The notes below the pieces were generated by a model. The model worked only from the letters and a program-made list of their open reading frames with translations, was not told where the DNA came from and did not search any database. Positions 1 through 64,000 of a stretch of 64,000 bases of DNA are shown here, piece after piece. Origin of the DNA: Conoideocrella luteorostrata (lineage: Eukaryota > Ascomycota > Sordariomycetes > Hypocreales > Clavicipitaceae). Numbering within the stretch: the stretch's first letter is position 1; every line of letters starts with the position of its first letter. The stretch spans positions 186,001-250,000 of the forward strand of contig JASWJB010000024.1 of assembly GCA_032433595.1 (NCBI GenBank), given 5' to 3'. The position numbers and the translations under genes are program-made.

Positions 1-368
1 AGGTTTCCGTACGGTAAAGGGGCAAGGTCGCCCATAAAACCAAACTTGCAATCTCCACGCCAAGAAGCGCCGCTGTTGCAGCCTAAATCATGCGCACAGC
101 ATATCAGAGTCTGGCTGTGGGAGAGGGATGAATAAGTAAGATTTTGACATACCAGCTTGACCCATGAAAGAACACTCCCAGAAACATAAACGGGTGATTT
201 GAAATAATAGAACAGGTAGAATGGAGATGCGATAATTAATAGGCATGCTGGAAGAATAGTCAAAATGCTCTGTTCAAACAGGAGGGTAAAATCAAACTCC
301 GGCCGCAGCTGCGGTCCGAAGGAGTCATCACCAATGATCCCCATAGCTCTCAACACATTTTTTGTCAT
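1..368 (-). CDS. ABC transporter, ABCC/MRP-type, N-terminal fragment (runs off left edge)
   Basis: Start of a large multidrug-type ABC exporter of the plasma or vacuolar membrane; only the N-terminal TMD0 part lies in the window. Exon 1 (368-153) begins MTKNVLRAMGIIGDDSFGP, followed by FDFTLLFEQSILTILPA and a first membrane helix; the DDSFGP and FDFTLLFEQSIL stretches are typical of fungal MRP-like proteins. A 70-bp intron (152-83, GTATGT...TTAG) separates exon 2 (82-1), which encodes AATAALLGVEIASLVLWATL, a second helix. The splice keeps frame in phase 0. The nucleotide-binding domains would lie left of position 1. The family call is from recalled family sequence; substrate is unknown. Confidence 0.85.
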   Translation of the reverse strand, partial: MTKNVLRAMGIIGDDSFGPQLRPEFDFTLLFEQSILTILPACLLIIASPFYLFYYFKSPVYVSGSVLSWVKLVCQNLTYSSLSHSQTLICCAHDLGCNSGASWRGDCKFGFMGDLAPLPYGN

Positions 369-1840
369 CTTGCTAGCTGTAGCTCTCTACGCGATCATAT
401 GAATTTAGTCGCAAATTGAGAGCTTTCAACAGCGGCACGACCTTCGATAACTGAGGAGCAGAAGAAGGAGAAGTTGTCGACGTTGGCAGCTGTGGAGAGG
501 TTCAGGCAGGTTCGACGCTCACTCTCCAACTAGGAAGGTTCTGTGTGCTGCGGTTGGGGCCTGTTGATTTGTGGTGTGGTGGCAAACAGACCGTCCAGAT
601 ACCAGATAACTAACCAACTACTAGAACAAGACATGGCACACGGAACAGAGGTGGAGGTGGACTAGCCATCAATCAATTGATCAGTGTTGGACACTACCTT
701 ACAGGGAGCAAACATGCTGCAACCCGCTATTTTAGTCTCAGTCCACGGCCCTATAGCAAATGTGACGCTGTGCTGCCAGTTGGGCGTCCTGTACTCAGTA
801 CCGGCTAGTGATAGGCACTCTGACGTTGTTAGCCTAGGTACTCTAACCACGGCAGAGAACTACCAATCCCTAACTGTCCAGTTGGCAACCCAGACGTTAC
901 TCAAGGCCTCGCACTGCTACAGCCATGCGAGTACTCCGTACAGGCGTTCAATATACAGAGTACTCCATACGGTGTACCTGTCGTTGGCGACTTGCCATGC
1001 GAAGCGTGGGAATAGGGCTGGAGTGACAGAAACACTTAAAAAGTTCGTACAGCTCCATAATTACTGCATTGTAGTGGACAAGAGCGTAGATCATTGACCC
1101 AACGTGGAAGATTGGGCAATGCCTAAGTAACGAGGCTGGCAGATTATGTCGCGCAAGACGGCACCACTTGAAGCGTGCGGCCAACTTCCCTGCAAACCAT
1201 GCATCGTACTCCGTACGATCCGAGGACATGGGCTCTCGCGGCCCTCCCTGGATTGCGGGGGCGCCGAAAGTTGGCCGCGAACTGCATGAGTAAAGTGGGC
1301 TCCAGGGCACGGCCACCTGTTGGCTGATGATTTTCAGCAGTGTCGTTGCGGTACGGTAAGTACCCAGGTACCTAGGTGGCATGCACAATGAAGTGGGCAG
1401 TTTACAGGAACAGCCGCAAAAGGTCCATACAGCCAGACTACTGCAGATGCAGAAGTTTTATTAGCGGACAAATCATCGGCCAACCGCCCAAGTACTTACG
1501 TGACTACAATGTACCACGCACAGGAAACTTGCCTAGGTACTTTACTTGCTGCTTGAATAACTACAGGGTTGACGAAACTTTGGGCCCCCCTCTTCAGTTG
1601 AACTATGGTCTGATCTGCACAGCATCCCGCCGCTAATCCGAGATACAGTCGAACAGGTCGCAGACTACTAGTAATCGCTAGGCTCCGAGCACGTCAATTG
1701 GACCTGCGAGATCATGGTTGCGAGGCATATCGCTTGCCACAGGAAGGTATCAACATAATAGCCATCGTAATTTTTACATGTTGACAAACATCAGCGACAT
1801 ACGAGAAACTCAGCATGCGATCGTTCATTAGATTTGGGGT
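369..1840. other. Intergenic, no gene seen
   Basis: This is the upstream region of the ABC transporter. Open frames at 684-1097 (+) and 948-1388 (-) overlap, match no family and lack codon character. Two copies of the dispersed 9-mer TACTCCGTA sit at 932-940 and 1207-1215. Confidence 0.6.
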
Positions 1841-1888
1841 CCATTCTTTGTAATCTAGTGCCATTCTTTGTAATCTAGTGCCATTCTT
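1841..1888. repeat. 20-bp direct tandem repeat, 2.4 copies
   Basis: The unit CCATTCTTTGTAATCTAGTG occurs exactly at 1841-1860 and 1861-1880, and a third copy begins at 1881 (CCATTCTT). It lies just beyond the 3' end of the decayed MFS gene. Confidence 0.9.
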
Positions 1889-1900
1889 CCTCTATGATTG

Positions 1901-3534
1901 TTACCGAGTCTCGATGGATTCCTCCTCGCCATCAACTCGAATCCTTGCTACGATGATGGCGGCAATACCAGTCAAAACACCAGCCACGATAAACGGAAGT
2001 CCATACCACTGTTGCCCCAATCTTAGTCCAACTTGGAAGGCGTATGCCAACCCAGGTCCTGCTACCATGGCACCAAGGTTTTCTAAAAAGCCTATTAACG
2101 AAAAGAGGACTGCGACCTAATTTTCTGCTGCTAGCTGTGCTATTAAGCACTTAACGCTTGCCTCGAAGCCTGTAATTAGAGCAAACGGCAGGGGGCAATA
2201 ATCAAGATAGCCACGTTGGGAGCTAACGCGATGCCAAATGCTCCTATTGTTTTAAGAACAATAGTGTATTTTGCAAGAAGCTTGTCCTTTCTCTGCGAAG
2301 GCATCTTGGCCCTTACAAGAGCCTGGCTGATAAGCGGCAAGATGAACAAAACCAGGACAAACTTCGCCATGGACTTGACAGATACTGCCAAACTTGCCTT
2401 CCGTAAAACGTAGGTCAGTAAACTCTAGACGTCTTCGCTAATAGTAATTGAGAGATATGGATTAAAAGAGTGTACTATACCTCTGCCCAAGAAAATGAGA
2501 AGCGTTTGGAGATGAACTGCAGTAGCAGTCCATTTACCCAGCTGCCCAGTGTTGTGAATAATGTCGTGAAAAGTAAGGATCCAACCTTAATATTTTCTGT
2601 CAGTGCGGATCGAAACGATCTAGCTGTATCTCTGACTGAGGAGATTGTCGTTGTCCATCTGAATGTGTTTGATGGGATATTTTGGGAAGCCAGAGTGTGG
2701 CTGCAATTGTTTATCATCTTCTTCTGTGTGTTTCACTTGTGGTTCTTTGAAGTGAATGGCTTCCGGGACAGCAAGCGAGATGGGGAACATTACGACAAGA
2801 CAAAAGCACGAAAGGCAGCCTGTGAGCCAAGGGCCGCACTTCATGGCAAGATATGCCAAGGGGGCGCCTACTACTCTCGTACCTGCCATGGCTGCAGAGA
2901 TGTAGAAAAACGTATTGAATCTAAATAAACAACGTTAATATCGGGCTATTGTAGTTCCAGTTGACGGCGTCTAAATATGAGTTTAATAGGTAGAGCAATC
3001 CTGAACCATTACGTTTGAAATACCTTTGTGTCTGCGATGTTATGTCGCTTGCGATGGTGTATATCAACTCTAGCATAACATATATATCTCCTCCGGCAAA
3101 CGCGGTTACTGGTGTCAGCCAGATGAATTTAAGAGGTAAAAATCGTACTAAGCAGAAACAGTTGTCAGTTTGCTATAATTTTTGCAACAAGTGTTGCTAC
3201 CAGAATAAAAATAGCGGCCAATGCAAACGTATCAAATAACAACATCTATATCACTGACACCATGATATTGAGCATACAGCATCATATGGATGACTTGGCA
3301 TAGAGTCCTAAGTTTCTTTGCTAAACCCCATCGGCTACAAAAATGCCTGCAGAAACATAGCGAGCATATGGGAGCAACAATTATGTCCGGAAAGAATAAC
3401 ACGAAACTATCCAGTGTCTGTGAGCCGTTATCGGAGGCAAGAGTTTTGTATCGAGGTGTAACCGTCACTCTTCCCGACGTAAACACAAATATATTCCCTT
3501 CACGCAGAGCAGATCGTGATTCTAAAATAACCAT
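1901..3534 (-). pseudogene. MFS transporter, decayed copy
   Basis: Remnants of a 12-TM major facilitator transporter are spread over all three minus frames in the right order. A degraded N-terminal part (about 3500-3240) is followed by the central segment AGGDIYVMLELIYTIASDI, the loop start VGAPLAYLAMKCGPWL, then SLLFTTLFTTLGSWVNGLLL and ISKRFSFSWAE, SVKSMAKFVLVLFILPLISQ, and the C-terminal helices LFSLIGFLENLGAMVAGP and GLPFIVAGVLTGIAAIIVAR. Frames change several times. A TAG stop interrupts the piece between AAEN and VAVLFSL, where relatives keep reading, and a one-base shift follows IALAPNVAILIIA. These breaks cannot be repaired by consensus introns, so I call it a pseudogene. Local base composition is AT-rich; RIP-type C-to-T decay is possible but not shown. 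Confidence 0.75.
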
Positions 3535-3579
3535 CTGCGTGTCTTGATCTCACTTGTGTCGCTAGTGGGGTACAAACAC

Positions 3580-3952
3580 TTAAGTTTGCGCTCTGTAGAC
3601 AGCGTACGAGTCCGGAGTCACGACTTTGTTGTCGTTAGTTTGCCTGACAGTGAGTGTATCCGGAGTCACGACTTTGTTGTCGTTAGTTTGCCTGACAGTG
3701 AGTGTATCCGGAGTCATGATTTTGTTGTCGTTAGTTTGCCTGACAGTGAGTTTATCCGGAGTCAGGATTTTGTTGTCGTTAGTTTGCCTGATAGTGAGCG
3801 TATCCGAAGGAGCGACACCAGGAACTGTGGTTACATAAGGGTTAGAGAAGTGAGATTCAACAAGTCTTCGATCTACGCTTACTTGGATTGGCTTGCACAA
3901 GCAACGCTCCAAGCATGAGCACCAGCGATGCACGAGCAACAGAGAACAACAT
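3580..3952 (-). CDS. Small secreted tandem-repeat protein (16-residue repeats)
   Basis: A 104-residue protein I do not recognise. Exon 1 (3952-3883) encodes MLFSVARASLVLMLGALLVQA, a textbook signal peptide. A 58-bp intron (3882-3825) with GTAAGC donor, CTAAC branch site and CACAG acceptor joins it in frame to exon 2 (3824-3580). After a short IPGVAPS linker come four 16-residue repeats of the form DTLTVRQTNDNKVVTP, with small changes (T/K at position 2, V/I at 5, and IL, IM or VV at 13-14), then DSYAVYRAQT and stop. The mature protein has no cysteine and no dibasic Kex2 site, so it is neither a typical cysteine-rich effector nor a ustiloxin-type peptide precursor. Splice-site quality, exact phase and the signal peptide support a real gene. 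Expression and role are unknown; secreted effector, surface or matrix protein are options. Confidence 0.7.
3612..3803. repeat. 48-bp coding minisatellite, 4 copies
   Basis: Units begin at 3612, 3660, 3708 and 3756, each with CCGGAGTCA or a close variant. The first two are identical over all 48 bases; the third and fourth differ at a few positions. A partial fifth unit begins at 3804. The period is a multiple of three, so gain or loss of units keeps the frame of the secreted repeat protein on the minus strand. Confidence 0.95.
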
Positions 3953-5590
3953 GACGAGCTTGCGACGATTGAATCGGGAAACCGTTGTAATGGTGTCTAA
4001 TACCGGGGGATGGTTAGAAGAGAACAGGAGTCCCGACCTTGGGAAGAGGAGGGGACCTTGCGGAATTTGTAGGTACACTCACTGGTCCGTCGGACTCAGC
4101 TGGGCATCCGCCGCTGACTGGTAGGCGGCACCTATCAACTAAAAACAAGTTCTGACAGCGCCTGACAGCTAAATTTGAGCTGCATGTACTCCATAGTGGG
4201 GCATCAAAAGGGCCCAGGCGGGCTACTGAACGGTTGGTACATTGGTTGAATAGTGTCCAGTAACTATACCAGTAGAATTTGACCGCGTTTCAGCTAGATG
4301 AATGATACAATTTTTAGCATCGTCCACGATTGATGTAAGACTTTCTTAACAATAGAACTTGTAATAGAAGCTACTGGCATAGATTGGCGCCGCTGCGATT
4401 TACGATTATGTCCACGTCTTTCGCCTGAAAATTGGTGGGCTGATTTCTTTTGGCTCAGCATGGTACTTCGATGTTAGTCTATCATCCCTAGGCGTTTATG
4501 CAAAACTACATAAATTATTGGCAACGAAGAGGAAGCACGTAGCCCAAATGGGAACGTCGTTACATATAGCTCACTATATTCTATCGCAATGCGGGTTTGT
4601 CTCGGGCGCTCCATCTGTGCTCCGTTCGGAGTACTCTGTAACTAATGTGTGGGCGAGCAAGCCACAAGTAACCTCGGCGAACATATCTGCGGTGACCGAA
4701 GTGGAGTTTTACTCCGCCACTGAGCTAACTTTCTTAGGCATTCAACTTGGGTACTGCGATGGCTCTGGATGGGAATTCCGCGCCTACGTCCCGCATGGCT
4801 GGCAAAGCTGGACCGCGATAGCTTTGAGTGGGAAAATGCAGTGTCAAATTGACTTCCCATCATACAAGGGCGCTTATTACACTAGTACGAGCAACGTTAA
4901 ACTCCCACTACTGCAGGGCGAATATAGAGAAGCGGCCATCCCAAACGACCCCTGCACAGTCGCCAGCCACATGCAAGACATTCCACGTTCTCGAACAGTT
5001 GTCATACAGTAGTACCACGTATCATGGCGCGGAGGGCCTATTATGCAACATTTACTCCGTAAATATTGCGGCATTGTGCCAGCGCCCGAGAGTAAACCAA
5101 AGTTGCGTCTCCGTTATTTACAATGAACAAACAGACTCTTGTTTATCAAGGCTACCTCACTTCTTCATCAACAACTTTGTTGGATCAAAACATATGTACT
5201 CACAACGCTTCGGCGCCGAGAGACCAGTTTAGAAGACTCGGAGCGTAACCTTGAATAGCTTGGCTCGTTAAAATTGATGTACCACGAGGACTTGGCATCG
5301 TAGGCTCTTTCAGGTATAACAGGTCAAGTGGGCAAGCGGCCACTCAACTAGATATCGGAAACGCGCACTCGTATTCCACAGCGTGAATGTAGAGGGCAAT
5401 TAGATCACTCACAAATAGAGTTAAATTATGGGAGCAAAAGTCAATGATTAGACTCAAATGAGTCACGAGGGCATTCTCCCTCTATATACGTCTATAATTG
5501 CTACAATCAAATGTTTCATTCAAAGGTCTGGATCTCTTCTCATGTAGGTGAGGGCCGCCGCAGAACACAAATCATGGCTACAATAGCCGT
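3953..5590. other. Intergenic, no supported gene
   Basis: This is the upstream region of the repeat protein and then unassigned sequence. A 164-codon plus-strand frame at 4518-5012 has no recognisable domain and opposes another open frame. One TACTCCGTA is at 5053-5061. Confidence 0.5.
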
Positions 5591-5614
5591 TGAAATTGAA
5601 ATTGAAATTGAAAT
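5591..5614. repeat. (TGAAAT)4 microsatellite
   Basis: Four perfect TGAAAT units, followed by further AATGAAGAA-type sequence. The stretch between this repeat and 6015 shows no gene and would be the 3' flank of the GH72 gene. Confidence 0.9.
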
Positions 5615-6015
5615 GAAGAATGAAGAAATATTCAAGAAATAAAGAGTCTCTATATACTGGTATCATTAAAATCTGCGCCAGGTAGAGGCCCAGTACCCTT
5701 TAACATCACATCCTTGGCAGTGATTCCTCTGCGATTCACCGCCATGCTCTACCTCAGACTTGCCACTGAGGGACCACAAAATACGATCAGTAGCGACAAG
5801 CAAGACGATCCTGCTAGTACCAAGATGGAAACTCTCCAACACTTGTTACTGAGAATGAGGCAACTGCGTAGTTGTCAACTGATTCTGCTAACCAATGTCC
5901 GTTGCAATATGAACACAGAGTATCAGACATATTGATTATAAATTCATGATACATTTCTGTAGTATCCAACAGAATACAACGAAAATCAACGCAAATCAAT
6001 TTTAACTAGATGACC

Positions 6016-7744
6016 TCATAGTACCAGCATGGAAACACCCGCCAAAAGCGACACGAAACCAGCAACACAAAAACCCCATGAACCTGCGCCAAGACTCAGG
6101 GAATGCCCGATTCGAATGGCACTGCTTTCCTCTTTACTGGCACCCGTGCTCTTTCCACCGACCGGCACAGTTGCCGTCGCGGCCTGGCTGTTAATGATGC
6201 TTGCCGAAGCCAATACCGCTTTGCACGTTTCGTCTACCTCTGACTTCTGCAACTTCGCATTGCCCTCAAAGTTACAAGCACCCGCAGCCCTTTTCTGTGA
6301 CGTATAGTACGTATCGAGAACATGCGTCAACTTAGCCGCATCATCGCACATGCTGTAGGCGCCGTATACACCGGTCGCCGTGTGGCCAGTAATTCCGACG
6401 CAAGCCCCGGTTTTGCTGCCGCAAGTGAAGTCAAACATCTGTCGAACATATTGGTTGGATAAATTGGGCTTGGGTACACAGGAAGCTGCTTTCACCATGC
6501 AATCGCACAGCCGTCTATCTGGGGTTGGGGGGAGTGCCTTGTTTGCCTCCCAGGTGTTGGTCAACTTAGGACATTCACCCATCTTTCCGGCCGGAGTGTA
6601 GTCATTGATATTGATAGCTTTGGGTGTGGCTTGATTGACTTGTTTCTTTAACTCATTGAAATCTTTCAATTTGGTGGCCGCACCTTTTTCGACTTTAACA
6701 AGTCCTGCATATCATGTTAGCTAGATCATGGTAGGGAAGAAGCCCGCTGTACTGACCAAAGTCATTCTCCTCTTGGAAATACATGTAAACGATACCGCCG
6801 CTGAACACCGAAGATATGTTATTGGAGTATAATGCTGCTGTCTCTGTAAATTTGCGGTTCACTGCACCATCTTTATTGCACCCATATTCTGCAAAGAATA
6901 CTGGAACAGAATAGTTCGCAAAGAATGCAGCTTGGGCGTTGTATCCAGAAAGTTCCGCGTTAGACTCTCCACACCATGAATAGATGTTATATCCCCAAAA
7001 GTCGATCGAATCATTAGTATTGTCACAGTTGAAGTAATGGGCGATTTGATCTCGGATATCTGTATTATCGTTTGCGGCATAACCCACACCTAGCCAGCGT
7101 GTAATCTGCTTCTGGGATTTGATGTAATTTTTCGTGTCGCGAACAGCAGCTTTCACATACGCCGAGGCACCCGTGTTGTTCTTCTGGTCGCTGACTTCAT
7201 TGCCAGCTAAATACCCAATCACATTGGAATATTGAGAAAGCTCGTCAATGACCTTCTGATATCGCTCAAATATCGCGGTATCCCATTGCGGATTGTCCCT
7301 ATTGATGGACAAGCTTGGTTCACCAAGGTCGGAGATAACATAGATGCCAGCTTCCTGGAGCAACCTCATGCAAGCTGAGTGATCAGCAGATGGATCGATT
7401 GCATATGTCCGAATAACATTGGTGCCTAATTCTTTAAGAAGGGGCACGTCTCGTTCGCAACTTGACTTGTCGGCAAGCGGATCATGGTATTTGGTGCTTT
7501 TCGTGGTGGCTCCGCCAGCGGCCGAATCTTGCTGGTAAGCAATACCTTTCATGAAGAACTGGGTCCCATTTTTGTAGAAGAATTTGGATCCCTAGTTGTA
7601 TTTACAGTCAGAATACAAAATAAGCTAAATGGAGATCTGCTTCAAGTCACCTCATGAGCGTACCTTGACCTCGATAGGCTGTAGATCGGCGCTGCTTCCT
7701 GCCGCCAAGGCTAGGAGCGAAACAACTCTCCAAAGCGACTTCAT
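6016..7744 (-). CDS. GPI-anchored 1,3-beta-glucanosyltransferase, GH72 with X8 domain (Gas/Gel family)
   Basis: Cell-wall enzyme that cuts and re-joins beta-1,3-glucan chains at the outer plasma membrane. Three exons give 534 residues: 7744-7664 (signal peptide MKSLWRVVSLLALAAGSSA), 7591-6757 and 6704-6016. The introns are 7663-7592 (GTACGC...CTAG) and 6756-6705 (GTCAGT...GCAG). The GH72 domain has the acid/base glutamate in AGNEVSD and the nucleophile in FFAEYGC. The second splice joins ENDFG to LVKVEKG, as in relatives. The C-terminal Cys-rich X8/CBM43 domain runs from about CPKLTNTW to ACNFEG, followed by a Ser/Ala-rich stretch and a hydrophobic tail ending VSLLAGVSMLVL, which is a GPI-attachment signal. 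Length matches Gel/Gas proteins with X8. I am sure of the family; the paralogue cannot be named by eye. Confidence 0.95.
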
Positions 7745-8648
7745 GTTAGACGAGAGCTCCAAATGTTGGCAAGCTCGTGCTGGATACGCTCTGAGAGCTG
7801 TCCGCAATCTTGAGCTCCGATTTTACCGACGTGCAAGTTATGGTAGCAGGACAATGTCACGCCGAGAACTCTGAGGGCGGACGAAAATTTGTACTACTCT
7901 GCTCTCACACACATGGGCTGAGAGGTCTTACTTAACGAGGCATTTCGAGTCATTGGAGAGTCGGTGCCTGAAGGCAGTTCTAGACCCTCACGAGGTCCAA
8001 CTTTGCCGTTTCTTGGCATACAAAATTATGTACTCCGTAGCATCATTAGTTACCCAACATATACACAAATCCGTCTCGTAGACACAGTCAACCAGCAAGG
8101 ACAATATCATGCTCCGTACATGTAATCTTATTTGTGCCGAAAGCAAACATGGTCAACCCTAGTCGAAAGAATAAAGTGAGGTTAGAGCGCTCCGCCAGCC
8201 GTTATAGCCCCCGGTCATTTTCCCGTTAATGACAAGAGCCAGGATGGGAAATCGCCGAGCGACTCCACAGATCACGCTGTTATCATCAGAAACCTTGTAG
8301 GTTATAATTGCTGCTTAATATGCGCAACATGGTCTCAGTCAGCCGTCCGGATGCCTTCGACGTGGTGACAACTTAAAGGCCCAAAGCCAAAAGCAATAAA
8401 ACTTTCCTTCGCAAAGGCAGAGAAGAGTATGAAGCGGCACCCAACATGTCCGCCGCCATCGTGGACGTTCAAAACGTATTTTGAAGTGGCAGTGGTGGAC
8501 CAATTGAGTGTTAGCTGAAGACACGGATTTGTAAGCCGATGTGAGATCGAAACACCTGTCAGCCACCTCTCGGTTCAAAGGCGGTCGCCTTTATTCGTGA
8601 ATGAGCCACCTACTACTACAAAATAGTCACCAGCACATGCGAAACACA
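7745..8648. other. Divergent intergenic region between GH72 and cupin genes
   Basis: No gene seen. It must hold the promoters of the GH72 gene (minus) and the cupin gene (plus). One TACTCCGTA lies at 8031-8039. The minus-strand open frame at 8339-8578 has no family match. Confidence 0.5.
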
Positions 8649-9383
8649 ATGCCTCAAGATAATATTCCCTTCGTAATTGAGCGAGACCTCCCCAACGGGG
8701 TTATATACGATCTTACATCACCCAGACATGTCACCATCTCGCTTCCGCCAACGTCAACTTGGTCCAGCGGCCTCCACTGGCATGAAGGGCACGTCGAATA
8801 CTTAAAAGTCGTGCAAGGAAGCATCAAAGTACGACTAGGATCCATGCAGCGAATTATCTCCGCATCAGAGACAAGTCAGCCTGAACTCAGAATTGACAAA
8901 TTCGTCTGGCACGAATGGCAGCGCGCTGAATCTGGAGGCTCAGAAGTAGTGGTGATTGAGAGAACCGATCCGGCCGATGGAGAAAAGAGCCTGTTCTTTT
9001 GGAACCTCAACAGTGTGATACTCAACATTCCCAGGTTGCTAGATACTCAGCCATTCCTATCACGTTGTCCAGCGGCTGCAGCGCGACTGCTACTGACGTT
9101 TTGGATGGAGCTGAATCTCATGGTCATTTTTGCGCACCTGGACAACATCCCCGTCTATTTCAACCTGCCCCGCTCAAAGTTCCGGATAGGCAACCTCATT
9201 CCCGTCCAGGCCCTCGCCGCGATGGACTGGATGATATCACACATGGTTTTGTCCGTCGCGGCACTGATAGGATGGGCCCTTGGTGTTCAACCAGTAGACA
9301 GACGATATACGCCTGAAAGAGAATTCGCCCACTGGATAGCAACCAGGGGAAGAGGACAAAATTCTCATGGAAGACATCTATGA
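8649..9383 (+). CDS. Cupin-fold (RmlC-like) protein with hydrophobic C-terminal half
   Basis: A single-exon protein of 244 residues. The N-terminal half is a cupin: GLHWHEGHVEYLKVVQGS carries the HxHx(4)E metal-binding pattern and the Gly of motif 1, and FVWHEW supplies the later His. The C-terminal half has hydrophobic stretches (LLLTFWMELNLMVIFAHL, MVLSVAALIGWALG) that may be membrane-associated. This layout occurs in uncharacterised fungal cupin proteins, some of them near metabolite genes. I chose ATG 8649 because it has A at -3 and directly precedes the cupin; upstream in-frame ATGs at 8601 and 8637 would add 16 or 4 residues. Substrate and reaction are unknown. Confidence 0.75.
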   Translation: MPQDNIPFVIERDLPNGVIYDLTSPRHVTISLPPTSTWSSGLHWHEGHVEYLKVVQGSIKVRLGSMQRIISASETSQPELRIDKFVWHEWQRAESGGSEVVVIERTDPADGEKSLFFWNLNSVILNIPRLLDTQPFLSRCPAAAARLLLTFWMELNLMVIFAHLDNIPVYFNLPRSKFRIGNLIPVQALAAMDWMISHMVLSVAALIGWALGVQPVDRRYTPEREFAHWIATRGRGQNSHGRHL

Positions 9384-9747
9384 AGACGATGCGTTTAACA
9401 ATTTTCTCATCGCATCTAGTGATGTTTTTCAAGCCAGAATCAACATTCTTTTCGGTGTATGAAATGCTTTTGACTATGCAGTTGACGCAGCGGTTAGCGC
9501 GATGGCTCTACACATGCACATGGACGCATTTGCCCACCTCGCCAGTGCGCCACTTTTTTTTCCTTTTGTGACCAAAACTGTGCCGCTCGACCATCAATTT
9601 TTTTTTTCCAGTCCAAATGAACATTTACTGCGTGATAAACGGCCGATTGATCTTTCTATCAGCCATCAAGCGTCTATGCCAACACCTACCGATCTGGCCA
9701 TGTCGGCGTTGAGTTGAATACCGGCTAACTTCGAGGTTGTCCCCAAG
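9384..9747. other. Upstream region of the TRK gene
   Basis: No gene seen. Contains two T-rich runs (about 9555-9565 and 9598-9608), of the kind often found in fungal promoters. Confidence 0.5.
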
Positions 9748-11692
9748 ATGCCACCTGAACGAAGGCTCGGCAATCGCCGCGATGCAGTGCCTTGGCGTTA
9801 CAGGGTTGGGCTTGGCATTCCTCTTGTTAACTTTGTTTCGATTCACTACGCTTGCTTCATCCTGGTACCGTTGATTTGTTCATTCATTCTATGGGGGTCG
9901 TCAAATCCAAAGTTCAACATCAGCTATGTGGATAGCTTGTTTTTGGTGGTGTCGGCGAGCACCGAAACTGGGCTCAATACCGTCGACCTCAGCACCCTGA
10001 CAACCGGGCAACAAGTATTACTGTTCCTTTTAATTTTGTGTGGCGGCACAATTTGGGTCTCAATTTGGCTTATAGTAGTCAGGAGACACTCTTTCAAACA
10101 GCTGCTGCAGGCAGATCGTTCGGGTGGACGAGAAACTCCTCGATGGGCGGAGGAAGGCGTTGAAAAGCAGAACAACACCGCGAGTTGTGAGAATGGGTTT
10201 GAGCTCTCTACTACAAGCAAGACTTTGTCGAGGCGAAGATCTATGCATCACAGCATGACGCCCATAAGTGCTATAAACTCGTCACCGGCCACTGCACCAT
10301 TGAATGCTGCGCCGTCCCTCCCTGCTTCCCGAGTTGAATGTGAGTGCAACCCGCTCATCTTCCTTGCTCGCAAAAGTGTCGGGCAGCATGGTCGGTTTAA
10401 GAATCTTTCCAGTGAAGAAAGGAAACAGGTCAGCAGTATTGAGTACGAAGCCCTCAATTTGTTATCTCTTGTTGTGCCACTCTACTTTGCTATGTGGCAG
10501 TTGGTGGGCTGTCTGGGGCTCGGTGCTTGGATTGCCAATAATCTCCCAGGGCCAGCACTGGCGAACGGCATCAATCCCTGGTGGCTTGGCATTTTCAATG
10601 GCGTCTCTGCATTCAGTAACTCAGGAATGTCACTCTTAGATGCAAATGTCGTTCCATATCAACGTGCGTACTATGTCCTCGTCACCATGAGCCTCATGAT
10701 ACTTGCAGGAAATACAGCCTATCCAGTTTTTCTCCGAGTCATCTTCTGGATCATGCTAAAAATCTTGAAAGCGTTACCTTCAGGATTGCTTGTTACAAAA
10801 TGGAGGCAAACAGTCGAGTATATCCTCATGTATCCTCGACGAGTCTATACCAATTTGTTTCCAGCTCATCATACGTGGTGGCTGGCATTCATGGTTCTCC
10901 TGCTCAATAGCATTGACTGGGCTGCCTTTGAACGTTTCAACATTGAAAATCCGGCCATGCAGTCCATTCCTCCGGGACCTCGTCTCCTAGATGGACTTTT
11001 CCAAGCCATTGGTAAGTCTTGCGCGATGTGCAGACAAGGCCCTGTATTCCCAGAAAATGATTACTTACAAATGTGTTTTTGTAGCCGTACGATCTGGAGG
11101 CTTTTATGTGGTCCCAATTGCGCAATTACACATCGGTCTGCTCGTTTTATATGTTATCATGATGTACATTTCCGCCTTTCCAGTTATCATCACTATGCGT
11201 CATTCAAATATTTACGAGGAGCGGTCACTAAGCTTATATTCGCCAAATCAACCCACTCCAGATGCTGAAGGCTTACACGTTCGAAAAGCCGCAACAAATA
11301 GCGAGTCACGTTTTCTATTTGTATTGCAGCAAGTCAACGGTCAGCTTGCACACGACATCTGGCTGCTCGCTCTGGCAGTATTCATAATCACAAGCATTGA
11401 GGAGCCAAACTTTTCCAGGGATCCGGTATCGTATAGCGTCTTTAATATCCTGTTTGAAGTTGTTTCAGCTTATGGATGCGTTGGTATCTCCGTTGGCTTG
11501 CCTAATAAAAACTATAGCTTTTCGGGTGGTTGGCATAGTACCAGTAAGCTGGTGCTCTGTGTAGTAATGCTGCGAGGGAGGCATAGAGGGTTACCTGCGA
11601 CCATGGACCATGCCGTCTGTCTGGCGGGGAAGCGCTTGCCCGACGATGAGCAGGAGAGTGAGAGTGTCAGACGGGCTACGCCATCAAGTTAA
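9748..11692 (+). CDS. TRK/HKT-family potassium transporter
   Basis: Plasma-membrane K+ uptake protein of 623 residues. Exon 1 is 9748-11011 and exon 2 is 11085-11692; the intron is 11012-11084 (GTAAGT...GTAG) and joins FQAI to AVRSGGFYVV in frame. Four pore loops with a filter glycine are visible: SASTETGLNTVDLST, GVSAFSNSGMSLLD, AVRSGGFYVVPIAQL and SAYGCVGISVGLPN. The N-terminus (VNFVSIHYACFILVPLICSF, then YVDSLFLVVSASTETGLNTV) matches fungal TRK starts, so the start looks right. The long hydrophilic loop between the first and second pore modules is short here (about 110 residues) compared with yeast Trk1. Filter glycines suggest K+ transport. Confidence 0.93.
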
Positions 11693-11906
11693 TGGTAGTT
11701 TGTCACAATAAGCAGATGAGTTCCGCCAATGGCAATGCCTGCGCGGACATGTTACAAGGCTCGGAGAAATCGCGCAGCTTTTGTGTTTCCCGAAAGATAA
11801 AGATACCCCTTCATAGATCGTTTTCAGCGGCTCCAGCCAGCCGCAGGAATGCACTTCCGGAAGAATACACTGTATCGTTTCTAATTACGGCTGCAGCCTG
11901 CCCCAA

Positions 11907-13581
11907 CTATGACTTTGAGAATACTTCTCCCAAGTTTCTAAGCTCGTCATATCTCGCGTCCTTCTCCACGACTATCGTCTTCTGATCTGTCAGCACCTTG
12001 ACGTCGTCTATATTTCTCGTGCCAAAATCAAAGCCTTCTTCGCCATTCACAAATGCGACAAGTATCTGAATCCACTCAGTCATCATCACACGTTCCTCAT
12101 CACTGGGCAGTTGGTTGATGGAAAAGCTGCAATCTTGTTAGCATGTGGGCTTGAAGTAGACAATCATAAACTTACTTCCACAACGGTCCATCCATGGCAT
12201 GAGAAACACCATAATCCATCGGCGCAACACTCTCATCAATAAACGACAGTCTATAGTTGACTCTGTATCTCCATATATACCTAGTTGAAACACCATTTCT
12301 TGAAAGGCTATCGATCAAAAATCTGCTTGAGGCTCGAACCTGCCCATCAGCAATGATACGACCGAATAGGTCTTTCCAGTCTTTAAGATCGCTTGTATTC
12401 GGGACAGTATACTGGTGTAGTACCATTTCAGTTGTCTTTGGAGAGTAGTAGTTCGCCGTTTGGAGCAGCAGTGACTCGAATTTCCCTTCAGTCGGGCCAT
12501 TGAACTGTGCATAAAGCGTTTCTTCATTCGCCACCTCCCCAATAAGCAGCTTCATGTTTCTGGCTTGAAACTCTTTAGCAAAAGTGCCGTCTTCAATGTA
12601 ATCAATCATGCCGGAATGAAAGAACAAATCGTCAGTGACAGGCCGAAAGGTATGGTTCTTCAAGAGACGAAGACATTTCAAAAGATCCGCTTGGCTGATT
12701 TGCCTAAGAGCGGATAGCTTTTCACTTGCAGACAAGGTGGCAGGAATCTTGAAATGTTCGCAAACTTCGTCAAATTGAGACTCTGCTTCGTGGACGGTTT
12801 TTGGCTGTGCGGGAATAGCATTCGACGACATCCACGCCTTGTGGAATAATTTCCCGGCTAGTGGGTTGGCTTGCCTGCGGAAGTCGTGTAGGATCTGGGC
12901 CTCGACGCCGTATGCGCCGGCGCTTCTGCCTGCCAATGTGATGTTGGATACGTCGCCTCCAAACATGCCAATGTTGCTGTATATCCACTCCAGAGCGAGT
13001 CGTTGATCCCACAGACCAAAGTTCACTGCTCCGGTGCCGGAATTCTCTTCTAGAAAGGCTTTTGATGTGAGGAAGCCGAAAATATTTAGGCGATAGCTAA
13101 TAGCTACGACGATGGCGTTCAGCTTTCCGGTGGATATCAACTCAGTCGGATCCATAGCTGGCTCTTGACAGGCATTACCGACCTGGAACCATCCGCCATG
13201 TAGCCAGACCATGACGGGCCATTTCTTTGTACTTGTGTCTTCGTCTCGCGGAACCGGCGTCCATATGTTGACGTAAAGACAATCTTCGGTGCCCATTACG
13301 GCGTCATCGGCGACATTACCTGTTGATAGCTCGCGATCTTCTTGGGCGCATGGTGGAAGGAAGGCTGTCGCATCAAAGGGCTTTCCATCAGACCCTGTGT
13401 ATGAGAATGATGACGGTAAAGGTCGTGGTTTGTGCCAACGATGTTGTCCTATAGGAGGAAGGGCATACGGAACAGCCGCATAGCGACGGGCTTTGTCGTC
13501 ATATTGCAATCCTTTCAGTTTACCTTGTTTGCCAAGGCTAAGTGTATGCTCTTGTATATTGTATGACAGTGCGTTACCCAT
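11907..13581 (-). CDS. Type-B carboxylesterase/lipase (alpha/beta hydrolase)
   Basis: Ester hydrolase of 541 residues in two exons, 13581-12176 and 12126-11907. The 49-bp intron (12175-12127) has GTAAGT, GCTAAC and GCAG, and joins DGPLW to NFSINQLPS. Motifs: EDCLYVNIWTP (type-B signature), oxyanion loop VWLHGGWF, nucleophile serine in LAGRSAGAYG, probable acid in GEVANEET, and catalytic His in GVSHAMDGPLW. No signal peptide is visible (the start is MGNALSYNIQ), so an intracellular enzyme is likely. It stands next to the HsbA-lipase block and could add ester-cleaving capacity, but no link is shown. The 326-bp minus frame just upstream (13640-13966) is taken as promoter sequence. Confidence 0.9.
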
Positions 13582-15535
13582 GGTTGCTCCGTGAATATGC
13601 CGATGAAAAGTTAAAGTTGACTTTCAATATATTCAATTATTAGACATATAGAGACCCTGATATCATGATAATTCGGAAACAGAAGAAATATCGAAGATGA
13701 CGTCGGTCCGACTCTCTGATATTGTGGCGAGGTGGGGAGCGTCCCAGGAGAAGAGGGGGGGCATCCCTTAGCGTGTAGGTGAGAAGCATGGCCGAGATGG
13801 GGATTCGCTTCAATTCGGCTTGATTGTTAATTTGATGTTTCGATAGCTGCTGAGACAAAAGCGCGAATGTGGTCGCTGTCGTGAAGGCGGATGCTAGCAC
13901 GAGTGCAACTACCAACCATGACAGAATAAATGGAAGCTGCCCTTTATTCTGGAGAATGTGACACAATGTTGGGGAAACATCCCACTGGCCATGTTTCCCT
14001 AAGTGTCAGCGACATTGGTCTGGTCAAACTCGGCGAAATTACTCACAACCGTCCGTCTGGCCTATAGTTCGGACACATGACCATCTTGACGCCACACAGA
14101 ACAGCTATAACCGTATCTCGAGAACTACAGAACGGCTGCTCTAAGCCATGATGGATTTTAAGAGAGCAAACATAGATGCAGGAGTGCGGAGGCCGAGCCT
14201 CTTGGTGCATGTCTCGCTTGGTACCTAGATAAATATTATTCGACAGTAGCTACGATTCAAGCACCATTTCGCAAATACTAACGAAACAATAGAATGAACA
14301 GCAGTTCAAAAGCTCTCTATTTTTCCGAACAAAATGGCTTCTTCTGCGCCCACTTTCTGAGTTGTTGTCATGCATTTTCGTCCAAACCTCCCCGCATTCC
14401 TCCCCCGCAAAGTCGAGAAGGTTTGGTGGCGGTCGCACCATCTGTCCAGATCCATCCATAGCCTTCCTTCCTTCGGTCGCCGTATCGTCACAGCCACGAT
14501 AGATGTACATTCTTTTCGGCAGCTAAAATCTTTCCATGTGAAATCGCTAGTCACTAGTCCCATAGATCTTATTTCGAATTGCAACCGACGTCGCTTAGAT
14601 TGCAGCCTTGCTTCGGCCATTCCGTATACGATGCAACCTTTCGATCTGCACAATCCCTGGCTTGCCTTAATATGCCGTCCAGGCTAGGGCGTATTGCGTT
14701 AATTTCAAGTTGGGCTTCTCGAAAACAAAGCTAGCGCTGCATTCTCATCTTCATCGTAGTCTGAAATAACGCCATCACTAAGCAGCAGTGGCTACACACA
14801 GCGGCGTTATGTTTGGGACGCACACGCGCCATTATGTGTGAGAGATCTGTTCAAGATTTGTTACGTACGGGTCATACATATATAAACAGATTTCCAGCTC
14901 AGCAATTTGTACAACCGAAGCAAAACCAATCTCGTTTCTTGGCACTACTTTCTAGCGCGTTGGTCGTGACCCCGGTGAGTTTTAGTCCGTAAGTAGAAAC
15001 TGAGAGTACAACTTTATCCCATCTCATCCTAGATGTTTGGTGCTAGTCAGGTCTCCATGTGACGCGCTGGGCGGAAATCCGGGGCAAGGTTATGCTGTGG
15101 AAGCACTAAAACGATCCGGCGGTTGCGATTGGCGGGGAATCACCAGCGATCAGCAGGGAGCCACTTTCCCACCAACGATTTAATAGTTGTCGTTTGACGA
15201 TTCTTACTGCGAATTGAAGTGTGGTTGACTTACCATACCACCGGGCGAAGTCTGGTTCCGCTATCAAAAAGGCTATAGCAATCGATGCTAATGGCATGGT
15301 ATGGACATGGTACAGTTACCTGCTTTTGGGTGAATCTCGTCGCTACGCAATGCTAATCTAGAGAGAACCCGATGGAATTATTGGTTGTGGCGTTTATCCT
15401 GAAACTTGGCTATCGATACCCCCCATGCGAGCTGTCTAAACTCATTCTACAAACGTGGCAATAATTCCATTCAAGGCTATAGCCACTTTCTGACATCCTA
15501 ACTTATTGAATACAACCTAGCGTCTTGCTATAGAG
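13582..15535. other. Long intergenic region, no supported gene
   Basis: Several short open frames (13640-13966, 14250-14653, 15106-15297, all minus) match nothing. A good TATA element (CATATATAAACAG, about 14876-14888) is followed by a CA/CT-rich stretch and a GTGAGT site near 14974, as if a transcript started here, but no coding exon follows. Confidence 0.45.
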
Positions 15536-15554
15536 TTTTTTTTTTTTTTTTTTT
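15536..15554. repeat. Poly-T run of 19
   Basis: Nineteen T in a row, in the 3' flank of the first HsbA gene. The rest of the stretch to 15979 holds no gene. Confidence 0.95.
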
Positions 15555-15979
15555 GGTGACTTTTCGAACTGCACTTCATATTCGTACCGAGGCAGCTGAT
15601 TGTTGATGAAGCATTTCAGGTCTAAAAGAGATGTTTTTTTTATGTACAAGTCGAAAGTCGGCACTCGCACAGAATAGTTTTCACGATGAAGCAGCTATTA
15701 AACAGGGATCGCAAAACCTAAAACGCAATTGAGACTGATATTCTTTTATTACCAGACGAATGTACACCTTCAACGTAACTTCTGGTAAGCCTACACCAAC
15801 GTAACTAGAAGTCGTCGCGGAAGCATCTAGTCATGGCGACTGCGATGTCTTTTAAGAAGGCATCAAACCTCTAAGCTACCTAAACCGCGCACTAAGCCAC
15901 CACAACAGCCGTTCAGTTATATGTACGAAGCATCCTGCCGATTTGCTCGCCCCTCCGTCTTCACCGGCAAGCCACAACC

Positions 15980-16525
15980 TCACGCGTAGACTTTCAATGC
16001 CCGCTGAAAGCGAAAGTCTATAGAGGAGATAAGCAGAGGAGCCACGTCTTTAATGCTCTTGACGAGTTTTTCCGTCAGCGCCGCTCCAAACTCGTCCGTG
16101 GCCTTCTGCAGATGCTGCAAGTCAGACTTTACAAGAAAGGAAGCGGATGCAATGCCAAGGATGGCTTTATCAAATTGAGGCTTCTTTCTGGTGATGTTGT
16201 CAAGAACATCGAAGATGTCGTGAGTAAGTGAGTTGATGGAGACAGCAACACTGGCGGATTCCTCGTCATTAAGAGCGGCGGATTTAGACGAAGTCGCCGT
16301 AGCGCCATCTATGTCCTTTTGGAGAGTGACGACTTGGCCTTGAATCTGAAGCGCAGTCTTAGTGCCTGCGAGTCCTCCGTTGAAAGTATTCAGTGTATTG
16401 TTCACTGTGACTAGTTGTTTTGATATAGTCTCCAGGGCGGCAGTAATGCTTTCGCCGTCTCTGCGGACAGGTGTGGTAGCGACCACACAAACCAGGAGTT
16501 GTAGAAGGAGAGGTAAAAACAACAT
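15980..16525 (-). CDS. HsbA-like hydrophobic surface-binding secreted protein (copy 1)
   Basis: A 181-residue single-exon secreted protein. Signal peptide MLFLPLLLQLLVCVVATT is followed by PVRRD, a dibasic site that could be a Kex2 cut. The rest is an alpha-helical HsbA fold: ITAALETISKQLVTVNNTLNTF at the start, a long middle helix pair, and FGAALTEKLVKSIKDVAPLL near the end. In Aspergillus oryzae HsbA coats hydrophobic polyester surfaces and recruits an esterase/cutinase. Here the gene lies about 900 bp from a class 3 lipase and on the same strand, with a second HsbA-like gene on the lipase's other side. The two HsbA copies are clearly diverged from each other in sequence, so they are not a recent duplicate pair. 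Confidence 0.88.
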   Translation of the reverse strand: MLFLPLLLQLLVCVVATTPVRRDGESITAALETISKQLVTVNNTLNTFNGGLAGTKTALQIQGQVVTLQKDIDGATATSSKSAALNDEESASVAVSINSLTHDIFDVLDNITRKKPQFDKAILGIASASFLVKSDLQHLQKATDEFGAALTEKLVKSIKDVAPLLISSIDFRFQRALKVYA

Positions 16526-17424
16526 GGCGATGATGGATTGAAGATACTGGGCAACCAGCAGAGCTTACGGGACTGTGTTGAAATGAAGTGAATGTTCGAC
16601 TTAGGAGGTCTGAATAGGATGAAAAGAGTGTTGTGGCATTCGCGCCGCGTAACGGGTGATCTGTCTCAGACAACAACTAAATCCAGAGTCTTCAGCAATG
16701 GATCGGCCGCCTTTGCACGAGGTGAGCCTAACTAATGCTAAAGCAATATAATCGATAGGACAAAATGCAAACGGCGTTGCGACATGGAAGGCCAGTGCAG
16801 ACCACCACTTTCCGGCTTAGTACAGCCATGCTAGGCAGTCGATACAACGACGGCCACCTCGTTTGCCGTATTGGTCGTTTGTGACAATACCAGGTACAGT
16901 ATAGTGAGACTGGTCCTTCATCTGTACTCCGTAGTGTATGTTGCATTACGGAGTACGGAGTATACAGCGACAAATTGAGGGCTCAGACACATTCTCCACC
17001 TTCACATGTCTCATTGAAGCCCGATTTCCCCAGATCCTGGTAATAACATCCTGGTACCACGCTGTACTAGTAGCCGTGACTGGGAGGTTAATCGACTACA
17101 TTATCAGATGGTCTGATGCAGTTACCTCTACAGTACCGTAAGGGCTTCCCTGCGCGGCATTGAGTTAATTTGTTATAGACCATCATGGGGTCATGACGAT
17201 AGCGTCACTGCATATTTCCAGAGCAAAGCTGCCAATCCCGCGTGATGCGCGCCCCTTAAGTAATCTGGCTCATTCCGTTGGAGATTATTACTAGTTAACT
17301 GCTCCGTAGTGTCTAACTATAAACAAACCCTGGCTAATTCCACCGGGGAGTTTATTGAATTCCAACTCCGCAGGTTCCACTCCACCAAGCGCCCTTGCCC
17401 TGTGAGCAGGCTAACGGCAGACAC
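16526..17424. other. Intergenic between HsbA copy 1 and lipase
   Basis: No gene seen. Three copies of the 9-mer TACTCCGTA/TACGGAGTA lie close together at 16925-16933, 16947-16955 and 16954-16962, the last two overlapping. Confidence 0.5.
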
Positions 17425-18465
17425 TTAGGGGAATACAGCGCCGCAAGCAGGGATGAAAAGTGAACTGCCGACTATGGTATTGCTGTAAGTGAGATGTGAG
17501 CGATTGATGGGGTTGGACCCAAAATCCTGCCCTGCGCTGCATGACTGTAGATACCGTTAGCATTCGATAGGAAAGAACAATGCGAAGGAGGAAAGACGGT
17601 CCTGCTAGCCCCGACGTACTTTGGAGTCCAAGGTGCACCTGAACGTGGTCAGGGCTGTGTTGCTTACGTCCTTGCTCTGGAAATACTCAGGGCTGTGATG
17701 CACGTATCCCAGGTTCGTCGGTGGGATCTGAGGCACGCCGTCGTTGTTATGAGTTACGCGATAGTAGTTTGAATCGGGGGCTTTCTGGGTGACGTATTTG
17801 GCCCATTGGGCATCCCCGTTTCTGGGCTCGCCAAATGTGTACGTCTCTGCGACTGTCACGCCCTGGCCGACGAAAGAAGTCGTAGCTATGGCTGCGATGC
17901 CACCCCCGAGAGAGTGCCCAGTGACAATGAGGCGGAAGCCTGAGTTTGACGATAACTCCGACTTGACTGCAGAGGAGACCGCTCCAGAGATCGAGTTGTA
18001 TGCGGACTGAAAGCCTTTGTGAACCTGTTTTGCCGTCCTGTTAGCGACGGTGGCATTCACGAGCTATGATGTACTTACTTTGCAGCTCGAACAGCTCGCT
18101 CCTGTGAAAGACAGTGGGACAAGTGAAAAGGCGAGATCGGAGTCCAAGTCTTTCGGGGAAGATGTCCCCCGAAACGCGATGATTACTTCTTTGGCGCTAT
18201 CGTCGCGATACAGAGTCGCTTGGGTGTCGGTCGGTTCATCATCAAAAGTCTTGACAATTTTGGAGCCAAATGGCGGCTTCGCGCAGTTGTTGTCGTAACA
18301 GGCCGCCGAAAAGGCTGTATATCTTACAATCTTGTCAAAAACATCAGAGGACACTGTAAGCTGTTAGTGGCAGTTGCACCCCCGGGAAGCGAGATAGAAC
18401 CAACCTGGCTGCTGTGCAAGCGCATGCAGTGGAAGCAATCCCGCAATTGCGACAAGTCCGCGCAT
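17425..18465 (-). CDS. Secreted class 3 (fungal) lipase
   Basis: Extracellular triglyceride lipase of 286 residues in four exons: 18465-18405, 18353-18079, 18024-17620 and 17544-17425. Introns are 18404-18354, 18078-18025 and 17619-17545; each has a GT donor, a CTAAC-type branch site and CAG. Signal peptide MRGLVAIAGLLPLHALA. Motifs: IIAFRGTSS (lid/oxyanion region), nucleophile elbow TGHSLGGG, Asp in HNNDGVPQIPP, and catalytic His in GYVHHSPEY. The last exon (SCSAGQDFGSNP to IPACGAVFP) was found only by splicing; without it the protein would lack its C-terminal Cys pair and end in VRRG. It is transcribed divergently from HsbA copy 2 and lies between the two HsbA genes, which fits joint action on hydrophobic esters. 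Confidence 0.92.
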
Positions 18466-19089
18466 TCTGTTGAAACCTATACGCTTTTTTTCTTTCTTTG
18501 TCTCCAGAGGATGCAAAATTCCAGGACGTCCAGTTGAAGCAATGGGCTCGAGGATAGGATCCCGATGTTATGCACCAAAATCATAATTTGACTCGGACAA
18601 ACGTTCCCGCCTCACACGTCCGTCGTCTCCTTCTGGCAAGCTTAAACGCTAGCAACCCCAGAAAGGAACCCGTTACGAATCTTCGACCAACTAGTCGAGA
18701 GCTCGGTTGCGGTGTTGCGTTAAGATGGGCAGACCGGCCGCATTCCCGTCAGTGCGGCGAGCATGGGGTGGTTACATAGCGTGCAAGGGCTGGGCCACCG
18801 AATGGATGGGCTGACGGGAATGCAATGAGCGGAACCCTATCCCGGCGATTCAGTCCCTATCCTAAAGTAATAGCGATAATATAAAGTGCCGGCCGACGCG
18901 ACTGGGGACGCAATTAAATTGATGGAAAGTGAGCCGAGGTTTTAGATGGGCAAAAACTAACACGAGATGTCTTCGTTCGAATGACAATCCCTGTTGTTGA
19001 TAACGGTTTAGTATAAGCCGTCAGGTCAGACACGTCAACTCAGCTCTCTTCAGACCAGAATCATCTGTCATCTCCATCTTCATCTCATC
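18466..19089. promoter_or_regulatory. Shared divergent promoter, lipase / HsbA copy 2
   Basis: 624 bp separate the two start codons. It contains a perfect 12-bp inverted repeat, CATTCCCGTCAG at 18741-18752 and CTGACGGGAATG at 18811-18822. A CCGAGG at 18934-18939 matches the core bound by FarA/FarB-type fatty-acid regulators in aspergilli. A TATAA lies at 19012-19016, about 75 bp before the HsbA start, with a CT-rich leader after it. The hexamer alone is weak evidence, since chance gives about 0.3 per 600 bp. Confidence 0.5.
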
Positions 19090-19629
19090 ATGAGATTCCT
19101 CTACACACTAGTCACTTTTGTTTGCGCCGCTGCCGTCAATGCAGCGGACTCACAAACGGTGAGAGGCGACATTGCCCAACTCTCCACGCTTCTGGATAGT
19201 CTCGCAGCCGATGTGAAGCTCGTCAGGCCCGGCTCTGGAGGCATCGCTCAAGCACTGCAGGTCGAGGTAGACAGCGTCGATATCCACAAGTGCCTCCTCA
19301 AATCCTACGACGACGCCAAAGCATCGCCGGCATTTGGATTCAGCTCGCTAATCGTCGGCTTGGACTTCATCCAGCTGCAGCCGAAAGTGAAGAAGACCCT
19401 GGAGGATGTCACCGCTCAGAAGGAAAGCCTTGGAGAGCTCGGCCTTGTCGTTTTGTCGAGCTTGTATCAGCTCAAACAAGACACGGACCGGTTTGGAGAG
19501 GCTGCGATTGAGAAGCTTGGCACGTTGGAGAAAGCTATTGCACCGGCCATCATTAAGAAGATTGACGAGTCGTTTAACGACGCAATTGTTGCGTATGGGG
19601 GCAAAGGTAAGCCAGCTGTTGTCCGTTGA
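19090..19629 (+). CDS. HsbA-like hydrophobic surface-binding secreted protein (copy 2)
   Basis: A 179-residue protein. Signal peptide MRFLYTLVTFVCAAAVNA, then an all-helical HsbA domain (VRGDIAQLSTLLDSLAADVK, later FGEAAIEKLGTLEKAIAPAI, ending FNDAIVAYGGKG). The only cysteine after the signal peptide is the one in DIHKCLLKS. A possible intron at the very end (GTAAGC at 19605, branch TACTGAC, CAACAG at 19669) would replace the tail KPAVVR by a short alternative, giving YGGKAT and stop; both forms are plausible and the domain is unaffected. It is divergent from the lipase gene and likely works with it at hydrophobic surfaces. Confidence 0.87.
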   Translation: MRFLYTLVTFVCAAAVNAADSQTVRGDIAQLSTLLDSLAADVKLVRPGSGGIAQALQVEVDSVDIHKCLLKSYDDAKASPAFGFSSLIVGLDFIQLQPKVKKTLEDVTAQKESLGELGLVVLSSLYQLKQDTDRFGEAAIEKLGTLEKAIAPAIIKKIDESFNDAIVAYGGKGKPAVVR

Positions 19630-21197
19630 CACTTGGTAACTACTTTACTGACGAAACTCGCGCAACAGCAACTTAGAAAAGCCGAGCTCGCTAGCAGACT
19701 AGACTCAATTGAGAAAAATTTTCGTCTGAAACTATCTTTTATTTGGGGGGTGTCTGAGACCCAAGCAGGGTCACTTCTGGATGCGGCGTAAACATCGCGA
19801 CTTATCGGTGCAGCAAGTATACTTCGTCCCTATGGAGTAACGGTTCTCGCTCATCCTTCTAATTTCCGGCCGTGCCGTCTATTCCCGTAAAAAAGCCCAG
19901 AACCATCTAATGTAACCGAATGTGCGGTGCTTTCTTGGCAGCCTCATTATATGCAGGCAGACGCACGGTCGAGGCATAGGCACAAGCAGTAGTAAATGCG
20001 AAACCTGTGTGGAGCTCGAATGAGCAGCCAGCACTATACAATTCAAGAACCAAATATACGCAATTTATAGGCATTGTGTAGCTAGCTGATTTTTTACTAT
20101 CACTATTCCTATAGCTCAGCTTGAGACAAATGAATATTCAATGCAACACGCCACGAGGATCCGCAGCGACGCTCATGGCATGATAAAGGCAGAACAATGG
20201 GTTTTTGGTGTAACAATGGTGTTGCAGTGTGTTGGAGCCTCTCAGCAGCGGCCGTGGTTCAGGGATCAAAGTAAGCTGCTCATCGACAATAATAATTGTT
20301 GCTTTGGCGGAACGTTTCGAGGGTAGCGTAAGAGAGAAAGTTGTGAGTATTGAGCGTCATAGCCTACAGGGGCACATATGGCTTAGTAGGCTACCAATTC
20401 TTACCTGCAAATACGCATCAAAATATTAAAAATTACAGTAGTCATATGACAATTCTGGAACATTAAAACGAAGACGCCAGGTGTTGAGTGAAACTGGGTC
20501 ATCTCCTAGGGTAGATGTCACAACCAAAATCGCGAAGCACATCGGATGGATGGTGGCAAGAAGCTGTTTAGGCTTCGGCAAATTCATTCCAGAACGAAAA
20601 GAAAAGAAAAAAGCGCATTCATACGTGTATTCTCTGATCGCCGAATCTATTCTTACTCACATCAAAGATGCACGTCTATGATCTGCCAATGCCACCCCTG
20701 TTCAATTGATCTGGAATCACGAACACGCCATTTTGTTTGATTAGCACACCTACTACGGAAAATCCTGTCGGAACAAGTCGTTATAACCGGTGCTGAGATA
20801 AGGACCAAAAAAGTGCCTACTTCAGTGCAGAATACAATATGATCGGTTGTGGGCATCTCCAGAAGCAAGCCTACATCAAGGCTCATTTAATCACGCCCGT
20901 CAAATACGTCTTGCTGGACTGCATTGGTATAGTAACTAGTACTTCCACTACGGACAGTGCTAACTTATCACTGAGTGCAATGCAAGCTGAACTGCCCTCC
21001 GATCATCTGCACTTTATTGCTTGGCTTGCATATCTCATGCAAGGTGAGCCAGTAGTTGAAGAGCTGAACTCAACCCCGGTCAGTAATCAAGTGATGCATG
21101 AGACTGACAATGGATATGCTACGGCCGGCGCTGATAACCTGAGCACCGCACTTCGCATCACCACTTGTGGTAGGATAGAGAGCAATCAAGAGCCAAC
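19630..21197. other. Intergenic, no gene seen
   Basis: No open frame has family character. The segment 20839-21240 is open but overlaps the start of the PNP pseudogene in another frame and shows no domain. Confidence 0.5.
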
Positions 21198-22763
21198 ATG
21201 TCGACACCGAGGCCGACAAGACGCGATCAATTCGAGATAGCAATCATTTGCGCCCAGAGGTCGGAATACGATGCGGTGGGCCACCTATCCGATAAGTTCT
21301 GGGATGAGACAGGTGACACATACGGGAGAGCCTCTGGCGATGTCAATTGCTACACCAGGTGTATTGGGAAATACAGAGCTGTTTTGGCCTTCCTCCCCAA
21401 CATGGGCAAGGCAAAGTAAGAGCATCGTCCAGCATGATTTTAGCTAGCAGTACTCGGACAAGTTCGTCAGAAAAGACAAAGCCGGAGATAATCTTAGCAA
21501 GCCAAACAAAGATGTGCGCAACCTTCTCGGCACTTTGGAAACCGAGCTTGGTCGAGATCGCCTGAAACAAAGATGCGCATTTTTTCTGAGGGATATCCCG
21601 ACAAAAACTCTTGCGAAACGGTGTGATAAGTACATGTATCCTGGGGCGGGAGCAGATCACCTTTTTGAACCTAGCTATAGGCACAAACATCGAAAGGGTG
21701 TGGAATGCATCTGCTCTGACTGTCATGGGCGATTCGACCTTGTATGCGATGAGGCGATCCACTCGAATTGCGAACAACTGAGCTGTGATGACAGGTACCT
21801 GGTAGCGAGAGTTAGGTTGGAGGCGCGACTACAACTGGAGCATGCTGGCAATACCGACGAAACCCAGACTCCTACTATTCACATCGGCGCTATTGCTTCG
21901 GGGGACATGGTTATGAAGTCTGTTGGGGACAGAGACAGGATTGCCAGAAAAGAAAAGGTCATTGCGTTCGAGATGGAAGGTGAGGGCATTTAGGAAGAGG
22001 TCCCTGCCTTGTCGTGAAAAGTGCTTGCGACTACGCCGACAGTCACAAGAACAAAAGACGGTAAATTTGCGGCGTCGGCAGCAGCAGCAGCGTCCAAGGC
22101 CATCTTGGAGAGGTTTATCAAGAGCGATGAACCCGCGTCAGCATTTGACATGAACAGTTAGTAGGGTTCATACTATTTTTAACTCCGTCCTTTTGCATTT
22201 ATCTATCTAAGTCGTTGATAAACTCCCCAACAGACTTGGGGGCGCAACTTCCTGACGGCGCTGCAAACCTTCGCACAGCTCATGCAGGGAACTGGACATC
22301 GTACGGCTTTACACGAAGCTGCCCAGAAAGAGACTTGGCTAAAGTCGAGTCGCTGTTAAAAGGTGGTGCTGATCCCGAGTTACAAGACACGAGAGGATAT
22401 ACCGCCTTGCAGCTGGCTGTCCAAAGAGGCAAGAAGGATGTAGTCTAGATGCTATTGAAGCACGGAGTAAAGATTGAAAGCAAAACCCTGTTTCTGACGA
22501 AACCTTCCTCCCACTTAGCTACCATAGGAGGCGAAGACGACATCGCACGATTACTGGTCGCGAATGGCGCTGACCCAAATGAAGACGACTCAACTAGCAT
22601 GACGCCTCTCCATATCGCTGCCAAAGGAGGGCAGGAGCGCCTGGCAACATTTTATTTGAGTATAGGCGCGGATCCAAACACAAAAAACTATGTTGGACAG
22701 ACACCGCTCTATCTTACTGCCTTGAACAGACACTTCAAGATAGTGTTGCTGCTTTTGCAGTGA
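21198..22763 (+). pseudogene. PNP-ankyrin (NLR-like) gene, broken and internally deleted
   Basis: The start is intact: MSTPRPTRRDQFEIAIICAQ then SEYDAV, the first strand of a PNP/UDP-phosphorylase domain, up to FLPNMGKAK. The glycine-rich core normally present next (as in MVGIGGGAP of the NLR at 53.6 kb) is missing. Sequence resumes out of frame with SIVQHDFS, a stop, and QYSDKFVRKD. It continues with PNKDVRNLLGTLETELGR, a Cys/His insert (KHRKGVECICSDCHG), HIGAIASGDMVMKS and VIAFEMEGEG, then frameshift and stops where WEEVP and the CDYADSH region belong. After an intron-like gap come ankyrin repeats (DLAKVESLLKGGADPELQD, MTPLHIAAKGGQERLA, GQTPLYLTALNR) with one internal TAG. There is no NACHT domain. 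It is not functional as read. Confidence 0.8.
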
Positions 22764-23164
22764 GGAGCAATATTAAATTATTATTTTTTAGTTTACTAGC
22801 GTTGAATTAGGCGGCCTGAACTGATGGGACGAGTCATATCTCCAACCAAAGCAGGATAAGAAATCGTGTCTTTTGTGGAAAGTCATTCAAGCCACACCGC
22901 GAATTGGCCGCATCACAAGATGCAAATCAGGGGCAGGTCCTCCATACAGTGAAGCGAATCCCTATTATCTTTCAACTGAGCTACGATGAAAAACTCCATT
23001 ATAATATAAGGAATGCGCTGCGTAAAACTAGTCTCACCATTGACGGCTGCACGATAACGAATCCCACACACCCGTCAAGAGGCAGTACTTTTAGAAGCTA
23101 GTTCTTGTGCAAAACGGACAGGTATTCCTGTGAGAATCTGAGTGACTGTGCTGCCCTTCCTCCT
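22764..23164. other. Intergenic, AT-rich start, no gene
   Basis: The 3' flank of the PNP-ankyrin pseudogene and of the CFEM gene, which converge here. The small frame 22904-23101 has no match. Confidence 0.5.
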
Positions 23165-23504
23165 TTAAAAAATCTGCCCATTACGCTTCTGGCAAATGCT
23201 CTTCACGGCGGGCACGACCTCGTCTTCGAAAATGTCAGCTTGAATGCATCTCACCAAGATCGAAATATGAACGAAACGTACTGAATGTCTTCTCTTTACC
23301 GCAGCTGTTGATGAGACACGGGGCGGCTTTGCTGCCAATAGCATTAGCGTTCTTGCAAACGCAGTCAATGTCGTTTTTGTCGCATGTGGAAGCTGTCTCG
23401 ACGGCGTTCGTGACGCAGGGAATTGCGCAAGCGGGGAGGACTTCAACTACTGGTCGTGCCGAAACAGCGGCAACAAGGCCAACAATAACAAGGATGGCTT
23501 TCAT
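23165..23504 (-). CDS. Small secreted CFEM-domain protein
   Basis: An 87-residue secreted protein. Exon 1 (23504-23300) has the signal peptide MKAILVIVGLVAAVSARP and most of a CFEM domain. A 76-bp intron (23299-23224, GTAAAG, branch AGCTGAC, GAAG) leads to exon 2 (23223-23165), which ends AVKSICQKRNGQIF. Splicing gives exactly eight cysteines in CFEM order (CAIPC, TC, DCVC, PC, SC, IC). The Asp before the CVC pair is the position that binds haem iron in some CFEM proteins. There is no GPI signal or membrane helix, so it should be soluble. CFEM proteins act in haem capture, adhesion or host contact; which applies here cannot be told. Confidence 0.88.
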
Positions 23505-25963
23505 CTTGGCAATGACTTTGAAGTATTGTGAGCTGGTTCTCGGGTGGTATTTCTTTTTGAAGTGGGAAAGAAAAGAACCGGATGGGACAGGCTCTGGATA
23601 CGTCCCGCATATATATGTGTATGACTATGGCTTCTGATTGCTAGAAATGCTCTGTGTCAATCGCGGTTGCGGGATCTTTTGGTCCATGAAGGAGCCTACT
23701 AATAAATTGAGGCGCAATACTAATTTCAGGTGAGAATGGTTTACTTTTCTCTTCACCCCGCGTGACCATGGGGTTGACGTACGATATAACCTTAAAAGCA
23801 AGCCAAGTCTGCCTTTGTCCAATGATGAAGCTGGCAATCCACACGAGAAACTTATATTACGTCAAAAGTTGGAAGTCCATGGCTCCCTGCTCCAATATTG
23901 ACAGAACAAACACGTGGGAAGATGCAGAAGAAACTTCGGACGCCTTTGACGACACGTGTTCCAGGAGGCTGGCCGTCATGAGTAATGGACTAAATAGCTC
24001 AAGAAATGGAGCGCAGATAAACAGGGTTCAAGAGACTCAGTAGAGTAATTTAGCGTATTCTGATATGTTTCGATCTGGCTTCGTTCAACACACCTCTCTT
24101 TGACCGTGGCGAGAACAAGGAGGAAGGGGAACAGCTTAATAAGATTGAATCGTAGCCGCGCGTTCTGAAATACTGTTCATGGGTGCACTGAGAGTGAATT
24201 AGAAACATTCGTCACTGAGACAACTTAAATGCTTTTGCTGTTCCACAGATGGCTAATATAAATTCACGGTGAGTATTACAATGCATGTGTTCCAATTCGC
24301 CATGCTGGTAAGACACTTAGGCTAAGACGCAAATTTCGTAAAGGCGCGGCATGCTTCCCGTGACAATTTTACTGTTTACATCACCTCGCCGACCTCACGA
24401 AGACTGATGAATAAACCACCGGTTTGAAGCATCGTAGTAACTTGCTCGCCAGTAAAAATCTCAGAATGCTGCCCACTCAAGACTTTCCTGTCCTTGCTCT
24501 TCATCTGCAGCCATTTTCCACCGTAGGAGGGTATCCAGTAGATAGACTCAATGTACTGCATCTGGACCGATGTTACCACCGCCCTTTGACGGAAACGATG
24601 GTTCTACCCCGTCTTCCTCATCAACAGAGGTCTTTGGGCGAGGGCAAGCCAGAGCTCAACATGCAGGGACCGAGACAATCTCCTCCCCTACGAGAAACTA
24701 GACGATGAATGCGTCATAGAGCGGCGTGCCAGAAAGGTGTGCTTCTGCATTACTAACCCAGCACACGCTCGAGAGCATGGTCTCTGGGATACCGTCGTGG
24801 GTGGTGTTGGGGTAGCCGGCACTAGTGAAGGACAAAGCGTTGAATACTTCAACAGCGTGTTGGTAGAGCGAGAAAATCACCCACTCTGCCGAGTGAAGAT
24901 TCTGCCAGACGACATCATCAACTCCTGATGATCCTTTTACGTAGCAAGAATGGGCTTCGTCAGGTTGCCAGGAAATGGCGGGGCCTTCCCTCTGTATATG
25001 CTGTACAGAGCAGTATGCCCGGGAATAGACTCATAGTGAGGTCTGCAGGTCTTTGGACATCTGTACATTTGGCGGGCAAGCATGCAGCGTACACTACTAA
25101 CCTGAGTAGTTGAGTGTTAAGAAGTGCCTTTTGTTCGGTGAGAGTACTCCGTAGTGCAGGGGAGATAAACACAGGGTGAGTCTGAGTTTTGTTATGATGT
25201 CTGACAGGGCTCGTTGGGGACCGACAAACTGACTCATGGCCTTGGAATTACTTTTTCTCTACTCCATATATTTTAAGAAAGAAGTCGTAGTTCTGCCCAA
25301 CCAAAACAATAGGTTAGGTGGTTGAAGCCCCCAAAAGTAAGCTATAACTATCGTGGATGAAGAGCAACATCTCAAAGGCGCCGCACAAGCGCGGACCATC
25401 AATTGAACCCAACAACTGAAATTCGCCAATATATGACACGTCCACTCTTTTTACCAAAATTTTTAGCATCGCTCGTCATACACATTGTTGTTAAAGAAAC
25501 GGCTTGTCGCGGTGGAAAAAAAAGTACTCCAAAGCGTTAGTTAGTTACAGCCCCTGCTATAAGCGTGAAGTATCTTGACGAAGGGCACGAGACGTGAAAA
25601 CAAATAAGAGAGCTAGCTATTGGCAACCGGACCACCACTTCCCAGTCTCAAGCCGCGCCTCCATCTGGAAATCACCTACTACTATGCAAAGCCGACGAGA
25701 CCTGCAAGGCCACGCAATTATCCCACATCGCGAACTAGCCGCTAGTTAGTTGCCAATCGCTCAGACCAACACTCATTGCAGTATCTCCCGCCTCCATCAC
25801 GTGCATCCGCTCAGATTTAACATAGTGCGGGATATCTGAAAACGACAAAGCACTCTGGAACCCAGAGTGAGATGCGTGCATCATGCATAGTTATCGCCTC
25901 TTTTGTGTAATTACCCCAATGCAGTAATTCAGCAACGTCGCTATTCGCCAACTAGAAAACGCC
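23505..25963. other. Intergenic with an unassigned coding-like stretch
   Basis: No gene could be built. On the minus strand about 24990-24376 shows coding-like pieces in different frames (DDVVWQNLHSAEWVIFSLYQ, FNALSFTSAGYPNTTHDG, then YIESIYWIPSYGGKWLQMKS) separated by stops. I do not recognise them; they may be a decayed gene. One TACTCCGTA lies at 25145-25153. Confidence 0.35.
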
Positions 25964-27769
25964 ATGTCCGTCTCATCGTCATCACATACCGAATTCGACT
26001 CGCAGGACCAAGAGAGCAACCCCTCACCACTTACCATTCGAACAGTACCAGCGTCAGTCCCTCGGCATCGAAAATGGGCACCTAAAGTACGGACCGGGTG
26101 CACAACATGTCGGTGTGTAGAAGCTTCCCTTTCCATAAATGCATCAAAATGCCAAAATTGGCTGAAAACCATCAAGGCATGTATACCGGTTTCTAACTTT
26201 GCCCGCAGCACCCGCCGCGTCAAATGCGACGAAGCCAAGCCACAATGCACTCGCTGTTCCTCATCGGGTCGCCCATGCAACTACCCGCTCCGAATAAAGT
26301 CATCGTGTTCAGAACAGCCTCTACTTTTCACGCAGGACGTTCATATTCGTCCCACATCGGTGTCCATCCAGCCCATCTATGCGGTCTCGCCCGCGGAAAC
26401 AAATTCCACGGATGAAGAACGGCGAATGTTTTACTTCTTCCGGACAGAGGCGGCTTCCCAGCTCGCCGGGGTGTTTGACCAGAGGTTCTGTACGATGGAG
26501 CTGCTTCAGGCGTCGAAGCTTCATCCTGCCGTGTGGCATGCCTGCACGGCCCTCGCGGCAATGTATCAGCGGGAATCGCTCACTCATGGCAGCCGCAAGG
26601 AAGGTGAAGCTCATCAGAGACACTATGTATTCGCTTTGCGGCAATACGATGTGGCCCTGAAAAACGCCGTCAAGATGATTGCAAAGTCAGCTCATGGCGC
26701 CAGTTCTACCGACCAGGAAATACTGCTCACTTCTTGTTTGCTGTTCACCGCCATCTGCTGTCTGCAAGGTGACTTGCGAGCAGCCATGGTCCATCTCCGT
26801 AACGGCCAGAAAATATTCTACCAGTGGAGGCATGCCAATCGGACCATACAACCTACAAGTCAGCCTCCTGAGAACGGGCTCATATCCCCTCCTGCGTTGA
26901 TGGCGCTCATGAGCAGACTCTGCACCCAGTCCATAGAATTGCGAGACTCCCATTGGGCAGAGTGGGAGCTTCATAGCATCGGCCAGGCTAAAGTCTCCCA
27001 GGAACCGTTCAGAACACCAGTGGACGCATACTTGGAGTTGGAGCCCATATTCAACGAGTTCATAGAGGCGAGACAAAAATACAGACGGCTGTCGGCCATC
27101 CATCCTAGGCAGCCAGCCCACCCGCTGGACCTATACCGCACGCACCAAGCAGTACTCACAGCATGGCAAGTCAAGTTCTCCCAACTTCAAAGCTCACGAG
27201 TTTTTCACGATGTAGACCTAGAGGGCATGCTCGTGTTGGAGGCCCGGTATCTCGCCTTTGACATTGAGCTGAATAAGGATCCAAGCTCCGAGCTCCACTG
27301 GGACATGTTCCAGTCCAAATTCGAGAGAATCATCGCCATAGCCGAGCAACTATGTGGCCTTGTCCGGGGCAGTCAGATGCAAACGCGCCCAGTCCGTGCC
27401 TTTTCCTTCTCCTCTACAGCGCACGAGGAAGTGTTCAGGGTTGCAAGGTACTGCCGGCACTACGAGACTCGTCATAGAGCCCTGGACCTGCTGGCAAGTT
27501 GGTCCTTCAAAGAGGGCATCTGTGATACCAACTTCGCTCGAGTTTTAGCTGAGTGCATGGCGGAGCTTGAGGAGGCACCGGGAGTTGCAAACAGGGAGCA
27601 GCAAAGCCTGGCGCAGTGTATGTGCGACGGGTTTTTTATCTGTGCAGATCATCGAATATCTCAAGTGACTGGCGAGTTGACTGGCGATGGCATGGCGGTA
27701 ATGTTGTTTAGGACCGTGGGAGACGTTGCGCAGGGCTCGTCGGGAACAATCACCCAGGTCGCGTGGTAG
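25964..27769 (+). CDS. Zn2Cys6 fungal transcription factor
   Basis: Nuclear regulator of 569 residues. Exon 1 (25964-26112) ends in the first half of the zinc cluster, VRTGCTTCR; exon 2 (26209-27769) supplies TRRVKCDEAKPQCTRCSSSGRPC, completing CxxCx6Cx5-12CxxCx6C. The 96-bp intron (26113-26208, GTGTGT, branch TTCTAAC, GCAG) is a multiple of three with no stop, so unspliced RNA would still read through but with the finger disrupted. After the finger comes a fungal TF middle region (FFRTEAASQLAGVFDQRFC, later HPAVWHACTALAAMYQ) typical of Zn2Cys6 regulators. It is convergent with the GT31-like gene (180 bp between ends). Target genes are unknown; no metabolite backbone gene is in the window. 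Confidence 0.92.
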   Translation: MSVSSSSHTEFDSQDQESNPSPLTIRTVPASVPRHRKWAPKVRTGCTTCRCVEASLSINASKCQNWLKTIKACIPVSNFARSTRRVKCDEAKPQCTRCSSSGRPCNYPLRIKSSCSEQPLLFTQDVHIRPTSVSIQPIYAVSPAETNSTDEERRMFYFFRTEAASQLAGVFDQRFCTMELLQASKLHPAVWHACTALAAMYQRESLTHGSRKEGEAHQRHYVFALRQYDVALKNAVKMIAKSAHGASSTDQEILLTSCLLFTAICCLQGDLRAAMVHLRNGQKIFYQWRHANRTIQPTSQPPENGLISPPALMALMSRLCTQSIELRDSHWAEWELHSIGQAKVSQEPFRTPVDAYLELEPIFNEFIEARQKYRRLSAIHPRQPAHPLDLYRTHQAVLTAWQVKFSQLQSSRVFHDVDLEGMLVLEARYLAFDIELNKDPSSELHWDMFQSKFERIIAIAEQLCGLVRGSQMQTRPVRAFSFSSTAHEEVFRVARYCRHYETRHRALDLLASWSFKEGICDTNFARVLAECMAELEEAPGVANREQQSLAQCMCDGFFICADHRISQVTGELTGDGMAVMLFRTVGDVAQGSSGTITQVAW

Positions 27770-27949
27770 GTATTTAACGTTGATGATTGAGCCCAGCAAT
27801 AAGCACAAGCAAGTGACGGTGTCAAACTTTCACGAACCACTCAAGAGAGCTTATGGAAAAACACCAAGGCTAGGGGACGTAAAGGGCCCATGTTTCTGTA
27901 CAATTATCAAATACAATTACTTTTAGCCTAGCCAAATGCTATCCGCCGC

Positions 27950-29515
27950 CTATTTATTTGGCGTCCATAACAGTTCTATAACACTGTCGTAATCATTGAG
28001 CGGCTGTAGGTCCTGGTCAACCCAACGCGTGTCATTAGCACGGCGTATGTAGGTCTGTAATACTCTGCCATCCTCCTGAATGGTCGCCTCCTTCATCTCC
28101 CACGCCAATTTCTTGCCCGTCTTTGCCAGCGATGCTCGTTGCGGGCCCATTTTGTAGTCAAAGTTGGAATCCGTGTCATTCTCCGCCCGAAATGTCTTCT
28201 CCACCTGCTTCGTGTCAAACGTAATGCCTCCCGGATACTGTGCAATTGAATAGCCGGAGATGATGAAGTTATCAAATGTCTGAAAGCGCTGCAACGTGCA
28301 GTCCTCGCCGCATACATACGCAATTTTGGTCAAGTCGCTCGGGTTAACACTGTGCCAGCTTCGGTAATGATGGATTGACAGCGGTTTAGTGCCCCATTCA
28401 TAAAAACCCGACGGATCACCAAATGTGTCCAGCTGCCAAAGATCCTGAAGCACCGTCAACTGGATATCGGAGTGCCGCTGGATGCATTGACGCAGGAGCC
28501 TGTCTCCTTGCGAATTTGCCTCTTCTACCTTCCTTTCCGAGGCGCACTCATCGAAATGGTCAGCGATTTTCTTGGCCATGGGCACGGACAGGAAAACGCC
28601 AGCACCGCCAAAGGCCTGCGACCCGTGCTTCTGCACGGCAAGGCTATCCTCCGATAAGGCACCAATGTACATCTCGGTTGAATGGTCGTAATTCTGCAGC
28701 TTCTCGATTAAAGCATGCATGTTGGGGAAGAAAGTATCATCATCGCATACAACGAGCCACTTCTTCCTTATGGCATCCGGATGAAAGTACATTGTCGGTA
28801 TCAAGGCCATGTTCCTTGCGGCCATCGGCAAGTCTGAATTAGATGAGTATGTGTCGACGTCTATGCCGGCTTTCGTCAGGAAGAGCTTGGCGAGCTCCAA
28901 CTCTTCTTGGCTTGCATCCAAGAGCATAACAATGAATTTGGCGCCGTTCGACCGCCCAGATCCATTTGTCAACCAAAATGACCAGTCATTGAGGAGAATC
29001 GTCGCGGATTCGACAAAGCGTTCGTAAGTGGTGGATACGGCAAACGTGAAATCCGAGGCATCGACATTCTGGGGGAACGGGGACGCGGATACGGGGATGT
29101 CGATTGCCTCGGGGCAAGATATTCTTTTGGGTTTTGGCTGGCGTGTATTGCGGATTACTTGAAAGTCCTGTTTTAGTAGTCGTTGGGAGAGCTTTGTTAT
29201 GCTCGCGCGTTGAAACTCTTGATTGCGCGTGATGCACATGAGCCGCCTCGCATATTGGAAGGTTTCTTGCAGCTCGTGTCGCCTCTGTAGCTCCAACAGC
29301 CGCGTATCGGTTGTCCGGCAACTCGACGGGTCGTCTTTGTCCTTTTCTGTCGGCTCGCTTACTTGAGATGCTCGAGGGCTTTGCGTAAACGGACGCTCAG
29401 AGTAGAAAGACCTGGATCCAGGAAGCAGTCCGATGTTGAAAAGCAACAGCAAGATGACCGAGACGTACACCACTAATACAATGGCTCTCTTTGTCCGACC
29501 CTGTCTGATAGCCAT
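27950..29515 (-). CDS. Fringe/GT31-like glycosyltransferase, type II membrane protein
   Basis: A 521-residue single-exon Golgi-type protein. A short cytoplasmic N-terminus (MAIRQGRTKR) is followed by one membrane anchor (about residues 11-31), a stem, then a luminal transferase domain. The metal/nucleotide-sugar DDD motif is in WLVVCDDDTFFPN (residues 258-260). Further conserved pieces are YIGALSED, AFGGAGVFLS and DLWQLDTFGD, the pattern of fungal Fringe-like (DUF604/GT31-related) proteins. Acceptor and sugar donor are unknown. The next recognised gene upstream of it lies 3 kb away. Confidence 0.82.
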   Translation of the reverse strand: MAIRQGRTKRAIVLVVYVSVILLLLFNIGLLPGSRSFYSERPFTQSPRASQVSEPTEKDKDDPSSCRTTDTRLLELQRRHELQETFQYARRLMCITRNQEFQRASITKLSQRLLKQDFQVIRNTRQPKPKRISCPEAIDIPVSASPFPQNVDASDFTFAVSTTYERFVESATILLNDWSFWLTNGSGRSNGAKFIVMLLDASQEELELAKLFLTKAGIDVDTYSSNSDLPMAARNMALIPTMYFHPDAIRKKWLVVCDDDTFFPNMHALIEKLQNYDHSTEMYIGALSEDSLAVQKHGSQAFGGAGVFLSVPMAKKIADHFDECASERKVEEANSQGDRLLRQCIQRHSDIQLTVLQDLWQLDTFGDPSGFYEWGTKPLSIHHYRSWHSVNPSDLTKIAYVCGEDCTLQRFQTFDNFIISGYSIAQYPGGITFDTKQVEKTFRAENDTDSNFDYKMGPQRASLAKTGKKLAWEMKEATIQEDGRVLQTYIRRANDTRWVDQDLQPLNDYDSVIELLWTPNK

Positions 29516-32500
29516 GATGGGCTGCCCCAGCCGTCACGGACGGCCGTGTCGTTGTGTCGATTGTGGCCAGCTTTTTTTCGTGCATCAAGAAGCCGGAAAG
29601 TAGAAGAAAGGAAACAAACAAAGAAAAAAACTAAGAGCCAGATTTACCGGAAACCATGGCATATCACAGCAATCCAGCCGCATGGCAACTTGAACGGTTT
29701 GCCGCAAGTGTCAAAGTCGTGGTGGGTTGATACGGAAACGGACTGGCGTTGAGGGGCGAATGAAGGGAGAGTCCCGACGCACTTCAGCCGCGTTCAGCTA
29801 GGAGCTGGTTGCTAGGAAAATACGCACCTATACCTCTCACCACGAAGTACCTGCTTAGCGACACAGTTGCCGTTTTACCATGACCACAATGTCTTATTGA
29901 GCGGACCCGCGCTCAAGTCAAGTTCCCCGATTTAATTCTTCTCGCCCCTTGTGGTTAGGCTGTGCACCAGCTAATGCCTCTCAATGAACGAATGAGAGAG
30001 CAAGGGGAAAAAGAGAGCGGAAAAAGCAGCTGTGATAGTAGTATTCCGTATGCTTGCCAGAAAATTTCGTCAAGGGGTTTTGTAAGGCAATAGTCAATGG
30101 CTTACAAACGAATGTTGTGCAATGCCAAGCCGCCCAGCATTATAACGCAAGCATCCAGGCCGCCCTTCTTTATCCGCAAAACGCAAAACATGCCAGTTAC
30201 TATCGTAGATGGCATACGTCAATCACGGAGCCTTTTGTTTCAGAAATTCGCACAGTGACATTCTTGGCAGACCTGGCCAGAAATTCAGGCGGCATGGCTT
30301 CTTCACCCTGTTCTCACAATGATTGCTGTATAATCAAATGTTTTAGGAATGTTCGTGTTTGTTTTGCTGACGTTTGATGCAGCCTATTGATGTCCCGCAG
30401 TGCCAAGACCTACTATTGACGGAGGAAGCCGACCACCCCGCCAGTTCTAGCATAGCTTGGCTAAGCGTCTACTACCGGAGTTTGATGTGTGCTCAAGCAC
30501 AGGTTGCTGTTATATTTCTGGTCGCGAAGTATATTGGTGTAGCCGTCCCACCAGTCAGTGATAATCTCTCCAGCGCCCAGCGATTCGAAGGACGGGACGA
30601 GCTGTCAGCTACTCGGTATTTTTTTTTGTACACCATCGCACCTCAACGTGCACTGCGCATGGCCTAATTAGCCATCGTTCAAAGATGGGAATCAGACCAG
30701 GCTCGGATGATTGCACCAGCCGCCGGCCGCAGGACTTGGTCCTCATGACGGGAATAACAGGATGCGGTCCGCCTCCATCAGAGACTGCTGAATCACCTTT
30801 GAACCGCCCAACAAAGAAGAGCAGAACCACACCTACGAGCGACCAAATATTGGCACTCTTTGAACGGTGGTTTTCGGCTTGCAGGCATGCATGTCGACCA
30901 TTGCGGAAACGGATCACGCAAGTTGTGCGACTGGAATCTCTTTAATAACACCAATCTGTATTTTTGTGCTCGTTGCTCAGACACCGGGCTTTTTATCAAA
31001 GCTGCACAATGAATCAACGCTTTTTCACAGCGTCCAGCTATGTGTCGATATCCAGCTATTAGGGGTGCGTTGCATTCCCGGTCGGCACAGGCTAATGTAA
31101 TATATATTTTTCTTCCTTAGGCATTTAATGTGATAGCTGCTTTGTGTGCTCTGGGTATCTCATGAAGTTAAGTCGATATTCGGAATACTCCCACCAACTT
31201 CCTGAGTGCCACACCAAGTTGGATAACTCGAGCCGGTTCGGACGAGGCGCATGAGCCTGGCCAGTAGCCGCCAGTATCTTGCAACACCATCTTGCAACCA
31301 TCTCGCAACCCTCGTCGCAACTACATGAGATAGATTGTTAAGCTTCATTGTGTCTTCATTCGCCTTCAGGCGCTATCACATTGTGCGGGAATCAATCCGA
31401 CCGCAGGCGTTCTTTGTCGTGGCATCCTGCCTGCTCTGTGAAAAAGCTCAATCCTGTTCTGAGCCATGGTCGGATCGATTCTTCACTTGGCTTACGCCGC
31501 TTAACGCGGGGATTATCATGTCACGAAAACCTCAACTGCGTCGCAAATAGCCATAATCCTACTACCGCCAAGCATCTTTTCCATCCGGCGCAATTGATGC
31601 ATCCAATCAGATTTTTAACTTTGATTATGTGATGCACATTAGCCGATTGTAGTTCATGTTCTGCGCTCGGGGAAGCGGGGGGTTCAGTAGATTGTTGTTA
31701 CCCGAGAGACGTCTCACTTAAACTATATTATCCAACTAGGGAGCCGGCCGAGTATGCAGAACGTGGCCGGCACGACGTCTTGCCATTTGGCGGGCAGCCA
31801 ACAGCAAGACTGATTACGGTCGATAAGACGCAGCTTTGTCTAAAAACCCCCGGATGGGAGCCTTCCCATGAGCCCTATCCGCCGTCCCAGAAACCACTGT
31901 CATGATCGTCTGTACGGCGAAACATGGCGTCGCGACATCTGGAGCTCCCCAGCAAACGTCACACGTTTCACATCTGGTGCCCGGAGTCTGGGAGGGCCAG
32001 GTAAATTGTTTCAGCAGTACTCATGCCTCTCAAACAACCAAAGAATTACTCCGTAGAGAAACAAAATTCCTCCTGCGTCTACTCGGAGCAGCAATGCAGT
32101 GTGCGGTGTGAAATTCGTGCTTGCGTTCACAGACATGTCATGCGTGCATCTGTTGCGGCATTTCTCATTCCATCGTTGAGACGGACACCGGGAACTAAAT
32201 AACTAAATAATTTACTAGTGTTTTGACGTTTGGACCCCCCGAGGAGTCAACACGGGGGCATCCGGCACAAACGGCTCCAACGGCACCAGGAGTAGCGAAT
32301 GGGCGTTCACCCCATGGTCATGTCTTTCCGTTTTTGGACGAGCTACTCCGTATGGTAGTAATAGGGTGTCGACACCACAGAGGCTGATACATCAGGAGAA
32401 TTTAGCTTGGTCTCCATCTCATATTACAGAGGTGCGATTCACATAAGACGTTTGCCTTTCCTCTATTTACCCTTTGCTATGTTGTCCTGATGTTTGGATT

Positions 32501-32554
32501 TTTTTTGTTGATACCCCAGGCACAAGAGTTCAGGCTCGCTCACAGGACTTGGTG
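29516..32554. other. 3-kb intergenic region, no supported gene
   Basis: Short open frames on both strands (for example 30054-30377, 30685-30945, 31160-31348) overlap each other and match nothing. TACTCCGTA lies at 32047-32055 and 32344-32352. The right end is the upstream region of the multicopper oxidase. Confidence 0.5.
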
Positions 32555-35064
32555 ATGTATTTCCATACGAACTTTGCGTGTGCTCTTTTTGCTGTTGCGT
32601 TTCACGTCATTGGGTCGAATGCCGCGCTGCGCCAGTTCAACTTCACTGTTCATGGCGACTCGCGCTCTCCAGGTATGGGCATCTTGAGCAGCTTGGCGAT
32701 GTCGTCACGCGCCTGGCTGCAGCGACCGACAGTACTAACATTGGCTTAGACGGGTTCAAGCGCGAGGTGTATCTCATAAACGGCCTGCAACCCGGCCCCT
32801 TGATTGATGTAGAGGAAGGAGATGACGTGGAGGTACACGTTCAAAATGACTTGAAGGTGGAGACTGCAATTCATTGGCACGGTGAGGCAAACTCTCTTGC
32901 TCGAGTAGGAATGTCACTTGAGCACCGCCTAATATTAGTCGTTGACAGGCCTTATGCAAAGAGGGACGCCCGACATGGATGGCGTGCCTGGAGTAACGCA
33001 GGTACGAGTTCTTTCCGGAGGGTGAGTTCGAGCGTCGCAGACAGTCTTGCTAATTCGAAGTGTAGAGTCCCATACCCCCCGGCGGCAACTTTACATACAA
33101 GTTCTCTACCAAGGATGAATACGGCTTCTTCTGGTACCACTCCCACTTCAAATCCTACTACAGCGACGCCATCCGCGGCCCGCTGCTTATCCGGCCATCC
33201 GCGTCCCGCAAACGCCCTTTTGAAAGTTTGGCCGGGAATAGCAACGAAAGAGCAGCCCTCTTGGACGCGGAGCGAAACGCGACAAACATCCTCTTGAACG
33301 ACTGGACTCATGAGCTCTCAGACACCATCAGTGCTCGGTACAAAAAGACTGGTGCTTTTCCATCCTGCGCTGACAGCATTCTAGCCAATGGTCTCGGGCG
33401 AGTTCAATGTCTTCCGAAGTCGATTCTCAATACAGAGATGGAGCTGGCCAGGAAGCGCGAAGGAGCCAGGTCTTCCATGTTGGCATCACCAACGAATGCG
33501 GTCAAAAGGCACGGGATGAAGATGGAAGGGATGAACGCCATTGGCCCTCGCGGCTGCATGTCCCCAATGATGTTCAAACCCGGATTTGACCAATCCTCAC
33601 TACCCCCAGAGACATGTACGAACACGACTTCGCCGCTGCTGGTCATCCCTGCTGTCGAAAGCAACGGCTGGCTGGCGCTCAACCTGGTGAACTCCGGTGC
33701 GATTAGTGCCCTTAGCATCTCCTTGGACGGACATTCCATGTTTGTCTACGCCGCAGATGGCCTTTACGTAAAAATGCAGGAAGTCAAGGTAATCAATAGC
33801 CGTCTTGTCATGTCGTTGACCTTAGCTAACTCCGTTTCAGGTCCTACATGTAGAGCTCGGCCAACGATACTCCGTCATGATCAGACTAGACCAGAAACCC
33901 GGAAATTATTACCTCCGATATGCAACGCATCATGGCGGCGACATGCAGCAGGTCCTGGAGGGGAAAGCAACTATTACATACCCTGTGAGTAGCCTGAAGC
34001 ATTGGAATCTCCATAAACTTGCTCTATTTTCGTGGACTGACGGTATCCCGCCCTGGGACTTCCACAGACCACCGGCAATGCTCCCGAACGCGTTACTGAA
34101 GACGAAGCCACTCGCTGGATGTACGTGAATGGCTCGGCCAAAGCCGGTGTCAAGAAATTCAAAAACCAGGACCTTGCCACTTTCGACCCCAGCAACTTCC
34201 CACCTGCCGGACCAGCCGATACTACGATGTCCTTTGTCGTGAACCAGACCGACATTACTACATGGGTGTTTGACCGAGAGCCTTTCCATGAGCCAGACGT
34301 GCCGATTATTTACGGCAACGCGTCGTCAGGATGGAAGGCCAGCACGACAGTGCACCTGCCTCTTAATTCTACTATTGATGTTATTATGACCGTATCGAAC
34401 CAATCCATGGATACAGTGAGTTACTGGAGTTATCCACCGGTTGCTAAAAGCATATTTGCTGACTACTTGGAAACAAGATGGGCCATCCGCTCCATCTACA
34501 CGGTCACAAGTTCTGGGTCTTGGGCTCAGGCACCGGCGTGTTCCCTTACGGCAGCGTCAAGGATGCCCCTGATGGGATGTTGAATCTCCATGATCCCCCG
34601 TTCCGGGACACAACTGGCCTGCCTGAACAGGGCTGGACCGTCCTACGGTAAGAACCAACCAATCCAGATATACCCACGTAACGCTCAATCACCGGCGCGG
34701 CGGATGGCTCACTAACATGCATCATGGTACCCTAGATTTGTGACGGACAATCCAGGTGCATGGATCTTCCACTGTCATTTGCAGTGGCACGTTGCTGTAA
34801 GTGCCAGGTTTTCTTTCTTTCGTTCTTTTTTCATATTTATTGCAAGTTTTTGCACTTGTGGCGCCTTTAACTAACTTGCCTCGCGCGTAGTCGGGCATGG
34901 GCGTGGTTTTCGTGGAAGGCGGCGACCAGCTGCCATCTTTGGTTGGACAGAGCGGCACGACGGACGGCCGGAAAAAACCCCATGTCCTGCAGTTGGAGGA
35001 AGGGCCCTGTGGGTTTTTATGTGGCTTTGTTGCTTTTCTCGGTACTCTTGCGTCAATGTGGTAG
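32555..35064 (+). CDS. Multicopper oxidase (laccase/ferroxidase type), nine exons
   Basis: Secreted copper oxidase of 640 residues that would couple substrate oxidation to reduction of O2 to water. Exons: 32555-32672, 32750-32881, 32949-33001, 33066-33788, 33841-33984, 34068-34415, 34478-34647, 34736-34796, 34891-35064; all phases close. Signal peptide MYFHTNFACALFAVAFHVIGSNA. All four copper motifs are present: HWHGLMQRG, FWYHSHF, HPLHLHGH and HCHLQWHVASGM. The Met ten residues after the T1 Cys is the axial-ligand position, which predicts a low-potential enzyme. A Met/Gly/Lys-rich segment (about residues 245-255, RHGMKMEGM) lies in domain 2. The C-terminus ends in a hydrophobic CGFVAFLGTLASMW, a possible membrane or GPI tail. 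Pigment-type laccase or ferroxidase cannot be told apart by eye. Confidence 0.93.
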
Positions 35065-35465
35065 TTGTTGAAGTATTGATGTCTGAAGGATGGCGTCCCT
35101 AGGGTGCGCTCACGGTTCTCTGTATCAACTAGCATGCGCGCGGCGTTCTCTGAACTCTTGATAAAAACGATACCAATTTTTTCTGCTCTCGTCTACTTTC
35201 CCCGTATGCCAACGTGTCAGACACCGGTAAAAGAACAAAAGTTGGGCAGCAATGCTTTTACTGAGGTCCCACCACCACAGCTACACAAAGATGCATACTT
35301 GTGTACAAGTCCAAATGAGTGTCGTCAGCCCACGTCCCCGCAGACCGATCGCGGCGATACGATACCGAATGCCCACCTAGCTACTTGCCCCTCCATGACA
35401 GCAACTCCAACCTACTCATAAACACCATACCTTGTTTGTCAGTCGCCCAGCTAATTCATCTCACC
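35065..35465. other. Intergenic between multicopper oxidase and Dabb gene
   Basis: No gene seen; the right half is the promoter and leader of the Dabb gene, ending in a C-rich stretch CTCACC before its ATG. Confidence 0.5.
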
Positions 35466-36023
35466 ATGGCCATCAACCACATCGTCATCTTCGGCTTCAA
35501 GCCCGAAGCCACCCCCGAAGCCATCAAGCAAGTACGCACCCTCTCTCTGTCCAACTCCCTCCCATCCCCGCGGCTCGTCGCTAACCAGAACAGTGCTGCA
35601 ACGAAATGCTCGGCCTGAAGGACCAATGCGTGCTCTCATCCACAGGCAAGCCCTACATCACAGCCTCCAAAGGCGGCAAGGACATTTCCATCGAGGGGCT
35701 TCAGGTAAGTTCCGCATCCTGTTTATATCGCATCTACTGCGTACATCCCGTCTGCATCTTCATCCGCATATCGACCCCTCATACTCTTGCCTGTGCAGCC
35801 ACCGCAGCACCACCACCAATGCTGCACTATCTTGACTAACCAATGGCCACATCAGAACGGCTTCACCCACATCTTCGTCGTTGAGTTTGCCTCCGACGCC
35901 GATAGGGACTTCTATGTCAAGGAGGACAAGATCCATCATGCATTTGTGGCGAAGTGGATCAGCTCGCCGGAGGCCATTGCCGCGAAAGCCATGGTTGTGG
36001 ACTTTGCACCTGGGTCCTTTTAG
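35466..36023 (+). CDS. Stress-responsive A/B barrel (Dabb) domain protein
   Basis: A 114-residue cytosolic protein in three exons: 35466-35531, 35594-35704 and 35856-36023. Introns are 35532-35593 (GTACGC, GCTAAC, ACAG) and 35705-35855 (GTAAGT, TGACTAAC, TCAG). The product starts MAINHIVIFGFKPEATPEAI, then EMLGLKDQCV and SKGGKDISIEGLQ, and ends THIFVVEFASDADRDFYVKE with DPAH-like DKIHHAF, the usual single Dabb ferredoxin-like fold of about 110 residues that dimerises. In fungi such proteins are either stress proteins of unknown role or small tailoring cyclases; nothing here decides. It lies 400 bp downstream of the multicopper oxidase on the same strand. Confidence 0.9.
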
Positions 36024-36716
36024 GGCCCTGACGGGATGTATAAATTCACCATTCTTAGCGGCTGGCTTTATACAATAGCTGCACTTATAGGAATCGGTCA
36101 CGACGGAGAGGCTGCGCGTACATGCTTTTAGACGACAGCTATCAAACGGCTGGGCATTCACAAGTTACAGTGCGAATCTTCAATGACTCAAGTGTCTCGG
36201 CAACATGTCCTGTGAATACTCCATACCGATGAAGTGTGCGTGAAAAAGTCGTCCTGAACAGGTAAGCGTAAATTGAGAGTCAGTATGCACTATTATGTCC
36301 AGTTCGGCCAGTTTTCTCGCCCTGAGTCGCAGCCGCCTTTATACACATATGGATTCACTCCAAACCTACCTCCTGGACTTTTCTCTCCACTGCGACTTCA
36401 GTAATTTGCAATGTCTTCATTATCATGGATGGTCCTTAATCATGGACCAGCTTATTCCGTCCAAAAAATGGCTGGCTTTTCAATCTCTCACAACCGGACA
36501 CACCTCGCCACTCCCCGCTGGTTGCCAGTCATCATGTCATGAAATGATTTCAATCTATGTACCAGTATACGCTATGATACGAAGGTTCGAGTTCACAAAA
36601 AATGCCAGTGCGACAAACAGTCTAGCAAGCAAGCCACCCAAAAAGAGTAAAAAAAGCAAGTGCCTATCCAATATTCATACAAGTCGTCCAATTTGCAAGC
36701 CGCAGGTATCTCCATC
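36024..36716. other. Intergenic between convergent Dabb and GT34 genes
   Basis: No supported gene. It forms the 3' flanks of both neighbours. The plus-strand frame at 36295-36978 runs into the antisense of the Lys/Glu repeat and has no domain. Confidence 0.5.
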
Positions 36717-38448
36717 TCAACGGTCGAATACTTCAACTTTATCGTACTCGACTTTCGTTTCCGCCTTCGTTTTCTCTTGTTCTTCTTTCTGCTTTTTCTT
36801 CTCCTCCTCGTCTTTCTTCTTTGCTTCCTCCTCCTCCTCCTCCTTTTTCTTCTTTTCCTCTTCCTCCTTCTTTTTCCTTTCTTCTTCTTCTTTCTTCTTT
36901 TTTTCCTCCTCCTCTTCTTTCTTCTTCTTTTCCTCCTCCTCTTTCTTCTTCTTCTGTTCTTCCTCCTTCTTCTGTTGATCTGCATCCTTTGGCGTCTGGC
37001 CCTTTGTTCCGTCCGAAAAGACCCTATATGCCTTACATCACATGCCCGGTCAGCCAAACGGAAAACCACTCTGCTAAAGAAGACACGATGGGGTTCCACA
37101 AACTTACATCTTCAAGCTCCATCACAATCTGGTTCAATTCATGCAGGTCGTCTTTGATAATAGCATCGTCTGCGTACTTGGTGCTGTGGCCCATGAAATA
37201 CTCGGCGCTTTCCTGAGCCTTCACCAAGGACAAGAAATTTTCACTTGTATTTTCCGTCGAGTTGTACCATTCTTGCACGGTGTTGTTCACCTTCTGAATG
37301 CTCGCTTGTAGATGCCTTGTTCCTTTAGTCCAGTGCTTGACGCGTGCCGTGTGAAGGCCCTTGGTGCGATTCCAGAACCGCTCGAGGTCCTCCGGGTATG
37401 TCGTTTTCAGTAAGGGCACGTTCCACTTGGCGCTCATCTGCTCAGATCGGTCTGCCCATTTGTTCATGTGGGTTTCGCGGTCCGGAACACCGGCAAAGTG
37501 GACGAGAAAGTCGCCAGGATAGAAGTAAGACGGGCCGGGGTCCGTATCGTCACTCTCGTACGCGTTGAACCACTATTGTTCAGATTAGAATCATGGACAG
37601 CATCGTCGCCAGGAAGTTGGTTTGGGGTTATGGAATTGTAGCTTACCCGCTGCGGAACTTTGGCAACATGGTTGGCAAACTTGCGCCTCTTAAGCATAAG
37701 CTCCATGGCGCTCTGATCCTGGAACGCCAACTGAGTGTCTGGCTCAAAGTCGCGATATGCAAGGACACCGGCGAACAGCTCGGCGGCGTACCGGGAGACT
37801 CGGATACCGAACACGCCGTTGTTAAGGCCGTTCCAATCATCTGCAACCAACACGTGCGTCTGCTTCAAAACCTCGTCCTGCTCAGGTGGAAGAAAAACTT
37901 CCATGGCAATGTTGTAGTTGAGGATGATGGTGTCGGCGTCGAACCAGAATAGCCACTGCAGTCGCTGGCTCTCAGGCTTACGGAGCTCTCGCAGGATCAT
38001 ATAATGAATAAAGGCAGGCTTGGTCCAGTATCCGTCAAGGACGTCCACGCGTTGAATGAACATGGGGTATCCATGTTTTCGGTTATGTCTCTTGTGAGTT
38101 TGCAGCGCGCGTTCGTAGGCACGACTAGGAGTGCCGTACAAGATGCTGATTTTGCCGATGCGGGCCTGTTCATCGTGTACGTCGGCTGAACAAAGACAGT
38201 TAGTCACTGCCCTTCTGTGTTGCTACGTAGATGGGTATGACGATAGTAGGAGTGAGCCAGGCTTGGGCTGCGGAGTACAAGCGGGAGTGAAACTTACCGT
38301 GGACACCCAGCTGAGACAGCGTGGAATCCGTCAAACTCGTCCAGCTCTCCTGTGAGGCGTAGGAAGGATGGTACCACATGAGGAACGCCAGCAGAACCAG
38401 CAAAACCAATATCCCGCGTAGAACTTTAGTAGTGCGTGAGCTTTTCAT
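36717..38448 (-). CDS. GT34 glycosyltransferase (alpha-galactosyl/mannosyltransferase, MNN10/gmh type) with Lys/Glu-rich tail
   Basis: Golgi type II membrane enzyme of 489 residues. Four exons: 38448-38298, 38185-37647, 37572-37108 and 37031-36717. Introns: 38297-38186 (GTAAGT...TTCAG), 37646-37573 (GTAAGC...ATAG), 37107-37032 (GTAAGT, GCTGAC, TAAG). The anchor is LRGILVLLVLLAFLMWY. The catalytic domain has KISILYGTP, WFDADTIILN (DxD at 133-135), NGLNNGVFGIRVS, QDQSAMELM, VPQR-WFNAYESD and YPGDFLVHFAG, all GT34 signatures. The last exon adds about 80 residues almost entirely of K and E (starting KDADQQKKEEEQ), a likely coiled coil, beyond the usual family end. An upstream in-frame ATG at 38505 would add 19 residues; 38448 fits a short cytoplasmic tail. 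Confidence 0.9.
36774..36976. repeat. Imperfect CTT/CTC trinucleotide tract, coding
   Basis: About 200 bp composed almost only of CTT, CTC and TTC triplets on the plus strand, which read AAG/GAG/GAA on the minus strand and encode the Lys/Glu tail of the GT34 protein. It is prone to length change without loss of frame. Confidence 0.95.
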
Positions 38449-39906
38449 GATGAGAAAACCGAAGCTTATCTTCTGGGACGACTTGGAGATTGAATTTGCT
38501 GGCAAAACCTGGAAGCTACTGCTATAACCTGCAGGTCATGAATGAATGAATCCAACGTAGACAGGATGAAAAAGAAAGAAAAACAGAGTCGCCAAAAAAG
38601 CACCAAGTGTACAATATTCTTTGTCCTCACGAGCGAAGAACAGGACTGGTTTTAGCCAGTTCCATGGTCAGCTCGTGCCAGTCGACCGATTCCGAAGAGC
38701 TGAATCCCAAAATAAACCCACACATCGGAATTATAGCGACGCCAATGGCCAGCACGGACGCGATCATAACTTAAACTGAAAGCATCCGCTGTCTATATGA
38801 GGGTCTCCTGGCTGGTATGGAGACTAAACCTGAGCTAGCGCGAAAAGTTAAACGTTATCGGCGGCGTTGAGCCCTCTGTGCTCAAATCGCTTCCACGCCG
38901 TGACGTCCGATGGCGCATTCTGGGCCTGCAAAACAGGGATCGGCTATGGCTAGATCTCGCATGGTCTGGGTGCTCAGACTAGACAAATGATATAAGTGAA
39001 TTGATTCTCGATGGCCGAGTGCGGACGGAGACGGAGTACTAATCCTGTCACGTATTGTTGTTGGCGCTGGCCGCTTATGGAAACGGCGAATGTCAACCGC
39101 ATTGGGTAATAGTCAGTTCATCGGCATGTAATTGACAAAAATACCAAGTGCCTTGCAAATGGAGCGAGTGCCATGGAAAAAAGCGGTAGAAAATACGGAG
39201 TAACTATAAACCATAAATATTAGCTCACTTTGAACAAAAAAAGTGAGAATAGGAAGTGTAATGATAGGGATGGCGGCAGGAAGCCAAACAGCATCGCACA
39301 GTAGCAGCAGCTAGCTAGGATGAGAATGGATGGATAGCAACTGCTGCCAGAAGACCACCGGGCTGAGCGCAACTCTAAAGCGGTCAGACTCTAAACATAA
39401 ACGAGTCAGAAAGGAAGAACCAAAAAGGTTCCCGAATCGTCAATAAAATTTACCTGCCCGCCTCGCAACGCCATTCGGTCTGCGCACGAACCACAGCGAG
39501 CGCTGAGAGTCTCCACTCTTGCCCGTTTGCCTGTTTGCGGGTTCCACAGCCTGAAGCGGCAAGACCGCATGGCGCACTTCAGTTGATTAATTATTAATTG
39601 CACTGCTCTGCTCGGTCCCCCATCCCGAGTACGGAGTAATGGGTTAGTTTTAGCTACTCTGTACTCCGTACTCCCCATTGGGTGCATTACAATGAAGGGA
39701 TTTGCACCATTTAGAAACAAAGAGTCTTTAAATCCCGCATGGCAAGGCGGAGTGGTGTCCAGCAAATGCAACAGGTTCACTTAAAAACGCCTATTGGTAT
39801 GATGTGAGCCTTGCCATCATGCCGAGACTTGCCCTGGGGCAACATGCACGAGGAGTGTGCGCAATTGAAGTCCTGACGTGTCTTTAACTCTGCATTCAAG
39901 CTTGTC
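38449..39906. other. Intergenic, no gene seen
   Basis: The upstream region of the GT34 gene. Three copies of the dispersed 9-mer lie at 39194-39202, 39630-39638 and 39662-39670. The minus frame at 39406-39780 contains two of these copies and has no domain. Confidence 0.5.
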
Positions 39907-41452
39907 TCACTTATCCCGAGAGTCTTGCCGGGAAAAACTCAAATTCACCTCATACTGCACCAGTATCGCCCGGTCATTGTTCCTCGTCGATGCTGTCGAT
40001 CCCATTGCGCCATCCCTGTCCAGCTTTTCCTTTGCCTTGCCCGTGCTGGCAACCGTGGTGTCTACCCCGTCGCCCTGCCCGTATATCCGCCCCGACTCGA
40101 CCAGTGTGGTAGTATTGTTGTTGTTGTTGTTGGTGTTGTTGCTTTCTGCCATACTCGCCAGGTTGTACGTCGATTCGCCGTCGGTGTGCCCCGTTGAGCG
40201 ATGAACATGGCCGAGCTTTACTGACTGGCGGGACGGCGCGCTGCCTGCGCTTCTTCGAGATGTGAAGTTTTGACCCCACCAGCCTCCGAAGGCGTGGACA
40301 ACAGGTCGCATCACAGGGAGGCAGCATGCCATGACGCTGAGGTGGATTTCGACGGCGGACCAGATCACGGCCGGTGTGCAATTCCACATAGTATCCGCCG
40401 CGTATGAATCGTATCTCGACGACGCTACGAGCATCATGATGGAGGCAACTACAACCCTGCGCGTCTATTGTCAGCTCCGGGCTCAAGAGGTGCTTCGATA
40501 ATCACCCCCTTTCAGGAGAAATCCCCCCTCCCCCCAGAAAAAACTTACGCAATGCCAAACATGAACATGGCTGCGATGGCCGTCTTTTGCGGCCACGGAA
40601 GCAGCAGCCGACTAATCTGTGCTGTGCCAAGGGGTTAACACACATGTATTCGTCCCGAGAAGAGCTGTTGTCTTGGCTTACAGGCAGGCAACGCCATGAG
40701 AGCAACATCCACTAATAGATGCGCCGAGACTGACCACAGAAAGAACTTGGCCGGGTCGACGGTGCATTTCCCATCAATAGACTTGTCCCAAAAGAAATGC
40801 GGCGGGAAGCACTGGAAAATAGCAACAAACAGCTAAGTAGCACCATGTCAACAATACACCGATCTATTTCGTTGTTGGCCGCGCAATCCGGGATGGGGGA
40901 GCATTTACCCGCACTATCACCCAGACACTCGCACATCCCGTCAGGATGAAAATGGTAAATCTCGCGCTTGAAATCGACTTGAACAGCCGCCAATATAGAG
41001 CCAGTAGAGACAGCTGGGCGGCTCCGACGGCAATCGTGTACGTATGCTCCTCGATCTCCTGCACCATCGCTTGGTAGAATCGCGCTTCGCCCACCGAGAC
41101 GGGGAGATCGTCAAGGTGTAAGCCGAGACCCTTTGTTATTACTGTTCAGTTCATGTCAGTCTTTGCCGAATGTTTGGGCGATGCATCGTAGCGTCCACCA
41201 CGCTGTGACGTACAGAAGAAGGCGGATATGTCATATGCAACTGCTGCGGCCTGCCAAATGGTTACTTTCTAGATCCAAACGCGTGCCAAGCAGGACAATA
41301 TGTACCAGCGACAACACTGCCAGGTAGTCATCCCACCATAGGCTTACTCGCTTTAGTCGTCGAGCATAGAAGCGTAAAGTGAGGAGTAGGGACGAGGGTA
41401 TTAAAGTGGCGATGATGGATGCGTAGACTCCAGACACTATTGATTCCGCCAT
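39907..41452 (-). CDS. PTH11-like / rhodopsin-fold 7-TM membrane protein
   Basis: A 397-residue integral membrane protein in five exons: 41452-41266, 41141-40909, 40832-40682, 40621-40549 and 40456-39907. It begins MAESIVSGVYASIIATLIP and has the family marks LRFYARRLKRVSLWWDDYLAVLS (TM2, DDYL), TKGLGLHL, AVGAAQLSLLALYWRLF (LALYxR), FILTGCASVWVIV, IFQCFPPHFFWD then GKC, DVALMALPA, and WPQKTAIAAMFMFGIA. There is no CFEM domain. The C-terminal tail is hydrophilic and holds a run of Asn/Thr (NNTNNNNNNTTT). Such proteins include fungal receptors that sense surfaces or host cues; many are uncharacterised. Splice choice for exon 3 (ACTTAG at 40833) was set by the match LFVAIFQCFPP. Confidence 0.88.
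40115..40141. repeat. (TTG)n microsatellite encoding poly-Asn
   Basis: TTG repeats with one interruption; on the minus strand they read AAC and code for the Asn run in the tail of the PTH11-like protein. Confidence 0.9.
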
Positions 41453-44400
41453 GACGAGCCCCGTGATGTGTGAAGACACATAAAAAAAGAGATGTCTCGG
41501 AAATATAAACTCAATCTCGCTTTGATTCACCCTGCAGCATTCAAATCAACCATGCTGAATAATAGTTACGGCTCTGCAAGGTCCGGTCGTATGCACAAGA
41601 AGAGGTCACATCCACAAGCAAACAGGCGAGTTCGACAAACACGGAAAGAAAAAAGAAAGTAGAGCCCATGTCCCAGCACTCTGTTCATGTACTATGTCGC
41701 CCCCGGCAAGCTTCCTCGAATATGCAGCCTAGCCAGTCAGCCAGCCAGCCAACTGGGAGTCTCCGTCTCGCAGTCCCGAGCCACGGCCAACATGGCTTGC
41801 ATGGATGATCAGCCCAGGGTGTCAGCGGCGGCATATTCGTGAAAATGGCCAGGCGCGGCATTCGCTGGAGGATGCTGGTTGGATCGCATGCGCTAGGGCG
41901 CTGTCCCATTGCGACATGGGGTCCCAACTGGTCGAAATCGATTTTCTATTTTGTAAAAGCCCCCAGACCGACCGGAAGGATTGCACGCAAAACCAAATGT
42001 GCACCGAGCGCAAACGGCGTTAACTCGGCTGGGAGAATGAGAAAGTGCCTACTCCGTAGTAGTCCCGTGGTTACTTTTAGGGGACGTAAAACTCTGTCCG
42101 TTATCCTGGCTGGGATGGGGATAGCATCGTTGCAAGTGGTCAGGGTACATGCCAGACTGGGTAGCCCCAAGATGCCAGCGACTGGTCTTCTGATAATAAT
42201 GAAACCCTATATTAGCACATCTTACAAGAGGACCGGCCCGTTTTGGACGGTCCGCCGGTGCAAGAATGGCCTGATGATGTTGGAACGTGCTGCGCAAGGC
42301 TCCAAAGTGACGACACTTGTCCTCTATTGGACTTGAAGAGCATCCCTAGGGTCTGCTAGCCGATGTGGAAGTTTGCCGAACGATGAGATCTCCGTGGTCC
42401 TTAATCGAGGCGTCGGTGTGATTAGGCAGGCATTTTAATCCGTGCGTCTGTCTCCATAATCCGTACTCCATCGATACCATACGACGCTTCTGCCGGCGGC
42501 CCCCAAGTTCTGTGGTACGGACAGCATCGCTTTTCGAATCCTTGACCACACCGAACTACCACGACCAACATGAATCTGGTATGTCTGCAAGGCATATTCC
42601 GTAGTTAGAAGGAGTCCCTTGCGGACAACTAAGATCATTTGCTTTTCTTCTTCTTCTCTGTCTACTTCTATCTCTTCACCACAGCGTCCAGGTGTGATGT
42701 GGCTCTTGGTCCGACATCGAGGCCGATCGCAGCGACCAACAAGGTTCACGCTCATTTTCACGTCCGAGGTTTCTCGTCTGATGGATCGGCAACATACTCC
42801 GTAGTAACCCGAGTACTGTAATAGATTGACGTGGAAAGCTTACATGCATATTGTCTCGATCGCATGCCCCATTCTCGCCACGCGAACTCGTCACACCACA
42901 CCACGAATGCAACACTCCGTATTGCACGCGGTCTGGCTCCAGTCTCTCGACCTCAATAGTGAGGCGGTCAATATTCCCCGTTCATGCATAGTACGGCATA
43001 CATAATATGACGGTAGGTGCAGGTCAGCCTGGCGCAAACAGGTTACACTACTTCAGCATCTTGTGTCCGTTCTTCATCCTTTCGATAGACCGAAGCAGAC
43101 GCCGAGCCTTGCCCGGCATTCTTCTAGCAGTTGGGGTGAATGGCGCTCGCGGCGTAGAACAGTTTGAAGTGGATGACGGCTTGAAGACGGGCCACACTGA
43201 GCAAGATGCGGCAGCTGCTCGCAAAAAATCGTCAGTGGCTGAGCGCTACAAGGATGCAGCCCCCGGGTTTGCGACTCGGGCCGCTTCCCCGACACGCCTG
43301 AATCAAGTTGCTGCCACAAGCACCTCCCTCCAGTACCGTACTCCATACATGAAGCTGAATTGTCTGCTCCGGTTGTCTGGTTGTCTGGTTATCTGTATCT
43401 GCCATTCCTGGTAATGTGACTGCCAGCATCTGCGGTGGCAAGGGCTCTATGCTGGTGCCCATGACTCGAGTGAAACCCAACCCAGAATATTTTGGTCGCT
43501 CCACTAGCTAACGAGTTCGTGAGGTTGGCGATGCTTCCAGGTGTCTCTTCCCGCGCGGATAGTAGGTAGTATTGGTAGAGTGCGACGGCCTTGGCAATCT
43601 GGCAGCCCACAGTTATCCTTAAGACAGCTAAAATCACCGCTGAAGAACCAATGCTACTAGATCGATCGGCTCAATTTTAGCTGACACATTTCTCCAAAAG
43701 CCCCAGCCTAGCTTTTCTAGTGCGTCTTGCTCTGTTATTCTAGTTGTTCCGCCAGGGTTCTGCAGAGCATCGTCGGCTAGGCACTCGTGGCATTTAGCCA
43801 AGGGTTGAAATGCCCCTACCGTCGTCGACCGAGGGATCAAATCTGATGATGCCACTGCCTTTGTGCTCTCTCTTTGAAGTAATGGCTGGTACCGTAACAT
43901 TACCTACCCCGTGTAAATACGCCGTTCCAAATCACGGAGCACGGCAACATCCTTTGGCTCAATTTCAATCCCTAAACAATAACGGGGACGTGGCACCATC
44001 GGTGGATGTTAGTGGCCCAGCCGTACATAGTACTGAGTAGCTGCTTGCTTTGCCCTGCTGATATTTTGACGATCAACGCCATCCAGCCATGGAAACGCCG
44101 GATTGTGGAGTCGAACCAGTTTCTCCCCATGGCAGCATCCTGGCCCTCCTGTTTTCCATCGCCTCGTCCACCCAGTTCTGTTGAGCGAAGTCTCCCTACT
44201 ACCGTTGTGCTTTTTCAGGCTGTTCTCATATCTGTGCTGCGGAGTGACTACCATCTGGCTCCCGAATGCACAAGCTGGGCCAGTATTGATATTGGTTGCC
44301 TAATTTAATCTTGGGGAATGCAGCGAAGCAGCCCTAGCTGAGACGAGAGACCCTGCATCGTACGGAGTAGTGCCCGCAAATTGATCAATGGAGTTTGGGA

Positions 44401-44749
44401 GGGGGAACACTGCAGTAGAGACCCATGCCCGCCACCCAAGTGATTTTACCATTTTATGTCTCAGAATTCATCCATACCATTTCCTATCACCTTCCGTGTT
44501 CCGGTCACCGTCTGTGCCGTGATCATTCTCTCCATTGTCTGTGCCATCTCGAGGGTCGGGGTTGGCTGGCAAGACAAAGTCACCTCGCGACTCGAACGCC
44601 ACAACACCCTCCGCAATCTTCTGTATGTCTAAACTTCCTGGTCCTTGTTGCGCAAGCTATCGCCACCGCTGACACTGTGTCGCCCTGGCCAGCAACTCCC
44701 ATTGGGTCAGTCGAATAGAGTCTGCCCGCCCGAAGGCCAAGATAGCATC
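41453..44749. other. 3.3-kb intergenic region, no supported gene
   Basis: Many overlapping short frames on both strands, none with a recognisable domain. The 9-mer TACTCCGTA occurs at 42050-42058, 42795-42803 and 44360-44368. The minus frames around 43389-43900 look mildly coding-like but cannot be assigned. Confidence 0.45.
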
Positions 44750-46802
44750 ATGGCGCCAGAGCTGTCTTCTCACGACAATAGGCTGGCTGAGATCGACAGC
44801 ACCCAAGTCCCGGGCACAGTTCATCTTGTCGATTTAGATCACAGCGCTGCCGCGCCGCATGCCCGCAGTCATTATGATATTATCCTTGTGCCAGCGCCCT
44901 CGTCTGATCTAAATGATCCACTTAATTGGTCGCCAGCGCGGAAGCGTCTGCACCTCATCTGCTTGATAGTGTGAGTGAAAACATCATTGGTCGCTACGGG
45001 GAGGATATCCAGAGTTTAAATTCGGCCGGGTTCTACGGAGCAAGGGATGAAAAATTAAGGCTGACGCTGGGAATTGTGTGTTATTTTTGGGTGCAGATTT
45101 GTTTTTGTCAATGGCATGGCCTTGTCGGTTGTGTATTCGGTGTTGGTTCCGTTGTCGCCCGCACTGCATGTCACTGGTACGTCCACTACGCCACCGAGAC
45201 AATTGTATAATAGCACATCACTAACGCGACGCGTACACAGTCAGTGATTTAAATGCTGGTACGGGGTACATGTTCCTGCTGCTTGGATGGGGTTTACTCT
45301 TCTGGCAACCGTTTGCACTACAATATGGAAAACGACTTACATATCTCTTGTCCATGCTCGGCATTGTTGTATGAGTGCCTCCCATCTACACCCGGAGCCA
45401 CCACAGCTCAGCTCAATAAATTCCCAAACGTCACCATCATGCTAACAAGAGTGGGGATAGGCTGTGTCTATCTGGAGTCCGTATGCTAACGGTAATGGGC
45501 ACTGGATTGCGCGAAACATCGTCACCGGGTTCGTGGCCGCCCCCATCGAGGCTCTGCCTGAAACATCCATTACAGATATTTACTTTACCCATGAGCGAGG
45601 CACGTATATTGGATGGTACGCATGGGTATTAGCATCGTCCAACTATTTTGCCCCTGTTATTTGCGGCTTTATCAATGATGGCATGGGATACAAGTGGCCA
45701 TTCTACTTCATGGGTATATTTGGCGGCGCTGCGTTTATCTTCCTCTTCCTGTTTATGGAAGAAACCAATTATGATCGATCGGCTGTCAATACCGCGGATG
45801 CCGCCAATACTGTGACGACACCAAGCACTGAACCCGGAGCAGAAGGCGACTTTGAGAAAGCGCCAACTGAAGCGCCAGCGAGGCACGCGGCGGCGGCGGC
45901 TCCATTGCGCGGTAAAGAAAAGACGTTTATCCAGAAGCTGTCTCTGAAGGACAAGCCGCGGCCATTCCTCATGCATCGGCGTATCTGGCAAGCACTCAAG
46001 CTGCTTGCGTGGCCCAACATTTTCTTCGCGGGCTTCTCGTATGGCACTTATCTGATTTGGTTCAACATTCTGAATGCGACTGCTTCCATCATTTTGGGCG
46101 GCGCTCCCTATCACTTCAAGCCAAGTATTGTTGGGCTGAGCTATATTGCCTGTCTTATTGGCGTCATTATCGGGTATGTCGCGCAAGAAAGGGATCAACG
46201 AGAGATCCATTGGACGTGCTAACATGAAGGGGTCACAGTTCTGCATACAGCGGTATCGCATCGGACTGGATTGTTATCCGGCTTGCTCGTCGAAATCGCG
46301 GCATTTTCGAACCAGAGCAGCGGCTCTGGCTCTATGCCGGTATGACTATCGCTGCTCCATTTTCACTCCTGTTGTGGGGAGTCGGTGTACGTCTATCGCT
46401 CTGTTCCTAAATCTTGTGCCAGGTGTACTAACGGAATAGGCTGCCCACCAAATCCACTGGTTCGGCCTTATCTTCGCCATGGTCATTCTTGCAGCCACCA
46501 GCGCCGCAGGTGTCACGCTCGCTGTCGCTTATCTCGTCGACTCGTTCCCCGAAATTTCTGGTGACGGCCTCACGTCCATCATCCTCATCCGCAACACCAT
46601 GAGCTTCGCCATCGGCTATGGCATCACACCGTGGCTAGATGGGCTGGGCCTACAGAACTGCTTCATCAGCGTGGCTTTTGTGGCTCTGGCCATTTGCTCG
46701 GTGTTTTTGCCTATGATCTGGTTTGGAAAGAAGTTGAGGTCGATGAAGAAGGAGAGCTATTGGCGGGAGGTGCGGGTCCAAAAGGATGTGAAGGTTTATT
46801 GA
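44750..46802 (+). CDS. MFS transporter (DHA1-like)
   Basis: Plasma-membrane proton-driven transporter of 550 residues in six exons: 44750-44970, 45097-45176, 45241-45368, 45461-46173, 46239-46386 and 46440-46802. All introns have GT...AG, and all phases close. The N-terminus is hydrophilic and holds [17 protein letters not shown], the usual DPxNW lead-in. Helices follow: [62 protein letters not shown] with [11 protein letters not shown] (the family A-like loop), [19 protein letters not shown], a long central loop, then [16 protein letters not shown] and further TMs up to [18 protein letters not shown]. Members export drugs or take up small molecules; substrate unknown. Confidence 0.92.
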
Positions 46803-47270
46803 CGCGCGTCACGGGTGATGAGATGAGGTGCTCGAACTGGTTATGAAGCTTTATGATGTATGTGCTAAGAATAGTAGTTATGAACAACCCGGAAGAGTGG
46901 CATCTGGCCTCTCAACAACAAAACTAGCTACATTAGGTAGCTCTCCACTCACTTCCGATGAGCAGAAACCTAAACCTGTCAACAAGTTTTGACAGACACA
47001 CACCCTCCACCCCTACCTCTCCTCGCTCGTCTTACTGATTTCCATCGCGTTTGCTATCTTCAACCACTCTGCATGTGGGCAACCCCGGTCTCTTTGATGG
47101 CTTTGCATCCCTCGAGAGGAAGTTACGAACATCGCTTACTCGTCAAGTTCTACAGCAAAACCTATCATGTTCATCCACTAGGACAATATAAATGTTCTTT
47201 GTATTATCTCATAGCGCGCATGCTTTAACCTCAAAGACACCACCCATCTTTAGAAAAACCAGACCCATCA
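46803..47270. other. Intergenic, no gene seen
   Basis: The 3' flanks of the convergent MFS gene and hypothetical gene. Confidence 0.5.
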
Positions 47271-47753
47271 TCACTCCGAATAGCTTGGCGGATGGTCCAC
47301 CATACGACATCTCGCCTTCATAAAGCACAATACCTCAAAAATCTCCGCACACACCCTCGACCCCCTCTTCTTCCAAGCCATGCCCGGCCACACGTAAGTA
47401 CAGAAACTATCCAGCCTGCTGTCATGGGTCACCGTGTAAATGAACCTTACATAGTGGTCCTCCACCGTCCAATTTGTCTTGTCCGGGTTATATTCATGAA
47501 ACTTAATATTGTTTCCCTGAACTGTGTCATAAGCGATAAGTACCGTCGTTTGCTTGTCCGGCTCAGGCACATCAGGGTTCTTGGTGAGGCAGTCGTGCCA
47601 GAACTCGGCCCAGGAGCCCTGGACGCACCTGCTCTTGAGCCACGTTCCGAAGCTGGCGGCGTCCTCGAAGGGGAGCGTTTCCAAGAAGAGCCGCTCATGC
47701 TGAGCGGACAGGCCGAGCAGAGGCTGAGGTGGGCGCGGGTCGGTGGTGGTCAT
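47271..47753 (-). CDS. Hypothetical protein, 160 residues
   Basis: Not recognised. A single open frame starting MTTTDPRPPQPLLGLSAQHE, soluble and rich in Trp and acidic residues (FGTWLKSRCVQGSWAEFWHD), with KQTTVLIAYDTVQGNNIKFH as a possible beta strand region. Composition and GC at third positions look coding. The open frame extends upstream to 47867, but the Pro-rich start at 47753 is more natural. No signal peptide or membrane helix. The C-terminal third (after SRLDSFC) could instead be intronic, so the end is uncertain. Confidence 0.5.
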   Translation of the reverse strand: MTTTDPRPPQPLLGLSAQHERLFLETLPFEDAASFGTWLKSRCVQGSWAEFWHDCLTKNPDVPEPDKQTTVLIAYDTVQGNNIKFHEYNPDKTNWTVEDHYVRFIYTVTHDSRLDSFCTYVWPGMAWKKRGSRVCAEIFEVLCFMKARCRMVDHPPSYSE

Positions 47754-50371
47754 TGAATGGGAGTGGTGTTTAAGGAAGCTTGCAAAAGCGGCGGAGAGGG
47801 AGTGGTGAGAGCAACGACAGCGACTCCTTTGACCGACCATCAGGAAGAATTTAGGTACTAGATACATTCAAGGAGACCGGGAAACTAGGAAACTCGGTGC
47901 CTCGGGGTCATTGGGTATTTTATATTTCTATTTTCGTTTGTTGCCTGACAGCCTCGTTTGCCTGAGTAGCACGCCAGACAACTAAGTTCGGATGCTGACG
48001 CTGAGAATTCCCACAGAAAAACCTAGAAAGAAGGTTTGTTTATCTGCCATTCTCTCTGCAGTAAATAGTAGCCTCTCCTGTGGCGCACTAATGGTATGAT
48101 TGCCTTTTCAGTCCATACATACTCCATGGAGGTTCAAAGAAGTATTGCGTGGACGGGAATGGGTCTCCCACAAAAAAAAATAGTTAAAGCTTAGCTAATT
48201 TGATCAAGCTATTTAAATTAGGTAAAAGGGGTATAGGTCGGAAATTCAGCCTCCCTTTTACACCTAAATTACATCTTTATTCTGAGCTCTGCTCCTCTGC
48301 CTACTATGCTTACGTCACTACATTGAAGACTGTTCGCACACCGGATAATCTCGAATGGAACCGCTCAACCATTTCATCTCACTGTCGACGAGGTCCCAGC
48401 AAATTCAATTAGATTTCTACCTAATTCTTTGAACCGAATTTAATTTGCATGAGCGGGCGTGTCGGACGCCGTCCTCGTACTTTAGTGGATGTGTGAGAGA
48501 GATTGAGGGAGCTTTAGGTCGACCTAGTAGAAATCGATCGTAGGCTTTTCCAATTGCACGTAAAATATTCAAGTCATCAAGACATCCTCCCAGCGTTTCA
48601 TGGCATGCTGCAGCTATCGCAAACAAGCGGACCTTGGTCCGGTAAACGATAATTCGTGCCATGAGCTGTTCTGCGCTCTGCTCATAAACACCTTTGTACT
48701 TCCTTTTCGCTCTTCACGCGGGACCAAAAGCGAGTGCCTTGAGCGGTTACCACTTCTCCCGCTCTGTAGTCTCAAGGATCCTCGCTCTTGTAGTTGTCTT
48801 CGGCCTCTCCTCCAGATGTGAAGACTCGACGTCCACATACAATGCCACACTGTCTGTACGCGCGAGATCCATTCCACCTCCGCGTTTGTCTCCAGCATCA
48901 TGGGGTTGATCGTGCAATCTATTACGTACTAGTACCTGGTAGACCAAAAACAATGCGGAGGGCTACTCCAAAGTGGAGATTATGTTCTGCAAAGCGTGCC
49001 ATGCCCACCATGGCACATGGGATTCGGAAGGGAAGGCGTCACGTCTTCGTGAAACAGCGTGCCTACTGTACATTATTCCCGGCGGCGCATAGCTTGGTTG
49101 GGACGTGTGGAGTCCATTCAAGCCCCCGTACAAGCCAATTTGGAGCTTATCCGCTGAGGCGGCGGCAAGACACATTTTTTGCTAATCACGGCAATTCACG
49201 TCCCTGGCTAAACTTGGGGTTGGCATCTCGCGCAAGTGGAGTTGAGGCTCCGACCTCGGGCACTGCATCGGGTCTATGAAGATTAATTGACATAATTGAA
49301 TCACGGGCATTAAGCACACTACGGATAGAGATGGCTGCTGTAGTTGAGGGAATTATTATTATTATTTTTTAGCCCCAGAGGATCAGGGTCAATAGGTCAT
49401 ATCATGTATCACGGAGTTGAGTAGGTAGGTAATTAGTTATCAGTTACAATCTACAGCAGGGATAGCACATATTGTACTTCCACAGCACCCAAGTGCCGGC
49501 CAAGCCGATGAAGACGCACTGCATGCCCCCAATTTACTGGTGCCGTAGTGGCTGACTGATGCCGGAGAGGGCGCAAATACGGCTGTATCTTCGGCCCAAC
49601 TCGAAATGACTCGCTCATTTTTACTTGCCCCTGCCATAACTTGCCTGCATTTGGCAGCTACAGATATGTAGAACGGAGGCGCCGTGCATGGGTGCAGGCG
49701 ACATCAGAGAATTAACCATATTGTATTGCAAAGCTCTTTGTGTTCTAGATACCCCGAGAGCCTTCAATTGATTATCGTGTTGATTGCACAGGTTTGGCGG
49801 ATGTGATAGCACAAGCTTCCGGGCCAAGGCCATCCATCCGATGCTCTTGAGCCGGGGCACGCGACCCGCCGCGGATCCGAGGCGTCCCCAGACTTGGCTT
49901 GCATGGTATCGTGGTTATGGAGTACAGATACGGAGCATATTCGGGTGCTATACGGAGTACTCCGTACGGAGTACTTGGCTAAGTAATAGTTAACTAGCTG
50001 CGCAGCATGGCAGTTCGATAGCGTGGGCGTTCCTATTTAAGTGACTTTATCCTGAGACGAGACTAGCTCGACATGCTTATCATCACGATGCCATCCCGGA
50101 TTCCGGTTTATTCCCCTCCTGTATACTCCGTACCCGGAAGCCATTGAGAATAAACCTCATCGCCTGCCCACGTTTGTATTGCTCAACGGCTTTCGGCCGC
50201 TTTGCTCCTCTGCGATTAACCGACTGCGTCGACCAGCCATCGTGAACGTGCTGTGTAATTGCTACTGGGACTCACAAGCCATGAGGCATTCTTCGACGAA
50301 TTCCTGTGTCTTGCTACAGTAGACGGATTATCCGCTTCTGCAATTGAGAACAAACAGCCTGAACTGACACC
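47754..50371. other. 2.6-kb intergenic region, no supported gene
   Basis: Short frames only. Near the right end, three interlocked copies of the 9-mer at 49951-49973 form the palindrome TACGGAGTACTCCGTA (49951-49966), with another copy at 50124-50132, about 240 bp before the permease start. Confidence 0.5.
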
Positions 50372-52102
50372 ATGGAACCTCCGCCAGCCCGTCGCGGCGG
50401 CAGCATCAGCCAGAATGGCAAACGACGCACCAGCATCGTTGACGATGCCACGGCCCTCGAGACAATGGGCCACAAGCAGGAACTGAAGCGCAATTTCTCC
50501 ATGCTCTCCATGCTCGGATTGGCGTTCGCCATCCTCAACACCTGGACCGCTCTCGCCGCCTCCATTACACTTGCGCTCCCGTCTGGAGGGTCCAGCTCCG
50601 TCATATGGGGTCTCATGGTCGCCGGTATCTGCAATCTCTGCTTGGCTGCCTCATTAGCTGAGTTCCTCGCGTCATATCCAACCGCCGGTGGGCAATATCA
50701 CTGGGCGGCCATCATTTCGTGGAAGGGCTCCAGCCGCGCCATCAGCTACATCACCGGCTGGATCAACGTCTGCGGATGGGTTGCTCTCAGCGCCACCGGC
50801 CCTTTACTGGGAAGCACCTTCATCATCAACATTATTTATCTCTTCAACCCAAAATATGACGCGAAACCATGGCAGCAGTTTCTCATCTATATCGCCTTCG
50901 CGCTCATTGCGCTGGTCATCAATGCGTTTCTCACGAGACTCTTGCCCTACTTCACCAAGGCGGCCTTCATCTGGTCCGTCACAGGATTCGTCGTTATAGT
51001 CATCACGGTGTTGGCGTGTGCTTCGCCAAACTTCCAGAGTGGAGAGTTCGTCTACGGCCAGTTTATTAACAATGTCGGGTGGCCGGATGGTTTGGCCTGG
51101 ATGCTGGGGCTGCTCCAGGGGGCGTTCGCGCTGACTGGTGAGTTTGGCCGCCAATAAGTTCCTCGTCCAGAGCATGATTGAACTGATGTGTGTAAACTGT
51201 AGGTTTCGACGCAACTGCGCACATGATTGAAGAAATCCCGGACCCTCAACGCCAGGGCCCCAAGATCATGCTCTACTGCATCGGCATTGGAATGTTTACC
51301 GGCTTCATCTTCCTCAGCGCCTTACTGTTCTGCGTCAACAATATCGACGACGTTATCAAGTCCAGCTCGGGTCCACTCCTGCAAATCTTTATGGACGCAA
51401 CCAAGAGCAAAGCCGGGAGTACGTGCATGCTCATCTTCCCGCTGCTGTGCATGGTCTTCACGACAGTGACTCTCGTGTGTACGAGCACACGGATGAGCTA
51501 CGCCTTCGCACGAGATCATGGCATGCCGTTTAGTCGCTTCTTTGCTCGTGTACATCCCACTCTTGAGGTGCCTCTCAATGCGCTCTTCTGGACCGTCGGA
51601 TGGGTTATCGTGTTTGGCTGCATCTTCTTGGGATCGAGCAGCACCTTCAACGCCATCACTTCAGCCTCGGTCGTTGCTCTCGGTGTGACGTATGCTATCC
51701 CCCCGGCTATCAATGTGCTACGCGGTCGAAAGATGCTGCCGGAAAACCGATCATTCAAACTGCCCGGACCGTGGGGCTGGATTCTCAACATTGTAGGTCC
51801 TCTATCAGAATATGCGCAAGTGCTATTTGGCACATGGCTGACATTGACTCCAGGTCGGGATCCTTTGGTCCATTCTTACCACTGTTCTTTTCGTCTTTCC
51901 GCCAGAACTTCCCGTCACGGCCAACAACATGAACTACTGCATTGTTGCGTTTGGGGTCATGCTTCTGATTGCCGGATTAACGTGGATATTCGACGGACGG
52001 AAACGCTACACAGGGCCGCATTTGGATGTGCAGGGGCTGGTGGAGGGTACGATTGAGGGGATGGAGCCAGTGAGGACGACACCATCTGAAAATAAGACGT
52101 GA
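50372..52102 (+). CDS. Amino-acid / GABA permease (APC superfamily)
   Basis: Twelve-TM uptake permease of 534 residues. Exons 50372-51137, 51203-51792 and 51854-52102; introns 51138-51202 (GTGAGT...GTAG) and 51793-51853 (GTAGGT, GGCTGAC, CCAG). After a hydrophilic start comes ELKRNFSMLSMLGLAFAILN, the family's TM1 lead-in, then SYPTAGGQYHWAA, GWINVCGWVALSATG and, across the first splice, ALTGFDATAHMIEEI (GFD/E motif of GABA permeases). TSTRMSYAFARDHGMPFS and HPTLEVPLNALFW follow. The third exon restores ILTTVLFVFPPELPVTANNM and FDGRKRYTGP, expected at the C-terminus; without it the frame reads into an unrelated tail. Substrate within amino acids, choline or GABA cannot be fixed. Confidence 0.93.
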
Positions 52103-53649
52103 GAGGAGATGGTCAAAGGGAACAACTCGGTCCCTATTGATGCGTAGAGGATATGTGCTCGAAGGTAGTGAATTGAGTTCTATTGATGACACGTTGCTTA
52201 GGCTATTCCTGATTTCTTTAGTGTCCGAGTGTTTGGCGTGTGTCATGTCACTGGCCTTATATCGCAGCAACGATTGTTTACATCACGCTGCTCGCTCCAG
52301 GTATAGTTATTGGGGGGCAAGGGCTCAGTTGCAGCAGGCGTGGGATTGAGAGCTCACGATGCGAATCATCACACGAATGTTCTACTTCCGACTACCGTAC
52401 AGTGCCATCCACCCTATAGTCTTAACAAAGGCCCTGCCCGTGGAGCTCGATAGATTAACATGATGGAATAGCTTTACCCCATATCTAAAAAGGATAATTG
52501 GCTCTTATTTTAATTTCTTTACCATTTCTTCCGACGGTGTCCTTAGTCCCGGCATGTGACATTTTTGGCTCAATGCACGGATAATACAACTATTGGCAAT
52601 TTTATCTTTAATATCACTCATTTACATTTTGTTGACCATCGAAATCGAAAGCTGAGGGATGCGAGCATAGAGGTGTTTAGCTGCAGCCTTGTTCGCTGGC
52701 TTCCCACAATCTGCCACCCACTTCAATATTCCGCATCTGGAGCTACTGCTACTGCGATCTACTCGCTTCGCCATTTGTACCCATATTTCAAGCCATTATT
52801 CCATCATTTTTCGGTCATGCCTACGATAAGTTGTACAGGTATACTTCTGCTATAGGCATGGGTATGTCTCAGCGCTGATAGCTCACTCCAACTTACTCAA
52901 TCAAAATTGGTTTGTCGCTGATTAAACTCAGGGTTGTTCGAAGTACAACTTATGATATTGTGATTCTCTTCGTCAGAATATGTACACATATCTTTGATGA
53001 CTATTTATGCAACTATGACGAGTTGAAGAAGCGACGAGGAATCGCTAGTAGGACTTCCGGCTTCTGAAAGGACAGTCGACAGGAAGCTAACTTAGGCTCC
53101 AATGTTGTTGGCGGACTGGACAAAACCAACCTCGGTGAATACAGCTAGGAATTAATGCCTAAAATTGATTGGGCACGATGAGCGATGCGAGCGGGATGCT
53201 GCCTGGTTGTTCGACATACTATTGGGTGGAAGTTGGGTACCACCTGTCAGTGCATTACATTTAGGGGCGCGACACCATTGAGACTGTCAAGCATCTCCTC
53301 TCGAAATTCATAGTATACTACTTAGTGGACAGTTTTCTGCATTCTCAGCCTCAATTATCTTTCAACGCTGGGCTAGTCACTATCGCTTCCTTCCACGACC
53401 CAAAAGAGTATCACTAACTCGTGTAACCTCACATCTGACGACGCGAATCAGCAGACAGCAGAAACTATCCGACAGAGTCTGCTCCGTCTCCGCCCGTGCC
53501 CTCGGGATCACCACCAATCCATATTTACCGAGGAACTCGAAGGCGGTGTTTACGGAAACGAGCGAGGGCACGCTTCGGAAAGTCGAGCGATCGCTTCGAA
53601 CGAAAAGACCAACAGCGATTAAGGACCCATTTCGATCCCAGAGAATAGA
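52103..53649. other. Intergenic, AT-rich, upstream of the NLR gene
   Basis: No gene seen. The stretch 53380-53571 is open on the minus strand, but it lies within the likely leader of the NLR gene and has no match. Confidence 0.5.
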
Positions 53650-56600
53650 ATGGAGACGGGTAGTGATGGTGCTACTGCTCGAAAACCAGCGGACAGCGGC
53701 GCCAGGCCCCTAGCAGACTACACTGTGGGTTGGATCTGCGCCACCAGCACCGAGTATGTTGCCGCGCAGGCTTTTCTCGATGAGAAGTATGGAAGTCCAG
53801 AGCATACACACCCCAAAGATAACAATGATTATACTTTGGGTAGAGCTGGGAAACACAACGTCGTCATCGCCGTTTTGCCTCTGGGGGAGTATGGTGCCTC
53901 TTCTGCAACAGGCGTCGCAAAAGATATGCTACGCAGCTTTCATAATCTCAGAATTGGCCTCATGGTTGGTATTGGAGGAGGTGCTCCAAACCAAAAGCAT
54001 GACATTCGCCTTGGCGACGTCGTGGTGAGTGCCCCTGGGGATGGCAGTGGTGGCGTGTTTCAATACGACTTTGGTAAGATGATTCAGGGCCAGAGTTTTC
54101 TTCCGACAGGATATCTAAACCAACCGCCAGCCTTCTTAAGGGCAGCGGTTAACGGACTCAAAGCTCAGTATGAAGTCGACGGCCACCAGCTCGAGCCAGC
54201 CATCGAGGGTGTTTTCAAACGCAAACCAAGACTGCGGGCGAAGTATAGTAAGCCAGATCTACTCAGCGATATACTATATCAAGCTGAAGTCATCCACCCT
54301 CCAAGCAGTGAAACAAACTGTATGGTATCATGTGGCACCGACCCAACGAAAATAATACCCAGACGCAAAAGGACTGAATATGACGATGACCCAGCTATTC
54401 ACTATGGCTCAATTGCCTCCGCCAATGCTTTAGTGACAAACGCTACAATCCGAGACAAGCTTTCAGCTGAGAAAGGTGTCCTCTGTTTTGAAACGGAAGC
54501 AGCGGGATTAATGAACCAATTCCCTTGCCTAGTGGTCCGCGGTATTTGTGACTACTCAGACACCCACAAGCACAAGGAATGGCAAGGGTACGCAGCGATG
54601 ACAGCCGCTGCGTACGCGAAGGATCTTCTGTGTCGTCTAGTTCCTGCTAAGATCAAAGCTGAAAAGAAAGTCTGCGATATTCTATCCGGTACGTTTAAAG
54701 TCTCGGCGTCGTATCACGATATGTTTGCATGCTAATAAGACAACAGGCCTTCATGAAGTTGCAGAAGACCACCGGGATATAGCAAAGGAGCAGCTTCAAA
54801 TACAAAAAGATCGTGCCAAGGAGATGCTATCCAAAGAGGAACGCGAGTGCCATCGATTATTCCGACTCAAAAACAGCAGCAGCGATACAACATACGAGTG
54901 GTACAAAGCTCGGGTAGAAGAGAGGGTTGAAGGCACATGTGTTTGGCTTCTTGAGCACGAACACTTCCAATCTTGGCTAAAAGATGATGCCGGTCCTCTA
55001 TTGGTCTCTGCTGACCCTGGCTGTGGAAAGTCAGTGCTAGCTAAGTACCTGATTGACCACTACCTGCCACAATCGTCAACTATCTGTTATTTCTTTTTTA
55101 AAGATCAAGACCAGAACACTGTTCAGCAAGCACTCTGTGCTGTGCTCCACCAGTTGTTTTCTCAAATGCCATCTCTGATAAAACACGCCATACCACAATA
55201 TCACAAAAATGGGCCAGAGTTAGCCAAAAATACAGAATTGCTCTGGCAGATCTTGCGAAACGCTGTTAAAGATTCCCAGGCAGGGCAGGTGATTGTAGTT
55301 CTGGATGCCTTGGACGAATGCGCCGAATCAGAGTTTGCCAATCTTGTGCGGAATGTGGAGAGCCAATTTCGCCAGGGTCAATTAGGTTGCGGCAAAATAA
55401 AATATCTTCTAACCTGCCGCCCGTATGAACGCACTATATCTGAGTTTCGAATCTTACTAAACACATTTCCGAAAATCCATATCCCCGGAGAGGAAGAGTC
55501 AGATAAAATTAGTCAGGAGGTAAACAGAGTCATCACTTGTCGAGTTAATCAGCTATCAGAGAAGAAGCAGCTCTGGCCTGATATAAAGAATTCTTTAGAG
55601 GAAAAGCTACGAGAGACCACTCACCGTACTTATCTCTGGGTATATCTTTGTTTTGACTACTTGGATAAAGAGGACTTTAAAAAGACAGCAAAGGGGGTAG
55701 AAGCCGCTATTGCAACACTCCCGAGGAGCATTGATGAAGCTTATGAGCAAATACTCCAAAAGTCAAAGGATCATTCCCTTGCCCGAAAGGTACTGAGCAT
55801 CATCTTAGCGGCGCATCGACCTCTAACATTAGCAGAGATGAATGTTGCAGTAAATGTGGATAATGACAGCAAAGTAAAGTCAACCCACGATCTGGATCTA
55901 GAGATCGAAGTAGACTTCTGGAATCGTCTTAGGTCATCGTGTGGTCTGTTTATCTCAAGTTACGGGGGTAAGATTTATTTTCTCCACCAAACCGCTCGCG
56001 AGTTTCTCATTGCAGATTCACCGTCAGACACAAATCTTTCGCGACAGACACTATGGAAGCGCTCTATTACGGTCCAGCACGCACAACTCGTTCTTGCGGA
56101 AGTCTGCGTGCTCTATCTGAGCTATTTTAACTCCAGCAACAGCCTTCTTACACATGAGGAGGACGAAGAGGACGAAGGCAACTACGCTCTCTTAAATTAC
56201 GCCTCTGAAAGATGGGGCTTTCACTTCCGGGGAGCAGAGATCAATGAAGATGCAAGTTTAGTTATTTGCGCACTCAACATCTGTGATTCAGGGTCCAGGA
56301 GCTTTTCAATATGGTCTGAAATCTTCTCGGCTAAGAACGTAGACATAACCAACTTTACAAATCTTATGGTGGCGTCATATTTTGGCCACGAAGCCATCGC
56401 GAAGCTGCTTCTAGATGATGGCGCCGAGGTCGACTCAAAAGATATATATGATCAAACGCCGCTCTTATGGGCCGCTAAAGAAGGCCATGAAACTATTGCA
56501 AAGCTGCTGCTAGATAAAGGCGCCGAGGTTGACTCGAGGGATAATAAGTATAGCCAGACGCCGCTCTTATGGGCCGCTAAAGAAGGCCACGAAGCTATCG

Positions 56601-58423
56601 CGAAGCTGCTTGTTGATAAAGGCGCCGCGGTTAACTCAAAGAATAGTTCTGGCCGAACGTCACTCTCATGGGCTGCCGAAAGAGGTCACGAAACTATCGC
56701 GAAGCTGCTTATTGATAAAGGCGCCGCGGTTAACTTAAAGTGTAGTTCTAGCCGAACGCCACTCGTACGGGCTGCCGAAAGAGGTCACGAAGCTATCGCG
56801 AAGCTGCTTGTTGATAAAGGCGCCGCGGTAAACTTAAAGTGTAGTTCTAGCCGAACGCCGCTCTTATGGGCCGCTAAAGAAGGCCACGAAGCTATCGCGA
56901 AGCTGCTTGTTGATAAAGGCGCCGCGGTTAACTTAAAGTGTAGTTCTGGCCGAACGCCACTCTCATGGGCTGCCGAAAGAGGTCACGAAGCTATCGCGAA
57001 GCTACTGCTAGATAAAGGCGCCGAGGTTAACTCGAGGGATAACAAGTATAGCCAGACACCGCTCTTATGGGCTACCGAAAGCGGCCATAAAGCTATTGCG
57101 AAGCTGCTGCTAGATAGAGGCGCCGCAGTAAACTCAAAGTGTAGTTCTGGCCGAACGCCACTCTCATGGGTTGCCGAAAGAGGTCACGAAGCTATTGTGA
57201 AGCTGCTTGTTGATAAAGGCGCCGAGGTTGACTCGAGGGATAATAAGTATAGCCAGACACCGCTCTTATGGGCTGCCAAAAGTGGTCACGAAGCTATTGC
57301 GAAGCTGCTTGTTGATAAAGGCGCCGAGGTCGACTCAAAAGATATATATAGTCGGACGCCGCTCTTATGGGCTGCCGAAAGCGGCCACGAAGCTGTTGCG
57401 AAGCTGCTGCTAGATAGAGGCGCTAACTCAAAGGATAGTAGTTCTGGCCGAACGCCACTCTCATGGGTTGCCGAAAGAGGTCACGAAGCTATTGTGAAGC
57501 TGCTTGTTGATAAAGGCGCCGAGGTTGACTCGAGGGATAATAGGCATAGCCAGACGCCGCTCTTATGGGCTGCCAAAAGTGGTCACGAAGCTATTGCGAA
57601 GCTGCTTGTTGATAAAGGCGCCGAGGTTGACGCGAGGGATAGGTATAGCCTAACGCCGCTCTTATGGGCTGTCGAAAGCGGCCACGAAGCTATCACGAAG
57701 CTACTGCTAGATAGAGGCGCCGCGGTTAACTTAAAGTGTAGTTCTGGCCGAACGCCACTCATACGGGCTGCCGAAAGAGGTGACGAAGCTTTCACGAAGC
57801 TGCTTGTTGATAAAGGCGCCGAGGTTGACGCGAGTGATGAGTATAGCCAAACGCCACTCATATGGGCTGCCCTAGAAGGTCACGAAGCTATCGCGAAGCT
57901 GCTTGTTGATAAAGGCGCCGCGGTAAACTTAAAGTGTAGTTCTGGCCGAACGCCACTCTCATGGGCTGCCGAAAGAGGTCACGAAGCTATCGCGAAGCTA
58001 CTGCTAGATAAAGGCGCCGAGGTTGACTCAAAGAGTAGTTCTGGTCGAACGCCACTCTCATGGGCTGCCCTAGAAGGTCACGAAGCTATCGCGAAGCTGC
58101 TTGTTGATAAAGGCGCCGAGGTTGACTCGAGGGATAATACGTATAGCCAGACGCCGCTCTCATGGGCTGCCGAAAGCGGCTACGAAGCTGTTGCGAAGCT
58201 GCTGCTTGATAAAGGCGCCGCGGTTAACTCAAAGTGTAGTTCTGGCCGAACGCCACTCTCATGGGTTGCCGAAAGAGGTCACGAAGCTATCGCGAAGATG
58301 CTGCTAGATAAAGGCGCTGAGGTTAACTTACAAGATAATCATGGTCAGACACCGCTCTCATGGGCTATTGACAGCGGCCACGAGGCCATCGCGAAGCTGT
58401 TGCTAGATAACCATGACAGATAA
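53650..58423 (+). CDS. NLR-type STAND protein: PNP-NACHT-ankyrin (21 repeats)
   Basis: A 1571-residue signalling NTPase of the fungal NLR class. Exon 1 53650-54688, exon 2 54747-58423; the 58-bp intron (GTACGT, GCTAAT, AACAG) joins DILS-G-LHEVAEDH. Residues about 25-340: PNP/UDP-phosphorylase effector-type domain with GYTVGWICATSTEY-like start (DYTVGWICATSTEY), VGIGGGAP, RLGDVVVS, CFETEAAGLMN and RGICDYSDTHKHKEW. Residues about 430-700: NACHT NTPase with Walker A ADPGCGKS (435-442) and Walker B VVLDALDEC (D533-C538). Residues 884-1571: 21 ankyrin repeats of mostly 33-34 residues, highly alike (TPLxWAAxxGHEAIAKLLxDKGA). In the family, the repeats bind ligand, NACHT oligomerises and the N-domain acts; fungal members serve allorecognition and probably immunity. 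The last repeat breaks off at LLLDNHDR. Confidence 0.95.
56357..58420 (+). repeat. Ankyrin-coding tandem array, about 99-bp units, with a 297-bp higher-order repeat
   Basis: Twenty-one units of 96-102 bp encode the NLR ankyrin domain. Blocks such as GAAGCTATCGCGAAGCTGCT recur nearly unchanged. The segment starting CTCTCATGGGTTGCC at 57161 recurs at 57458, a period of 297 bp covering three ankyrin units (9-11 against 12-14) with few differences. Units fall into a few types by their last residues (SSGR, KYSQ, IYSR), mixed along the array. Confidence 0.95.
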
Positions 58424-59138
58424 AAGAGGGAGAACGCTGCTCATCACAGCGTTAGAAAGTAGACATGAGGATATTGTAAATCTGCTTCTCCGGAACCCGG
58501 GGCGTGCTATAGTGATTAACATAACCACAGACGAACCGCCTTCTTCTACGCCGCTAGAAATGGCTATTACAACGTTATTCAGTTACTTTATTGAAAAGAG
58601 CGTAGCTGAAATTCAAACTAAAGATCGATATGGCTCCACGCCCCTCATAGTTATTGAGAGGAGAATTGCTTCAGTCAGGAAGATCAGTGCCGTAAATAGC
58701 TAGATCAGTGAGGCAATTACTGAGCAGCTAAGCGAGCTAAAGGTGACTGTAGGGCGTTTTCAGCTGTGCAGGGCATCGTAAAATCCGAAGGAATCTGACG
58801 GATTAGTTAAAGTCAGGCTTAAAAGGAAAGAATTCCCCGTTAATTTGGAAGGCATCAGACATCATCAATTTTATCACAATCTATTCATTCCTATCAATTT
58901 TCCACGGTGCAATTGCTCTGGCTTCAACGACATAACAATAGTTGCAGCTGAAAACGGGCAAGAAAGTATTGTCAAAGAGCTTCTTGCCTGCTCGGTTACT
59001 CCTCTTGGCCTTACGGATGGCTTTGGTAGGTCACTAGCTTGGTGTGCAAAGAAAAGTGAACATGAACCAACGCTTGAATTTGTCCTTAGGCAGCACTTGT
59101 TATGGTGGAATATTTTCGATTTGCTAGGAGTGCGTTGA
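58413..59138 (+). pseudogene. Frameshifted ankyrin tail of the NLR gene
   Basis: Directly after repeat 21 the ankyrin pattern continues in another frame: DKRGRTLLITALESRHEDIV then NLLLRN (58413-58703). After several stops comes NDITIVAAENGQESIVKELL then FGRSLAWCAKKSEHE (within 58845-59138). The NLR frame ends at 58423 inside what should be the finger of this repeat. So the present protein appears cut short by a small deletion or frameshift, and the sequence beyond is decaying. Confidence 0.65.
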
Positions 59139-62100
59139 ATTGGGTATGAAGTGCCATGATGAATCCCATAGTTGGAATTTGAATCTCGTGGTTAAATTAC
59201 AATTTTTGTTGGAATTTCTCGTCAAGCGCAGCGTGCGGGCGCACACGTACCCGGTCAATGGTCGCCCTGGCGCGCCTCTTATAAATGCGGCACGCTCAGG
59301 GACCTTCTTTCTCTCTTATTTCCTAGATAACCATGACCGAATGAATTGAATACTTTGTTTTACCTATTACTTCGTGCAAGAACCTTTTGACATCAAATCA
59401 GAAGCCCTGTGCTTCCTGCAATTTTATAATGCGTTCAAGCAGCATTCCTTGGAAAGCAGCCCGTCACAATGGATTCTGGCTATCTAACATAGGGAAATGG
59501 AGTCAGTAATGGATGTCAACGATACAGAGATTTTCGGAGATCCGTCATCTTGATAGCTACGTATTTATTAGTGGAATCAATTAGACCACAAAACACTAGA
59601 AAAGGAAGGGGGCATTCCTGCCCCTTTTTAAATCATGTTAGCCTATTGCCTAAGACACTACGTGTTGTAGGGATTAGTTAGATAACTGCTCTAAACTGAC
59701 CGCTTTACCTTTCGATGGGCTGGGGCCATTCCGGCCATCAATATGGCAGTCACTTCAATGTGTGACCCCCTATACTGTAGTTGAAACAAAGCAATTTCGT
59801 CTCTGCTCATTTTTTATCATCATGCTCCGATAACATTGATTTTTTTGGCATAGTTCTAATGTGTGCTACTCTAGAAAACTCCTTTCTTCCATCCCGGACT
59901 GAGCCGCTTGGCTCTCTCGAGTCTCATGACGACGACGCACTAGAACTCCTCGAATATAAAGTAAAACCAAATAGCAGTCATAACATAATAGCAAGTGCTT
60001 AGTAGAAGACAAGACTCTGGTAGCGCCGTTTGACTACATACGAGAGTTACCCGGCAAGATATTCGCACTGGCTTAACCAACATGTTTCAACGCTTTCTTT
60101 GTCACAGGAATTGAAAGGAAGCAGCAAGACACTAGAATCAAGGGAAGTCGTGTATCACAAAACTCATAAAAAGGTGAAGCCACAAATTAATAGCGTGAGT
60201 AATGCTTTTTATATGGCTTGTGACAGAAGACAACATTCCATCCTGACGATCACACAATGATGACATTGATGACGGAATTGATTACAAAGCTGAGACTCCA
60301 TAGCTAGAATTGAAGCATAAGAGGAGGTCTATTTCCTCATCAGAATTGTAAGGATACACGGACCATTCCACTGAATCAGATGACCATAGCTGCCCACTTG
60401 TAACATTCCCTACGTCCCCGAGCACAGAGTCGCTCTGATCAAGAAAGTAATCGACCTCCTACACAATGCCTTTTTGCTATGAGTGAGTATGGAAGCGTGA
60501 TGGAAGTTCGAAAGTATTCTATTAACAGATCCCAACATTAACTATATCGAAGACTTTTTTCTTAACTACGACGTAGAGTCTCTGTAGCTTATCGCAGCTT
60601 TGGAGTCTCGCGGACAATTTTCTCGGCTAATTTAGCATACTTTATCGCGCAGCGAGAACTTGAAAAACTTCTCATCGATTCACCTTCACTACATACACTA
60701 AGGAGCTGGTCAATCTACATCACGGCAAGGGTTTAAAATTTTACTGAAGAAACTCCCTCTATTGCTTAGCCAGGGATGAGTATATTTTGTCGACCCAAAA
60801 CACACACCCACCAGTCACGTATACTGGTGTCTGACATACAGCCAGCAACGTTCCGTAAACTCCGTGAAAACTTCTCGCAGAGACCTTCCATAATTCGTAG
60901 TGACCATACTCGGGGCTAGATCAAGTGATCTTATAGCTTACCCGTCATTAATGGGGTTCCTGTGCACTTCAATAAAGCAATTCAATTACAATAGGCATGA
61001 GAACAGGGCTCCAGACAAAGAGATACTTTAATAACACAGGGAAAAACTTCTTGGTTCCATAGTCTGCCACTGTGAGGGATAGGCCTCCTACTTATGGGTA
61101 TATCATTTGATCTGACCAATCCGGTCAAGTCCAAAAACTCATTCCGCCCACACAATATAAAGATGTTTGGGATAAGACAAGAGGTTTATTTCGATTATTG
61201 ATCCATTTAACGTAAGCTGGAACCTCTAATAATCGTAATTACGACTCCATAGTGGAAACCTCAGACACTTCCTTCAAGATGCGAGATAATGATTACAACT
61301 TACAAAGCGACACAACTATAGGAATAATAAATACTACAAGGATTCTTCCAAGTAAATTTTCCTATTCCACATTCACGGTCAGTCGGGAGAGCTTAGTGTT
61401 AGAATTGATAGGAGAAGTTCAAATTTGTTTGCATTGTTGGGACCAGCTGTGTTACTTCGATGATGGATGCAGAATCCCCCGTCTGACGGCCTCGTCCAAA
61501 TCCCCCTATAAATACCCCTATAATCTGAGACACTTCCGTCCTGAATTCCTGCCTTAGGCCCAGAGGCCACGTAACCTTCCTTGCACATCCCGTGCATCCA
61601 CACATCCAGTCCACACACACCCGTGTAATCCAACACTTAGCTGCTCTGCACACTAAGGCAGCGTGTCGAGGATGGTGTCGTTGTAAGATAACAAGAAGGT
61701 GTGCTTGTTACCCCAATAGACCAAAAAGATCCGTCAATGCAAGCGACTGCTTGCACTGCACCTTACACCTATTTATAAGGCCTATGCGCTGCGCGCGCCA
61801 GAACCTTACAGTCGTGATGTTCATTTTCTATCCAAATCGACAGACAGACGGTTCGTGCGCACAGCAGAATAGTTCATAGCCTGTAGCAGCTCTGATTTAC
61901 TGGCAATCATCCGACCGAATCATTGAGCCAGACTGTTAGTGTGCGATCGACTAGGTTAGGTTCTCATAGCCTCTGTATTATCGAAATGATAACAGCTAGC
62001 ACAAGAGTAGTGGCCATTATCCCCCCAGAACACTGCCCCGAAATAAGGATAACCTCGAGTTGTTACGTCAAAGAGTGCTATCATGCTGTAATTCATTGTG

Positions 62101-64000
62101 AATCGTCTCGAGTGCCACCTTTAGGTGCGAGGTCTATCCAACCTAAAGAGACTTGGCTTTGGTCCATAAGTAATAATCAGATGGTTTCATCTGCGCTCTA
62201 GGAGAGCCTCCAGACGCATTCATGCTATGGTAACTTGACACCAAGTTTTTTTCTGCCTTTCAACCTGTTAAATTGCCAACGAATCCCAATAATTCGGAAG
62301 GATATGACTCGGACGGGTCAAGTAAGCCCCATAATTGTTCATGTAGGTACTCCATGGATCTGCTTGTCAGAATTTCAATGAATGATTCTCTATAGTTTAC
62401 ATACAAGGCTCGCGGTGCTTTCCGGCCCCCTACCCGAACTCTTATTGATACTCTGTAGAGCCAGGGGAAGATAAGGGACTAAGGGCTCAGTCACAAGACT
62501 CTATTAGCCCAGCTCTCCTCTTTTTATTAGAGCATTGAACTTGAACAGCCCTTTGCACGTGGTTGTAGGATGCAGCTATCAGTTTAAAGGACTATTCTTA
62601 CGCCTCAATGACAAGAAACAAGCTCCTCCGCAAATTTGTTAGCAACAGTTATTCCAAGACTTTCGAATGCGGAGTAGGCAGCTATGCTGCGATAAGTGGC
62701 CGTATATCACATAATAGAGACGGAGCAATAAGTTACGTAAGCTATGTATAAGAAATTGATTTCTCTATTGGAGCAACTGTGCAACATAGTCTACAGAAGT
62801 ATATTTTATTAATACCGCTGATGCAGTGACAAAGCGAAATAGACAATTATATGTACTATCTAGCTTTAATATTCCGAGAAACAAGTTTAAATATAAGGTT
62901 AAGAACAGTTTTAGTGAGGAGTATTTGAATAAATTATAAGTTCAAATTAGAGGCACAAGGGTCCCCAGCATAGCAGTTGCTGAACACCACATAATCGCAG
63001 CAGTAATTAGCCCTTAGTGCCCAATAGTAGAACTCACGTAAAATCAACCCGCATAATATCCAACGACCACCATAAGCCAATCAGGTCATCGAGAGGCAAG
63101 ATAACATGACATAATTAAACTTGAATTTACACTGAGCTATTAACGTAAACTCGATGAGGCAGCTAGTTCCCTAATCAGGAGTACTCAGAGTTAATTCAGA
63201 CGGCAGAGCATTTACGGCTCGTTCTGTGTACGCCCTCTACGGAGCCATCTACTCTGACAGTAAAAAGGTAGCGAGTTTTTCCAGAAGTCGTCTAGGAAGC
63301 TGTAACAGCTTGACGACTTTCCCCCAACCCTCTCATACTCGAGATTATATATGTATAACTGAACCAGACAGGCTAGTTACGTATGTACGCAGACCCCACT
63401 ACTGGAGTGTCGTGCCCACAACACTGTAACTTTGAGTTACGGTACTAATAATAATAAAGTTGGCTCATACCTGTCAAAATATGCCTCAAAAGTTTCGAAA
63501 GTAAATAACAGGGCCTGACTTGACAGCATGCTTTAGGATCGAGGGGGAATTTGAAGATTGTTATTCCTCGAGAAAGAGTGGATACGGAGGTGGCACATAC
63601 ATACGAGGGAGCGGGTCCGAGAAAGGCATAAGGCACAAACAAGGCTGCTGCCAAAACATTGCTGCCAATGGACAGCGTGTCATCCGCAGGGTCTCAAAGC
63701 TAGCAAGTCTTGTAATGTGTGTTCAGTAAAACTTTTTCAATGCTTAGCGAACTTCCTCGCGCGAGAACACGGGGTCGAATAATGCCAAGGCTATTTATTA
63801 AGTGCAAGCAAGTCGGCTTGAAGAGGAGGAGGTTTAGAGTGGGAACCACTGATCAAGAAGGGATATCCCTGCCTGACAAACTAATAAGAGATAATTTGTC
63901 CACCTTGAAAGTTTGTTCAATTGCCTAATTCGTAGTAATAGACGAGACGAAGTTTAATCCACCGAACATTAGTAGCTTATTTACTGGGCATGTCTTTGAA
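59139..64000. other. AT-rich gene-free flank
   Basis: About 4.9 kb with only short frames and stops in all six frames. No transposon ends, terminal repeats, tRNA or conserved domain were recognised. None of the TACTCCGTA copies common to the left occur here. Composition is visibly richer in A/T and TA than the 5-52 kb gene region. Confidence 0.5.

What the first reader, a model, noticed from the sequence alone, without database searches (positions are those of the whole stretch)
3580..3952. Unrecognised secreted protein built of four 16-residue repeats
Seen: signal peptide, consensus 58-bp intron in exact phase, then four near-identical repeats with no cysteine and no Kex2 dibasic sites. Known: secreted repeat proteins in fungi are often effectors, repellents or peptide precursors, and the peptide precursors usually carry KR sites. 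Inference: a repeat-number-variable secreted protein of a type I do not know. It would be hidden from ORF callers because exon 1 and exon 2 are in different frames.
Basis: partly seen in the sequence, partly recalled or inferred. Interest (0 to 1): 0.75.

Follow-up and report, generated by a model that had tools for sequence, protein, structure and literature searches.

The report
Small secreted repeat protein, fungal orphan
A scale-insect-killing fungus carries what looks like a real but unannotated gene for a small secreted protein made of four near-identical 16-residue repeats; no relatives were found, but small secreted repeat proteins of this general sort are common in fungi.

Summary
On the minus strand, ATG at 3952, a 58-base consensus intron (3882-3825) and a stop at 3580 give 104 residues: a signal-peptide-like leader and four 16-residue repeats, no cysteine, no dibasic site. 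A leader-plus-intron scan, written after seeing the target, hits only here in the window (1121 ATG frames), 0 times in 210 kb of the same genome, and in 3 of 100 random windows. The genome is very probably Conoideocrella luteorostrata, a scale-insect pathogen. The protein seems unannotated; no relative was found in the protein collection, Pfam or PDB, and no second copy in the genome. It is not a Kex2-processed repeat precursor by the published definition; none of 57 UstYa matches lies on its contig. Codon use and repeat differences do not prove coding. Best reading: a lineage-restricted, non-enzymatic secreted protein, perhaps a multivalent surface binder. The kind is common: 69,264 secreted tandem-repeat proteins in 1461 fungal assemblies, 7,878 of Kex2 type. 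Interest is low to moderate.

The parts
3883..3952 (-). Exon 1: ATG and secretory leader MLFSVARASLVLMLGALLVQA|NP, probable cleavage after residue 21
   Evidence: crude signal-peptide rule, h-region mean hydropathy 2.99
3825..3882 (-). 58-base intron, phase 1, GTAAGC donor, CTAAC branch-like site, CAG acceptor
   Evidence: no transcript evidence available
3580..3824 (-). Exon 2 with TAA stop: linker (I)PGVAPS, four 16-residue repeats, tail DSYAVYRAQT
3611..3806 (-). 48-bp tandem array, 4.1 copies, 95% matches; in coding direction units 3 and 4 are identical, units 1 and 2 differ from them by 4 and 3 bases

Best explanation
A real, unannotated, lineage-restricted gene for a small secreted protein. 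Shown from sequence: leader, consensus intron, in-frame array, stop. Inferred: the leader takes the protein into the secretory pathway and is cut after Ala21, leaving an 83-residue, 9.25-kDa, near-neutral, cysteine-free chain rich in Thr, Asn, Asp and Val. Inferred: it is not an enzyme; the near-identical repeats present several copies of one short beta-prone or disordered surface, so it works by multivalent, individually weak binding to the fungal wall, extracellular matrix or insect surface (adhesion, coating or shielding). The array arose and stays uniform by tandem duplication or slippage. Probability that it is a translated secreted protein: about 0.85. Probability that multivalent surface binding is its role, given that: about 0.5.
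For: Gene model. Single locus in the genome. No enzyme domain or relative found. Composition, no Cys, no dibasic or N-glycosylation site. No confident globular fold from the exon-2 product as a single sequence; its few short strands lie mostly on the repeated LT(I/V)RQ segments: (mean pLDDT 42.3). Precedent that repeat domains of secreted effectors can be extended, surface-rich scaffolds or binders and can change in unit number: review PMC4617103, section 5 and part 1 of 2 of section 7 read. Rsp3 of Ustilago maydis: search listing and start of abstract only.
Against: No transcript, peptide or relative was available. Codon use of the unit is only weakly coding-like (0.04 per codon; coding 48-mers 0.059 +/- 0.10, open 48-mers of window 1-6000, which include the array itself, -0.039 +/- 0.089); on the synonymous-only score a plus frame that has stops scores marginally higher (0.043 against 0.041). 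Differences between units look the most conservative in this frame (mean BLOSUM 1.6, the other five frames 0.33 or less) but no more so than random placement of the same changes (7970 of 20000 null draws as good). The tail's likeness to the unit is weak in DNA (256 of 5000 shuffles as good) and absent in protein (11358 of 20000); the head shows none to speak of (856 of 5000). The binding role rests on analogy alone.
Confidence: 0.45

Rival explanations
1. Precursor of repeated small peptides released by a protease other than Kex2 (for example cutting after the single K or R of each unit): a repeat-peptide or RiPP precursor of a non-Kex2 kind.
For: A leader plus near-identical 16-residue units, each with a conserved R and a conserved K in the NDNK segment, is the layout of repeat-peptide precursors. 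The genome has 57 UstYa exon-level matches elsewhere, so this fungus may make such compounds.
Against: No dibasic site. 0 of 57 UstYa matches are on contig C24. The neighbouring genes recognised are ordinary (GH72, TrkH, carboxylesterase, HsbA; ABC transporter in the 10 kb to the left).
Confidence: 0.13
2. A very young, possibly de novo, gene with no selected function: an intergenic minisatellite captured behind a secretory leader, translated or not.
For: Single copy, no relatives found. The stretch 1-6000 looks gene-poor: of its 14 stop-to-stop frames of at least 90 aa, the 10 that were scanned have no Pfam match over cut-off. It lies beside a degraded transporter-like stretch. No sign of selection between repeat units. 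Three of six frames are open through the array.
Against: Leader, donor, branch site, acceptor and reading phase all fit at one spot, which random windows and 210 kb of the same genome did not give with a product this long.
Confidence: 0.25
3. A noncoding minisatellite, or coding on the plus strand; the minus-strand model is chance.
For: Plus-strand frames 3526-3915 and 3626-3838 are also open.
Against: The first plus frame has no ATG; the second has its first ATG only at residue 31, inside the array. A script that looked for a plus-strand ATG exon and one consensus-like intron (acceptor before 3625) leading through the array found none. These two plus frames score lowest of the six on codon use. 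A protein search that included the longer plus frame without its first 8 residues found nothing, but covered only proteins of about 129-410 aa.
Confidence: 0.07
4. A host-directed effector that acts on insect immunity by binding a specific target.
For: The fungus is a scale-insect pathogen; the protein is small, secretory-leader-bearing and an orphan.
Against: No expression data, no cysteines. Small secreted proteins, mostly from orphan genes, occur in fungi of every lifestyle (start of abstract of PMC7105643), so these features do not point to a host.
Confidence: 0.1

Closest known systems
Secreted tandem-repeat proteins of fungi at large (the 69,264 counted in PMC7329392 before the Kex2 filter)
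   Same: Signal peptide plus internal tandem repeats, the two features by which that set was made
   Different: No sequence relative found; probably not annotated in its own genome
Kex2-processed repeat proteins (KEPs), precursors of dikaritin RiPPs such as ustiloxin
   Same: Leader plus at least three near-identical repeats of at least 8 residues
   Different: No KR/KK/RK/RR between repeats; no UstYa match on the contig
Repeat-containing secreted effectors, e.g. Ustilago maydis Rsp3 and the candidate effector Cin1 of Venturia inaequalis
   Same: Secreted proteins dominated by internal repeats; unit number often varies between isolates of such effectors (review PMC4617103; Rsp3 length polymorphism, start of abstract)
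   Different: Not compared by sequence here beyond the general searches; role, expression and variation of this protein untested

Membership tests
Secreted tandem-repeat proteins (signal peptide plus repeats) | N-terminal signal peptide | tested here: met
   By a crude hydropathy and cleavage-site rule only, not SignalP
Secreted tandem-repeat proteins (signal peptide plus repeats) | Tandem amino-acid repeats in the mature chain | tested here: met
   Four 16-residue units; TRF period 48, 95% matches
KEP (Kex2-processed repeat protein) | At least 3 tandem repeats of at least 8 aa between KR/KK/RK/RR sites | tested here: not met
   0 dibasic sites in the 104 residues; definition read in PMC7329392 section 13
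Dikaritin-type RiPP cluster | UstYa (PF11807) gene near the precursor | tested here: not met
   57 exon-level matches in the genome, 0 on contig C24; matches are stated by the tool to be lower bounds
Repeat-containing effector | Secreted during infection and acts on the host | not testable with these tools
   No expression or infection data
Repeat-containing effector | Repeat number differs among isolates (common, not obligatory) | not testable with these tools
   The genome has no relatives among those held

The most novel reading that the evidence does not exclude
A genus- or species-restricted secreted protein, born from an intergenic 48-bp minisatellite that gained a leader and intron, whose Thr/Asn-rich near-identical repeats stack as an extended beta or amyloid-like surface polymer, used by a scale-insect pathogen to coat its hyphae or hold on to the host.
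Probability: 0.08. Interest if true: 0.55.

Novelty: new member of a known kind. Interest (0 to 1): 0.22.

Why it matters
If translated, it adds one orphan to the small secreted repeat proteins of insect-pathogenic fungi and suggests that the current annotation misses short spliced repeat genes. Such genes can change by whole repeat units, so it could serve as a polymorphic marker or a test case for new-gene birth. It answers no long-standing question by itself.

Tried and rejected
Kex2 repeat precursor or dikaritin: rejected as membership (no dibasic site; no UstYa match on the contig). Pfam: the spliced product's best match is Gp5_trimer_C (E 0.018, 15.6 bits, cut-off 30.9), the plus frame's DUF7464 (E 0.0015, 18.5 bits, cut-off 27); both are below cut-off and taken as chance. 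The minus stop-to-stop frame 3583-3996 gave 0 families at E up to 0.01. PDB by sequence: 0 at E up to 1. Fold of the exon-2 product alone: mean pLDDT 42.3, so no fold search was made. Codon-use and conservative-substitution tests did not separate coding from chance. Other copies of the unit in the genome: none with up to 3 mismatches in a 23-base core beyond the four here. Rfam and tRNA scans of the window: nothing. Searches of papers., for secreted repeat proteins of entomopathogens and orphan secreted proteins, listed 6 of 6 and 12 of 56 papers (17 distinct); none was opened and no title or abstract start names this protein.

Full report
What is there. The minus strand between 3952 and 3580 reads ATG, 70 coding bases, a 58-base intron with GTAAGC donor, CTAAC branch-like site and CAG acceptor, then 245 bases to and including TAA. 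The product is 104 residues: a hydrophobic leader ending VQA|NP, a short IPGVAPS linker, four 16-residue units and the tail DSYAVYRAQT. Units 3 and 4 are identical; units 1 and 2 differ from them by 4 and 3 bases. TRF reports the array independently (period 48, 4.1 copies, 95% matches, score 343). The mature 83 residues have MW 9253, pI 8.3, GRAVY -0.81, 16 Thr, no Cys and no N-glycosylation sequon, and the 104 have no dibasic site; on the charge-hydropathy plot the mature chain falls at 0.410 against a boundary of 0.418, i.e. borderline.

Is it chance? I wrote a rule (ATG frame of at least 20 aa, uncharged hydrophobic 9-mer, small-x-small cleavage site, GTRAGY donor, CTRAC branch site, YAG acceptor, intron 45-110). 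In the window 1121 ATG frames were examined; 40 were leader-like and 1 had the intron as well: this one. In 100 first-order Markov windows (mean 15.3 leader-like frames) 3 had a hit and no hit gave a product of 100 residues or more. In 21 stretches (210 kb: L007 beside the window and one from each of contigs C1-C20, not drawn at random) 3945 frames gave 113 leader-like and 0 hits; TRF found 3 arrays there with at least 3 copies and a period of at least 15. The rule was made after the target was known and is strict, so it misses many real genes and the exact odds should not be taken literally; that the window's only hit runs in phase into its only 48-base array is still hard to get by accident.

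What the tests did not show. Codon use of the unit in the minus frame is the highest of the six on the full score but compatible with both coding and surrounding DNA; on the synonymous-only score a plus frame with stops is marginally higher. Differences between units look conservative (V/I/L/M, one T/K), the most so of the six frames (the shifted frames were compared over three units, not four), but no more so than random placement of the same changes (7970 of 20000 as good). The array's openness is weak evidence, as 48 is a multiple of three and two plus-strand frames are open too; one of these has no ATG, the other none before residue 31, and no plus-strand ATG exon with one consensus-like intron leads in.

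Whose genome. A carboxylesterase frame at 12175-13623 matches a protein of Conoideocrella luteorostrata (QQS21_002144) at 100% over 97% of the query, on a contig of 256,252 bases, which is the length of contig C24 on which the window lies. The next named matches are Metarhizium at 66-72% identity. The genome announcement (PMC12352038; part 1 of 2 of the text read) describes a scale-insect pathogen, an Illumina 2 x 150 assembly of 47.39 Mb in 864 scaffolds and 12,844 genes by funannotate; the held genome is 46.4 Mb in 620 contigs, so it is very probably this species, perhaps a trimmed form of that assembly.

Relatives. The protein search found nothing at E up to 1 among 2657 candidates, which are limited to 0.55-1.75 times the query's length, and nothing at E up to 10 with a joined query that allowed longer relatives and the plus frame (the 7994 candidates sharing most words were scored). 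Nothing in Pfam over cut-off or PDB. In its own genome only itself is found, and the 23-base repeat core occurs four times, all here. Since another protein of the same contig is in that collection, the gene is probably not annotated. I had no DNA of fungal relatives, so age and selection stay open. In a database this large weak relatives score below threshold, so 'no relative' is bounded.

Surroundings. To the right are a GH72 glucanosyltransferase with X8 domain (6019-7591), a TrkH cation transporter and the carboxylesterase; in the 10 kb to the left of the window, ABC-transporter exons. Directly beside the gene lies what looks like a degraded transporter (family recalled; Pfam gave no match for the two frames tried); part of it has a 68% relative on contig C106. 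I saw no sign of a biosynthetic cluster, and none of the 57 UstYa matches found in the genome is on this contig.

How it likely works. Shown: the anatomy. Inferred: secretion, leader removal and a chain of repeated, Thr/Asn-rich, beta-prone or disordered segments. The single-sequence model of the exon-2 product has mean pLDDT 42.3 with a few short strands, so no fold can be claimed. A cysteine-free chain of near-identical units with no recognised enzyme domain is best suited to multivalent weak binding at a surface; the review PMC4617103 (section 5, and part 1 of 2 of section 7, read) gives binding and scaffold roles for repeat domains of effectors. Which surface (own wall, matrix, insect) is not decided by any evidence here.

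How new. PMC7329392 (section 13 read; four passages by search) started from 14,491,621 proteins in 1461 assemblies, found 1,123,012 with signal peptides, 69,264 of these with tandem repeats, and 7,878 of those that met the Kex2 definition. By my subtraction 61,386, about 42 per assembly, are secreted repeat proteins outside that class. The finding is therefore one more member of a large kind, with an unfamiliar sequence.

Noticed in passing
window 53623-58420 (+): PNP_UDP_1, NACHT-type (NPHP3_N) and ankyrin matches in two overlapping frames: it looks like a fungal NOD-like-receptor gene with about 19.5 copies of a 99-bp ankyrin unit (78% matches).
   Followed up: no
window about 1900-3240 (-): Looks like a degraded membrane transporter with shifted frames (family recalled, no Pfam match in the two frames tried); the stretch 1972-2384 is 68% identical to contig C106, 8148-8564.
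   Followed up: partly
window 15983-16564 (-) and 19012-19626 (+): Two frames with HsbA (hydrophobic surface binding protein A) domains within 4 kb.
   Followed up: no
G000 contigs C54 (117619-126436) and C8 (212294-230590): Runs of several UstYa matches, possible dikaritin-type RiPP clusters of this fungus.
   Followed up: no
window 1841-1888: A 20-bp unit repeated 2.4 times with 100% matches.
   Followed up: no
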